Shown in pieces: positions 1-49,214 of a DNA stretch of 49,214 nucleotides (position 1 is its first letter; the number at the start of each line of letters is the position of its first letter). Under the pieces are notes generated by a model that saw only the letters and a list, made by a program, of their open reading frames with translations, was not told the DNA's origin and made no database searches. The stretch is from Methanobrevibacter sp. (GTDB lineage Archaea > Methanobacteriota > Methanobacteria > Methanobacteriales > Methanobacteriaceae): assembly GCF_017940815.1 (NCBI RefSeq), contig NZ_JAGAXX010000077.1:1-49214 (forward strand), written 5' to 3'. A program made the position numbers and the translations under genes.

Positions 1-53
1 AATTTATGGGTATTAAGACCTTTTTTAATAAAATAAAAAATTATCCTAATGTA

Positions 54-63
54 TTTTTATAAA
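54..63 (+). promoter_or_regulatory. TATA-box promoter of the first adhesin gene
   Basis: TTTATAAA lies at about 56-63 in an AT-rich stretch. An archaeal transcript would begin roughly 25 bases downstream, near 85. That fits translation from the ATG at 100 better than from the TTG at 147. Confidence 0.45.
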
Positions 64-146
64 CCATCAAAAAATAATATGAAAAATAAGAAAAAGAAAA
101 TGAATCTGGTCGAATTTTAACAAAAAAAATTCAGGCCCCTATATTA

Positions 147-1754
147 TTGATATTTATAATGTCGATTGGTTTTGTTAGTGCATCAGAAAGTATGACTGAA
201 ATCATTGGTAATGATTTAAACGAAATTGAGTTAACAGATTCGCAAGATCATGATTTACTTAAAGATGATGTTAAATATTCAGATATATATGTTAATTCAA
301 GTAAAGAAGTTAATGGTGATGGTTTAAGCCCTGAAACAGCATATAAAAGTTTAAGTTATGATACTTATACTAATTTAGGAGATAATGGAACTATTCATTT
401 AGCAGAAGGTTATTACGATATTCCTGATTATAAAGCTAATTATATTATTGTTGGTATGGGAGATGATACCGTTATTAATTCTTGCTGGTTTAAAACATCA
501 ACTTATGCAAATGACAATAAAATGATTACATTTTCTAATTTGACTTTTGATATTCCAGTAAAAAGGGAAGTTTATGAAACTGTTTGGATTGTTCCTCAAG
601 TTTCTTTTGAAACTGTCCATGAATATTTTAGTATTTCTCTTGATGGAACAAATTTTAGGTTTATCAATTGTACTTTTATAAACTCATCAATTGTTTCAGG
701 ACAATACATGAACAGTATTAATTATCAAAATCCTATTATGGAATCCACAATAAAAAGTTTTGAAAACTGTAAGTTTTTAAACTATTCATACAATAGTACG
801 GTTAAAGAGTATTATAAAAAATTAGGTTATGAATCAATTCGTCACACAGAATTTGAAGCAAAGAGTTTGATAACTTCATTTCAATATACTAAATTTATTT
901 TTGATAAATGTGTTTTTGACAATATAACTGCTGAAAGTGTTGTTGATTCAAGAGGCGGATTAATGGGGACCAATGGTGTTTATGGTGAAATAATAATTCA
1001 AAAATCTTCTTTTAGCAACTGCAATGTAACTGGTATTGTTAAAGCTCAACAGGTTTCTGATTGCAAAATTGAAGGCTGTACTTATGATTTTAATGCGACA
1101 AATGACATTATTGGTGAATCACCATTATATATTAACAAGACCGACATTCCACTAAATGAAACCCAATTAACCGTAACCACCAAAGACAATAGTGTTATTA
1201 TCACCTTAACTGACGTTAATACCAGTAAACCTATTGCAGGTGTTGAAGTAGGTATTTTCAACAACGGCAAAGTATTTGATTATTTAGATACCGACACTAA
1301 TGGTCAAATCATTATTAAAGATTTAGATGGTACTTATAATTTTGAGTTTTCATATCCTGGTGATCCTTACGCTTATCTTCCAACTTCCGTGAACAAGACT
1401 TTCACATTCACTAAAAACCAAAACACAACCCCTTCTAAAACCGTTCCAGCAACAAATAAAATAGTCAAGAAATCCGTTAAAATCACTGCTAAAAAGGCAA
1501 CTTTCAAGAAGTCCAAGAAAGTCAAAAAATACACAATAACCTTAAAGTCCGGAAAAAACCCAATCAAAAAGGTCAAGGTATACTTAAAAGTCAAGGGCAA
1601 AACCTACAAAGCAACCACTAACAGCAAAGGTAAGGCAACCTTTAAAATTACCAAACTAAACAAAAAAGGTAAATACAATGCTGTTATTAAATTTGCAGGT
1701 AACAAAAACTTCAAACCAACCAGTAAAAAAGTTAAAATTACTGTGAAGAAATAG
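147..1754 (+). CDS. Adhesin-like surface protein, probable 5' frameshift
   Basis: This is a secreted adhesin-like protein of the Methanobrevibacter type; no enzymatic function is expected. The N-terminus has a hydrophobic signal segment ending in FVSA. The next 300 residues, rich in Asn, Ser and aromatic residues, resemble a right-handed beta-helix. An Ig-like stretch (about residues 345-420) follows, then a lysine-rich Ig-like C-terminal repeat of the type seen at the end of many methanobacterial adhesins. The only in-frame start is TTG at 147, which gives a signal peptide without its basic n-region. A better start, ATG at 100, hits a stop at 118-120; one extra T in the run at 115-118 would restore MNLVEFLTKKIQAPILLIF as a textbook signal peptide. 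The gene may therefore be phase-shifted, a recent pseudogene, or carry a sequencing error. Class assignment is firm; the ligand is unknown. Confidence 0.8.
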   Translation: MIFIMSIGFVSASESMTEIIGNDLNEIELTDSQDHDLLKDDVKYSDIYVNSSKEVNGDGLSPETAYKSLSYDTYTNLGDNGTIHLAEGYYDIPDYKANYIIVGMGDDTVINSCWFKTSTYANDNKMITFSNLTFDIPVKREVYETVWIVPQVSFETVHEYFSISLDGTNFRFINCTFINSSIVSGQYMNSINYQNPIMESTIKSFENCKFLNYSYNSTVKEYYKKLGYESIRHTEFEAKSLITSFQYTKFIFDKCVFDNITAESVVDSRGGLMGTNGVYGEIIIQKSSFSNCNVTGIVKAQQVSDCKIEGCTYDFNATNDIIGESPLYINKTDIPLNETQLTVTTKDNSVIITLTDVNTSKPIAGVEVGIFNNGKVFDYLDTDTNGQIIIKDLDGTYNFEFSYPGDPYAYLPTSVNKTFTFTKNQNTTPSKTVPATNKIVKKSVKITAKKATFKKSKKVKKYTITLKSGKNPIKKVKVYLKVKGKTYKATTNSKGKATFKITKLNKKGKYNAVIKFAGNKNFKPTSKKVKITVKK

Positions 1755-1771
1755 TTTAACCACTATTTTTT
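1749..1771 (+). terminator. Hairpin terminator after the adhesin
   Basis: AAATAGT at 1749-1755 pairs perfectly with ACTATTT at 1762-1768 across a six-base loop, and the T-run continues to 1771. The hairpin overlaps the stop codon of the adhesin gene. Confidence 0.6.
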
Positions 1772-1900
1772 CAACTTATTTTTTTGCATTCATTAAATTA
1801 CATTTATTATATTAATGAGCCAGAACTTTCACTCTTATTTTTTTATTAACTGTAAAAGGATATTTTTAAATTAATGAATTCAATACCATTAATTATTACT

Positions 1901-1928
1901 TTTTTTATTATATTATTTATATAAAAAA
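1901..1928 (+). promoter_or_regulatory. Late promoter, copy 1 (28-bp motif shared with 20838)
   Basis: A 28-base segment starting with six T and containing TTTATATAAAAAA is identical to 20838-20865, upstream of the lysis gene. The TATA centre is about 26 bases before the ATG at 1947, so this transcript may be leaderless. No Shine-Dalgarno sequence precedes 1947. Confidence 0.6.
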
Positions 1929-1946
1929 GATAATAAAATATTAATC

Positions 1947-3134
1947 ATGACATTAGTTAAAGAATTGCAGATTAATATCATAATGAGCAATTACACTCAA
2001 AGAAGTGGTAGCTATTCGGCCAACTATGATTATCTATACTTGGATAACTTAATGGATAGTTCTTACGCTACTTTATTCAGAAGTGATTTGAAAAATCTAA
2101 AGATCAAAACATTTGGAGGAACAGAATGTAAAGTCTTGTACATTCCAAAATATGGATCTCAAGCTGTAGCAATACTTGCAAGAATTCCTGTGGGGAAAAT
2201 TTCTGAAACCACAAAGCTGATCCTTGAAGTTCATGACACTACATTCTCAAGCACATTAACACCAGGTAATGATCTGTTAATGTTTGATGCAAACTCTGAT
2301 ACATACTCAAACTTTTTCATGAACTACTCAGGTTTAAGTATCAACAATGACTCAACAGACAACGGCAGATTTTTAAGAGCAAGATTCGTTCCAAGCCTTG
2401 ATGGTAGCTCTCCAACATCATTATTCACAACAGTTGCTTCAAGCCAATCATTATCAAACAATCGTGTTGTTATAGCAAGATTTAAAAGAATTACCGGTTG
2501 TGTTGATGTTAATGATAATGCAACATATCATGGCTCAACAACTGGAAGTGTCATAATGCAAGTGGACGGAAGTCTCACAACATATGGAATTGACACCAAA
2601 TCAACATCACTAAACTGGGCCAGCAGTGACAAAAGCTATCTGATGTTTAACGGAGCTAAAACTTTAGTTCAGGTTTCATCATGGGACGCTTACAATCAAG
2701 GAAGTGACACAAACGGAAGCTATAAACAATATCATATTCACGGAAGAGTGGGAACTGGTTTTTCATCAAACAGTGATTATCTTGAGGGATTCAGCAGGAA
2801 CAATCCAACCAAAATTTATGACAGTAATTTCGCTGAAGTTGAAATAGCTCCAACATTCTTTGCAACAACAGAATTTGAAGAATACAACTATGTTGATTTG
2901 AAGTGGATGTTAATCTTCCCATCACCATTGTTCGCAGCTAATGGCATTCCAGAAATCACAGTAACAGAAAAACAAACAAAAACTGGAATCAGATTATACA
3001 AAGGTAAACATGAATATCCTAAGGCATATAAAGGAAGCAAGCTATTGTGGGATGCCAATGATGAGTCAATGGACAATACTGGATTGTATATTCCAGATAA
3101 AATTAAAAACAAAGATTGGGATTGGGTGTTTTAG
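1947..3134 (+). CDS. Putative virion fibre / host-recognition protein
   Basis: No firm family match is recognised for this 395-residue protein. It has no signal peptide or membrane segment. It is rich in Ser, Thr, Asn and Tyr, as tail-fibre and appendage proteins are. The segment around residues 35-80 (DSSYATLFRSDLKNLKIKTF, then a Tyr/Pro-rich stretch) faintly resembles the DUF2341 lectin-like fold. The C-terminus carries a short motif (GIRLYKGKHEYPKAYKGSKL) of a kind common in phage tail and minor structural proteins. It is the first gene of the fibre cluster, and the next gene starts one base after its stop. ATG at 1947 is favoured because the TATA box lies 26 bases upstream; ATG at 1983 is an alternative. 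A role in attachment to the archaeal surface is inferred from context. Confidence 0.6.
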   Translation: MTLVKELQINIIMSNYTQRSGSYSANYDYLYLDNLMDSSYATLFRSDLKNLKIKTFGGTECKVLYIPKYGSQAVAILARIPVGKISETTKLILEVHDTTFSSTLTPGNDLLMFDANSDTYSNFFMNYSGLSINNDSTDNGRFLRARFVPSLDGSSPTSLFTTVASSQSLSNNRVVIARFKRITGCVDVNDNATYHGSTTGSVIMQVDGSLTTYGIDTKSTSLNWASSDKSYLMFNGAKTLVQVSSWDAYNQGSDTNGSYKQYHIHGRVGTGFSSNSDYLEGFSRNNPTKIYDSNFAEVEIAPTFFATTEFEEYNYVDLKWMLIFPSPLFAANGIPEITVTEKQTKTGIRLYKGKHEYPKAYKGSKLLWDANDESMDNTGLYIPDKIKNKDWDWVF

Positions 3135-3135
3135 G

Positions 3136-3906
3136 ATGATAGAAGAATATAGAGAAACAATAGGACATGGCCGAGGATATCCAACTGGATTAGGTCATGA
3201 GGAAAAGATGGATGTCATTGCTTGTCTTTTAGATGAGGGCGAAAGGATTTATGTTAATGAAGAGCATACTGCTTGGATTTCATCCAACCAATGCAGAGTA
3301 GGTGAAATGGTAACATTAGCAGAAGAATCAACAATGGAACACACAATAGTCAAGAAAGCCAAGGAAGGTGATTTGGCTTTTGGCTATTTATTAGGTAAAG
3401 TACAAGTCAGAAGTTCAGGACATACTCTCGTAACTGTTGCAGTTTTAGGTGATGTTTTCAGATTGAAACTCAAAAGACCTGCTCCAGCAGATATATTGCC
3501 GAACACAAGAATCTACATTGATAAGGATGGTGAATGTAATCCTTCACAAGGCCACGATTTAAGACTGCTTTCCATTGTCAACCTAACGGAAAATGAAGAT
3601 GTAGAATACATTAGAGTATACAGGCAGATGTCTGAAATCGAAATGTATCCCGAATCACAGAACTGTATTGATCTTGCGGACTGCTCTTTTGAACAGGATG
3701 AAATAACTCACGTGGTAAATATGATCGTACCGACAGAGTCCAACATCATGGCACAGGCCAATTATGTTAAAGATAAAGACGGTGTTACCTATTGTGAACT
3801 TCCGGACGTAGCTATTGTCAATAATGTCAGATTCGTATGGGAGGACAACAAACTCTACATGGAATGGGACGGTTGTGATGATAATGAAAAAGTATATTTT
3901 ATATAA
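3136..3906 (+). CDS. Virion-associated protein of unknown function
   Basis: This 256-residue protein follows the preceding fibre gene with a one-base gap. The frame extends upstream to 3010, but ATG at 3136 is chosen because it follows the previous stop and has GGGTG eight bases upstream. The N-terminus (MIEEYRETIGHGRGYPTGLG) and a middle segment ending in a run of short beta-like strands show no recognised domain. Asp and Glu are abundant, and no membrane segment or signal peptide is present. Its place between two fibre-type genes suggests a structural or baseplate-associated role, but this is context only. Confidence 0.6.
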   Translation: MIEEYRETIGHGRGYPTGLGHEEKMDVIACLLDEGERIYVNEEHTAWISSNQCRVGEMVTLAEESTMEHTIVKKAKEGDLAFGYLLGKVQVRSSGHTLVTVAVLGDVFRLKLKRPAPADILPNTRIYIDKDGECNPSQGHDLRLLSIVNLTENEDVEYIRVYRQMSEIEMYPESQNCIDLADCSFEQDEITHVVNMIVPTESNIMAQANYVKDKDGVTYCELPDVAIVNNVRFVWEDNKLYMEWDGCDDNEKVYFI

Positions 3907-3972
3907 AAGAAATAATAAAATATATAATAAATTATATAATAAGAAATATAATATCATTAGTGAGGTATGACC

Positions 3973-4164
3973 ATGACTATAAGGAAGCTTGTCGGAACAT
4001 TGGAAAACAAAGGCCCTTACATTGACCAGGCAACAGGCCACTGGTTCTACTGGAACGGCACCAAATATGTGGACTCAGGCTATCCCTATGCAGTCAAGCC
4101 TATTATAGAATTCAAAATCGAAAATGGAATCTTATACTATTCAATTACTTGGGAGGCACAATGA
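3973..4164 (+). CDS. Small aromatic-rich virion protein
   Basis: This protein of about 63 residues contains ATGHWFYWNGTKYVDSGYPY, a Trp/Tyr/Gly-rich pattern typical of short appendage modules in phage fibre clusters. GAGGT at 3962-3966 is six bases from the ATG at 3973, so this start is preferred over the ATG at 3967, which abuts the ribosome binding site. Its stop overlaps the start of the next small gene (ATGA at 4161). The exact function is unknown. Confidence 0.55.
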   Translation: MTIRKLVGTLENKGPYIDQATGHWFYWNGTKYVDSGYPYAVKPIIEFKIENGILYYSITWEAQ

Positions 4165-4328
4165 AATACATCAGATACTTTGAAACTCTTGAAGAATACG
4201 AAGATTGGATAAACGTAGAGGAAAACGCTGAAGAAGTCTACAGGACTGAAGAAAAGATTTGTGTTGACGGCATAATACTCAGCCACACAAACAAATCATA
4301 TGAAGAGGTGGAAAACATTGCTTTATGA
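4161..4328 (+). CDS. Small acidic protein (55 aa) in the fibre/holin cluster
   Basis: This short frame begins MKYIRYFETLEEYEDWI, is 55 residues long and is strongly acidic in its first half. It is translationally coupled: its ATG overlaps the upstream TGA. Its 3' end overlaps the start of the membrane protein gene downstream. No family is recognised. The tight overlaps on both sides are the main evidence that it is a real gene. Confidence 0.5.
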   Translation: MKYIRYFETLEEYEDWINVEENAEEVYRTEEKICVDGIILSHTNKSYEEVENIAL

Positions 4329-4569
4329 ATGGTTAGAGCGAAACAGAAAAGACATTGACATATTAACTTCATTTTTAGTCACCATTATACCAATCATCAT
4401 GTTATACTCAGAATCTTTAGGAATCACAGAAAATACCATTCCCTACTGCATACTAATGATTATTTTAGGCGTAGCCAGTCATTATGCAAGTAGGTTAAGA
4501 GGCGATGGGGATGTTGAATACGCAAAGAAAAAAGCTAAAAGAGTTTTGGGATACCCTCAAAAGGAATAG
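4318..4569 (+). CDS. Holin-like small membrane protein 1
   Basis: A small protein with two predicted membrane segments (around FLVTIIPIIMLYSESLGI and IPYCILMIILGVASHYAS) and a basic C-terminal tail with KKKAKR. This size and topology are typical of phage holins, which permeabilise the membrane at lysis. A second small two-segment protein follows directly. GAGGTGG at 4305-4311 lies six bases before TTG at 4318, which favours that start; ATG at 4300 is in frame and would add six residues. The holin call is an inference from topology and provirus context. The cell-wall enzyme itself lies about 16 kb away at 20898. Confidence 0.55.
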   Translation: MLYEWLERNRKDIDILTSFLVTIIPIIMLYSESLGITENTIPYCILMIILGVASHYASRLRGDGDVEYAKKKAKRVLGYPQKE

Positions 4570-4575
4570 GCTTTT

Positions 4576-4860
4576 ATGGAGAATATTGTTAAGTTGATTT
4601 CTATGAAAGATTTAAAAAAGAAAATCATCATCTGTAACTTTACCAAAACAATTTCAAGTGCTGTTTTAACAGCCGTAGCTATCAACATCATAATGGATAA
4701 TGCAACAAAGTATGCTTTAATGGAAGGCATAATACCATTTGCTTTAGCCATCATCATTGTACTATTAATTGATTTGTATCAGTATAGATGTGACAAAGAA
4801 GACAAGATTAATTTGAATGATTTAGAGGAAAGAATCCAAAAGCTGGAGGGTGATGAATGA
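4576..4860 (+). CDS. Holin-like small membrane protein 2
   Basis: This 94-residue protein has two membrane segments (about residues 26-42 and 50-67) followed by an acidic, probably coiled-coil tail ending LEERIQKLEGDE. It starts six bases after the preceding holin-like gene, and its stop overlaps the ATG of the glycosyltransferase by four bases, so the three are probably co-transcribed and translationally coupled. Two adjacent small membrane proteins could act as a holin/antiholin pair. That is inference; no sequence family was recognised. Confidence 0.5.
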   Translation: MENIVKLISMKDLKKKIIICNFTKTISSAVLTAVAINIIMDNATKYALMEGIIPFALAIIIVLLIDLYQYRCDKEDKINLNDLEERIQKLEGDE

Positions 4861-5450
4861 AGATACTGATTGCAGTTCCAACATTTGAAACCATAAAACC
4901 TGAATGCTTCAAAAGCATATACGGACTCAAAAGACCTGAAGGTTCTAGTCTGTACTTTGATTATGTTTCAGGCTATGACTGCGCCAAGGCAAGAAACCAA
5001 ATAGCTAAAAACGCAATGGCCGGAAACTATGACTATGTGCTGATGGTTGACTCAGACATACAGCTTCCTCAAGACACTTTAATCAAGCTATTGGAATGTG
5101 AATCAGACATTGCTCTTGGCTGGTACTACAGGAAAAGAACAAAGACGGATCAGACAGTGATATTCACTTTCGGCAAAAACTTCGATGATCAAAACTGCAT
5201 TACTGGCCAAACAATGATTCATGAAATCCCAAGACCTATCGAAGTCAAAGGCGGTGGCCTTGGAATAGCCTTAATTAAAGTGGAAATCTTTAATAAATTA
5301 TCTTATCCGTACTTTAAGTTCGTTACTTACTCTGATGATTCAGTATTGTCTGAAGATTTATATTTCTGTAATCTGGCCAGTGAAAATGGTTGCAATATCA
5401 AATGTAACCCACGAGTTAAAGGAAATCATATATTTGAAATAATGATGTGA
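4857..5450 (+). CDS. Phage-type GT-A glycosyltransferase
   Basis: This 197-residue protein resembles the GT-A glycosyltransferases found in virus genomes. The N-terminus MKILIAVPTFETIKPE is a typical first beta strand. The stretch YDYVLMVDSDIQLP carries the DxD metal and nucleotide-sugar site (about residues 60-65). A Gly-rich GGGLGIALIK segment and a later SEDLYFC motif match the acceptor side of the fold. It probably transfers a sugar from a nucleotide donor to virion protein or host surface glycan. It sits between holin-like genes and fibre genes, so glycosylation of the Thr-rich collagen-like fibres is an attractive but untested role. At about 200 residues it is compact, as viral versions often are. 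Confidence 0.8.
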   Translation: MKILIAVPTFETIKPECFKSIYGLKRPEGSSLYFDYVSGYDCAKARNQIAKNAMAGNYDYVLMVDSDIQLPQDTLIKLLECESDIALGWYYRKRTKTDQTVIFTFGKNFDDQNCITGQTMIHEIPRPIEVKGGGLGIALIKVEIFNKLSYPYFKFVTYSDDSVLSEDLYFCNLASENGCNIKCNPRVKGNHIFEIMM

Positions 5451-5456
5451 TAAAAA

Positions 5457-6086
5457 ATGACAGATACAATTGTTTTATTGGAAGAAAGAAAGGAGATTAC
5501 TACCTTCTTATTGGATGATGGGGTTAAAACATTGGTCGATAATGTAATAACTACATCTGGTAGTAGTCTTGGTTATGAGTATTCCAATAAGTGCATGGTT
5601 GACGACATACTCTGTATTTCAGACAAATCAGCAATAGGAAAGGAGTCACTCAGAAAATACACCGGTGATGCAACAGAAGTTCCTGTCGGCGTCCTTGTCA
5701 ATGAACCGGTTGTAATGACAAACGGCGAGAGAAAAGGAAGTGTACTACTCTTAGGTGGACTCTACAGATTGAAACTGGCTTCCGGCCAAATTGTTAAAGC
5801 TGGTGACAGAATCAAACTGACACCAAATGGAGCTATTGTTGACAATGCCGGAGAGTTTCTGGCTTTTCATCCTGTTGCAGACTCTGATGAATACAATTAT
5901 GTCAATTGTTTCCAAGTAAGTCTTGGAGGTAAAGGAGAGAAAGGAGACACCGGAGATACAGGTGCTGCGACTGTTATCCTCGGGTCTTATGATACTTTCG
6001 AAGAACTAATCGCAGCACATCCAACTGCCAACGAAGGAGATGCATTCCTAGTTGCAGGCGAACTATTCGTTTGGCATAACGATTAA
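5457..6086 (+). CDS. Decoration-protein homologue fused to a collagen-like tail
   Basis: The first 160 residues align throughout with the capsid decoration candidate at 17709. Both begin with xDxIxLLEERKExTTFLLD, share VNxPVxMTxGxRKxSVLxLG and RLKLASG, and have a DDYNYV-like end. Here a short collagen-like run ([14 protein letters not shown]) and a module ending GDAFLVAGELFVW have been added. The module occurs again in the fibre proteins at 6118 and 9351. The gene is therefore a fusion of a head-surface protein with fibre material, suggesting a capsid-anchored fibre. GTGAT precedes the ATG at 5457. The decoration role is inferred from the paralogue next to the capsid genes. Confidence 0.7.
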   Translation: MTDTIVLLEERKEITTFLLDDGVKTLVDNVITTSGSSLGYEYSNKCMVDDILCISDKSAIGKESLRKYTGDATEVPVGVLVNEPVVMTNGERKGSVLLLGGLYRLKLASGQIVKAGDRIKLTPNGAIVDNAGEFLAFHPVADSDEYNYVNCFQVSLGGKGEKGDTGDTGAATVILGSYDTFEELIAAHPTANEGDAFLVAGELFVWHND

Positions 6087-6117
6087 TTTAAACTAAATAA
6101 AATAGAGGTGTTAATAC

Positions 6118-6990
<873 letters not shown>

Positions 6991-7012
6991 AATCCATTAA
7001 AATCCCTCAAAA

Positions 7013-7049
7013 GGAAGTGCTGGCTTAATAGTTAGCGCTTCCTTTTTTT
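7013..7049 (+). terminator. Intrinsic-type terminator after the collagen-like fibre gene
   Basis: GGAAGTGC at 7013-7020 pairs with GCGCTTCC at 7035-7042 (eight pairs, one G-U), followed by seven T at 7043-7049. Confidence 0.75.
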
Positions 7050-7077
7050 ATAAACAAATAATAAAGGTGATACAAAT

Positions 7078-7410
7078 ATGGCATGGATAAATGTAGGAAA
7101 CATAAAAGGCGAAACTGGTGCAAGCGGCCGTAGTATCAATGTATATAAGGACACATCACACGGCCAAATAATTTTTGTTGGTGAGGATACACAAGCGATA
7201 ATTTATCTCAGTGAAATCAAAGGGGCTAAAGGCGATACTGGGGCAACTGGTCCTGCAGGTCCTGTTAATATGACTTCAACATTGGATACCTCAGACACTA
7301 CAAATGCAGTAACCAACAGTGCAATAGCTACAGAAATCGAAAGTATCCAAACAGCTATTGGAAACATTACCTCTGCTCAGCAAAGCAACCTGACATTGCT
7401 TGGGAGTTGA
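7078..7410 (+). CDS. Short collagen-like fibre protein
   Basis: This 110-residue protein starts MAWINVGNIKGETG, closely like the opening of the neighbouring fibre proteins (MTWKSVGVIQGPKG, MAEKEWIEIGPVRG). It carries a second short Gly-X-Y run, [14 protein letters not shown]. The remaining C-terminal 45 residues are polar, predicted helical, and resemble the coiled-coil trimer region of tail fibres (TNAVTNSAIATEIESIQTAI). It ends just before the next gene. It may be a connector between fibre segments. AAGGTGAT upstream is a strong ribosome binding site. Confidence 0.7.
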   Translation: MAWINVGNIKGETGASGRSINVYKDTSHGQIIFVGEDTQAIIYLSEIKGAKGDTGATGPAGPVNMTSTLDTSDTTNAVTNSAIATEIESIQTAIGNITSAQQSNLTLLGS

Positions 7411-7415
7411 TTAAT

Positions 7416-8255
7416 ATGACGTATATCGCTCCGGACCTTTCCGATATTCTATCTAATGAGCAGGAACTGAACACCAGGTTAACAAACTTAAAAACTTTAC
7501 TTGGAAACCAACTGGATGATTTAAACACAAGCCATTCCAGTAATGATTCAATTTCAAAGTTAATAAGTATGATAAGCAATCCGCCGGTATGGAAGATTGA
7601 GAGAAGCTCAGCATACGCTGGTGATCAGTTGGGAGATCGTGTTGCAGTAACAGGATGTGATGTGTATTCATGGAATAGATACAATCCAGCAACCTATGTA
7701 GATAACGATTACTGGTATCTTCAAGCTTTAGCAAAGAGTACAAATGCAACATCAACAGCATGGGGATTATTCAACACTGGCACAATCAACCCAGCAGATA
7801 GTTTTGATTTGGTAGTATATGGAAGGGCAATGGCTAACTTTAACAATAATGCTTTTTCAGGTGTAGGTTTCAGTTATGGTACTCCAACAGCAAATTCTCC
7901 ATTCTCAGGTTTTTATATTGGAATTACATTAGATTCAGGAACATATCATCCGGCACATGCAATATTCGATAACAGCACTACTCCAACAATATCAAAAACT
8001 GACTATGGAACATATGATTCCGCAAACCAAAAATTCAGACTACATATGATACATGATGATGATTATTTGGCAGTATACTGGTTTAAGGATAAGGAATTCC
8101 TATGGAATGAATGGATTAACATATCCGATTTACCATCTGGATATTCCAGTGCAGATTTGAAGATGAGTTATGTAAGCCATGGAACAGGCCTTGGAAGAAA
8201 TGCATATGTCCCTAGACTGGAGCTGGCCTCACCATGCAGATTAAACATACTATAA
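7416..8255 (+). CDS. Putative fibre or receptor-binding protein
   Basis: About 279 residues. The first 50 are a predicted coiled coil (EQELNTRLTNLKTLLGNQLD), a typical attachment region for a fibre. The remainder is a beta-rich, aromatic, Gly/Ser/Thr-rich domain that resembles the concanavalin-like or jelly-roll tips of tail proteins (for example AWGLFNTGTINPADSFDLVV and ISDLPSGYSSADLKMSYVSH). ATG at 7416 is chosen because GGGAG lies nine bases upstream; TTG at 7407 is in frame. It lies in a run of fibre genes on the same strand. Receptor binding is inferred from position and composition only. Confidence 0.6.
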   Translation: MTYIAPDLSDILSNEQELNTRLTNLKTLLGNQLDDLNTSHSSNDSISKLISMISNPPVWKIERSSAYAGDQLGDRVAVTGCDVYSWNRYNPATYVDNDYWYLQALAKSTNATSTAWGLFNTGTINPADSFDLVVYGRAMANFNNNAFSGVGFSYGTPTANSPFSGFYIGITLDSGTYHPAHAIFDNSTTPTISKTDYGTYDSANQKFRLHMIHDDDYLAVYWFKDKEFLWNEWINISDLPSGYSSADLKMSYVSHGTGLGRNAYVPRLELASPCRLNIL

Positions 8256-8269
8256 GGAAGTGATTAAAA

Positions 8270-9350
8270 TTGTCAATTGCAAGTGGTGTAATCAATACAA
8301 ATACAAAATTAACAGCCGTGAGGAATGCATTGAGGGAATTGTTAACCGAACATGGAATAGTCTATTATAGTGATGATGATGTTTTCACCTTAGCACGAAG
8401 AGTATGGTTTTTAGTTCATCCAACTAATGGAGCACCTGGAGGCTCATACATTGAGGCAGCTGCAGTCGGCCAACCAGTTAATGTTAGTGTTTACAAGGAT
8501 TGTGATGATGATGCAGAATTGCCTGATGGTGCAGTTGCGGATTTTATCATAAGCATCAACGGTGAAGAGAAAATCCATATCAAATCATTATTCGATAACG
8601 GCACTGCTCGGTGTTCATATGTTCCTGAAAATGCTGGAGATACATTATCAATCAAAGCATTAGTTAATGATTATGTAGGAGTGCATTTTGAAACGGAAGT
8701 ATTGGCATTCAGATATAAAGACGAATATACTGTGAGTTCGGATTCATATACTCTAGTTAAATACCCAAGTTCTGCAGACATTACCGTTAGTGAAGTGGCT
8801 GAATTCAACAGTTCTTATGATTATGTTAATGCGATTGAAATTTCAAAAACCTACGGTGCCGCACAGGCGGGTTATTTGATACCAACCAGTTTAATTGAAG
8901 GCGTGGATTTATCTGAAAAGGGAATTCACTTCTCATCTTTTGTAAGTCCAATGTATTCATCATCAAGCGGTTGGGCTTCAGGAATTTGCCTTCTGAATTC
9001 AAAAACATTAACACATTACCGTGACAACAAGATACTGGAACTTGGAGCATATCCCGGTAAAAAGGGATTGCAATATTCCGGAACCAATCATACAATAAAC
9101 ACGATAAATACAACAACCGGACAGTTAAGCATTAATGGTGCCTATAAATTTAATTTATGGTATGATGGAGCATATGTTAAAGCTACAATCACAGATTACT
9201 GGGGAACATCAACATATTATAGCTATGAAACATCCTCACTTCCTGATGCAATAGCTAATATGGACACAGTATTTCCAGCGTTCATGATTTATGATTACGG
9301 TGGAAAAATAAGATTTAGAGAAACATTAATTGAACCATGGAGGAATACAA

Positions 9351-9358
<8 letters not shown>
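8270..9358 (+). CDS. Putative fibre / appendage protein with beta-rich domains
   Basis: This 362-residue protein has a helical N-terminal region (INTNTKLTAVRNALRELLTE). It is followed by an Ig-like segment (VGQPVNVSVYKDCDDDAELP through the VGVHFETEV strand) and a large beta-rich C-terminal domain similar in flavour to the preceding protein. The start is TTG at 8270 with GGAAGTGAT upstream. Its last bases overlap the start of the collagen-like gene at 9351, indicating coupled translation. No named family is recognised. A structural role on the virion is inferred from neighbours. Confidence 0.6.
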
Positions 9359-10448
<1,090 letters not shown>

Positions 10449-11087
10449 GAATGGTTAATATATGTTAGTGCAATTCCTTTGGAATTGATAATGCAGTTGT
10501 ACGCATTATTCCCCCTTGAAACTGCGTCACTGGTAACAGTGGGGTGGGTTGCATGATAGGTTAAAGCTTAATCGTTGTTATAACTTCCATTAACACGAGA
10601 GCGAGGGAAAGATTAATATGCCAAACTAACGTGAACTCCTGACTAAAAGCGTCGTTAATAAAAGCAAGAGGTGGGAAGTACCTTTTCTTCTTACTTATTT
10701 TAAGGAGAAAATACTCTTGTATTATTGGATAAGGTGATATATGAGTCTTACGGCATATATCGGTTACAACCCAAAATGCCAATCGGCGTATTTGGAGTGG
10801 CTAAGTTAATCGCTTCTAACAACTGGTCAACCTGGTAAGCCCAGAATTTGTCCACTCAATAATTTAGTGGTAGGGTGACCGTGAGGGAGTCTGATGTTCT
10901 TTTCTGGGTATGGGATGCTAAAGAAAGCAAATGCCCACATTAATCGAAAGATAGCAGGAAACTGACAAATATAATAACTGTGTTGGGATAGGCTGAATTT
11001 TAGCAGGTGTATCTTCGCTTCATACAAAAACGGCAGATATCTATTAAATGTGAACAAAACCATTAAGATTTTTGGAGAGGATGATTT

Positions 11088-12626
11088 ATGGCGATGAAAA
11101 CTGAATATGATAATAATATTATGTTACAGTCCGTAGAATCAGACGAAGAAAAGCTTAAAGATGAATGGCAGTCTATAAACTGGAATTCTATTGAGCATAG
11201 CATATTTAAGATACAAAAACGGATATATGAAGCAGAGAAAAATGGAGAATATAGAAAAGTTAGAGATCAATCCAGATTACTAACACATAGTAAAAGGAGT
11301 TTATTATATGCAATAAAACTTGTAACTAAAAAGAATAAAGGTAGAAAAACAAGCGGTATTGATGGAATAGTCATCAATAGCGATTCTGAGCGCATGGCTT
11401 TATTTGAGGAACTGTCAAAGCGTAAAATTGATTTACATAATCCTAAACCGGTTCGCAGGATTTATATTCCTAAAAGAAATAATAAGAAACGTCCTTTGGG
11501 AATTCCTACTATTATTGACCGTGTTTATCAGGAAGTATGTAAGTTAGCGCTTGAGCCTATTTGTGAGGCGAAACTTGGAGCCGACAGTTATGGTTTTAGA
11601 CCATCCAGAGGAACAGGAGATGCTATTGCTAAGATTCATGCATCTACCAGAAGATTAAAAAGACCTTATGTCTTTGAAGGTGATTTTCAGTCCTGTTTTG
11701 ATACTTTAAATCATCAACATATTTTAGATAAATTAGGTAACTTTCCATTAAAGAATTTAATTAAAAAGTGGCTTGAAGCAGGATATGTTGAAAATAATGT
11801 ATTTAAGAAGACCAGAACGGGAACACCGCAGGGCGGTATTATATCTCCACTTTTGGCGAATCTTGCACTGCAGGGAATAGAAGAAGCATTAAACGTAACT
11901 TACAAAAGACGTAAACGAAACGGAGAATATTGTTATACAATAGACTCTAAATATGTTGTTATTGTTTATGCAGATGATTTTGTTGTTTTGTGTAAGAGTT
12001 TGGATGATGCTGAAGAGGTTTACAGTCTTTTAGAAGATTATCTGGAAGAACGAGGATTAACTCTGGCACCCGATAAAACAAAGATAACAAGTCTCTACGA
12101 TGGGTTCGATTTTCTTGGTTATAATATTCGGTGTTATAAAAGTCAAGACCGTGATAAAGTGCTTATTAAAGCATCTAAGGACAGTATTAAATCTTTTAAG
12201 AGAAAAGCTAAGGATATTATTAGTAATTGTTATCCTTGGAATTTGGACGAAAGTATTGATAGGCTCAATAATTTAATCTACGGTACTGGTATGTACTGGA
12301 GAATTGGTTCAAATAAAAGATTATTCAATAAAATGGACAATTATATATATGAGCTTTGGATGAGGCAAATTAAGCGTTGGCATCCCAATAAATCAACAAA
12401 GTGGAGAGTTAAGAAGTATTTTAAAGACTCTCAATTTCCTGATTCTAAGGACAAATGGTGTTTTACTGACTCAAATACTAATAATCAGGTTATTAAAATG
12501 GCCAAAATTAGAATTAAATATCATATTTGTTTAAGATATAAAGCTACGCCGTATGATGATGCATTCAATGATTATTACATGAAGCGTTCGTTTAAAAAGC
12601 CTTTTGAGATAGTTTTCAAGAAATAA
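11088..12626 (+). CDS. ltrA: Group II intron reverse transcriptase/maturase 1
   Basis: This 512-residue intron-encoded protein helps the intron RNA fold and splice and copies it into DNA. It has the finger-palm motifs of group II RTs: IPKRNNKKRPLGIPTIIDRV near residue 130, GFRPSRGTGDA near 170, FEGDFQSCFDTL near 200, TPQGGIISPLLANLAL near 245, and the catalytic YADD around residue 293. The maturase (X) domain follows. The C-terminus stops at KATPYDDAFNDYYMKR plus a short tail. Family members usually continue from here into a Cys/His HNH endonuclease, and none is present. It is about 70% identical by eye to the second copy. GGAGAGG precedes the ATG. Confidence 0.92.
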   Translation: MAMKTEYDNNIMLQSVESDEEKLKDEWQSINWNSIEHSIFKIQKRIYEAEKNGEYRKVRDQSRLLTHSKRSLLYAIKLVTKKNKGRKTSGIDGIVINSDSERMALFEELSKRKIDLHNPKPVRRIYIPKRNNKKRPLGIPTIIDRVYQEVCKLALEPICEAKLGADSYGFRPSRGTGDAIAKIHASTRRLKRPYVFEGDFQSCFDTLNHQHILDKLGNFPLKNLIKKWLEAGYVENNVFKKTRTGTPQGGIISPLLANLALQGIEEALNVTYKRRKRNGEYCYTIDSKYVVIVYADDFVVLCKSLDDAEEVYSLLEDYLEERGLTLAPDKTKITSLYDGFDFLGYNIRCYKSQDRDKVLIKASKDSIKSFKRKAKDIISNCYPWNLDESIDRLNNLIYGTGMYWRIGSNKRLFNKMDNYIYELWMRQIKRWHPNKSTKWRVKKYFKDSQFPDSKDKWCFTDSNTNNQVIKMAKIRIKYHICLRYKATPYDDAFNDYYMKRSFKKPFEIVFKK

Positions 12627-12695
12627 TTAATGCAGTGTATATTAAACTTTTATTTCGTATTATATGTTCTTTATATTTTCTTATGAAGTATACTT

Positions 12696-12729
12696 GAGCC
12701 GTATGTCTTAAAAGGGACACGTGCGGTTC
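12696..12729 (+). ncRNA. Group II intron 1 domain V
   Basis: A 34-base hairpin beginning GAGCCGTATGTC and closing ACGTGCGGTTC, with the AGC catalytic triad at 12697-12699 and a tetraloop-like top. This is the most conserved RNA element of group II introns and part of the active site. A domain VI hairpin (GGGGAAACA with TGTTTCTCC) follows before the 3' splice site. Confidence 0.85.
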
Positions 12730-12788
12730 TTAGAAGAGGGGAAACAAGCAATTGTTTCTCCTTATTCGACAAGTTCATAAGTGATATT

Positions 12789-13055
12789 ATGGAATTGTCA
12801 GACGAAATGTTAATTGAAATGAGTTATGTTCAGATTTCAAAGTATAGGGCAAACGTTATGAAAGCTTTAGATGGTGAAACAAAAATACCAACGCAAATTG
12901 CAAGGGATTCAGATATTAGGCCAAATCATATTTCAAAAGTATTATCTGAATTAAAATCACATGAACTGGTTGAATGTATTAATCCTGAAGCTAGAAAAGG
13001 TAGATTGTACCGACTAACTGATAAAGGTGATGAGTTAGTAAAAAATTTAGAATAA
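12789..13055 (+). CDS. Winged-helix transcriptional regulator
   Basis: This 88-residue protein has a single winged-helix domain. KALDGETKIPTQIARDSDIR holds the first helices, PNHISKVLSELKSHELVE the recognition helix, and GRLYRLTDKGDELV the wing and last strand. This pattern matches archaeal MarR/ArsR-like regulators. It begins eight bases after the spliced stop of the fibre gene, with GTGAT upstream, so it may be co-transcribed with the fibre operon or read from within the intron region. It could control the adjacent restriction-modification island or the late genes. The target is unknown. Confidence 0.75.
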   Translation: MELSDEMLIEMSYVQISKYRANVMKALDGETKIPTQIARDSDIRPNHISKVLSELKSHELVECINPEARKGRLYRLTDKGDELVKNLE

Positions 13056-13625
13056 TTACTCAAAAATTTTTCTTGCTTCTTTTCCCATTTTTATTAATTC
13101 ATTTAAATCTTTTCTAAACATGTTTCTATGGTTATTGATACTATTTAAAGACATAGGTAATTTTTTTGTAGGTTGGCCTTCTATATGAAGTTCATTATAG
13201 GGTTCTTGGTCTGAAAGAGCTTTTGCATTGTCAGTTACTTCTTCACATTTTGCATAAAATTGATTTATTCTATTTATTTCTTTTTCATTTAATATGCTTG
13301 GTATAAATGTGATTAGATTAATCCAATTTTTATTATTCCATATGGGAAAATTTATCATCCTATTGTAGAAGTTAAATACTTCATGATTCATTTTTTTATC
13401 TTCACCGATGATTATTTCTTCTTTGATATAATTATCTCTGAATTCTTCAAGAGAATTAATTATATAATCAAGCTCAGATTTTATAAGTGCTTTTGCGCCT
13501 TTTTTTCGTTTGTTAAATTTATATTGTGATGTAACTAATGCAAAGGTGGCCGATGCAATTGCACCTACAATTGCACCAATGATTGCACCAATTACGGTAG
13601 GATTTGTTAATAATTCAATACACAT
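13056..13625 (-). CDS. Membrane-anchored protein paired with AbrB-like regulator 1
   Basis: This 189-residue protein has one N-terminal membrane segment with small-residue zippers (GAIIGAIVGAIASATFALV) and a basic stop-transfer (KFNKRKKG), followed by a cytoplasmic, mostly helical domain with many Asn, Glu and Lys. It is encoded 13 bases downstream of a small AbrB-like gene on the same strand, so the two are probably one operon. It converges with the winged-helix gene (stop at 13055). No family was recognised. The layout, antitoxin-like DNA-binding protein then membrane protein, recalls toxin-antitoxin or abortive-defence cassettes, but this is inference. Confidence 0.65.
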   Translation of the reverse strand: MCIELLTNPTVIGAIIGAIVGAIASATFALVTSQYKFNKRKKGAKALIKSELDYIINSLEEFRDNYIKEEIIIGEDKKMNHEVFNFYNRMINFPIWNNKNWINLITFIPSILNEKEINRINQFYAKCEEVTDNAKALSDQEPYNELHIEGQPTKKLPMSLNSINNHRNMFRKDLNELIKMGKEARKIFE

Positions 13626-13638
13626 TTTTAAATTTATC

Positions 13639-13812
13639 TTATTTTTCTTTTTTATATATTTTTAATTTTAATGATTCAGTTTCTGTATCGAGTATCCATT
13701 GCATTGAATCTCCCGATTCAATATTCAATGCTTTAACATATGTTTTTGGTATTGTTGTAATCAATGAAATTTCACCTTGATTTCTCACTTTTGTTTTCTC
13801 TTCAATATTCAT
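13639..13812 (-). CDS. AbrB/SpoVT-like regulator 1
   Basis: This 57-residue protein begins MNIEEKTKVRNQGEISLITT. It has the swapped-hairpin AbrB pattern: KVR, SL, TIP, then a hydrophobic NIESGD turn and SLKLKIYKK. It aligns with the second small protein at 16587 at KVR, SL, TIP, GD, SL and IYK. It lies upstream of the membrane protein at 13056-13625 and divergently from the methyltransferase gene. Such proteins bind DNA as dimers and often act as antitoxins or autorepressors. Three direct AAATAACATT repeats occur in the intergenic region and could be its sites. Confidence 0.7.
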   Translation of the reverse strand: MNIEEKTKVRNQGEISLITTIPKTYVKALNIESGDSMQWILDTETESLKLKIYKKEK

Positions 13813-13836
13813 ATGGAATTATTTATAATTTATCTT

Positions 13837-13891
13837 AAATAACATTTTTGCATTGTTTAAGTAGTTAAAAAAATAACATTTAAATAACATT
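13837..13891. promoter_or_regulatory. Three AAATAACATT direct repeats between regulator and methyltransferase
   Basis: AAATAACATT occurs at 13837-13846, 13871-13880 and 13882-13891, in the divergent region between AbrB-like gene 1 and the methyltransferase. The two right-hand copies are tandem, 11 bases apart. They are upstream of the TATA-like AAAATATATATTT (13892 onward) that probably serves the methyltransferase. The operator role is inferred. Confidence 0.45.
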
Positions 13892-13977
13892 AAAAATATA
13901 TATTTACATAAGTCATGTAAAAACAAAATTTTATATGAATCGAATTTAATAAATTAATTATATTAAAGGTGACTTAA

Positions 13978-15294
13978 ATGCCATATGCTATTGATTTATT
14001 TTCTGGTGCAGGAGGAATGAGTGAAGGAATTATCCAAGCAGGATTCCATATTTTATTCTCTAGCGATATTAACGAAGCTGTACAGAAAACATATGTTAAT
14101 AGACACGAACAATTAGGTTTAATTCAAGGCGTTAATACCCATTTTGAATTGGCAGATATTAAAGATTTAACCGGAGAGTTTATAAGAGATTCAATAGCAA
14201 ATCTTGATATTTTTAAAAATAAAGAAGTGCCTCATATTGATGCAATATTTGGAGGTCCTCCTTGTCAAGGTTTTAGTAGAGCAGGTAGAAGAGACCCTAA
14301 TGATCCTAGAAATAAATTATTTAAAGAGTATGTTCGTGTAATTGATGAAGTTCAACCGGATTATGTTGTATTGGAGAATGTTGCAGGTTTTTGTGATATG
14401 AAACTCTATGACTTTGAAGGTTTACAAGGAAATACTTATGATGATATGGTAATTCCAGATATTCTTAAAGAAGAATTAAATTTAATTGGGTATGACATAT
14501 TAGAACCAAGAATTCTTAATGCTGCTAATTATGGAGTTCCTCAAAGAAGAAATAGGATTATTATAATAGCTTTTAAAAAAGGTATGAAACCTCCAAGCTA
14601 TCCTGAACCTACACATGATGAAAATAATATTGTTTCACTCAAGGATGCAATAGGTGATCTTATTGGTAATCAAAAAATTAAAAATGATGTAAATCCTAGT
14701 TTAACACAGTATCAGTTAGATTCTATTAATGGTAGAACACCAAATGTAGATGGAAAACCTATTGCTTCTAAAATGATATTGAATAACGAATTATCAAGAC
14801 ATTTACAGTTGATTAAAGAAAGATTTTCTTTATTTGAAGAAGGCGAATCTGGTACTAATTTAAGAAATAGGATTATTACAGAAGGAATTGACTTATCGGA
14901 TAAACCTACCATATTAAATCATTTAGCTAATAATTCCAAGTTTACAAAAGAGGAAATTATTGAAAAATTCAAAAATGCTGATGTTGATGATAAATTAGTT
15001 AATAGTTTATTGACTAAAAAGAATATGAGGCATAGATTAAGTAGACAAGAACCTTCTGCTACTATTGTAACTATTCCTGATGATTATATTTCACCATTTG
15101 AAAATAGAACATTGACTGTTCGTGAATCTGCTAGATTACAATCTTTTGATGATAGTTTTGAATTTTTAGGTAAAAGAACAACAGGTGGAAAAAGAAGGCG
15201 TGTTGAAGTGCCCCAATACTCCCAAGTAGGTAATGCAGTTCCACCATTGTTAGCTAAAGCCGTTGCCAAAGAAATTTTAAAAGTTATTGAATAG
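13978..15294 (+). CDS. DNA (cytosine-5)-methyltransferase
   Basis: This 438-residue type II C5-methyltransferase transfers a methyl group from SAM to cytosine. Motif I is DLFSGAGG at residues 6-13. Motif IV is GGPPCQGFSRAGRR with catalytic Cys at 96. Motif VI is ENV at 133-135. Motif VIII is PQRRNRIIIIAF. Motifs IX/X are seen near the C-terminus, with QVGNAVPPLLAKAVAKEI closing the SAM fold. The region around residues 200-350 is the variable target-recognition domain. It has an AAGGTGA ribosome binding site. It is convergent with the restriction enzyme gene, overlapping it by 11 bases. The pair forms a type II restriction-modification system carried by the provirus. AT-rich codon choice sets it apart from the virion genes. 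Confidence 0.93.
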   Translation: MPYAIDLFSGAGGMSEGIIQAGFHILFSSDINEAVQKTYVNRHEQLGLIQGVNTHFELADIKDLTGEFIRDSIANLDIFKNKEVPHIDAIFGGPPCQGFSRAGRRDPNDPRNKLFKEYVRVIDEVQPDYVVLENVAGFCDMKLYDFEGLQGNTYDDMVIPDILKEELNLIGYDILEPRILNAANYGVPQRRNRIIIIAFKKGMKPPSYPEPTHDENNIVSLKDAIGDLIGNQKIKNDVNPSLTQYQLDSINGRTPNVDGKPIASKMILNNELSRHLQLIKERFSLFEEGESGTNLRNRIITEGIDLSDKPTILNHLANNSKFTKEEIIEKFKNADVDDKLVNSLLTKKNMRHRLSRQEPSATIVTIPDDYISPFENRTLTVRESARLQSFDDSFEFLGKRTTGGKRRRVEVPQYSQVGNAVPPLLAKAVAKEILKVIE

Positions 15295-16474
15295 TTAAAT
15301 CATATTCTTTAGGTTCTGGGAACAACCTATTCAAATTGTCTTTATGTATTTTTAATGCAAACAATCTCCAATAAGGTGATCCATTAGGTTTTATATGCAT
15401 TCCAAAATCTAAAGTTATGATATTACTCATTATCAAAGATGTGATAAAGTTTACATTAGGTTGTCTTGTGTGAATAATTTTATTGTATTGGAAATGCTCA
15501 ACATCATCAATAAATTTGGATTCTGCTTCCACCCAGAAAGTTTCAGCATGCTTATTCAATAACAATTCTTTTAAGTATTCTAAATCCCATTCAACAACTT
15601 CTCCATCGTTAGCATGCATTACTTTCAATGTACTTTCATTATTATCTATATCTAAATATAATCCTTGAGGATTTGGTTTTAATGCATATATGGTACAATA
15701 TAATTGCATTCTATCTTTTTCATCAGAATAGTAACCGTATTTATCAATTATATCCCTTGTTGATTTGCATGGGCTGTTATCCCAGTCAGGTGCTTTATTA
15801 AACAATACATTTCTTGTTTTATTTTTAATTTTCTTTCTCGATGCTTTTAATTCAATACCTTTATAATCAGGATTTGCATAAGAGTTAGGTGGAATGCCAA
15901 GTTCATGTTCTAATGTCATACCTACACCAGTATCGCCAGAGACGACTGTTGGTATAAATCCTTTATTGTGAATATCTTTAATTTTATTGTAAAGTTCACG
16001 AGCTATGGATTGTTTTTCTTGTGATAACCTCAATAATTCCTGATATACATATCCTTTTGTAGTTAATGAATTTTTAACAGTTTCATCAGTTAAATTAAGT
16101 ATATATAATTGTTTTTTATCACTAGCTAATGCAATGAAGCTATCTGCATCACAATATTTTTTGATTCCTCTAAACCATATTCTTGGATCTCCTTTCTTGG
16201 TTTTTGGACGATATAGTGATGCTGTCAATTCAACTGTGGAATCATGTAATATCATTTGTGTTTGCAATTCCACACCATTTTCTTTTTGGCCTTGGCCTTG
16301 TGTTTCATAATCATGTAAGTTATTTTTTCTTAAAAAATTCCTGACAGGTATTGTTGCGTCTATTATACCTTTTGTATATCCAGTTTCGGTAATATATAAA
16401 AAAGACATGTCTAAATTAAGTTCAGAAAACAAAGGCAAATATTCTTGCAGAGCAACCCAATTTTCTTTATTCAT
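15284..16474 (-). CDS. MvaI/BcnI-family type II restriction endonuclease
   Basis: This 396-residue protein has a C-terminal nuclease domain matching the MvaI/BcnI family. GDTGVGMTLE (residues 180-189) is followed by NPDYKGIELK (201-210), which supplies the PD-(D/E)xK catalytic set (D203, E208, K210). Further on, VEAESKF and the HIKPNGSPYWRLF end resemble late conserved segments of MvaI. Known members are monomers that nick CCWGG or CCSGG, so a similar target is likely but not provable here. The first 175 residues form an extra domain absent from MvaI itself. ATG at 16474 is chosen because GTGAT lies upstream; the GTG at 16483 is part of that site. It forms a system with the convergent methyltransferase. 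Confidence 0.85.
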   Translation of the reverse strand: MNKENWVALQEYLPLFSELNLDMSFLYITETGYTKGIIDATIPVRNFLRKNNLHDYETQGQGQKENGVELQTQMILHDSTVELTASLYRPKTKKGDPRIWFRGIKKYCDADSFIALASDKKQLYILNLTDETVKNSLTTKGYVYQELLRLSQEKQSIARELYNKIKDIHNKGFIPTVVSGDTGVGMTLEHELGIPPNSYANPDYKGIELKASRKKIKNKTRNVLFNKAPDWDNSPCKSTRDIIDKYGYYSDEKDRMQLYCTIYALKPNPQGLYLDIDNNESTLKVMHANDGEVVEWDLEYLKELLLNKHAETFWVEAESKFIDDVEHFQYNKIIHTRQPNVNFITSLIMSNIITLDFGMHIKPNGSPYWRLFALKIHKDNLNRLFPEPKEYDLTIQ

Positions 16475-16532
16475 GTTAATCACAACTTTAGTTTTATATT
16501 GTAATATTTCCTAATAATCAAAAATAATAATT

Positions 16533-16569
16533 AATGTACATTGGATACATAAAATATTAAATGTACATT
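16533..16569. promoter_or_regulatory. Two AATGTACATT palindromes between restriction enzyme and regulator 2
   Basis: The perfect 10-base palindrome AATGTACATT occurs at 16533-16542 and 16560-16569, 27 bases apart. Both copies share the flank AATGTACATT-n-GATA. They lie in the 112-base divergent region between the restriction enzyme (start 16474) and AbrB-like gene 2 (start 16587), overlapping likely promoter elements. A dimeric autoregulator would fit such sites. Confidence 0.55.
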
Positions 16570-16586
16570 TGATATAATTATAAAAC

Positions 16587-16763
16587 ATGACAGAAAAGAT
16601 AGTTAAAGTTAGAGGAAGACATGGGACAAAATCTTTGGATATAACAATACCTGCAGAGTTAAGTGATAAATTTGATATAAATGCAGGGGATTTATTTAAA
16701 GTAAATGTTATAAAAGATGATGATTCATTAATTATTAATTATCAGTTAATTTATAAAAATTAA
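16587..16763 (+). CDS. AbrB/SpoVT-like regulator 2
   Basis: This 58-residue protein (MTEKIVKVRGRHGTKSLDIT...) has the AbrB swapped-hairpin pattern: VKVRGRHG, then LDITIPAEL, NAGDLFKV, and a last strand LIINYQLIYK. It aligns with the small protein at 13639-13812. It is transcribed away from the restriction enzyme, and two perfect palindromes lie between them. It probably represses its own promoter and may also time restriction-enzyme expression, a job done by C proteins in other systems. A membrane protein gene follows 80 bases downstream. Confidence 0.7.
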   Translation: MTEKIVKVRGRHGTKSLDITIPAELSDKFDINAGDLFKVNVIKDDDSLIINYQLIYKN

Positions 16764-16843
16764 TTTTATGAATGGGAAAAACAATGCATTGAGAAAATAT
16801 TAAAGTAATTAAAGTTGTTACTAATTGTATAAGAATTTTTTTG

Positions 16844-17455
16844 ATGGATATTATGAGAAATATAAAAAATGAAATTTACAATATTATAAAAGGAGTCATA
16901 GTTTCTTTAATAGCCAATATCTTGCTTGATTTTTACAATAATGATTTTAGTATTTCTAAGATGACTTTTGACAGTTTAATTTCAACATTTGTAGAGTTTT
17001 GGTGGTTGGTTTTAATAATTTTTATTTTAGTATTATTAAGATTTAAAATGAGTGAAAAACCACATAAAATAAATTATCATCATAGACATGCTGAATTTAG
17101 GGGTAGAAGACCTATTTTGCATGATGGTGGAATTTGGGAAATTGTTGTTGAAGAAATTAACCCTTTATTTACTTATAATACAAGTGAATCTAATATTAAT
17201 TATTATGTTGATAAAATAAGATGTTGTAATGAATTAAATAATGGAGAATTATGCTTAAGTGAGTTATATCTTATTGATATCGGATTTTGTTATTTGGAGA
17301 AATGTGACAATTGTTCTTTTAAAAGAGTAACTTTAAAAAGTCATGACAGAGAAATTTCTGAAATATTAACTAAAATTGATGCTTTAATTGTGCGGAAAGA
17401 CATTAAAGATTGTTATGAGTTGTTAGATGTATTGTCTAATGAAGAAGAGTTATGA
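16844..17455 (+). CDS. Two-helix membrane protein paired with AbrB-like regulator 2
   Basis: This protein of about 203 residues has two membrane segments: residues about 10-28 (YNIIKGVIVSLIANILLDFY) and 47-67 (FWWLVLIIFILVLLRFKM). A cytoplasmic domain follows, containing RHAEFRGRRP, an aromatic middle part and a Cys pair EKCDNCSF; another Cys pair (RCC) precedes it, so metal binding is possible. ATG at 16844 follows an in-frame TTG. It mirrors the membrane protein at 13056-13625 on the other side of the restriction-modification pair, though the two are not clearly homologous. Its function is unknown. Confidence 0.6.
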   Translation: MDIMRNIKNEIYNIIKGVIVSLIANILLDFYNNDFSISKMTFDSLISTFVEFWWLVLIIFILVLLRFKMSEKPHKINYHHRHAEFRGRRPILHDGGIWEIVVEEINPLFTYNTSESNINYYVDKIRCCNELNNGELCLSELYLIDIGFCYLEKCDNCSFKRVTLKSHDREISEILTKIDALIVRKDIKDCYELLDVLSNEEEL

Positions 17456-17649
17456 TGTTTGAAGTTATAATTCTTTTAAGAGATTTTTCATCGATTTTTA
17501 ATAAAGTAAGTATTATAAATAATGATTTATTGTTCTTCAAATAATGATATGTATTTATTGTTAAATTGTATTAATTTTAATCGTTAATGTGAATGAAATG
17601 AATTGTGTCTTTTACTGAATTTTTTTAAAAGTAGCTATTATATAGTGAT

Positions 17650-17699
17650 ATTTATATATTATAAGTAATAAATTACATAATAAAGAATTTAAGTGGAGG
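17650..17699 (+). promoter_or_regulatory. Promoter and ribosome binding site of the capsid operon
   Basis: The 250-base gap before the decoration gene is very AT-rich. TTTATATATT at 17651-17660 is a good TATA box, implying transcription from about 17680. GTGGAGG at 17693-17699 is a strong ribosome binding site nine bases from the ATG at 17709. A short element (ATTACATAATAAA) recurs upstream of 24503. Confidence 0.5.
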
Positions 17700-17708
17700 A
17701 CATATTTA

Positions 17709-18194
17709 ATGGCAGATTCAATTATTTTACTTGAAGAAAGAAAAGAAGTTACTACTTTCTTATTAGACGAAGGCACCATCACTGCAACTACCGTTACAAC
17801 TCCTACCGGAGAAACTCCTGGATTTGAATATGCAGGAGATAAAGTTAAAGTTGATGATGCCGTAACACTCTCAGAAAATTCAGACATCGGAAAACCTACA
17901 GTTAAAAAATACACTGCAGCTGAAGGTGAAATCATTTTAGGCATTGCAGTCAACGATCCTGTCACCATGACTGGAGGCAGAAGAAAAACATCAGTATTGG
18001 TGTTAGGCCATCTGTTCAGATTAAAACTCGCTTCAGGTTTATCAAACATTAAAGTCAATGATAAAATCGCTTTATCAAGTACCGGAGCTATCAAATCCGA
18101 TGACGGCGAATACATTGCAATGCATCCTGTGGAAAGTTCTGACGATTACAATTACGTTGAAGTATTCAGACCATACGATATAGGTGAACACTAA
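17709..18194 (+). CDS. Capsid decoration / stabilisation protein
   Basis: This 161-residue beta-rich protein lies directly before two capsid genes; its stop overlaps the ATG of the first (TAATG). Its size, position and start (MADSIILLEERKEVTTFLLD) fit the small head-decorating proteins that cap HK97-type shells. It has a full-length paralogue as the N-terminal domain of the protein at 5457. No cysteine or membrane segment is present. The decoration role is inferred from gene order, since known families of this type vary greatly in sequence. Confidence 0.7.
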   Translation: MADSIILLEERKEVTTFLLDEGTITATTVTTPTGETPGFEYAGDKVKVDDAVTLSENSDIGKPTVKKYTAAEGEIILGIAVNDPVTMTGGRRKTSVLVLGHLFRLKLASGLSNIKVNDKIALSSTGAIKSDDGEYIAMHPVESSDDYNYVEVFRPYDIGEH

Positions 18195-19132
18195 TGATTA
18201 CAAAAGGAAATGATACCAAAGTTCAAAACGAGGTAATAGCTCAAACCATTACTGATGAAACTGCAAAAAGATTAAAGTTAGCCAGATTGTTTCCTAAACA
18301 AGAAATCAAAGAAAACTCCGATTACTACACCTACTTCAGGCAGAACATCAATCTCGATGAAGCTATCAAAAAAGGTTTATTAGGCGAAGCCAAAGACATT
18401 GCGCCGGGTGCAAGCTTACAAGAGCTTAACATCAGAAAACCTGTAACCGACACAATTTCCATTGATACTGTCGGTGGTGTGCTTAACGTTAACAAGGACA
18501 TCTTTGATTCAGACATTGTTTCATTTGAGGACTTGTTAGGTGATGTAGCTACCGTTATTGCAAACCGTATTGAATACAACATTTACGATACTTTAATATC
18601 TTCACCAAACGTTCCAGAATACAACACTACCCAAACTGAAGATACAATGGAATCATATGGCCAGTTCATCATCAAGGCACAGGAAGCTTTCAAAGGTAAT
18701 GCTGGGGCAGGTGCTGATTTAACCATCATGGCCGAATCATACAAAACATTAAGCTATGTAAAACAATTGGCTTACTCATCCAACAAACTGGTCCAACCTG
18801 TAGAAGACATTAAGGAATACTATGGCATTGACAACATTGATCTTTTGGGAACAACCCAAGCTGACGGAGGATCATTAGTTGGAGATAAACAATACATTGG
18901 TTTTGATCTTCGTAACGCTCCATTGACAGTATTGTATTCCAAATCTTCAGGAACAACCGTTGCACCAATTACCAGTGATGAAAACATAGCAGACTTCTAC
19001 CCAATCATTGAAATCATGCGTAAAGACATCTATGATGAGTTACCTCAATATACCAAATTGTTCATCCAAAGTAAAGTCGGAATATTATTAAACAAACCTG
19101 GTCTTGCCTTGAAGGGTACCTGCAGACCATAA
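18194..19132 (+). CDS. Major capsid protein 1 (HK97-type, putative)
   Basis: This 312-residue protein has the hallmarks of an HK97/P22-type coat protein: a charged helical N-terminus, a central strand region SIDTVGGVLNVNKDIFDSDI followed by the long spine-helix stretch FEDLLGDVATVIANRIEYNI, and a C-terminal region ending in LFIQSKVGILLNKPG. It begins by overlapping the decoration gene and is followed 13 bases later by a paralogue. Identity to the paralogue is over half by eye, including LGEAKDIAPGA and ISIDT(V/I)GGVLNV. No separate protease or scaffold gene is visible nearby. Confidence 0.8.
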   Translation: MITKGNDTKVQNEVIAQTITDETAKRLKLARLFPKQEIKENSDYYTYFRQNINLDEAIKKGLLGEAKDIAPGASLQELNIRKPVTDTISIDTVGGVLNVNKDIFDSDIVSFEDLLGDVATVIANRIEYNIYDTLISSPNVPEYNTTQTEDTMESYGQFIIKAQEAFKGNAGAGADLTIMAESYKTLSYVKQLAYSSNKLVQPVEDIKEYYGIDNIDLLGTTQADGGSLVGDKQYIGFDLRNAPLTVLYSKSSGTTVAPITSDENIADFYPIIEIMRKDIYDELPQYTKLFIQSKVGILLNKPGLALKGTCRP

Positions 19133-19145
19133 GGAGGTGAAAGAA

Positions 19146-20072
19146 ATGCTAACCAAAGGAAATGATGCTAAAGTACAAAATGAAGTGATGGCGCAGATTG
19201 TAGCTGACACTTCTGCAAAGTGGATGAAATTCACTAGACTATTGCCAAAGCAGGAAATTGAAGAAAACTCCCAATACTACACTTACATGTCACAAAGAGT
19301 CAATATTGAGGAAGCTATTCAGTCTGGTGTTCTTGGTGAGGCAAAAGATATTGCTCCTGGTGCAACCCTTCAGGAACTGAACGTCAGAAAACCAATCAGT
19401 GAGACAATCTCCATTGACACTATCGGTGGAGTGTTAAACGTTTCCGCTCAAATGCTTGATTCCAATTTAATCTCCGTTAATGACATGCTCCAGGATGTGG
19501 GTATTCTTATCGGCCGCAGCATTGAAAAGGCAGCTATTGACATGATTATGAATTCCTCCAAAGTAGCTACCTATGACTTTGAAGCAGGTGACGATACAGG
19601 AATGACCATCCTTAAGGCTCAGGAAAAGTTCAAGGAATCAGCAGGAAGCTTTACCAACCTGAACAGTATGGCCGTCAGCTATAAATCACTGACCACATTA
19701 AAGTCAGATATCTTTTCAAGCAACAGACAGGTCGAACCTGTAGAGTTAATCAAAAGCTATTACGGTGTGGACAACATTGACATCTTAGGAACTGCTGTAT
19801 GTGATGGAGGTTCTGAGATGGGTGACAAGACATACATCGGTATGGACTACATAAATCCTGGAATGAAACTCTTATACTCAAGAACTACCGGAACAACCGT
19901 TGCTCCTTTAGGGCCTGACGGGGAGATGTATGACTTTTATCCATTGATTGAATTCATGCGCAAGGACATTCGTGATGAACTTCCAATGTATACAAAGCTG
20001 TTCATACTTTCAAGCGTTGGTGTTTTAATGAATGCTCCTAACAGAATCATCAAAGGAAACTTCAGAGCATAA
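19146..20072 (+). CDS. Major capsid protein 2 (tandem paralogue)
   Basis: This 308-residue protein is clearly homologous to the protein encoded just upstream over its whole length: same start (MLTKGNDAKVQNEVMAQ), same LGEAKDIAPGATLQELN, same NVSAQMLDSNLISVNDML spine-helix region, and same C-terminal LFILSSVGVLMN. ATG at 19146 has a near-perfect AGGAGGTGA upstream and is preferred over the GTG inside that site. Two tandem coat genes may give a mosaic shell, or one may make special vertices. Hairpins and a terminator follow. Confidence 0.78.
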   Translation: MLTKGNDAKVQNEVMAQIVADTSAKWMKFTRLLPKQEIEENSQYYTYMSQRVNIEEAIQSGVLGEAKDIAPGATLQELNVRKPISETISIDTIGGVLNVSAQMLDSNLISVNDMLQDVGILIGRSIEKAAIDMIMNSSKVATYDFEAGDDTGMTILKAQEKFKESAGSFTNLNSMAVSYKSLTTLKSDIFSSNRQVEPVELIKSYYGVDNIDILGTAVCDGGSEMGDKTYIGMDYINPGMKLLYSRTTGTTVAPLGPDGEMYDFYPLIEFMRKDIRDELPMYTKLFILSSVGVLMNAPNRIIKGNFRA

Positions 20073-20133
20073 AACCATAATTAAAATCTCCTGGCCCTTT
20101 CGTGGGAACGTGTAGGGATAAAAGAATAAAAAA

Positions 20134-20187
20134 TCTTAGGTTAGTGAAGTTTTAGTTGCTTTTTCTTCACTACATCTTCTGCTAAGA
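20134..20187 (+). other. Nested hairpins after the capsid genes
   Basis: TAGTGAAG (20142-20149) pairs perfectly with CTTCACTA (20165-20172), and TCTTAG (20134-20139) with CTAAGA (20182-20187), forming a two-layer stem. This could be an mRNA 3'-end stabiliser, a processing site or a small RNA. No open frame explains it. Confidence 0.4.
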
Positions 20188-20208
20188 GTTTAACTCCGAA
20201 TCCATAAA

Positions 20209-20236
20209 ATAGCTGGGTTTTACTCTTCCCAGCTAT
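20209..20236 (+). terminator. Hairpin terminator after the capsid operon
   Basis: ATAGCTGGG (20209-20217) pairs perfectly with CCCAGCTAT (20228-20236) across a ten-base loop, followed by an AT-rich tract (ATATTTT). It separates the capsid operon from the next gene. Confidence 0.6.
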
Positions 20237-20280
20237 ATATTTTAAACAGTAAAATCAATATAATCATGAGGGCAATAACA

Positions 20281-20676
20281 ATGAAACTAATTTTAGATAC
20301 TGAGAATTCACATCCAACAACAATAACCGTTAGAGGAAAAGAAATAACATTATTGTTAATAGAATCCAGTATCCTGATTGACTCATCACAAATAGCTAAG
20401 ATATTTGACAAGAAAGAAAAGACCGTAGCTGGTAAAGTGCAGAAATCCAAACTGGAAAAGTACGAAACAGAAAATATCAAACTGTTAAAGAATTATGGAT
20501 TGATGAATCCTGATGCGGTTAAACCAAGACCATTCTATGATTTAAGACAAATGTTGGAAGGGCCAGCACAATTTTACTTCAAACAGATTGATGATCTTGA
20601 TCTAATCGATGTTATTGTTAGGGTAGCTATTGGCAAGCATAGGGAATGGATCCATAACCGTAACATTGACAAATGA
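20281..20676 (+). CDS. Hypothetical provirus protein, possibly regulatory
   Basis: About 131 residues beginning MKLILDTENSHPTTITVRGK. The first half is a small beta-rich domain. The segment SQIAKIFDKKEKTVAGKVQK has the rhythm of a helix-turn-helix, and the C-terminal part (FYDLRQMLEGPAQFYFKQID) is helical. ATG at 20281 has GAGG nine bases upstream, so it is preferred over ATG at 20266. It lies between the capsid terminator and the lysis gene. No family is recognised; a small DNA-binding regulator is one possibility. Confidence 0.5.
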   Translation: MKLILDTENSHPTTITVRGKEITLLLIESSILIDSSQIAKIFDKKEKTVAGKVQKSKLEKYETENIKLLKNYGLMNPDAVKPRPFYDLRQMLEGPAQFYFKQIDDLDLIDVIVRVAIGKHREWIHNRNIDK

Positions 20677-20837
20677 TTTCATATATATCTCATTTTAAAA
20701 AGCAATTATATTTGCTAAAACCTCACCGTTAATGTTAATGTTGATTCAGTATATTGCATCTGACACACTAACTGTTGATTTTATTGATGATGTCTTTATG
20801 TAAACGATGGTTGTTTCAACACTTGGAAATGACAACA

Positions 20838-20865
20838 TTTTTTATTATATTATTTATATAAAAAA
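20838..20865 (+). promoter_or_regulatory. Late promoter, copy 2 (28-bp motif shared with 1901)
   Basis: This segment is identical over 28 bases to 1901-1928. The downstream bases (ATAATAAA) also agree. It precedes the lysis gene at 20898. Transcription would begin near 20882, leaving a short leader. Confidence 0.6.
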
Positions 20866-20897
20866 TATAATAAATAAGATAATACATATTATATTAT

Positions 20898-21482
20898 ATG
20901 TCAAATGATTATATCAGCTGGACAGGCTTTTGCCAGGCAATGAATTCAATCGCCTACTGGCTTGTCCAAAACCAGAAGAAGTACAGGAAACGTGACCATT
21001 ACCAGATATTAACATTAAAAGGTAACTGTAAAAGTATAGAAAAGAAAGCTAAAAAACTTGGAACAGATAAGCTGGTGGCAATGTATACAATGGCTTTAAT
21101 TAAAGATAATAAATCTTTAGATTTCCTTCCAAACTATGTAACACTAAAGAACGGAACTCAAATCGACAAGGCCGAATATGTTGACATGGCCATAAGAACT
21201 GAAAGCTATATCAGAGCAAACGGAAGACTTCCGGCAATTGTCTATCGCAAGTCAACATTACCTGACTATAACGATTCAACAATGAAGTTATTTATAAAGA
21301 CTTATACTTTCAAAGGTAATAGTATTGATGAGGCACTGGCAGTAATAGCTAAAAAGAAATTATACAGCAAATACTTTGATTCACAAAAAACAGACAAGAA
21401 AACAATAACCGACGCTAAGGATGGTAAAGGTTCCAATTGTGTGGACTGGGGGCAAGTGTATTATAGAAGTGCGACAAGCTAG
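20898..21482 (+). CDS. Pseudomurein endoisopeptidase, 5' exon (PeiW/PeiP-like)
   Basis: This is the first exon of a C71-type endoisopeptidase, the enzyme by which methanobacterial viruses cut the peptide cross-links of pseudomurein at lysis. The region around residues 70-115 contains the pseudomurein-binding repeat pattern (LDFLPNYVTL, then YIRANGRLPAIV). Exon 1 ends after 190 codons plus one base at 21468; the last exon residues, SNCVDWGQVYYR, carry catalytic Cys 181. The unspliced frame reads into the intron and stops four codons later at 21482. Joined to 23773-24011 it gives a 269-residue protein, slightly shorter than PeiW/PeiP. A late promoter lies at 20838. Confidence 0.9.
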   Translation: MSNDYISWTGFCQAMNSIAYWLVQNQKKYRKRDHYQILTLKGNCKSIEKKAKKLGTDKLVAMYTMALIKDNKSLDFLPNYVTLKNGTQIDKAEYVDMAIRTESYIRANGRLPAIVYRKSTLPDYNDSTMKLFIKTYTFKGNSIDEALAVIAKKKLYSKYFDSQKTDKKTITDAKDGKGSNCVDWGQVYYRSATS

Positions 21483-22103
21483 GACCAGTAATTTGTTATA
21501 TGTTTAATTAACATATGTTAGTGCAGTTAATTAACTGATAACGTTGTTGTGCGCGTTATTCTCCCTTGAAACTGCGTCACCGGTAACGGTGGGGTGGGTT
21601 GCATGAAAGGTAAAGCCTAATTGATGTCATAACTTCCAATGGCACAAGGGCGAGAGAAAGATTAGTATTGGTTAACGACCGTGAACTCCTGAAAAAAGCA
21701 TCGTCATAGACAGCAATGGGTAGGAAGTTTCGAAGAGCCATTGTATTACTGGATAAAAGGTCATACATGATTTTCTGTGCATGTATATAGGACACAACCC
21801 TCATACCAGTCGGTGTAATTGGAGAACCTAACCTAATCGTATCTAACAACTGGTTAACTTGGTAAGCCCAGAACTGCCCACTTGATGTGGTAGGGTGACC
21901 GTGAGGAAATCTGATGTTCTTTTCTGGGTAGGGGATGCTAAAGGAAGCAAATGCCCACTTTAATCGAAAGATTATCAGTAAACTGACAAATATAATAACT
22001 GTGTGGGATAGGCTGACTTTTAGCAGGTGTATCTTTTGTTTCATTTAAAACGGAAGATGTCTTGAATGTGAAATAAATATAAAGATTTTATGAGAGTGTG
22101 ATT

Positions 22104-23633
22104 TTGGCAATGAAAACTGGATATAGCGATATATTGCAGTCTGTGGAATCAGACAAAAGAGTACTTGGGAAAGAGTGGAAGTCCATTAACTGGAAATCTC
22201 TTGGGTATGCCATATTTAAGATACAAAAACGGATATTTGAAGCAGAGAAAGCAGGTGACTATAGAAAAGTTAACAGTCTATGTAGACTGTTAGTTAATGA
22301 TAAAAGGAGTTTATTATATGCTATTTATGTAGTAACCAAAAGAAATAAAGGTAAAAGAACTAGTGGTATTGATGGTAAAATCATAAGAACGGATAGCGAA
22401 CGTATGGCTCTATTTTATAAACTTTCAAATTACAAAATTAGCCTACATAATCCTAAGCCTGTTCGTAGGATTTATATTCCTAAAAAGAATGGAAAAACAA
22501 GGCCTTTAGGCATTCCTAGTATTATTGATAGAATATATCAAGAAATATGTAAGTTAGCATTAGAGCCAATGTGGGAAGCTAAGTTTGGAGCGAATAGTTT
22601 TGGTTTTAGACCTCTTCGTGGAACTGGTGATGCTATTGCAAAAATACATGCTCATACAAGAGGTTTAAAGAGATTATATGTCTTTGAAGGAGATTTCAAA
22701 TCTTGCTTTGATACTTTGAGTCATCAACATATATTGGATAAACTAGGTAATTTTCCTCTTAAAAAGTTGATTAAGAAATGGTTGGAAGCAGGATATCTTG
22801 AAAATGATGTATTTTATAGAACCAGAACTGGCACTCCGCAAGGGGGCATTATATCTCCATTATTGGCCAATATTGCGCTTCATGGTATGGAAGAGGCACT
22901 TAATATCAAATATCGGAGAAGAATAAAGAACAATCGTCTTTATTATTCAAATGAATCCAAATATGTTGTTATTAGGTACGCCGATGATTTTGTAGTATTG
23001 TGTAAGACATTGGAGGATGCAGAAGCATTGTATGGCTTGTTAGATGACTATTTGAATGAAAGAGGTTTAACCTTGGCTTCGGATAAAACAAGGATTACAA
23101 ATCTATATGATGGTTTTGACTTTTTGGGATATAATATACGATGCTACAAAGGTAAAGATCGTGATAAGGTGCTTATTAAAGCATCTAATGACAGCATCAA
23201 ATCTTTTATGGACAAGGCCAAAGTTATCATTCGCAATTGCTACCCATGGAATCTTGAAGAGAGTATTACTCGCCTCAACTATTTAATTAATGGGACTGGT
23301 AATTACTGGAAGAGAGGTTCAAATAAGAAATTATTCAGTAAAATGGATAATTATATCTTTAGACTCTGGATGAGACAAATCAAAAGATGGTATCCTAATA
23401 AATCTACTAAATGGAGAGTTAAGAAACATTTTAAAGTATCTGAACATCCCGGTCATAATGATAGATGGACTTTTACTGACCCTAAAACTGGTAGCCAAGT
23501 GGATAAAATGTCATGGATTAGTATCCAATATCATAAATGCATTAAATATCGTGCTTCACCTTATGACGTTGAATATGATGAATACTTCGATAAACGCTTG
23601 TTGAAAACACCTTTCGAATATTTATTTGGTTAA
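22104..23633 (+). CDS. ltrA: Group II intron reverse transcriptase/maturase 2
   Basis: This protein of about 509 residues is homologous throughout to the protein of intron 1. Motifs include IPKKNGKTRPLGIPSIIDRI, GFRPLRGTGDAIAKIHAH, FEGDFKSCFDTLSHQHIL, TPQGGIISPLLANIAL and the catalytic YADD near residue 293. The maturase domain follows. As in copy 1, the chain ends soon after RASPYDVEYDEYFDKR, without the Cys/His HNH endonuclease usual in relatives. By alignment with copy 1 the start is TTG at 22104; GTG at 22098 and ATG at 22110 are in frame. Roughly 30% divergence from copy 1 argues against a recent duplication within this provirus. Confidence 0.9.
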   Translation: MAMKTGYSDILQSVESDKRVLGKEWKSINWKSLGYAIFKIQKRIFEAEKAGDYRKVNSLCRLLVNDKRSLLYAIYVVTKRNKGKRTSGIDGKIIRTDSERMALFYKLSNYKISLHNPKPVRRIYIPKKNGKTRPLGIPSIIDRIYQEICKLALEPMWEAKFGANSFGFRPLRGTGDAIAKIHAHTRGLKRLYVFEGDFKSCFDTLSHQHILDKLGNFPLKKLIKKWLEAGYLENDVFYRTRTGTPQGGIISPLLANIALHGMEEALNIKYRRRIKNNRLYYSNESKYVVIRYADDFVVLCKTLEDAEALYGLLDDYLNERGLTLASDKTRITNLYDGFDFLGYNIRCYKGKDRDKVLIKASNDSIKSFMDKAKVIIRNCYPWNLEESITRLNYLINGTGNYWKRGSNKKLFSKMDNYIFRLWMRQIKRWYPNKSTKWRVKKHFKVSEHPGHNDRWTFTDPKTGSQVDKMSWISIQYHKCIKYRASPYDVEYDEYFDKRLLKTPFEYLFG

Positions 23634-23696
23634 CTCACATATAATAACTCCAGTTATCTATTGAAATAGTCGCTTACTTTCTTATAAAGTATGCTT

Positions 23697-23731
23697 GAGC
23701 CGAATAGTGGTGAAAGCCACACGTTCGGTTC
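23697..23731 (+). ncRNA. Group II intron 2 domain V
   Basis: The hairpin begins GAGCCGAATAGTGG, has a GAAA-type loop and closes with CCACACGTTCGGTTC; the AGC triad is at 23698-23700. It matches domain V of intron 1 in position and ends, with compensating changes in the distal stem. Confidence 0.85.
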
Positions 23732-23772
23732 TTAGGAGAGAAAGAGAGAGTAATCTCTCTGACTTATCCGAC

Positions 23773-24011
23773 TAGCTAAATCATTAGGTTATGAGGTGCA
23801 GTTTGTCCATGTCAGATGCAGGGTCTCAGGAACTGGCCACATTAGGTTAAGGTTGAGGCATAAGAAACATACTAGTGGAAACTGGATTAACCGTGATCCT
23901 GCTGCAGTAGCCGATACAACTTCAGGCAATGTCAGAACAATCTGGTGTGAAGACGGAAATATAATAGCTTATGATCCATCTTGGATTTTTACAGATTTAT
24001 ATTCAAGTTAA
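23773..24011 (+). CDS. Pseudomurein endoisopeptidase, 3' exon
   Basis: After removal of the intron this exon continues the frame from 21468 as IAKSLGYEVQFVHVRCRVSG and onward, ending LYSS and TAA at 24009-24011. It contains the rest of the C71 catalytic set: His 213 in GTGHIRLRL and Asp 232 in NRDPAAVAD. Cys 181 is in exon 1. The downstream segment WCEDGNIIAYDPSW also matches the PeiW/PeiP C-terminus. The exon has no start codon or ribosome binding site of its own at 23773, so it is only useful after splicing; an in-frame GTG at 23796 is too internal to be functional. A strong terminator overlaps the stop. Confidence 0.9.
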
Positions 24012-24035
24012 CAGTCCATGTTAACTCTTTTTTTT
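24006..24035 (+). terminator. Terminator after the endoisopeptidase
   Basis: AGTTAAC (24006-24012) pairs perfectly with GTTAACT (24020-24026) across a seven-base loop, followed by C and eight T. It overlaps the stop codon. Confidence 0.75.
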
Positions 24036-24155
24036 ATTTTATCATTAAATAAATCTTTTTTAAAACCAAATAATAATTGTATGAGTTAAATAATTAACTT
24101 TATATAAATGTAATAATATAATATTATATTAATTATTATATAGGTTGTAATATAT

Positions 24156-24362
24156 ATGGCCAATGTTAATAATACCTCATCCTATATGGATGAAGAAAAA
24201 AAGAAAATTATACAAGAGTCCAATTATACCTATAGAGATGCTCTTGAAGTATCAGCTTTTCTTATTGAAACCGGTAAGTTTGAAAGACACTATAAAGAAA
24301 TGAAAATACATGATTTGAAAAAGGAACTTGCCGAACTGGATGAAAAAGAACAGCAACAATAA
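24156..24362 (+). CDS. Small acidic helical protein, RHH-like (paralogue A)
   Basis: This 68-residue protein has DEEKKKIIQESNYTYRDALE followed by VSAFLIETGKF. It aligns with the small protein at 24503 (ITLKKIVEESTFNHKDAYEL). The shared K-K-I-x-E-S-x-x-x-x-(R/K)-D-A core suggests a ribbon-helix-helix-like or other small helical DNA-binding fold. It has a very AT-rich leader with a TATA-like run and lies upstream of the terminase genes. It could be a late-gene regulator or a packaging-site binder; neither can be shown from sequence. Confidence 0.5.
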   Translation: MANVNNTSSYMDEEKKKIIQESNYTYRDALEVSAFLIETGKFERHYKEMKIHDLKKELAELDEKEQQQ

Positions 24363-24502
24363 AACTTCAAAAAATAAATCTCCAGGATAATGCTCTTAAT
24401 AAAAAAACTTATTTTGTATCGTGTAAGTAATAATTTTATTATTACTTATATATTTTTTTTATAATAAACTTTTATATATATTACATAATAAATATATGTA
24501 TT

Positions 24503-24751
24503 ATGATAACCGAAAAAACCAACATCAGCGCAAGAGTGGATATAACACTCAAAAAAATAGTAGAAGAATCAACCTTCAACCATAAAGATGCATACGAGCT
24601 TGGAGCAAAACTGATAGCTATTGGTGATGCAGAAGAAACCATGGAGATAATTGACAGTGATCCAGTTCTTCAGAAATTAATAAAACAGAATGAATACAAA
24701 ATTATCCAAGCTAAAAAGGAACAGCTTGAAAAGGAATTAAGAGATTTATAG
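24503..24751 (+). CDS. Small RHH-like protein (paralogue B)
   Basis: This 82-residue protein begins MITEKTNISARVDITLKKIV, a beta strand then a helix as in ribbon-helix-helix proteins. It continues with a helix containing HKDAYELGAKLIAIGD and a coiled tail (AKKEQLEKELRDL). Paralogue A at 24156 shares the core. The gene ends 10 bases before the small terminase, with GGAGGT between them, so the two are probably co-transcribed. A DNA-binding or regulatory role is inferred. Confidence 0.55.
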   Translation: MITEKTNISARVDITLKKIVEESTFNHKDAYELGAKLIAIGDAEETMEIIDSDPVLQKLIKQNEYKIIQAKKEQLEKELRDL

Positions 24752-24761
24752 GAGGTAACCT

Positions 24762-25571
24762 ATGGATCGTGTAAATTCTGATGTTCATTATTTTTTAGAG
24801 GAGCACGAACAGGAAATAATCAACTGCTGCAAAAAGGCAATGAGCAACAAGGAGATTATAGAGCTATTAAAAACAAAATATGAACGTGAAGTTTCACTTA
24901 CAACATTCAAGCAGTTCAAGGCAGGATTAAAAATAACCAAAGGAGATTTCCTCGAAACACTTCTGGATGAAATACAAGTAATAAAAACTCAAGGAGCAAC
25001 AGATGAAAGTGTCAGAAGATGGCTGGCAGACGAACACAAATTAGAAGTAAGCAGAGCAACATTTTCAAGATTCAAAAAGAAATACAATTTAACCGATAAC
25101 GATAAAGACCCAAGAGCAAGAGATAAAGACTCCCTAACAAACAGAGCCATCACACAAAAACAAATAACAGACAATAACGTTCACCAAGACAATATCGATT
25201 TGGCTATTGACAATATTCTTCAGCAGCAGGTAACTGATATCAAAACAGGACTTGAGAACCTGGACAAGATTACCAAAAATGCAGTAGCTATTGAAATAGA
25301 CTTTGACAAGCTTGACCAAGAAGTAAGACACCATGCCAATGAAAAAAGCCTTGCCAGATACCTGCTTGACCTAACAGAATTAAAAATAAGATACCTTGAA
25401 TTATCCGTCAGAGCATTTGACGCTAAAAACAAACTGTTCAAAGATGAAATGGACAGACTATTCAAAAACAGAGTGTTAGAACTGGAAGATAAGAAAATAG
25501 AACTTTCACAAAAGGACATGATGGAAGAAATAGAAATCCTTGCAAAACAGATAGATGATAACAATGTATGA
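24762..25571 (+). CDS. Terminase small subunit (putative)
   Basis: This 269-residue protein has two N-terminal helix-turn-helix-like repeats. The first is KKAMSNKEIIELLKTKYERE and VSLTTFKQFK; the second is ATDESVRRWLADEHKLE with VSRATFSRFK. They are followed by a long helical, coiled-coil rich region (from about residue 140). This layout, with its 3' end overlapping the large terminase gene by 17 bases, fits a small terminase that recognises viral DNA and recruits the motor. GGAGGT precedes the ATG. No sequence-level family was recognised, so the call rests on domain layout and gene order. Confidence 0.7.
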   Translation: MDRVNSDVHYFLEEHEQEIINCCKKAMSNKEIIELLKTKYEREVSLTTFKQFKAGLKITKGDFLETLLDEIQVIKTQGATDESVRRWLADEHKLEVSRATFSRFKKKYNLTDNDKDPRARDKDSLTNRAITQKQITDNNVHQDNIDLAIDNILQQQVTDIKTGLENLDKITKNAVAIEIDFDKLDQEVRHHANEKSLARYLLDLTELKIRYLELSVRAFDAKNKLFKDEMDRLFKNRVLELEDKKIELSQKDMMEEIEILAKQIDDNNV

Positions 25572-26973
25572 TGAAAACGGCAAATTCCATTTGGACGCTA
25601 AAGATAAAGCTATTCTTCAGAAATGCGTATATGAAAATCCATATATACCTTTCAATCCTTTTCCAAAACAGGCCGAGATGATACTGGCTACAGAAAAGGA
25701 AGTCTTGATTGGCGGTGCAGCTGGAGGAAGTAAATCAACAAGTCTACTCATGAGAGCTTTATTCTATGTTCAGGATGATGCCAATGAATATCATGCATTA
25801 ATATTGAGGCGTACTTTATCTGACTTGAAGCGTAAAGGAGCTTTAATACATAAAGCAAGTCAGTGGTTAAACAGAAAGGAAATTCAAAATAATTCAGCTA
25901 TCAAACCAAAATGGGATGGAACAGAACATTCATGGACATTTCCCAATGGAAATTCATTAACCTTCGGATATTTAAGAAACATTAACGACCTTGATACTTA
26001 TCAAGGTTCAGAATACCAATTCATTGGAATAGATGAACTGACACAGCTTGAAAGATTCAAATATATCTATATGAGGTCAAGGGTAAGGAAAACCAAAGAC
26101 AATAAGCTTCCAACACAGTTAATGTGCTCCAGCAATCCTGGAAAACGTGGAAACAAATGGGTACGTGAAAGATTCATCGAAAAGATTGATGAGGACATTC
26201 AGGACAAATCACAAATCAGATTCATAAGCTCAAGCTATTTAGATAACATTTATTTAGATAGAAAAGACTATGAAGAATATCTAATGGGTCTTGATAGAGT
26301 CACAAGGGAACAGTTAATGAACGGTAACTGGTATGCTTCAGTTAAAGGTCAGCTATTCGATGAATCAGACTTCCACTTAATCTCCTATAATGAATACCTG
26401 AAAATACCAATCGTTAAAGTAATCAGGTATTGGGATCTCGCTGCAACAGAAGTGTTGAATGATGATAAACTGAAAAGTAGTGATCCAGATTATACTGCGG
26501 GAGTTCTTCTGGCTAAAGATCTAAACGGAAATATTTACATTGTTGATTCATATGAGTTTCAGCTTGAGTCAAGAAACTTGATCAATGAAATTATCAATAC
26601 TGCTGCTCGTGACAAGTCTGATATCCAATACATTGAACTTGACGGAAGCACTGGTAAAAACTTCGGATTGCTTATCATTGATGAGCTGACAAGAAGAGGC
26701 TTTGCTACAGGCACTGGAAACTCAAGGGAGAATAAGGTTGACCGTGCAAGAAGAGTTTCAGCCGACATTCAAAAGAATGGAATTTTTCTGGTTGGAAAGG
26801 ATTCGACCGGGTTCACCAAAAAATGGGCGATGGAATTTCTTGAAAAAATAACTGCATATCCGAATGAAGCTATTCATGATGACTGTGTAGTGGCATTCAC
26901 TGGAGGATATGAAAAATTAGTTTCTGATGTTCAAAATAAAAGAGTTAATGTGGATAAGTGGTATTCCACATAA
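25555..26973 (+). CDS. terL: Terminase large subunit
   Basis: This 472-residue packaging motor has an ATPase half and a nuclease half. The Walker A-like motif is GGAAGGSKST at residues 53-62. Walker B is QFIGIDELTQ with catalytic Asp-Glu around residues 160-161. The coupling segment CSSNPGKRGNKW follows. The nuclease domain has WDLAATE, a middle IELDGSTGKN and a final HDDCVVAFTGG carrying acidic metal ligands. ATG at 25555 overlaps the small terminase gene; ATG at 25564 is an alternative. The gene converges with a minus-strand regulator. No portal gene follows, although a portal normally sits next to the terminase. Confidence 0.92.
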   Translation: MITMYDENGKFHLDAKDKAILQKCVYENPYIPFNPFPKQAEMILATEKEVLIGGAAGGSKSTSLLMRALFYVQDDANEYHALILRRTLSDLKRKGALIHKASQWLNRKEIQNNSAIKPKWDGTEHSWTFPNGNSLTFGYLRNINDLDTYQGSEYQFIGIDELTQLERFKYIYMRSRVRKTKDNKLPTQLMCSSNPGKRGNKWVRERFIEKIDEDIQDKSQIRFISSSYLDNIYLDRKDYEEYLMGLDRVTREQLMNGNWYASVKGQLFDESDFHLISYNEYLKIPIVKVIRYWDLAATEVLNDDKLKSSDPDYTAGVLLAKDLNGNIYIVDSYEFQLESRNLINEIINTAARDKSDIQYIELDGSTGKNFGLLIIDELTRRGFATGTGNSRENKVDRARRVSADIQKNGIFLVGKDSTGFTKKWAMEFLEKITAYPNEAIHDDCVVAFTGGYEKLVSDVQNKRVNVDKWYST

Positions 26974-26976
26974 ACT

Positions 26977-26991
26977 ACATTAACTTAATGT
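26977..26991. terminator. Short palindrome between convergent genes
   Basis: ACATTAA and TTAATGT form a seven-base perfect inverted repeat around one base, in the 11-base gap between terL and the minus-strand RHH gene and over the latter's stop. It may end both transcripts, but there is no T-run. Confidence 0.3.
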
Positions 26992-27446
26992 TCGGCTTCG
27001 TTTTCATTGTATTTTTCCAATACGTCCTGCCAGGTGTTAGTGTCAACTTTAACATCAGTAATATGAACCCAGTCCAGAATATCCTCTAACTTCTCTTCAT
27101 CCATTCCCAATTCTTCAATAGCTTTTTCCATTAAAGTTTCATCAGGAATTAATCTTGGTCTGAAATCATTCCATAAAAATCTCCATGCCTTATTTTTTTT
27201 CTCATCTTCTGCTCTTTTCATATTTTCTTTTGCATTGTAGTTCTGATTTATTAAAAACAATTCTACATTTAATTTACCAATCTTATCTGTGATTTCATTG
27301 ATGTCTCCTACAGGGATTGTTCCTTCTGCATAACCGAAGTAATGTTTCAAACATTCTTCTACAAATCCAGATAGATTAGGTATATCCCTTTTTGCTTTTT
27401 CTAAAATATCTTCTTCAATACTAATCTTCAAACTTTTTTTAGTCAT
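26985..27446 (-). CDS. RHH-type regulator
   Basis: About 153 residues starting MTKKSLKISIEEDILEKAKR. The first 45 residues have the strand-helix-helix pattern of ribbon-helix-helix DNA-binding proteins (LSGFVEECLKHYFGYAE as the second helix). The rest is a helical, charged domain that includes WRFLWNDFRPRLIPDE. ATG at 27446 is preferred because GGAG lies eight bases upstream; ATG at 27461 is in frame. It is separated from the MCM gene by a repeat-rich operator-like region. It is probably an early-gene or autoregulatory repressor. Confidence 0.65.
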   Translation of the reverse strand: MTKKSLKISIEEDILEKAKRDIPNLSGFVEECLKHYFGYAEGTIPVGDINEITDKIGKLNVELFLINQNYNAKENMKRAEDEKKNKAWRFLWNDFRPRLIPDETLMEKAIEELGMDEEKLEDILDWVHITDVKVDTNTWQDVLEKYNENEAEH

Positions 27447-27497
27447 ATTTTTAAACTCCATAAATAATACTCAATTCTCAAAAAGGTGTCAGGGGTC

Positions 27498-27548
27498 TTG
27501 AAATATTATGACCATATGGGCATTATGACCATATGACCATGATTTCAA
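27498..27548. promoter_or_regulatory. ATGACCAT repeats flanked by an inverted repeat (operator or iterons)
   Basis: ATTATGACCATATG occurs at 27505-27518 and 27522-27535, 17 bases apart. A third ATGACCAT is at 27533-27540. The set is bracketed by TTGAAAT (27498-27504) and ATTTCAA (27542-27548). It lies upstream of the RHH gene and immediately downstream of the MCM gene. It is either the RHH operator or a replication element. Confidence 0.5.
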
Positions 27549-27556
27549 AAACATCC

Positions 27557-29533
27557 CTATAGAGAGTTTTTCACATTTGAATATGCAATGTCAAAGATAC
27601 CCTCACGATTAATGCCTTTCTCATGACATAATACTCCACATTCCATTTCAAGATGCCTTAATGATTCGGCAGATAATGGCACTCCTTCAATAGCTATATT
27701 ACTTCTAATCATATTCTCCATTTCAGATATAGCACTTAATTCATTTTCAGAATGAATTCCATGAAGCTCACCAGCAGTTGCTAATGTTAATCCCAATCCA
27801 CTTAATGCTTCCTTGTAAATATCAATAGCTTCAATAGCATCTGTTATTGTTGCTTCTTGTCTGTATTCACATTTTGCTCTAGCTATTGTCAATCTCTCTA
27901 AAGCCTTCAAATCTCTTGGAGTGATTGGTTTGCCATCACTGGTTTCTAAAGCGGTTTTTCTGGTATCAACATAAAACTCACGCAGCAATGTTTTTGCTTC
28001 ACTGCTTAATACTGGAAAGCAGTTTGCCTTAATCCATGTGATATACTTTTTGAATAAGTCAATATCCAGTATTTCAGATTCATCTACAATGTAATCTTTG
28101 TTAAGCAGTGCATCTGCAAGTTTGGAATCCTTTTCCTCATCAACATCATCCGTTAAAACAAAGATCAAATCAAAACGGGACAAGTTGGATTCCGGTATGT
28201 CCAGTTGCTCCCGATATAATTTGTATGGATCGAACTTGCTGTATTTTGGATTTGCACCTGCAAGTATTGATGTTCTCGCTGACATGACCTGAACGAGTCC
28301 TGCTTTTGCTGAGCTAACGCATGATTGTTCCATAGGTTCGTTCAAACTCTTCTGTGCTGATGGTGAAAGCTTGTCATATTCATCAATACATAATACTCCA
28401 GTGTCTGCAAGTACTGTTGCACCTGCTTCCATTGTCCATGTTCCTGTAAGTTCATCTTTAACGGTAGATACTGTCAGTCCTGCCTGTGAAGTGTTTGTTC
28501 CAGATATGGTAATGTTTTTTGGTGCACGCTTTTTCATTGACTGTATCAGTTGTGACTTACCGATACCAGGGTCACCTATAAGCAGCACATGTATTGTCCA
28601 TCGGTCCATCATGCTGGATTTGAAGCTGTCATTTACTGGCCGATTGCCTTCAAATAATTGAAGTATCAAACCTTTCTTCACATATTCATAACCGTAAACT
28701 TCAGGAGCTAAGCTATTGCATAATAATTCAAAAATATCGTCCTCTTTAGATAGATTAATTATTTCATTAATATCCTCTTCGGATATTCTTGAATCCTCAA
28801 AGACATCATCCACTTGAGTAATGTTGTGAACATGTATGATGAATTCATATCCGTCACTTCTTCCCTTTACTCTTCGTGGTTCTATCTTGAATGTTCCGCA
28901 AACATTGACAACATCACCAACTTTCAGATTGGTAAACGGTGAGGCAAGATAATCCAATACAATGGCCTTGAATTCCCTTGAACTTCCACCACTCCTTAAT
29001 TCCAAAGGTTCCTCAAGTTTCAACAGCTTATAGTTTCTGTAGATGCTGGTGTCCTTGTCAAGAAACATTGATTTGCTTGTTCCCGCACAATCGGGATTCC
29101 TGCAGTATGCAGGTATAGTTTCGCCCTGGTTGGGGTCAGCAATATTTACAATGTTCTGCGCTCCGCATTCCCTGCAGACATAACTGGCCTGTTTCAAGTC
29201 AACTCTAACGTCTGTCATATTTTTAATCATTGCTTTTGTGCTTATCCATTTGTTATTGCATGTGGCATCCAGATCATGGAGGTTGTCCCTTTCAGGTACA
29301 TTCATGAATTTTAAGGCAACATTGCCAGTATTGAAAATCTCCTCCATCTGATCAATGTATTCATAAATCTGATGTTTCCAGAAATCCTTTCCGGATTGTT
29401 CAATTAGAAACTGATTGAGGTCTTCATAATCAATACTGACTTTACACTGTCTGTTTTGAGATTTGAGTTTATCGATCTCTTCTTTAAGATTATCTTTAAT
29501 GAATTTCTTTAACAGTGCTTTACCACTTGCCAT
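27557..29533 (-). CDS. mcm: Viral MCM replicative helicase
   Basis: This 658-residue protein is a full-length archaeal-type MCM that unwinds DNA at the fork as a hexamer. The N-terminal domain has a zinc site (Cys 120, 123, 144 and 149). The AAA+ part has Walker A GDPGIGKSQ at 320-328, Walker B LCIDEYDKL around 381-389, sensor/arginine finger SRFDLIF at 452-458, and a C-terminal winged-helix-like tail. Its start has a ribosome binding site (GGAG) in the preceding gene boundary. It is the last gene of the early minus-strand operon. Having its own MCM suggests the element replicates outside the chromosome after excision. Confidence 0.95.
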   Translation of the reverse strand: MASGKALLKKFIKDNLKEEIDKLKSQNRQCKVSIDYEDLNQFLIEQSGKDFWKHQIYEYIDQMEEIFNTGNVALKFMNVPERDNLHDLDATCNNKWISTKAMIKNMTDVRVDLKQASYVCRECGAQNIVNIADPNQGETIPAYCRNPDCAGTSKSMFLDKDTSIYRNYKLLKLEEPLELRSGGSSREFKAIVLDYLASPFTNLKVGDVVNVCGTFKIEPRRVKGRSDGYEFIIHVHNITQVDDVFEDSRISEEDINEIINLSKEDDIFELLCNSLAPEVYGYEYVKKGLILQLFEGNRPVNDSFKSSMMDRWTIHVLLIGDPGIGKSQLIQSMKKRAPKNITISGTNTSQAGLTVSTVKDELTGTWTMEAGATVLADTGVLCIDEYDKLSPSAQKSLNEPMEQSCVSSAKAGLVQVMSARTSILAGANPKYSKFDPYKLYREQLDIPESNLSRFDLIFVLTDDVDEEKDSKLADALLNKDYIVDESEILDIDLFKKYITWIKANCFPVLSSEAKTLLREFYVDTRKTALETSDGKPITPRDLKALERLTIARAKCEYRQEATITDAIEAIDIYKEALSGLGLTLATAGELHGIHSENELSAISEMENMIRSNIAIEGVPLSAESLRHLEMECGVLCHEKGINREGIFDIAYSNVKNSL

Positions 29534-29545
29534 TGGCCTACTCCA

Positions 29546-30046
29546 TTATCTTACTTGAACATCACGTACAATGAAGCTGTAATAGGTATAGCTTCCTGTT
29601 TTCTCTTTAACCTGGATTGTCATTTCTCCCAAATTGTTAACGAATTCACGATATTCTTTTAAGTTAACGTTTCTGATAATGTTGGATTTACCAACACTTC
29701 CGGCATTTTCGAGTTCAAGAATTGAAGTGATGAAATCAAAAAGCACACTTCCTTTTCTGATGTTTTTGTGGAGGTCTCCATCGTTTTTGAGGTTGACATT
29801 GATTTCAATGTATAGCTGGTCTTCATCCTGGAAGATGTATAACTTGAATCTGTTAACGGTTTTTTCTTCACCATCATCATCGAAGGTGTAGGAAGTTACT
29901 GAAGACATTTCTGGTCTGCCTCTTAGGAGTTTGCCATCTTCAAAGTCTTTTAGCTCTGCTTTTTCATATCCTTCTGGAATATCTACAATTTCTTCATAAT
30001 CAAGTTCGGTACCTGTGAATATTGTTTGTTTGGAATTAAAACTCAT
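29546..30046 (-). CDS. Early operon protein upstream of MCM
   Basis: This 166-residue protein is acidic and beta-rich, with alternating hydrophobic strands (for example FKLYIFQDEDQLYIEINVNL and a C-terminal YTYYSFIVRDVQVR). It has no membrane segment or signal peptide. AGGAG lies upstream of the ATG. It begins 23 bases after the annealing-type protein and ends 12 bases before MCM, so it is probably co-expressed for replication or recombination. A single-stranded DNA binding or polymerase-accessory role is possible, but no motif proves it. Confidence 0.5.
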   Translation of the reverse strand: MSFNSKQTIFTGTELDYEEIVDIPEGYEKAELKDFEDGKLLRGRPEMSSVTSYTFDDDGEEKTVNRFKLYIFQDEDQLYIEINVNLKNDGDLHKNIRKGSVLFDFITSILELENAGSVGKSNIIRNVNLKEYREFVNNLGEMTIQVKEKTGSYTYYSFIVRDVQVR

Positions 30047-30069
30047 TTAAATATCTCCTAAAAAATTAT

Positions 30070-30630
30070 TTAAGAGGAATTATCCTCTTTTAAAAATTTT
30101 GATTGGTTAATCATTTTTTCAGCTGACATTTCTTCTGCTGATGTTTCACCAGCTCCGATAAGTTCAGCTATTGCACGGTTGGTTGCACGTGTCTTTGCAG
30201 TAGACATTATGGTATGGTCTGAGACTTTGTCTTTTCCTTTTTCAGACCTTGAACATAATGCATCTGATTCAACACTACGGCCATTAGGGAGAGTTGCTCT
30301 AACGCAATAGTAAGCTTCTTTGACTCTTCCCATTTTGGTTCTTTCAATGTCACGATCAACAATGTGGGTGTCAACATTGAATGCACGGGAGAGTTTCTGC
30401 CATGCTGATTTTTTCTTAAAGTGTCTTTTCACTTTAACGTAGTTTCCATCTTCATCTTTTTCCTTAACGATTATTTCCTGATAATCACTTTCGTTAAGTA
30501 ATCCTTTACAGAGTTTTTGATAAGCGTCCCACTGTTCAATAGCTATATCAACATTAGGAACGTTGTCAACGTTTATTAATCCAGTTTCTTTAGATTCTTC
30601 TGGATTTTCTATAAGTTCAGCTTTAACCAT
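30070..30630 (-). CDS. Putative single-strand annealing recombination protein
   Basis: This 186-residue protein is chosen from ATG at 30630 because GGTGAT precedes it. The stretch SAWQKLSRAFNVDTHIVDRD followed by VRATLPNGRSVESDALCSRS and DHTIMSTAKTRATNRAIAEL has the conserved look of archaeal virus annealing proteins of the ERF/Rad52 superfamily as I recall them. The ending IGAGETSAEEM is also typical of that group. Such proteins promote strand annealing during virus replication. It lies upstream of MCM in the same operon, which fits. The family is recognised from memory and not confirmed by search. Confidence 0.45.
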   Translation of the reverse strand: MVKAELIENPEESKETGLINVDNVPNVDIAIEQWDAYQKLCKGLLNESDYQEIIVKEKDEDGNYVKVKRHFKKKSAWQKLSRAFNVDTHIVDRDIERTKMGRVKEAYYCVRATLPNGRSVESDALCSRSEKGKDKVSDHTIMSTAKTRATNRAIAELIGAGETSAEEMSAEKMINQSKFLKEDNSS

Positions 30631-30641
30631 TTTAATCACCT

Positions 30642-30776
30642 TTATATTCCTACAGTCGCTGTTGCAATTCCAATCCATCCTATTACTATGGCGAATATGA
30701 AACTTCCAATCCAAATCAATCTTGGTTTAACATCCAGTGGTTCTTCTTTAGGATATAATCTTGCTGGTTTAGACAT
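30642..30776 (-). CDS. Small membrane protein (44 aa)
   Basis: The 44-residue protein starts MSKPARLYPKEEPLDVKPRL and continues into a single membrane segment (IWIGSFIFAIVIGWIGIATA). AGGAG lies about eight bases upstream of ATG at 30776; earlier ATG codons in frame would fall inside the upstream gene. Its start overlaps the end of the preceding gene by eight bases. It may be a superinfection-exclusion or signalling membrane peptide of the virus; that is speculation. Confidence 0.5.
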   Translation of the reverse strand: MSKPARLYPKEEPLDVKPRLIWIGSFIFAIVIGWIGIATATVGI

Positions 30777-31092
30777 GTTTACCAGCTCCTTTACTTTTCC
30801 TAAATCCAACAATGAATGCTTCACCTTTACGGAACTTTATAAATCCGATATCTCCTTTGGAAGCGTAATGCATTAATGACAATAATCTGGCATGAATTTG
30901 TGTGACATATGCCTTTTCTCTACCCATAACCAGTACGGTTCCATTGTCATCAATGTGGAGGATAACTTGTTCCACATCACCTTTGGCAACTTTGATCTCA
31001 CCGTTGTGAGTTAGTATGCCGTGATAGTTGTCTTCGAATTGGTTAACATCAGAATCTGTGTTAACTTTAGGATATGGTGGATAGGTATTCAT
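30769..31092 (-). CDS. Early operon hypothetical protein
   Basis: This 107-residue protein starts MNTYPPYPKVNTDSDVNQFE and is followed by a beta-rich stretch (NGEIKVAKGDVEQVILHIDD, then GREKAYVTQIHARLL). The final GEAFIVGFRKSKGAGKHV is basic. ATG at 31092 is supported by GGTGA upstream. It is the third or fourth gene of the early operon and overlaps the small membrane protein gene. No family is recognised. Confidence 0.5.
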   Translation of the reverse strand: MNTYPPYPKVNTDSDVNQFEDNYHGILTHNGEIKVAKGDVEQVILHIDDNGTVLVMGREKAYVTQIHARLLSLMHYASKGDIGFIKFRKGEAFIVGFRKSKGAGKHV

Positions 31093-31093
31093 T

Positions 31094-31198
31094 CTATTCA
31101 CCTTTTTTTTCAATTTTATCAAATACTTCCCATATTTTCTCCCAGGCATCTTTTGGAACTAAAACATAGGGTTTTCCATTAATTGTTTGTTCTATCAT
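31094..31198 (-). CDS. Very small early gene (34 aa)
   Basis: The frame MIEQTINGKPYVLVPKDAWE... encodes 34 residues. Its start is fused to the conserved GAGTTGACCAAAACATG motif at 31196-31212, and its stop leads straight into the next gene. YVLVPKDAWEKI resembles the start of Phd-type antitoxins, but the protein is too short to be sure. The motif at its start and the tight spacing argue that it is real. Confidence 0.45.
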   Translation of the reverse strand: MIEQTINGKPYVLVPKDAWEKIWEVFDKIEKKGE

Positions 31199-31212
31199 GT
31201 TTTGGTCAACTC
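31196..31212 (-). promoter_or_regulatory. Early start-site motif, copy 1
   Basis: On the minus strand this reads GAGTTGACCAAAACATG, with the ATG as the start codon of the 34-residue gene. It is identical to copy 2 and closely matches copies at 31789 and 33363. Confidence 0.55.
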
Positions 31213-31255
31213 TTAAATGATATTTTAAATTTAATTCGTCAGTCTTCAGGATTAA

Positions 31256-31450
31256 TTATAATACTTCATTATTTTTTAATCCCGTCTCCAGTTCCTCGAT
31301 TTCATACAAATCAAAGAATTCTTGTCTGCTGCTGATATTTCCTTTTTCACATAGTTCAACAACGGTTTCATTAAGTTCTTCGAAACTCATTGATGGATAT
31401 ATGATTTCTTTTAGCAGCGGTTTGTTTATCCATTTTCTTAGTTCGTACAT
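31256..31450 (-). CDS. First gene of the early operon, hypothetical (64 aa)
   Basis: The 64-residue protein starts MYELRKWINKPLLKEIIYPS and is acidic and helical. ATG at 31450 is favoured because it is exactly at the end of the conserved GAGTTGACCAAAACATG motif; longer in-frame starts would pass through the motif. It is the first recognised gene after the non-coding control region. The family is unknown; an early regulator is possible from position. Confidence 0.5.
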   Translation of the reverse strand: MYELRKWINKPLLKEIIYPSMSFEELNETVVELCEKGNISSRQEFFDLYEIEELETGLKNNEVL

Positions 31451-31464
31451 GTTTTGGTCAACTC
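31448..31464 (-). promoter_or_regulatory. Early start-site motif, copy 2
   Basis: GAGTTGACCAAAACATG on the minus strand, ending in the ATG of the 64-residue early gene. It has the same 17 bases as copy 1, although the downstream genes are unrelated. Confidence 0.55.
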
Positions 31465-31788
31465 TTTTAACTTCTCGTTGCTCTTTTTTTGAACAAGTCA
31501 TTGAAGATTATTCATAATTTGGTTTTGCACATAATCTGTGAATATGAAATAAATATCATAAGATAAATCCTTAAAAATAATTTTTCAACATTCACGATCA
31601 ATGTTTCAGTTATCGTGGTTAAAAGTAATGTGTGAATTAATAAAAAAAGAATAAAAAATTAAATCCTGTTAAACAAACCCGGATAATTTAAGTAAAATAA
31701 ATATAGTCTCATTTGTGTGGAAATGTTTATATATTTATTGGAATAAATTGATTAATTGGGTTAAGTTTTGAAAGTATTAATTTTTAAA

Positions 31789-31805
31789 CATGTTTTGGTC
31801 GACTC
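31789..31805 (-). promoter_or_regulatory. Early start-site motif, orphan copy 3
   Basis: GAGTCGACCAAAACATG on the minus strand, one base different from copies 1 and 2. The ATG is followed by only MFKN and a stop, so no gene explains it. It may be a decoy operator or the remnant of a lost gene. Confidence 0.5.
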
Positions 31806-31950
31806 GTTTAACTTTTTTTATTTTTCATTACTAACCCCATAACTAATGGTTGGTTATACTAATTTTGATTCTACTTTTTTCAGATTTTTCAATCACTCTC
31901 CGTATGATGATATTTTTTTTAAAATTTCTTCGGTTGGATCTCACTGAAAA

Positions 31951-32007
31951 CAATTTTTCATAATGAAGTCAATTTTACATGATGAGGTCAATTTTTTACA
32001 GTGAGGG
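31951..32007. repeat. Three 19-bp tandem repeats (iteron-like)
   Basis: CAATTTTTCATAATGAAGT (31951-31969), CAATTTTACATGATGAGGT (31970-31988) and CAATTTTTTACAGTGAGGG (31989-32007) are head-to-tail units of exactly 19 bases, with a partial CAATTAG following. Iteron arrays like this are typical initiator or repressor binding sites. Confidence 0.65.
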
Positions 32008-32115
32008 CAATTAGTACTTTTGTTTTTTGAATATATAAACCTTTTCCTTTCTATTTATTGAATAATATTCATTTTAAAAGAAGTTAGTATGTTAAATTGT
32101 ACACCCTAAAAAAAT

Positions 32116-32144
32116 AAACACCGATATTTTTCAAATCGGTGTTT
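32116..32144 (-). terminator. Integrase terminator
   Basis: AAACACCGAT (32116-32125) pairs perfectly with ATCGGTGTTT (32135-32144) across a nine-base loop. On the minus strand the hairpin is followed by a T-rich run. It lies 45 bases after the integrase stop. Confidence 0.75.
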
Positions 32145-32189
32145 AACAAAAAAAATAAAATTTAGTAGATTGTATAAAATAGTAGTCAA

Positions 32190-33365
32190 TCATATTCGAT
32201 TGCTTTTAAGAAGTGCTTTAATATTGTCAATGTCGCCTTTTAAATCATCTATTTCATCTTTTAATACTTTGTTCTCATTTTCAAGTTCAGCAAACTCTGG
32301 AGAATATCTATCATACTCTTTAACCTCTGACAATATTAATACTCCGTCCATAGCGTTGATATATTTCTCTAAAAGGACTTCCTCGTCTGCAAAGAAGTAA
32401 ACATCATTAACAGAACCATTACTTTTTCCTTGCATAACATTAATGGAATATATGTCCATTCCTGCTTTCTCAAGACTACTTGCATGGAATTTACGTAGTA
32501 TGTGTCCTCTTAAACGGTTGTATCCTTTAACACCATCATCTGGATTATCTCCAATTGTTCCTAATCCTAATGCATCATTCAGTTGCTGGAATTTAACGCT
32601 GAAGTATTGTTCTGAAACTTTAAATAATTGATCGGTTGGTTTTAATGTTTTATTTTTATTCTTAGGATTATATCTAAGTTTTTCATTACGGTATTCAAGG
32701 TAATGAATCATAAATCTGGTTGCTTCATCGCTGTTGAATGTTATGAAGAATTTGTTTGTTTTTTTCCTTCTGCTATGCCAGACAGGTATTATTTCTCCTT
32801 CAAATTCTTTCATTTTTTCAATTGCGGTTTTCCAATCTTTGCTATTGTGATATCTGCTAGTTGCATCTATGAAATCTTGTATGGTTAGACTTAGAGCATC
32901 GATTTTACTCATGCCACTACTAGCTAAAAATAATATCAATGCTTGCATCAGTGGGTCTGCAATCTCTACAGCTTCACATAATATTTCCTTTGTTGGAAGA
33001 TCACTTGTTTGAATTGGACTTCTGACTTTTGCATTTTTATCGTTGAATCTTGGCAATTTATGAATTTCAATTTCATGGTGGTGGTAGAAGATTTTAACCA
33101 GTTTTAAATAGTGTTTTGCTGAATTGATGGTCATGTTGTCTTTGCAGTAGTTCATGTAGCTGATGAGTCTTGTTTTTATGGTCCTGTTTTTCCATCTTAT
33201 TTTTTCTTCTTCTTCGTTTTCTGCTTCTTCTATTAGTTCTAACAAGGATTTTCCTTGGAAGTTTGTGTAATGTCTTAAAACATTTTTAAAACCTAGATAA
33301 GAGGCATTGGATAATCCTCTACTCTCTGCCATATTCTTAATTATTATTTCGTCTGATTCTCTCAT
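32190..33365 (-). CDS. int: Tyrosine-type integrase
   Basis: This 391-residue protein has an N-terminal helical core-binding domain (about residues 10-110) and a C-terminal catalytic domain. The box II-like segment is RLRGHILRKFHAS (His 288, Arg 291). The last part contains MQGKSNGSVNDVYFFADEEV with the likely nucleophile Tyr near 323. In the first box the usual Gly-Leu-Arg is SSGMSKIDAL (149-158), so the first catalytic Arg is not where expected. ATG at 33365 follows the GAGTTGACCAAA motif. The protein should insert and excise the provirus. Its position at the element's right end is typical. Confidence 0.85.
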   Translation of the reverse strand: MRESDEIIIKNMAESRGLSNASYLGFKNVLRHYTNFQGKSLLELIEEAENEEEEKIRWKNRTIKTRLISYMNYCKDNMTINSAKHYLKLVKIFYHHHEIEIHKLPRFNDKNAKVRSPIQTSDLPTKEILCEAVEIADPLMQALILFLASSGMSKIDALSLTIQDFIDATSRYHNSKDWKTAIEKMKEFEGEIIPVWHSRRKKTNKFFITFNSDEATRFMIHYLEYRNEKLRYNPKNKNKTLKPTDQLFKVSEQYFSVKFQQLNDALGLGTIGDNPDDGVKGYNRLRGHILRKFHASSLEKAGMDIYSINVMQGKSNGSVNDVYFFADEEVLLEKYINAMDGVLILSEVKEYDRYSPEFAELENENKVLKDEIDDLKGDIDNIKALLKSNRI

Positions 33366-33377
33366 TTTGGTCAACTC
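33363..33377 (-). promoter_or_regulatory. Early start-site motif, copy 4 (integrase)
   Basis: On the minus strand GAGTTGACCAAAATG ends in the ATG of the integrase; it is two bases shorter than copies 1 and 2 before the ATG. An inverted repeat lies immediately upstream. Confidence 0.55.
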
Positions 33378-33396
33378 GTTATAAGTTAGTTATAAC
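33378..33396. promoter_or_regulatory. Inverted repeat at the integrase promoter
   Basis: GTTATAA (33378-33384) and TTATAAC (33390-33396) form a perfect seven-base inverted repeat around GTTAG, abutting the start-site motif. GTTATACTA-type half-sites recur nearby. It could bind integrase, an excision factor or a repressor. Confidence 0.45.
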
Positions 33397-33448
33397 ATAT
33401 TTTTATATTTTAGTTATACTATAAATTGTCCTAGAGAGCATTTGGTAA

Positions 33449-34663
<1,215 letters not shown>

Positions 34664-34673
34664 AAAATAAAAT

Positions 34674-34698
34674 AAGTTAAAATACAATATTTTAACTT
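34674..34698. terminator. Bidirectional hairpin between convergent genes
   Basis: AAGTTAAAAT (34674-34683) pairs perfectly with ATTTTAACTT (34689-34698) across a five-base loop, between the ends of the ATPase gene and the minus-strand membrane protein gene. Confidence 0.65.
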
Positions 34699-35039
34699 CA
34701 ATCTTCTTCTTTTTTGAAAAACCATCCTACAAACAGTGTTATGAACATCAGTACTATGCATATCTGATACAGGTTGAATAACGCATGCCTGAATACGGCG
34801 CCTAACACTATTGTCACAATCAAGATTATAAACAATACTTTGGTAATGAGTTGTGCGGTGTTGCTTACTTTTTCATTCACGAACTTCTGCTGGTATTTCA
34901 ATACCAATGTGGCAATCAATAGGATTATTACAAGTCCTATGAACATGATGTGCATTTCCATAGGGATATTAAACATAAATGAGCCGATTATATATGCTAC
35001 AATTGCTATAATTATAAGGATTATTTCTGTTCTGTTCAT
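34698..35039 (-). CDS. Four-helix small membrane protein
   Basis: The 113-residue protein has four membrane helices, near residues 5-23, 29-47, 65-83 and 88-107, and a charged tail (KKEED). CAGGAG precedes the ATG. It begins 38 bases after the stop of the large adhesin on the same strand, so it may be in its transcript. No family is recognised; its role could be to help secrete or anchor the adhesin, but this is conjecture. Confidence 0.6.
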   Translation of the reverse strand: MNRTEIILIIIAIVAYIIGSFMFNIPMEMHIMFIGLVIILLIATLVLKYQQKFVNEKVSNTAQLITKVLFIILIVTIVLGAVFRHALFNLYQICIVLMFITLFVGWFFKKEED

Positions 35040-35077
35040 GTTACTCTCCTGAAAGGGTTAAGGAGTTAAATGGCTCC

Positions 35078-37993
35078 TTAACTGCCTTTCCAACTTTTAT
35101 CCCAATACTTTGATGGCATGCTGAACGGGGTCCAGTATTCGTCACTGAAGTATTGGTATGTTTCCTGTTTGGTTAACTGTTTTGTTTTGCCATTACTAAT
35201 ATACTTTACATTTTCTCTATTCAAACTTAAATCATCATTGATTTTCACCTCTATGTAATCATATCCTCCATTCTTGTTTGGGATGTTGTAGACCTTTTTT
35301 CCCTGGAGGTATCCCGGTCTTGTGAACGTGAAGGTGTCCATTACTCTGTGCCAGTCATTCTCTTTAACGATTCCGTTTCTGTAGGTCACTCCGGCGGTCT
35401 GGACCATTGCCATGGTATTGAAGAGGCCCATTGCAACGGAAGAAGCACCGTTCAATACCTTTCCAAGGACGCTTTTTGCTCCATAGTATAAAAGCATGCT
35501 TAAAGGACGGTTTTTGTTTATCAAATTGTTTATTCCAGAAATTCCAAGACTAAGACCATTTTTAACGCCATTGACAAAATCACTGGCTAGTTGGCATACG
35601 CTGCAGCAATCATCCTTGGTATGGATGGCAGATCCCTTGTATACGTCCTTGCCATTGGACATGATTACATTGCTGAGTCCGCTTGTTGTATTGAGAACAA
35701 TTGATGAGTTGTTTCCATCAAACACATAAAGAAGTTCTCCCAATTGTGTGATACTGTAATTTCCTGTGGCTATTGAGTTCAATAAATTGCTCAATGAGCT
35801 GTTGGTCTCATCACTGTATCTGTCTGATGCTGCCTTAAGCACATATTCCTCAATATTTGGCAAGTTGAGGGAATTGATCATCTTAAACATTTTTACATTT
35901 TCCGCACTTCCGGAAACCTTCATTCCCATGTCTGAATTCAGGATATGCAGGTAGGTGTCCTCCAGGTTTATTCCGCCAAGTATTGTTGCTGTGCTTGCTC
36001 TCTTCCAGCTTACGGAAAAATCCTTTGCGTGCTGATTTGCATTTTCATCAGCAATCCATGCGGTTTCAAGTGATGCCATAAACATTCCGTAAAGGTTCAT
36101 TATTCCAAGTCTGCTCAGGTATGCTGAACCTTTAGCGTTCCAGCTTTCCAAGATGCTTTTTGTAACCTTTTCGTTAAGTATGGCATAGCCTTGAAGCACC
36201 TCAAATCCGAATGTGTTTCTGTATTTCTCGCCAAGGCCGTAGCTTATTGTCTCTGATTTATCAAGCTCTTCAGCTCCATTGACAATGAATCTGGTCTTGA
36301 TGTCCTCGCTTTTGAGGTATCCGACGATTGCCTTTCCGAAGTAGTTGAATGTCACAGGCTCTCCGGTTGCGGAAAACCTGATGGTGTTTGCATTGTTGTT
36401 TGTCATCTCGTCATAGCTTTTGTAGTTGAAGTCATACAGGCTCTTGCCGTAATACTTTGCCAGATTGTATTTCAATCCAAGCTCATCGTAGCTGTAGGTG
36501 TAGAAGTTTACCATGGCCTTGATCTTATTGTTTTGGACATAGGTTATTGTTTCGCTGTTCTGCATTCCCTTGTCCATGTACATTCCAAAGAATTCGGTGT
36601 TTTCTGCTGTGGAGCTTCTGTACTCGATTTCAGTGTAGTTGACTCCGCTTGAAATCAGGATTCCGTCCCCTTTCAGATTGGCCCTGTTGTAGTCGCTCTT
36701 GATGCCGCTCCCGTCAAAGGGAACCAAATGGGTTTTATATCCAATCACTGTTGAGTCAACTCCGGGAATTGTCTCTTGGGTGAACACATATGCCTTTGTT
36801 TCACTGATTTGAATGGTGTAAACCTCGTTTTTAGACATCCTTATTATGCCGTCCAGTCCTGTTTTCAGGCTGTATGCGGAATTGTGAAAGACATAGGGTG
36901 TTGTCACATTAACGTAGTTAGGAATTGAAGTAACGTGGCTAAAGGGGGAATGTCTTATCACCTTGTTTACAGTTATTTGATTTGTGTTTTTCAGTCCGTC
37001 GTATTCTGTGGTCACGCTGTATTTTCCAGGCTCAAAATCAATCACGACTGAAGCCAGTCCGTTCGCGTCGGTTTTAAGGTTGTATGTCTTGCCGTTGCTT
37101 TTCACGGTGACCTTTTTGTTCGGTGATGCCTTGCCGTAGCTGTTCAATACCTTAACAGTGAATTTGGATCCGGATCCGTCATTCATTGTCAGGTCTTTGG
37201 TTTCAAGAAGTGATTTTATTGTAATTGTTTTTGTAATGCTTTCGGTTGTTGTCGGATTTTTTGAAGTTATGCTATATTTGCCGGGTTTCAAGTCAATGGC
37301 AAGCTTTCCAACACCTTTTGCATTGGTCTTTACGGAATAAGTCTTGCTGTTTAGATTGAATTTCACTGCAGTCTTTTTAAGCAGCTTTCCCTTCTTGTCA
37401 TAGAATGTGGAATAGTACGATGCGGTGTTCTTGTAGTATTTTGTAAGGTCGCCGCATTTTATGGTGCTTTTTATTGTCACCTTGCTGTTGATGCTTTTCT
37501 TGGCATAAACGCTTGAGCCGTCATAGGTTGTAACGACCTTGTATGTTCCGCTCTTAAGGTTTAAGCTAAGCAAGGCGATTCCATTCGAGTCGGTCTTTTT
37601 GGTGTATGTTGCTCCGTTTATTGCAATCTTGACATTTGTGTTCTTCATCACCTTTTTGTTGTTGTCCTTCAAGGTGACCTTAAATTTGCTTCCATCCTTG
37701 TAGTGCATCTTGACGTCAGGCGCCTTCAGGGTCACTTTCAGTTGGGCTTTGGTTTGAGTTGCCTTGGTTAATGCCTTTTGGCTGCTGTCGCTTGCAGGAG
37801 TCAGCGAACTTCTGACCTCGGCACTTTTTGATAGAACTTCATCCGAGTCGGCGATCATCTGAAGATTGTCTGTTTCTTGCGTTGGTTGATTTTCAATTTC
37901 TAATGTTTCATTGCTGCTATCACTGGCACTTGCTGCCGAAATCAAAAAGAAAAACAGTAGAATGAAACATATGGTGTTTATTTTCATGTTCAT
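35078..37993 (-). CDS. Large adhesin-like surface protein
   Basis: About 971 residues. A signal peptide (MNMKINTICFILLFFFLISA, ending ASA) leads into a Ser/Thr/Glu-rich spacer. Three or four Ig-like repeats of about 90 residues follow; each contains a KFxVxLxDxxGKxxxxxxV strand and a KTDxxGxAxLxIxLxxGxY signature. The rest (about residues 360-971) is a large domain of unknown type with a Cys cluster (KDDCCSVCQLASD) and a small-residue helical stretch. There is no lysine-rich C-terminal repeat, unlike the other adhesins in this window. ATG at 37993 is preferred because GGTAGAT lies upstream. It is probably secreted and wall-associated. Confidence 0.75.
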   Translation of the reverse strand: MNMKINTICFILLFFFLISAASASDSSNETLEIENQPTQETDNLQMIADSDEVLSKSAEVRSSLTPASDSSQKALTKATQTKAQLKVTLKAPDVKMHYKDGSKFKVTLKDNNKKVMKNTNVKIAINGATYTKKTDSNGIALLSLNLKSGTYKVVTTYDGSSVYAKKSINSKVTIKSTIKCGDLTKYYKNTASYYSTFYDKKGKLLKKTAVKFNLNSKTYSVKTNAKGVGKLAIDLKPGKYSITSKNPTTTESITKTITIKSLLETKDLTMNDGSGSKFTVKVLNSYGKASPNKKVTVKSNGKTYNLKTDANGLASVVIDFEPGKYSVTTEYDGLKNTNQITVNKVIRHSPFSHVTSIPNYVNVTTPYVFHNSAYSLKTGLDGIIRMSKNEVYTIQISETKAYVFTQETIPGVDSTVIGYKTHLVPFDGSGIKSDYNRANLKGDGILISSGVNYTEIEYRSSTAENTEFFGMYMDKGMQNSETITYVQNNKIKAMVNFYTYSYDELGLKYNLAKYYGKSLYDFNYKSYDEMTNNNANTIRFSATGEPVTFNYFGKAIVGYLKSEDIKTRFIVNGAEELDKSETISYGLGEKYRNTFGFEVLQGYAILNEKVTKSILESWNAKGSAYLSRLGIMNLYGMFMASLETAWIADENANQHAKDFSVSWKRASTATILGGINLEDTYLHILNSDMGMKVSGSAENVKMFKMINSLNLPNIEEYVLKAASDRYSDETNSSLSNLLNSIATGNYSITQLGELLYVFDGNNSSIVLNTTSGLSNVIMSNGKDVYKGSAIHTKDDCCSVCQLASDFVNGVKNGLSLGISGINNLINKNRPLSMLLYYGAKSVLGKVLNGASSVAMGLFNTMAMVQTAGVTYRNGIVKENDWHRVMDTFTFTRPGYLQGKKVYNIPNKNGGYDYIEVKINDDLSLNRENVKYISNGKTKQLTKQETYQYFSDEYWTPFSMPSKYWDKSWKGS

Positions 37994-38119
37994 ATTATCT
38001 ACCTTAACCGCCAATCTTTTTCTATAATTGGCAATTAAAGTATCTAATCTTGAACATATAAACTTTGATTAAAAAATTAAATAGTAAATGACTTTTAAAA
38101 TGAATTTAAAGGATAAATA

Positions 38120-38761
38120 TTAGGGATTGATAACAATAATGCACATATAGGTAAATTCACTGTTGGCAATCTCCTTTAAAGTGGATGTTACAATTTTCTC
38201 GTCAGGGTAACTTAGCCTTTCGCACACTGTTACTTCACGGTCATCCTCAACTCCATTGTCGATTAAAAACTGTGCCATGTCCTTAACCTTACGGGAAGGA
38301 AGCGCTATTGTTGTCTTGCCGTTATTTATCACAGGCAATATGTCCTCAATGTTTTCACGCCCGTGAAATGTCATAACGTTTGCATTGTCCCATTGGATAT
38401 GGCATCTTGCCGCTGCAAGCTGAAGGGAGCTTATTCCCGGAACCACTTCAATGCTTTCCTTTGGAAAATCGTTTTCGCCTGAAAGCCTTAAGACTGTGTT
38501 CAACACTCCGGAAAAACCAGGGTCTCCGGTTGACAATATTGAAACTGTGTTTCCGTCAACTGCCAGCTTGACTCCTTCCTCAAGCTTGTCAAGCAGGTCC
38601 TTTACATTGAATGCGATTTTGTTTTGAACGTCATCAAACAGCTCAATCGCACGTGTGCTTCCGACGGTATAGTCACTCATCTTGACGGTGTCAACTGCCT
38701 TTTTGGTCAAATATTCGCTTGATCCGGGTCCTATTCCAACAATATAAATTTTACCAGTCAT
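38120..38761 (-). CDS. cbiE: Cobalt-precorrin-7 (C5)-methyltransferase
   Basis: The 213-residue protein begins MTGKIYIVGIGPGSSEYLTK, the SAM-binding start of the tetrapyrrole methylase family. It also has LSTGDPGFSG, the substrate-cleft GDP motif, and the VVPGISSLQLAAAR segment typical of CbiE. CbiE methylates C5 during cobamide (B12-type cofactor) synthesis, needed by methanogen methyltransferases. ATG at 38761 is used because the frame upstream overlaps the HxlR gene; only one base separates the two. No other cobalamin genes are adjacent, as is common in Methanobacteriales. Confidence 0.88.
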   Translation of the reverse strand: MTGKIYIVGIGPGSSEYLTKKAVDTVKMSDYTVGSTRAIELFDDVQNKIAFNVKDLLDKLEEGVKLAVDGNTVSILSTGDPGFSGVLNTVLRLSGENDFPKESIEVVPGISSLQLAAARCHIQWDNANVMTFHGRENIEDILPVINNGKTTIALPSRKVKDMAQFLIDNGVEDDREVTVCERLSYPDEKIVTSTLKEIANSEFTYMCIIVINP

Positions 38762-38762
38762 T

Positions 38763-39140
38763 TCAATCATCAATTTCCAGGGTTTTCTTAAAGTTGTCAA
38801 TGAGGGCCTCTCTGGTCTCATCAGAATAGCTCTTTTCATCGTTTAGGGTAAACATTGCCAACTCATACACGATTCTGTTCATAGATTGCCCGTATTCGGT
38901 CAGATAGTATTCTGTAGTAACTGGTGTGGTGTTGTAAACCTTCTTTTCAATAAGTCCATTCTCCTCAAGTTCCTTAAGGCAGCTTGACAATACCTTGTTG
39001 CTCAAGTTAGGCTTGTCTTCCTTGAATTCCTTGAAATGCTTCTTTCCAAAGAACATGTCCCTAATGATTTGAATGCTCCATTTTTTATTGAAGAGATTTA
39101 ATGTTCTGTCGACCGGACAAACTATCTTTTCAGTATTCAT
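38763..39140 (-). CDS. HxlR-family transcriptional regulator
   Basis: This 125-residue winged-helix protein has the HxlR signature: CPVDRTLNLFNKKWSIQIIR at the start with a conserved N-terminal Cys (residue 8), then KHFKEFKEDKPNLSNKVLSS and LKELEENGLIEKKVYN, and the wing TEYYLTEYGQSM. The Cys often serves as a redox sensor in this family. It is in operon with cbiE and divergent from the macrodomain/SirTM pair, so it may control either. A GGTTAC repeat lies in the shared intergenic region. Confidence 0.85.
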   Translation of the reverse strand: MNTEKIVCPVDRTLNLFNKKWSIQIIRDMFFGKKHFKEFKEDKPNLSNKVLSSCLKELEENGLIEKKVYNTTPVTTEYYLTEYGQSMNRIVYELAMFTLNDEKSYSDETREALIDNFKKTLEIDD

Positions 39141-39160
39141 AATTAAAAGTTGATTAAATT

Positions 39161-39206
39161 ATTATATAATGGTTACTTTTTTGTCACATGGTTTCCTTAA
39201 GGTTAC
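39161..39206. promoter_or_regulatory. Divergent promoter with GGTTAC repeats
   Basis: ATTATATAAT at 39161-39170 is a TATA-like element for the HxlR gene. GGTTAC occurs directly next to it at 39171-39176 and again at 39201-39206, exactly 30 bases apart (about three helical turns). It is a candidate HxlR operator. Confidence 0.4.
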
Positions 39207-39264
39207 AAAAATCATTTAAATAACTAAAATTAGATTATAATTAACAAATGAAGGAGGGATTGAG

Positions 39265-40047
39265 ATTAAAACAGAAGAACAATTGGATTTCCTATTAAAC
39301 TATTTGATTGACGAGAGAAATGAGGATATTGAAATTCCCAAAGATTTCCAATCAAAAAGGGGATTGCTTCGCTCATTGATGAATGTAAGGCCTCCAGTCA
39401 AGATATCTGAAGAGTTTCTGAATGTTCAGGATGAATTCTTGACTGCCGAGACATTGGCAAAGTCTTTAACATCAATTGATGAAATTCATGATGTTAGGGG
39501 CAGATTGATGCTTTGGCAAGGTGACATAGCGACCCTGAAAGTTGATGCCATAGTCAATGCGGCCAACTCCAAATTGCTCGGATGCTTTATCCCTCAGCAC
39601 AACTGCATCGACAATGTCATCCACTCCGCTGCGGGAGTGCAGCTGAGGGATGAGTGCAACACCATAATGAAGATACAGGCGAAGGATGAGGAGGTCGGAA
39701 AGGCCAAGATAACAGGGGCCTACAACCTGCCTTCAAGATATGTCATTCATACTGTGGGTCCTACAATTGCATACGGGTCCCAACCGTCCGAAAGCGAATG
39801 TGAGAACTTGGCCAGCTGCTACAGGTCATGTCTGGACATTGCAAGCTACAACAAATTGGAATCACTTGCATTCTGCTGTATTTCAACTGGAGTATTTAAT
39901 TTTCCACAGGAATTGGCAGCTGAAATCGCAATTAAGACAGTTGACGAATACTTAAAAGCAAATGAAACCACATTAAAGCACGTGATATTTAACGTGTTCA
40001 CCGATGCAGATTACATGATTTATAAAAGATTATTATTTGAGGATTAA
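39265..40047 (+). CDS. Zinc-type macrodomain ADP-ribosyl hydrolase
   Basis: About 260 residues. A helical N-terminal region is followed by a macrodomain: [20 protein letters not shown], then [14 protein letters not shown] and [10 protein letters not shown], which together are the signature of the zinc-containing macrodomains, and later ISTGVFNFP. Such proteins remove ADP-ribose placed by SirTM sirtuins, and a SirTM gene follows after one base. GGAGGG at 39253-39258 points to the ATT at 39265 (giving [14 protein letters not shown]) as an unusual start; the nearest classical start is TTG at 39283. Confidence 0.88.
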
Positions 40048-40048
40048 A

Positions 40049-40894
40049 ATGGAACGTTTTGTACAAAGATTAGACAACGCTAAAAAGGCTATTGATGAAG
40101 CTGAATATATCATTATAGGGGCAGGTGCGGGATTGTCCACTGCCGCTGGAATTTCATATGTTGGTGAGAGATTTGAAAAATACTTCAAGGATTTCATTGA
40201 GGAATACGGTTTCACCGACATGTATTCATCAGGATTTTACCCGTTCGAGTCACAAGAGGAGAAATGGGCATATTGGGCAAGGCACGTCTTTGCAAACAGG
40301 TATGACGTTGGAAAGACCGATGTCTATCAGAAGCTATTGAAACTGGTCGAGGATAAGGAATATTTTGTCCTCACAACCAATGTTGAGCACCAGTTCTGGA
40401 TAAACGGCTTTGATGATGAAAGGATATTTGCAACACAGGGAGATTACGGCTTCCTTCAATGTGAAAAGGGATGTCATGACAAATTATATCCAAATGAAGA
40501 CCAGGTGTTTGAATGGGTTGAAAAAACAGAGAATTTCAGAATTCCAACTGATTTGGTTCCAAAATGTCCAGTTTGCGGTGGAGAAATGGATTTGAATCTA
40601 AGAAAGGACAGTTATTTTGTTGAGGATGCAAAATGGCATCATATGAATAAGAACTATTCTGATTTCCTTAATGGAATTGACGGTAAATTCGTGTTTTTGG
40701 AAATTGGCGTCGGCTTCAACACTCCCGGAATCATCAGGTATCCGTTTGAACAGATGACTTATAACAATGATGATGCAACATTGATAAGACTTAACCTGGA
40801 TTATCCACAGGCAATTCCTGAAAACAAGGATAAGACAATAAGCTTTGATGAAAATGTTGAGGAAATTTTAGATTACTGGCTATCAAGAATCTAA
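40049..40894 (+). CDS. SirTM-class sirtuin (protein ADP-ribosyltransferase)
   Basis: The 281-residue protein has the sirtuin NAD fold: EYIIIGAGAGLSTAAGI at the N-terminus, then TTNVEHQFWINGF, and a zinc site from LQCEKGCHDKLYP and KCPVCGGEMDL. The region before the zinc site matches the SirTM (class M) branch, which ADP-ribosylates lipoylated carrier proteins instead of deacetylating. It starts one base after the macrodomain gene with GAGGATT as ribosome binding site, so the pair is an operon. The lipoyl carrier and ligase genes that go with this pair in bacteria are not in the window. It converges with the next gene. Confidence 0.85.
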   Translation: MERFVQRLDNAKKAIDEAEYIIIGAGAGLSTAAGISYVGERFEKYFKDFIEEYGFTDMYSSGFYPFESQEEKWAYWARHVFANRYDVGKTDVYQKLLKLVEDKEYFVLTTNVEHQFWINGFDDERIFATQGDYGFLQCEKGCHDKLYPNEDQVFEWVEKTENFRIPTDLVPKCPVCGGEMDLNLRKDSYFVEDAKWHHMNKNYSDFLNGIDGKFVFLEIGVGFNTPGIIRYPFEQMTYNNDDATLIRLNLDYPQAIPENKDKTISFDENVEEILDYWLSRI

Positions 40895-43009
40895 CTTTTC
40901 TATTTCTCTTTTTAAAAATCTATAAACTGACTCTGCACCAACCAATTCGCCAGGATCATTCCATTCGGAAGGGTATAGTATGAACGGTCTTGTCTGGTTT
41001 CCGCCAAGGCCTCCATGGCTTCCAATAAGCTCTTCAAATGCGCACACCTCATCATGTTTTGAATCGTAAAAGCTGTTCACCATGATGTCTGGCATGTTGT
41101 CAAACGAGTTTTGCCTTTTAAGGTGCATTGCGGCGTTTTTCCCGAAGTCCTCAAGAGGATTCTCGCCAACAATCTTGTCATTGTCGAGGTAGTAGATTCC
41201 CTTTTGTCCGATGACCATTCCTCCGTTTGTTATCGAATTCACAAGAACGAATCCTATTCCGGAATGGTTGACAAGTCCTGGAATCAATTCGGGAAATAGC
41301 ATTACTATCTCCTCATAGGTCAGGCGCTGTTTCCATTGGGTGAAATATATCAGGCCCATATTTCCTGAGCCCAAAACAATCAGCTCTGAATCCTTGGCCT
41401 TTTCAGTGCTCAACTGGACATAGTCGTGGGAAGTGATGTACTCTAGGCTGTTTGAGTATTTATTGCGTAAATTTTTGTACTGCTCATTTTCAAATATGAT
41501 TTTCGGCTTGCGCTCTGCAATTCCCTTTCTCATGTTTTGAATGGCTCCGGCCTCGTCAAACAAGTCGTCACGGATGGTTTCAACATGTTCCTTAATTGTT
41601 TGCAATTGTTTGTTTTCTGGAATGATTGCGTCCCTGAAGTGGTCAATGTTGTACTCGTTTTTAAAGAATTTCATGTCATTTGGAAGAAGGCGTCTTACGT
41701 AATTTCCCAATGTCAATCCGTATCTTTGCTTGAATGTTGCTCCGTTACTTTGTCCGTGGTCTGATAGGATAACCAGCTTGTAATCCCTGTCATTCATCTC
41801 GATTGCAGAGGCAATTCTTGAGAATTGGATGTCAATTTGCTTTAAGACGCCCCAAACGTCATCATCTTCCACTCCTGAGTGGTGTGCAACCTCATCGTAT
41901 CCCATGAATGTGGCATAGGCGGTGTCTATTTCTCCCCTGAACATCTCACTTGTCAGGATTTCGGTTGTGGCTTCTCTCAGGACAACATTTGCTCCTGCAC
42001 GTATTGCGGCATAAACGATTGTCCTTCTAAGTCTTGGATGGATATTTTTTATCCTGTGCATTACTTGTGATTTCAATTCAAGAATTATGTCCCATAGGAA
42101 AAGGACAAATATCCTTTGGAAATTGTATGATTCCAAAAACACGGTATGCAATGTCTTGTTATATATTCTGGTTATGCTTCGAAGCCTTGATGATGTCAAT
42201 GCGGAGAGCTTGCTGTCTCCTGAAAACATGTTTGCGATGCTTATTCCATTTACAAGTAGGCCTTCTCCGTTACTGATCATTTTTTCTATAACCGGAGAAT
42301 GGCTCAATTTCCCCGAAACCATAATCTGGTTGTTGTTTTGCTTTTCCACCCATCTGTATGCAACGATGTTCTCATTGTTTCCGTGCAATATTCCCGCTTG
42401 GCTTGCTCCGGTTTGTGAGGACAGGTCGGTTTCCCATTCCTTTAGGGTATGTGTATTTCCATCGATCCAACCTTTAAGTGTGGGCATGACATTTTTGTCA
42501 AGGGCCTTTTTCAGGGTGTTGATTGACAGGCCGTCGATTTCAAGCATCAGGACTCCAGGATATTGCTTTTCTTCCTTGTTTTTTCTTTTAAGGGCATATC
42601 TCAAAATGGTTTTGATGTAGCCATCATAATAATTGGTGTTTGTGATGTTGGTGATGAATGTTGTGGCTATTGCCATCACGATAGGAACCTGCCAAAATCC
42701 GTAAAATCCAACATAAACTCCGGGAATGAAGTATGTGGCGATATAAAATATCACTGAGTTGAGGACAATCGCTCCGATTCCGAATGTCAGGATAATGAAT
42801 TTCATCAGGAAACGTCTGAAAATCGGCCAAAGCAGGGCATTGGCAACAGTAAATGCAATTACAATAATCAAGGCATTATATGCAGGACCGATATTAAAGT
42901 CGGTACTGATGTAATCCACAGCAAAAACAGCGACAATATTGGCTAGGACAAGCAAAACTGTAGTTATCAATGTTTTCAGTGAGGATATGACTTGATTTTT
43001 ATAGCTCAT
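40883..43009 (-). CDS. Membrane-bound phosphodiesterase of the alkaline-phosphatase superfamily
   Basis: This 708-residue protein has four N-terminal membrane helices (about residues 10-130), resembling the small DUF360/holin-4-type membrane domain. A large catalytic domain follows. PGVLMLEIDGLSIN carries the first metal Asp, SSQTGASQAG holds the Thr/Ser nucleophile region, and FMGYDEVAHHSG and ILSDHGQSNGATF carry further metal ligands. Such fusions are typical of the nucleotide pyrophosphatase/phosphodiesterase group in Methanobacteria and some bacteria. It overlaps the upstream metallophosphoesterase by four bases, so the pair is coupled. Its substrate is unknown; a membrane lipid or cell-wall precursor is plausible. 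Confidence 0.8.
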   Translation of the reverse strand: MSYKNQVISSLKTLITTVLLVLANIVAVFAVDYISTDFNIGPAYNALIIVIAFTVANALLWPIFRRFLMKFIILTFGIGAIVLNSVIFYIATYFIPGVYVGFYGFWQVPIVMAIATTFITNITNTNYYDGYIKTILRYALKRKNKEEKQYPGVLMLEIDGLSINTLKKALDKNVMPTLKGWIDGNTHTLKEWETDLSSQTGASQAGILHGNNENIVAYRWVEKQNNNQIMVSGKLSHSPVIEKMISNGEGLLVNGISIANMFSGDSKLSALTSSRLRSITRIYNKTLHTVFLESYNFQRIFVLFLWDIILELKSQVMHRIKNIHPRLRRTIVYAAIRAGANVVLREATTEILTSEMFRGEIDTAYATFMGYDEVAHHSGVEDDDVWGVLKQIDIQFSRIASAIEMNDRDYKLVILSDHGQSNGATFKQRYGLTLGNYVRRLLPNDMKFFKNEYNIDHFRDAIIPENKQLQTIKEHVETIRDDLFDEAGAIQNMRKGIAERKPKIIFENEQYKNLRNKYSNSLEYITSHDYVQLSTEKAKDSELIVLGSGNMGLIYFTQWKQRLTYEEIVMLFPELIPGLVNHSGIGFVLVNSITNGGMVIGQKGIYYLDNDKIVGENPLEDFGKNAAMHLKRQNSFDNMPDIMVNSFYDSKHDEVCAFEELIGSHGGLGGNQTRPFILYPSEWNDPGELVGAESVYRFLKREIEKLDS

Positions 43010-43875
43010 TCTATCTCAATTCTTTTTCTTTCCTTGTTTTTCAATGTGATTATTGTTATTTCTGGCTTGCAGTTGATTCTGACTCTAAATGAATTTGTTC
43101 CGAGACCCTTACTTGTGTACTGTATCATGTCTTTAACTTTGTATAATCCTACAGGATATTTGACTGAATTTGGACCTCTAAATGGAGTTGTTTCAACTTT
43201 TGGAATGATAAACTGGCCTCCATGAGAGTGGCCGGAAATCTGAAGGTCGATTTTGCCGGTTTGTGAGGACTCTCGTGCGAAATCCGGCTCATGGGCAAGC
43301 AATATTGTCGGATAATCGTCATCCAACTTGGCCAGTACCTTGTCGAGATTGTCTGCACAGACTGTTGATGAGTCGACTCCTGCAAGATTCACCTTGCTTT
43401 CGTTTATTGTCAAGGTTACAACGTCATTGCTCAAATCGACAATGTCAGATTCCTTGAAGATGTCTCTGATTATTTCAGAGCCCATCCAATGGTCGTGGTT
43501 TCCCAGAACGCCATATTTTCCATCCTTTGCATTAAGTCGCTTAAGCGAATTCTTCAATGCAATGTCATAGTCTTCCATGTTGTACGAGACATAATCGCCA
43601 GTCAATGTGATTAAGTCATAGTTTAGGGTGTTGACGTAGTCCACTAGGTCACTTAGATAATCCGGATTGACCCATTGTCCGAGATGGATGTCTGTAAGGT
43701 TAAGGATTCTGTAGTTGTGGAAATCCCAACCTAAATTGTCCAGTTCAATGTCAATCTCAACTAAATCGATATTTTTAGGGTTGAATGTCTTGTCCGGGAG
43801 GGTATAGGTCATTGCATCCTGGATGCCTTGACGGATTTTCATAGCCTGTGGGCGTTCAATATCTTCATCTTTCAT
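43006..43875 (-). CDS. Calcineurin-like metallophosphoesterase
   Basis: The 289-residue protein shows the full metallophosphoesterase signature: LTDIHLGQ (D-x-H), TGDYVSYN (GD), GNHDHW (GNHD), LLAHEPDF (H) and GHSHGGQF (GHxH). Closest in style to YkuE-like enzymes. No signal peptide or transmembrane helix is present. It overlaps the start of the membrane phosphodiesterase gene by four bases (ATGA), so they are translationally coupled and may act on the same phosphate ester in sequence. The promoter region is divergent from YchF. Confidence 0.85.
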   Translation of the reverse strand: MKDEDIERPQAMKIRQGIQDAMTYTLPDKTFNPKNIDLVEIDIELDNLGWDFHNYRILNLTDIHLGQWVNPDYLSDLVDYVNTLNYDLITLTGDYVSYNMEDYDIALKNSLKRLNAKDGKYGVLGNHDHWMGSEIIRDIFKESDIVDLSNDVVTLTINESKVNLAGVDSSTVCADNLDKVLAKLDDDYPTILLAHEPDFARESSQTGKIDLQISGHSHGGQFIIPKVETTPFRGPNSVKYPVGLYKVKDMIQYTSKGLGTNSFRVRINCKPEITIITLKNKERKRIEIE

Positions 43876-43955
43876 TGAATAGTAATTTATTTTCTGAAAC
43901 TATTTATAATTTTAAGAACAAACATTTAGATGTTATTATAGATTAAGTGATTATT

Positions 43956-45146
43956 ATGCTTCAAATTGCAGTTTGTGGAAAACCAAATGTTGGAAAATCA
44001 TCTTTTTTCAATTCAGCGACTGCATCTGGTGTGGAAATGGCTAATTATCCATTTACAACCATTGATGCGAACAAGGCAGTTGCTCATGTGATTAAGGATT
44101 GCCCATGTCAGGAGTTGGGAGTCACATGCAATCCTCACAATTCAATATGCATTGATGGAAAAAGATTGCTTCCAATTGAAATGATAGACGTTGCAGGACT
44201 GGTTCCTGGAGCGCATGAAGGAAAAGGATTAGGTAACAAGTTTTTAGATGACCTAATGCAAGCTAAAGTATTTATCAATGTTATAGATGCATCCGGTTCA
44301 ACAGATCTTGAAGGAAACCCTGTTGATCCTGGAAGCCATGACCCATTGGATGACCTTGAATTCTTGGAAAACGAGATTGTCATGTGGATGTATGGAATAT
44401 TGTCCAAGAATTGGGTAAGGCTAATAAGAAAAGTCGGTGCGGAACACCTTGACATTTCTAAAGTGTTGTTCGACCAGTTGTCAGGTACCGGTATAGCCAT
44501 TGAGGACATTATCGAGGCTAAAAGAAACGTCGAGCCTGACTACAACAAGTGGGAAGAGGAAGACTTGATTGAGCTAACCCGTAATATTTTACATATTGCA
44601 AAGCCGATGATGATTATTGCAAACAAGGCTGACTTGCCAACATCTGCTGAAAACATCAAAAGAATCAAGGAAAAGTATCCGAATGTCATTCCAACTTCAG
44701 CAGGTTCAGAATTGGCACTTGTCAAGGCGGCTGAAGGTGGACTCATCAGCTACATGTCCGGTGATGATCACTTTGAAATCCTAAAGCCTGAAGAGTTGTC
44801 TGAAGCTCAGAAAAAGGGTCTTGAGTATATTCAAACCAATATTCTCGATGTTTATGGTAGTACAGGTGTTCAGGATGCATTGAATTATGCGATATTTGAA
44901 TTGCTTGACAGAATTGTCGTTTATCCTGTTTCAGATGAGCACAAGTACACCGATCAAAAAGGTAATGTCTTGCCTGACGGATTTTTGGTTCCAAGAGGTG
45001 CAACACCTAAGCAATTGGCTTACATTGTCCACACTGACATTGGAGACAAGTTCATGCATGCAGTCGATGCCAGAAAGAACATGCGTGTGGCCAGTGACTA
45101 TGAACTTCAGGACAATGACATTATAAGTATTGTAACAAGAGGATAA
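43956..45146 (+). CDS. ychF: YchF/Obg-type GTPase (ATPase)
   Basis: The 396-residue protein matches the archaeal YchF group. [11 protein letters not shown] is the P-loop at the N-terminus, [20 protein letters not shown] is switch [11 protein letters not shown] is the base-specificity motif, and the C-terminal TGS domain ends with [15 protein letters not shown]. An additional middle helical region explains the length over bacterial members (about 360). The protein binds ribosomes and is conserved in archaea. ATG at 43956 has GTGATT upstream; an earlier ATA/ATT region in frame was discarded. A strong terminator overlaps the stop. Confidence 0.92.
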
Positions 45147-45166
45147 TTCCTCTCTTTTTTATTTTT
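45138..45166 (+). terminator. Terminator after ychF
   Basis: AGAGG (45138-45142) and CCTCT (45149-45153) form a stem over a six-base loop, followed by C and TTTTTTATTTTT. It overlaps the ychF stop codon. Confidence 0.65.
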
Positions 45167-45180
45167 AACTATGAGTAAAA

Positions 45181-45425
45181 AGGAAGCTATAAAACACATA
45201 TTAAAGCTAATTGTCATTTAAATTGTCGGTTTATCAAACTAGAAAATTTTGGATTGCTCCAAACTAGGCTTCCTATCACATCATAGATTGTTAGCAATTA
45301 AACAGGTTAAAAGCCAACAATAGGTAGTAGCTTGCCATAAGGAAATAGGATATGGCAAGCACTATATTTTCAACTGCCATAATGCACGGTCTCCATTGAT
45401 AGGAGTGTTTTTAATATAATTTTTT
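45181..45425 (+). ncRNA. Candidate structured RNA in the long gap after ychF
   Basis: Consecutive hairpins fill this stretch: TTTGGA-TTGC-TCCAAA (45248-45263); ATTGTTAGC with GCCAACAAT (eight of nine pairs, around 45286-45323); GCTTGCCATA with TATGGCAAGC (45330-45339 and 45351-45360, perfect), extended by TAGT/ACTA; and CTCC/GGAG (around 45391-45405) followed by T-rich sequence. AGGAAGC at 45181 can also pair with GCTTCCT at 45268. An alternative is a 29-codon minus-strand frame (MAVENIVLAISYFLMASYYL...) covering the strongest hairpin. It is not a recognised RNA family. Confidence 0.35.
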
Positions 45426-45599
45426 TTAAATTCATTAAAACACCTGTGTTAATTGTATATTATATTAGTGTTTTAGAAACTATTATTTTCACTTTAAACT
45501 TTATATAATTTGTTTATTTTAAAAATAAATATTGTATTTGGCGTGTAATACTGTTTTTAAATATAATATTGATTTAATAATGTAATGGAAGTAGTAATG

Positions 45600-45662
45600 T
45601 TTATATATCTTAAGATTCATAGGATTGTATAACATCAAATGATGTTAAACTGCGTAATGCAG
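45600..45662 (+). promoter_or_regulatory. Promoter and hairpin leader of the SAP-domain gene
   Basis: TTTATATATC at 45600-45609 is a good TATA box, predicting transcription from about 45630. The transcript would start with AACATC-AAAT-GATGTT (45631-45646) and then CTGC-GTAAT-GCAG (45650-45662). The leader is long (about 160 bases), unusual in this genome. Confidence 0.45.
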
Positions 45663-45789
45663 ACCTGTTTAATTGGGTGAATGAGGATGTGTCAAAATTT
45701 GTTTATCAAATTTATCCTTATTCATTTTTAAACTATTTTTGTGATTATTTAAGTCTAATGTTTAATCATGTTTTTAGTGGAAGATTGCT

Positions 45790-46350
45790 ATGATTAAGTT
45801 GACAAAAAACCTAAAACCTGAAGAGTTCAAGCAATATTATTTTTTAAAAGAGGAACTAAAGGATTTTTGCAGGTCTGAGGGATTAAAGGTTGGCGGATCC
45901 AAAGAGGACTTGGAAAATAGGATTGTCCATTATTTGTCCACTGGTGAAATGTTGGAGGAACCTGTAATTAGACAAGTTTCAACCAAATCCCCATCTGAAA
46001 TCACATTGGATTCAAAATTAGGGGAAAATTTCAAATGCAGTGAGGATAAAAGGGAATTTTTCGAAAATGAAATAGGCAAAACCTTTAAATTCAAGGTCAA
46101 ATTCCAAAAGTGGTTGAAGTCAAATCCGGATAAAACATACAGGGATGCAATTGATACATACTATGAAATCCAAAACTCAAAAGAAAAAACAAAGATTGAT
46201 AAGCAATTTCAATACAATCAATATATACGAGACTTCTTTAAGGACAATGATGACAAGTCCCTGGAAGATGCAATAAAATGCTGGAAATATAAGAAGTCCA
46301 TTAAGGGACACAACAGATATGAAAGAAGTGACTTGGAGGCATTATTATGA
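45790..46350 (+). CDS. SAP-domain protein (DUF6434-like)
   Basis: The 186-residue protein begins with a SAP-like region: LKPEEFKQYYFLKEELKDFC, then RSEGLKVGGSKEDLENRIVH. The C-terminal half (FKFKVKFQKWLKSNPDKTYR and DAIDTYYEIQNSKEK, then YNQYIRDFFKDN) matches the DUF6434-type domain found after SAP in related proteins. SAP domains bind nucleic acid. The gene overlaps the next by four bases, implying coupled translation. Its cellular role is unknown. It has a long leader with hairpins. Confidence 0.75.
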   Translation: MIKLTKNLKPEEFKQYYFLKEELKDFCRSEGLKVGGSKEDLENRIVHYLSTGEMLEEPVIRQVSTKSPSEITLDSKLGENFKCSEDKREFFENEIGKTFKFKVKFQKWLKSNPDKTYRDAIDTYYEIQNSKEKTKIDKQFQYNQYIRDFFKDNDDKSLEDAIKCWKYKKSIKGHNRYERSDLEALL

Positions 46351-46661
46351 AAAAGGTGAAGATTACAGTCATGAGAAAGGTAAGGCATGATGATTTAATC
46401 GAAAAGTATGAAAATCCTCTGGAACATGAATGTGATGTTGAGGAAGGTCAGGTTTTCATTGCCAACGGTTGGCAAAAGCCTGATGATTTCTGTGACAGTG
46501 CATGGGAAAGCGTTTCACCGTTTGTAATGGCATTGGCAAATGGAGCCAGTGACTTTTATGACGGATGGATGAAAAACAAGAAATCCGCAATGATTTCATG
46601 CAATGACGGTTTCAGGCCGGTCAGCTTTCTTTTGGAAACAATGGATGAGGATGCCGATTAA
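46347..46661 (+). CDS. TIGR04076 family protein
   Basis: This 104-residue protein (MKKVKITVMRKVRHDDLIEK...) fits the small TIGR04076 family: a beta-rich core with CDVEEGQVFIANGWQKPDDF, WESVSPFVMALANGASDF and a Cys-containing ISCNDGFRPVSFLLE. The family is widespread in archaea and bacteria but uncharacterised. Its start overlaps the SAP gene stop (ATGA). It probably forms an operon with the SAP protein. Confidence 0.75.
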   Translation: MKKVKITVMRKVRHDDLIEKYENPLEHECDVEEGQVFIANGWQKPDDFCDSAWESVSPFVMALANGASDFYDGWMKNKKSAMISCNDGFRPVSFLLETMDEDAD

Positions 46662-46685
46662 TTTTTAAATTCAAAAAAATAAGGT

Positions 46686-46709
46686 AAGTAATCGCCGAAG
46701 CAATTACTT
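46686..46709. terminator. Bidirectional terminator between TIGR04076 gene and adhesin
   Basis: AAGTAAT (46686-46692) pairs with ATTACTT (46703-46709), and inner GC/GC closes a CGAA tetraloop. T-runs flank it on both strands. It overlaps the adhesin stop codon. Confidence 0.65.
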
Positions 46710-49214
46710 TTTAACGGTCATGATTTTTTTAACAGTGTCTTTGCCATAAATTACCTGGTATTTGTATTTTTTACCGGCTTTAAGTTTTTTAAGAATGTTT
46801 TTCTTAATTTTAAAGGTGGCAACTCCTTTTTTATTTGTTTTTGCAGTGACCTTTTTGCCTTTGATTTTTAAGACAATTTTTTTACCGCTAATTGCCTTTT
46901 TGGAAGAGGTCTTTAAAGTTGCTTTCACCTTAGCTTTCTTGGATGATTTTTTGACTTTCACGTTTTTGGCTTTAATGACATTTTTCACGGTAACAGATAC
47001 CTTTTTAGTGCCTTTAAATTCGTTGACTACATTGTTTAACATTACTGTTGCACTGTATTTTTTAGGCTTAATTGCTAATTTGAATGTTGCATAACCGTTC
47101 TTATCGGTTTTTGCCTTCAATGTTTTTCCAGCTATCTTAAGGGCAACTTCTTTTCCAGCGCCTACGGACTTGCCGTCAATTTTCACAAGCACCTTGTATG
47201 CGTATCCATAATCAACTTTTGCGGTTTTTGGTGTAATTGTTGTTGCATGCTTGTTAATGGTGATGTTTCCTTCCTCTGATGCCGGATTGTATCTGTTGTC
47301 ACCATTATAATTTACGACATATGCGTATTTGCCCGCTGCCAGGAACGGTTCTGTGAATACTGCTTTTCCGTTGGTTATTGTAATGTTTTCACTATGTTCA
47401 ACTTCGCCATTGGCCAAGTAAAGGGTGACAGTAACCGTACCGGTTAAATCTTTTCCAGTTGTTGTTATTGTGATGATGTTTACTAGCCTTGCCATATCAA
47501 GGGATGCTTGTGCTGTAACTTTGAAGCTTGGGGTTAAATAGAATTTTGTATTTCCTTCAGAAGTCACTCCACCGTTATTCATGATGGAATCCTCACAGGT
47601 TTTGCTGTTGGAGCATAATTCATTATTTTTAACTGTTGCATTTGAATTTTCCACTGTTATTGTGAATGTTCCACGGGACATTATTTCATTGTCGCATATT
47701 TCCGCTTTGGCATTGTTTTTAGCCTGAATTCCTGTGGCGTCGATTCCAGTTGCATCAATTGTGTTATTTGATATTGTACAATTTCCGCCATTAATGTCAA
47801 CTACGCATTTGTCATTTCCGGATATGTTGTTATTGCTTATGTTAATGAGTTTGGAACCTTCTAATATGATGGTGCGTGCATTTGAGGAGATGTTTGAATC
47901 GGAAATTGTAGCGTTTGTTACTCCTTTTAGATTTATTGCAGGATTATCGTTATTTGTGAAAGTGGAATGTGTAATTGTTAAGTTTTTACAATCGCTGAAG
48001 TATAGTTTTCCTGAATTCTTAAAATGGGAATTGTTTATTAGTAAGTTGCTTTTTGCATAAATTGATCCCATATCTGAAGGGCAGTTATTGAAATCACTGT
48101 ATAATATTGTCAAATTGTTTTTATTCATAAATATTGAGCTGCCGTAGCTAGTGGATTGACTATTGGTGAATGTACAGTCAATCACGGTCAAATTGCTATT
48201 TGCATATATGGAACCGCCATATTCTGTAGCATTGCTGTTGACAAATTGGCATTGGTATAATATTAGATTATCTCCACTACGAACTGATCCTCCATCTTTA
48301 GAGGAGCAATCTGTAAAACTACATAGTTCAATTAGGGATTCTGCTCCGCTAATGAATATTGCCCCTGCATTTTCTTCTGAATTGCATTTAACAAATTTGC
48401 AGTTGGATATGGTTTGATTATCTCCATTAACATAAATGGAACCGCCATCTGTGGCAGAATTACTATTAACAAAATTACAATTGGCAATGTTTAATTTTTT
48501 GGAGGGGTATGAATAAATTGATCCTCCTCTTCCAGCGGAACAATATGTAAAATTGGAATTTAGGATATTAACATTTCCGTTACTGGTGGATATGGCTCCT
48601 CCTTGGGCTGAAGAATAACAATCTTCAAAACTACAATTTAAAACGTTTAAATTGCAATATGGACTATAAATTGATCCACCATTTTGATTGTTTGAATTTT
48701 TTGAGAAATAACAGTTCATGACGGTTAAATTAACGTTGTTGGCATAAATTGCACCAGCATATTCTTTGGAAGCGCAATTTATAAAAGCACAATCGGAAAT
48801 GATGTTGTTGTTTCCTAAAACACGAATTGCTCCGTTACTTACATTGATATTTTCAAATGTACAGTTAATTAGTTTTCCATTGGCAAAATTCCAGATAATG
48901 GATGAATCATCGGTTTTTGCATTTTTGAAAATGATATTTTTTAAAGTCACATTCTTTGCATTAATGGTAAAAAAACCATTTGCATTGTTTCCATCGATAT
49001 AATGTCCATTTCCCTCAATGGTTATTGATTTAGTTATTGTAATGGTCTTTTGGTCTTTATTCAAATCATATTGGTAATCATTTTTTAATGTTAATGTTTC
49101 CTTATCGTTTGTCTTGTTGATATCGTTACTTAATGTTGTGTAATTTTCTATATCGCTGTTTTCATTTTCGTCGGTGAAAACTTCATCAATGTGGTTTTCA
49201 GTAGCTATTGCTTC
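46704..49214 (-). CDS. Adhesin-like protein with beta-helix and Ig-like repeats (partial, start outside window)
   Basis: The frame stays open to the window end, so the N-terminal signal peptide lies beyond 49214; at least 836 residues are visible. The visible N-terminus is Asn/Asp/Glu-rich. About 450 residues then form a parallel beta-helix with repeats of 22-24 residues (patterns such as NCSFxxCxSxxGGAI, GGSIYxxxxNLTVxNC). One Ig-like domain (TITTTGKDLTGTVTVTLYLA) follows, and a lysine-rich stalk of three Ig-like repeats with KTDKNGYATFKL and KTNKKGVATFKI signatures ends the protein. This matches surface adhesins of Methanobrevibacter. A TTG at 49064 is in frame but not the real start. Confidence 0.85.
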   Translation of the reverse strand, partial: EAIATENHIDEVFTDENENSDIENYTTLSNDINKTNDKETLTLKNDYQYDLNKDQKTITITKSITIEGNGHYIDGNNANGFFTINAKNVTLKNIIFKNAKTDDSSIIWNFANGKLINCTFENINVSNGAIRVLGNNNIISDCAFINCASKEYAGAIYANNVNLTVMNCYFSKNSNNQNGGSIYSPYCNLNVLNCSFEDCYSSAQGGAISTSNGNVNILNSNFTYCSAGRGGSIYSYPSKKLNIANCNFVNSNSATDGGSIYVNGDNQTISNCKFVKCNSEENAGAIFISGAESLIELCSFTDCSSKDGGSVRSGDNLILYQCQFVNSNATEYGGSIYANSNLTVIDCTFTNSQSTSYGSSIFMNKNNLTILYSDFNNCPSDMGSIYAKSNLLINNSHFKNSGKLYFSDCKNLTITHSTFTNNDNPAINLKGVTNATISDSNISSNARTIILEGSKLINISNNNISGNDKCVVDINGGNCTISNNTIDATGIDATGIQAKNNAKAEICDNEIMSRGTFTITVENSNATVKNNELCSNSKTCEDSIMNNGGVTSEGNTKFYLTPSFKVTAQASLDMARLVNIITITTTGKDLTGTVTVTLYLANGEVEHSENITITNGKAVFTEPFLAAGKYAYVVNYNGDNRYNPASEEGNITINKHATTITPKTAKVDYGYAYKVLVKIDGKSVGAGKEVALKIAGKTLKAKTDKNGYATFKLAIKPKKYSATVMLNNVVNEFKGTKKVSVTVKNVIKAKNVKVKKSSKKAKVKATLKTSSKKAISGKKIVLKIKGKKVTAKTNKKGVATFKIKKNILKKLKAGKKYKYQVIYGKDTVKKIMTVKK

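Follow-up and report, generated by a model that had tools for sequence, protein, structure and literature searches.

A type II restriction-modification island with two predicted AbrB-fold controllers in the cargo slot of a methanogen provirus

The timing of restriction-modification (R-M) enzymes is known mainly from bacterial helix-turn-helix C proteins. Examples of type II systems with a C protein are PvuII, BamHI and Csp231I (PMC12707154). There is normally one C protein per system, often co-transcribed with the restriction gene (R). The locus described here resembles these systems in that a small, predicted DNA-binding protein is encoded within an R-M locus and has a repeated (here predicted) operator in its own promoter, and the methyltransferase (M) would be expected ahead of the nuclease. 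In contrast, the island harbours two candidate controllers, A1 and A2, each divergent from either M or R, and both match MazE/AbrB models rather than the helix-turn-helix of the C family.

A further parallel is RptR, which represses type I R-M defence islands of Gammaproteobacteria (PMC12255303). Like the predicted controllers A1 and A2, RptR is a tiny protein encoded by the first gene of a defence operon, with an R-M partner that is kept across hosts and embedded accessory defence genes, and its promoter, like that of A1, contains three direct repeats. However, RptR is all-helical, has the site TAGCTA and belongs to bacterial type I systems, whereas A1 and A2 are AbrB-fold proteins of an archaeal type II system: instead of the four-helix RptR fold, the profile of A2 retrieves AbrB structures from the PDB (E 5.5e-7), and A1 is related to A2. 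The setting of the island recalls the antiviral hotspots of P2 and P4 prophages, where constant phage flanks enclose swappable antiviral cargo (PMC9122126). Here the slot lies between tail and head genes of an archaeal tailed provirus, the cargo is mostly R-M, and AbrB-led cassettes are reused with different cargo. The GenBank relative of the provirus, Caudoviricetes sp. vir323 (BK063679.1), is of the same provirus family and carries in the same slot a C5 methyltransferase gene behind a gene for a small DNA-binding protein, but this small gene looks ribbon-helix-helix rather than AbrB and is on the same strand as the methyltransferase gene. It encodes 57 amino acids (L066:14122-14295), is located directly 5' of the slot methyltransferase gene and is a possible analogue of A1.

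The window, i.e. the whole stretch of DNA analysed, is a complete contig of 49,214 nucleotides from a Methanobacteriaceae genome of the Methanobrevibacter type. The island comprises, from left to right, the leftward genes MP1 (13056..13625, minus strand) and A1 (13639..13812, minus strand), the methyltransferase gene (13978..15294, plus strand), the convergent restriction endonuclease (REase) gene (15284..16483, minus strand; GTG start, or ATG at 16474) and the rightward genes A2 (16587..16763, plus strand) and MP2 (16841..17455, plus strand; likely ATG start at 16844). The 3' ends of the two enzyme genes overlap by 11 bp. This six-gene layout had been noted in a preliminary description of the DNA and is present as described. 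Its claim that A1 and A2 are homologous is supported by a comparison of their profiles (hhalign E 5.6e-5, probability 66%), and MP1 and MP2, said to be non-homologous, have no recognisable relationship. The description had also read the six genes as one symmetric cassette in which outward AbrB and membrane genes flank an R-M pair in an antiviral setting. While the flanking arrangement and the setting are retained, the full six-gene order was observed in the source genome alone. The idea that all six genes are conserved as one cassette was therefore rejected. Three genomes contain the five-gene set A1-M-R-A2-MP2. Two features go beyond the preliminary description, namely the location in a provirus and the conserved divergent promoter regions that are common to the AbrB and the M/R genes. 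With moderate confidence we replace the symmetric toxin cassette by a defence slot of the provirus for AbrB-led R-M cassettes; in this slot the island is cargo consisting of a type II R-M system, two AbrB-fold controllers and swappable accessory genes.

Judged by its sequence, the core of the island is a type II R-M system with an MvaI/BcnI-type nuclease and a C5-cytosine DNA methyltransferase. The methyltransferase matches PF00145 (E 6.5e-63) and TIGR00675 (E 2.6e-54) and contains the catalytic motifs GGPPCQGFS and ENV. The REase matches PF15515 MvaI_BcnI (E 7.2e-59), its nuclease domain forming the C-terminal half, and comparison with R.BcnI (E 3.8e-9) and R.MvaI (E 1.1e-3) aligns the active-site motif PDYKGIELK. 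The features of a type II system, an REase of a known family with an intact active-site motif and an adjacent methyltransferase with catalytic motifs, are thus present. Nuclease domain and active-site motif are the same as in the MvaI/BcnI endonucleases, but the island REase has an extra N-terminal region of about 160 residues and a partner methyltransferase of the C5 type. The window-type M/R pair is found together in five loci. A related pair from another genus (L050; 71% and 47% identical) is located where neither A1 nor A2 is detectable, and the controllers are thus not essential to the enzyme pair. At L050 a similar GTTAAAATAC motif occurs upstream of both M and R (L050:3500-3815 and 6320-6470), which hints at another regulator.

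A1 is a 57-aa protein of the AbrB/MazE fold and the predicted controller facing the methyltransferase gene. It matches PF04014 MazE/AbrB weakly (E 6.2e-5, under the curated cut-off). The A1 family comprises 15 loci at E < 1e-24, with the next relatives appearing only at E 5e-9. A C5 methyltransferase gene is divergent from A1 in all 15 loci (in L061 a fragment), and the enzymes belong to three lineages with about 30% identity between them (window-type, Eco47II-type and L051/L061-type). For the weaker A1 relatives (30-57% identity), no recognised R-M gene adjoins in the 3-kb loci checked. The divergent promoter region between A1 and the methyltransferase gene (13813..13977) contains three TAACATT direct repeats, which start at 13840, 13874 and 13885. 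Measured from the A1 start, TAACATT-like repeats are located at about +27, +61/62 and +72/73 in 15/15 A1-methyltransferase regions, the third copy being degenerate in a few loci. Among the compared pairs with different methyltransferases, identity is 68-80% over the 80 bases nearest to A1 and 51-64% in the methyltransferase-proximal part, against 37% for shuffled sequence. Inspection of the DNA upstream of the Eco47II-type nuclease genes revealed no AbrB gene; since A1 is the only AbrB gene in these cassettes, R would not be AbrB-controlled there. No A1 relatives were found in the phage collection, and no close ones in IMG/VR viral contigs.

A2, the predicted controller facing the REase gene, is a 58-aa AbrB-fold protein with a weak match to PF04014 MazE/AbrB (E 8.6e-4, under the curated cut-off) and a match to TIGR01439 (E 3.1e-6). 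A restriction gene is divergent from A2 in 9/9 close relatives, the window's A2 included. The facing genes are of the MvaI/BcnI type in five cases, two-subunit REase_II in three (two intact, one remnant) and ResIII+Mrr in one. Distant A2 relatives (41-49%, genus g12) are located in other chromosomal contexts. A scan of 84,980 species yielded six A2 loci, all in Methanobrevibacter or Methanosphaera, and the named same-genus relatives with A2 are Methanobrevibacter MAGs. The divergent promoter region between REase and A2 genes (16484..16586) contains two AATGTACATT palindromes at 16533 and 16560, 27 bp apart, with no other copies in the window; a comparable repeated palindrome arose in 1 of 300 first-order simulated windows. 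The palindromes are kept with small changes in close A2 relatives, across different nuclease types, and the exact palindromes are lost in L111, the most distant of these. As the A1 and A2 repeat motifs differ, M and R may be controlled separately. The conserved repeats in both divergent regions are predicted to correspond to the repeated operator of C-protein systems.

Based on the observed gene identities, slot, cargo exchange, synteny and conserved repeats, we tentatively propose that the two AbrB-fold proteins act as controllers of M and R with their own operators and, in addition, as operon heads for plug-in accessory defence genes. We infer that the conserved repeats in the divergent regions are the binding sites of A1 and A2, which would repress their own operons and tune M and R separately. 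In this way the provirus could methylate the DNA of a new host before nuclease levels increase, and the R-M system could then restrict competing viruses during lysogeny. Since the AbrB genes are the first genes of outward operons, a gene inserted behind A1 or A2 would fall under the same control, and MP1 and MP2 would be such genes. The constant M or R gene opposite A1 and A2, the repeats kept across different enzymes and the exchange of genes behind A1 count for the controller model, as does the small size of A1 and A2 (57-58 aa), which hold little beyond the DNA-binding domain. Points against it are the AbrB homology, which is below the Pfam curated cut-off, the Eco47II-type cassettes with A1 alone, the L050 pair and the lack of a significant fold match for MP1 and MP2. 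The conserved repeats could also serve AbrB autoregulation alone. In that case A1 and A2 would regulate only their accessory operons, M and R would be independent of them, and the divergent placement would reflect cassette recombination. The first of the A1 repeats and the two palindromes of A2 are indeed near the AbrB start codons, and the L050 enzyme pair occurs without either protein. However, A1 is still divergent to a methyltransferase gene where no accessory gene follows: in L058 and L060 only about 12 bp separate its end from the convergent wHTH gene, which leaves no room for one. A2, in turn, is kept with different nuclease types and without MP2 in L048, L049, L058 and L099. We therefore consider autoregulation alone unlikely; by analogy with C proteins and RptR, the most likely reading is that the controllers regulate themselves, set the timing of M and R and take accessory genes along.

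In the preliminary description the membrane genes are paired with the AbrB genes. MP1 has one predicted N-terminal TM segment and a helical cytosolic domain, and MP2 has two predicted TM helices and a four-Cys zinc-ribbon-like domain with cysteines that are invariant in the alignment. In structure searches with the AF2 models (pLDDT 78 for MP1 and 68 for MP2) neither protein gave a match with E <= 0.001, the MP2 zinc ribbon reaching E 2 with the eIF2-beta ribbon. An assignment of MP1 as LeoB/PDC-M09B (PADLOC E ~0.004) was rejected as chance coiled-coil/TM similarity. The preliminary description suggested that the island may combine restriction with a membrane-acting toxin or abortive response. 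In a corresponding rival reading each AbrB-membrane pair is a toxin-antitoxin or abortive-infection unit, with a MazE-like antitoxin and a membrane toxin, that hitchhikes on the R-M system. This is consistent with the matches to PF04014 MazE_antitoxin and TIGR02609 'putative addiction module antidote', the gap of just 13 bp between A1 and MP1 and the predicted membrane location of MP1 and MP2. It does not agree with the neighbourhoods, in which the AbrB genes keep their R-M partner whereas the following gene differs between loci or is lacking. A1 has no constant toxin partner. The genes behind it are of at least six unrelated kinds, with MP1, PDC-S54 (PADLOC E 3e-121), Schlafen-AlbA, a 189-aa TM protein, DUF3800, an MCM/HNH protein, zf156 followed by MP1, and others, and in some loci there is none. 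A1 and A2 are also without the toxin-binding C-terminal region, and relatives of MP1 and MP2 also occur without A1 or A2. We thus regard toxin-antitoxin pairs as improbable. MP1 relatives are found after HsdS and DUF1802 genes (L063), an Avs4-like C-terminal fragment (L056), zf156 (L062, L064) or a nucleotidyltransferase gene (L119), and in L117 an MP2 relative is located after a type IIG enzyme and ahead of a HEPN-TPR protein. That both recur next to other defence genes favours an accessory role against viruses. MP1 and MP2 are probably accessory genes for membrane-located antiviral or superinfection-exclusion proteins, which is the weakest step of the controller model. No close relatives of either were found in IMG/VR viral contigs, and none in plasmids.

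The island is located within a tailed provirus, as it is surrounded by tail-fibre-like, capsid (PF25209), terminase, MCM and integrase genes. The portal and prohead protease of vir323 have no match within window positions 1-49214, and the provirus may therefore be defective or its portal may lie elsewhere. The provirus also harbours two group II introns (about 10450-12785 and about 21480-23770; RT proteins 72% and DNA 74% identical), one of them located where the tail-fibre gene ends, the other interrupting the pseudomurein endopeptidase gene. The left flank of the cargo slot is a tail-end wHTH gene (12789..13055, plus strand), of which about 70-83% identical copies adjoin the tail gene in relatives. 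The right flank is the first head gene (17709..18194, plus strand; 87-95% identical in relatives), annotated as 'preneck appendage protein' in vir323 and with relatives in 33 of 139 family genomes. Between these constant flanks the cargo differs among relatives.

Complete slots, whose two flanks are on a single contig, were counted from gene maps. There are 23 of them, 18 of which carry R-M genes (methyltransferase and/or nuclease) of types I, II, III and IIG. Type II with a C5 methyltransferase is found in the window, L046, L047, L092, L057, L058, L066 and L099, type III in L084 and L087-L091 (L089 and L090 are identical copies from one genome), type IIG in L086 and type I in L085, L093 and L094. 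Types were assigned with Pfam/PADLOC for representatives and with tblastn for the remainder, the matches of L084 and L091 being partial. The five slots without recognised R-M genes harbour MP1 with a RelBE-like pair and others (L064), one 136-aa gene (L095), an AAA ATPase (L096) or only a RelBE-like pair identified by eye (L097, L098). Constant flanks around variable, defence-rich cargo are the features of a provirus antiviral hotspot. A conserved 134-136-aa gene (L095:2755-3165 and ten other loci) is present in many slots, often adjoining the head genes. In four relatives the slot contains genes of 73 and 87 aa that read as an RHH antitoxin and a RelE/ParE toxin (L064:7757-8234, L086:5900-6374, L097:1182-1659, L098:2780-3254). 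R-M systems can be addiction modules (PMC3874152) and such RelBE-like pairs share the slot, but with antiviral-type cargo of type I, III and IIG R-M, Schlafen-AlbA and PDC-S54 genes it is very improbable that the island is mainly a selfish module stabilising the provirus by post-segregational killing.

The literature searched, with incomplete coverage, contained no AbrB-controlled R-M system, and two reviews of R-M regulation say nothing of AbrB. To our knowledge the island is the first candidate for AbrB-type R-M control in archaeal proviruses. If true, dual AbrB-type control would be a second solution to R-M timing, in which A1 recurs with methyltransferases of three lineages. The viruses of gut methanogens are poorly studied, and the slot is a source of candidate antiviral genes from these organisms, several of them without a known family.
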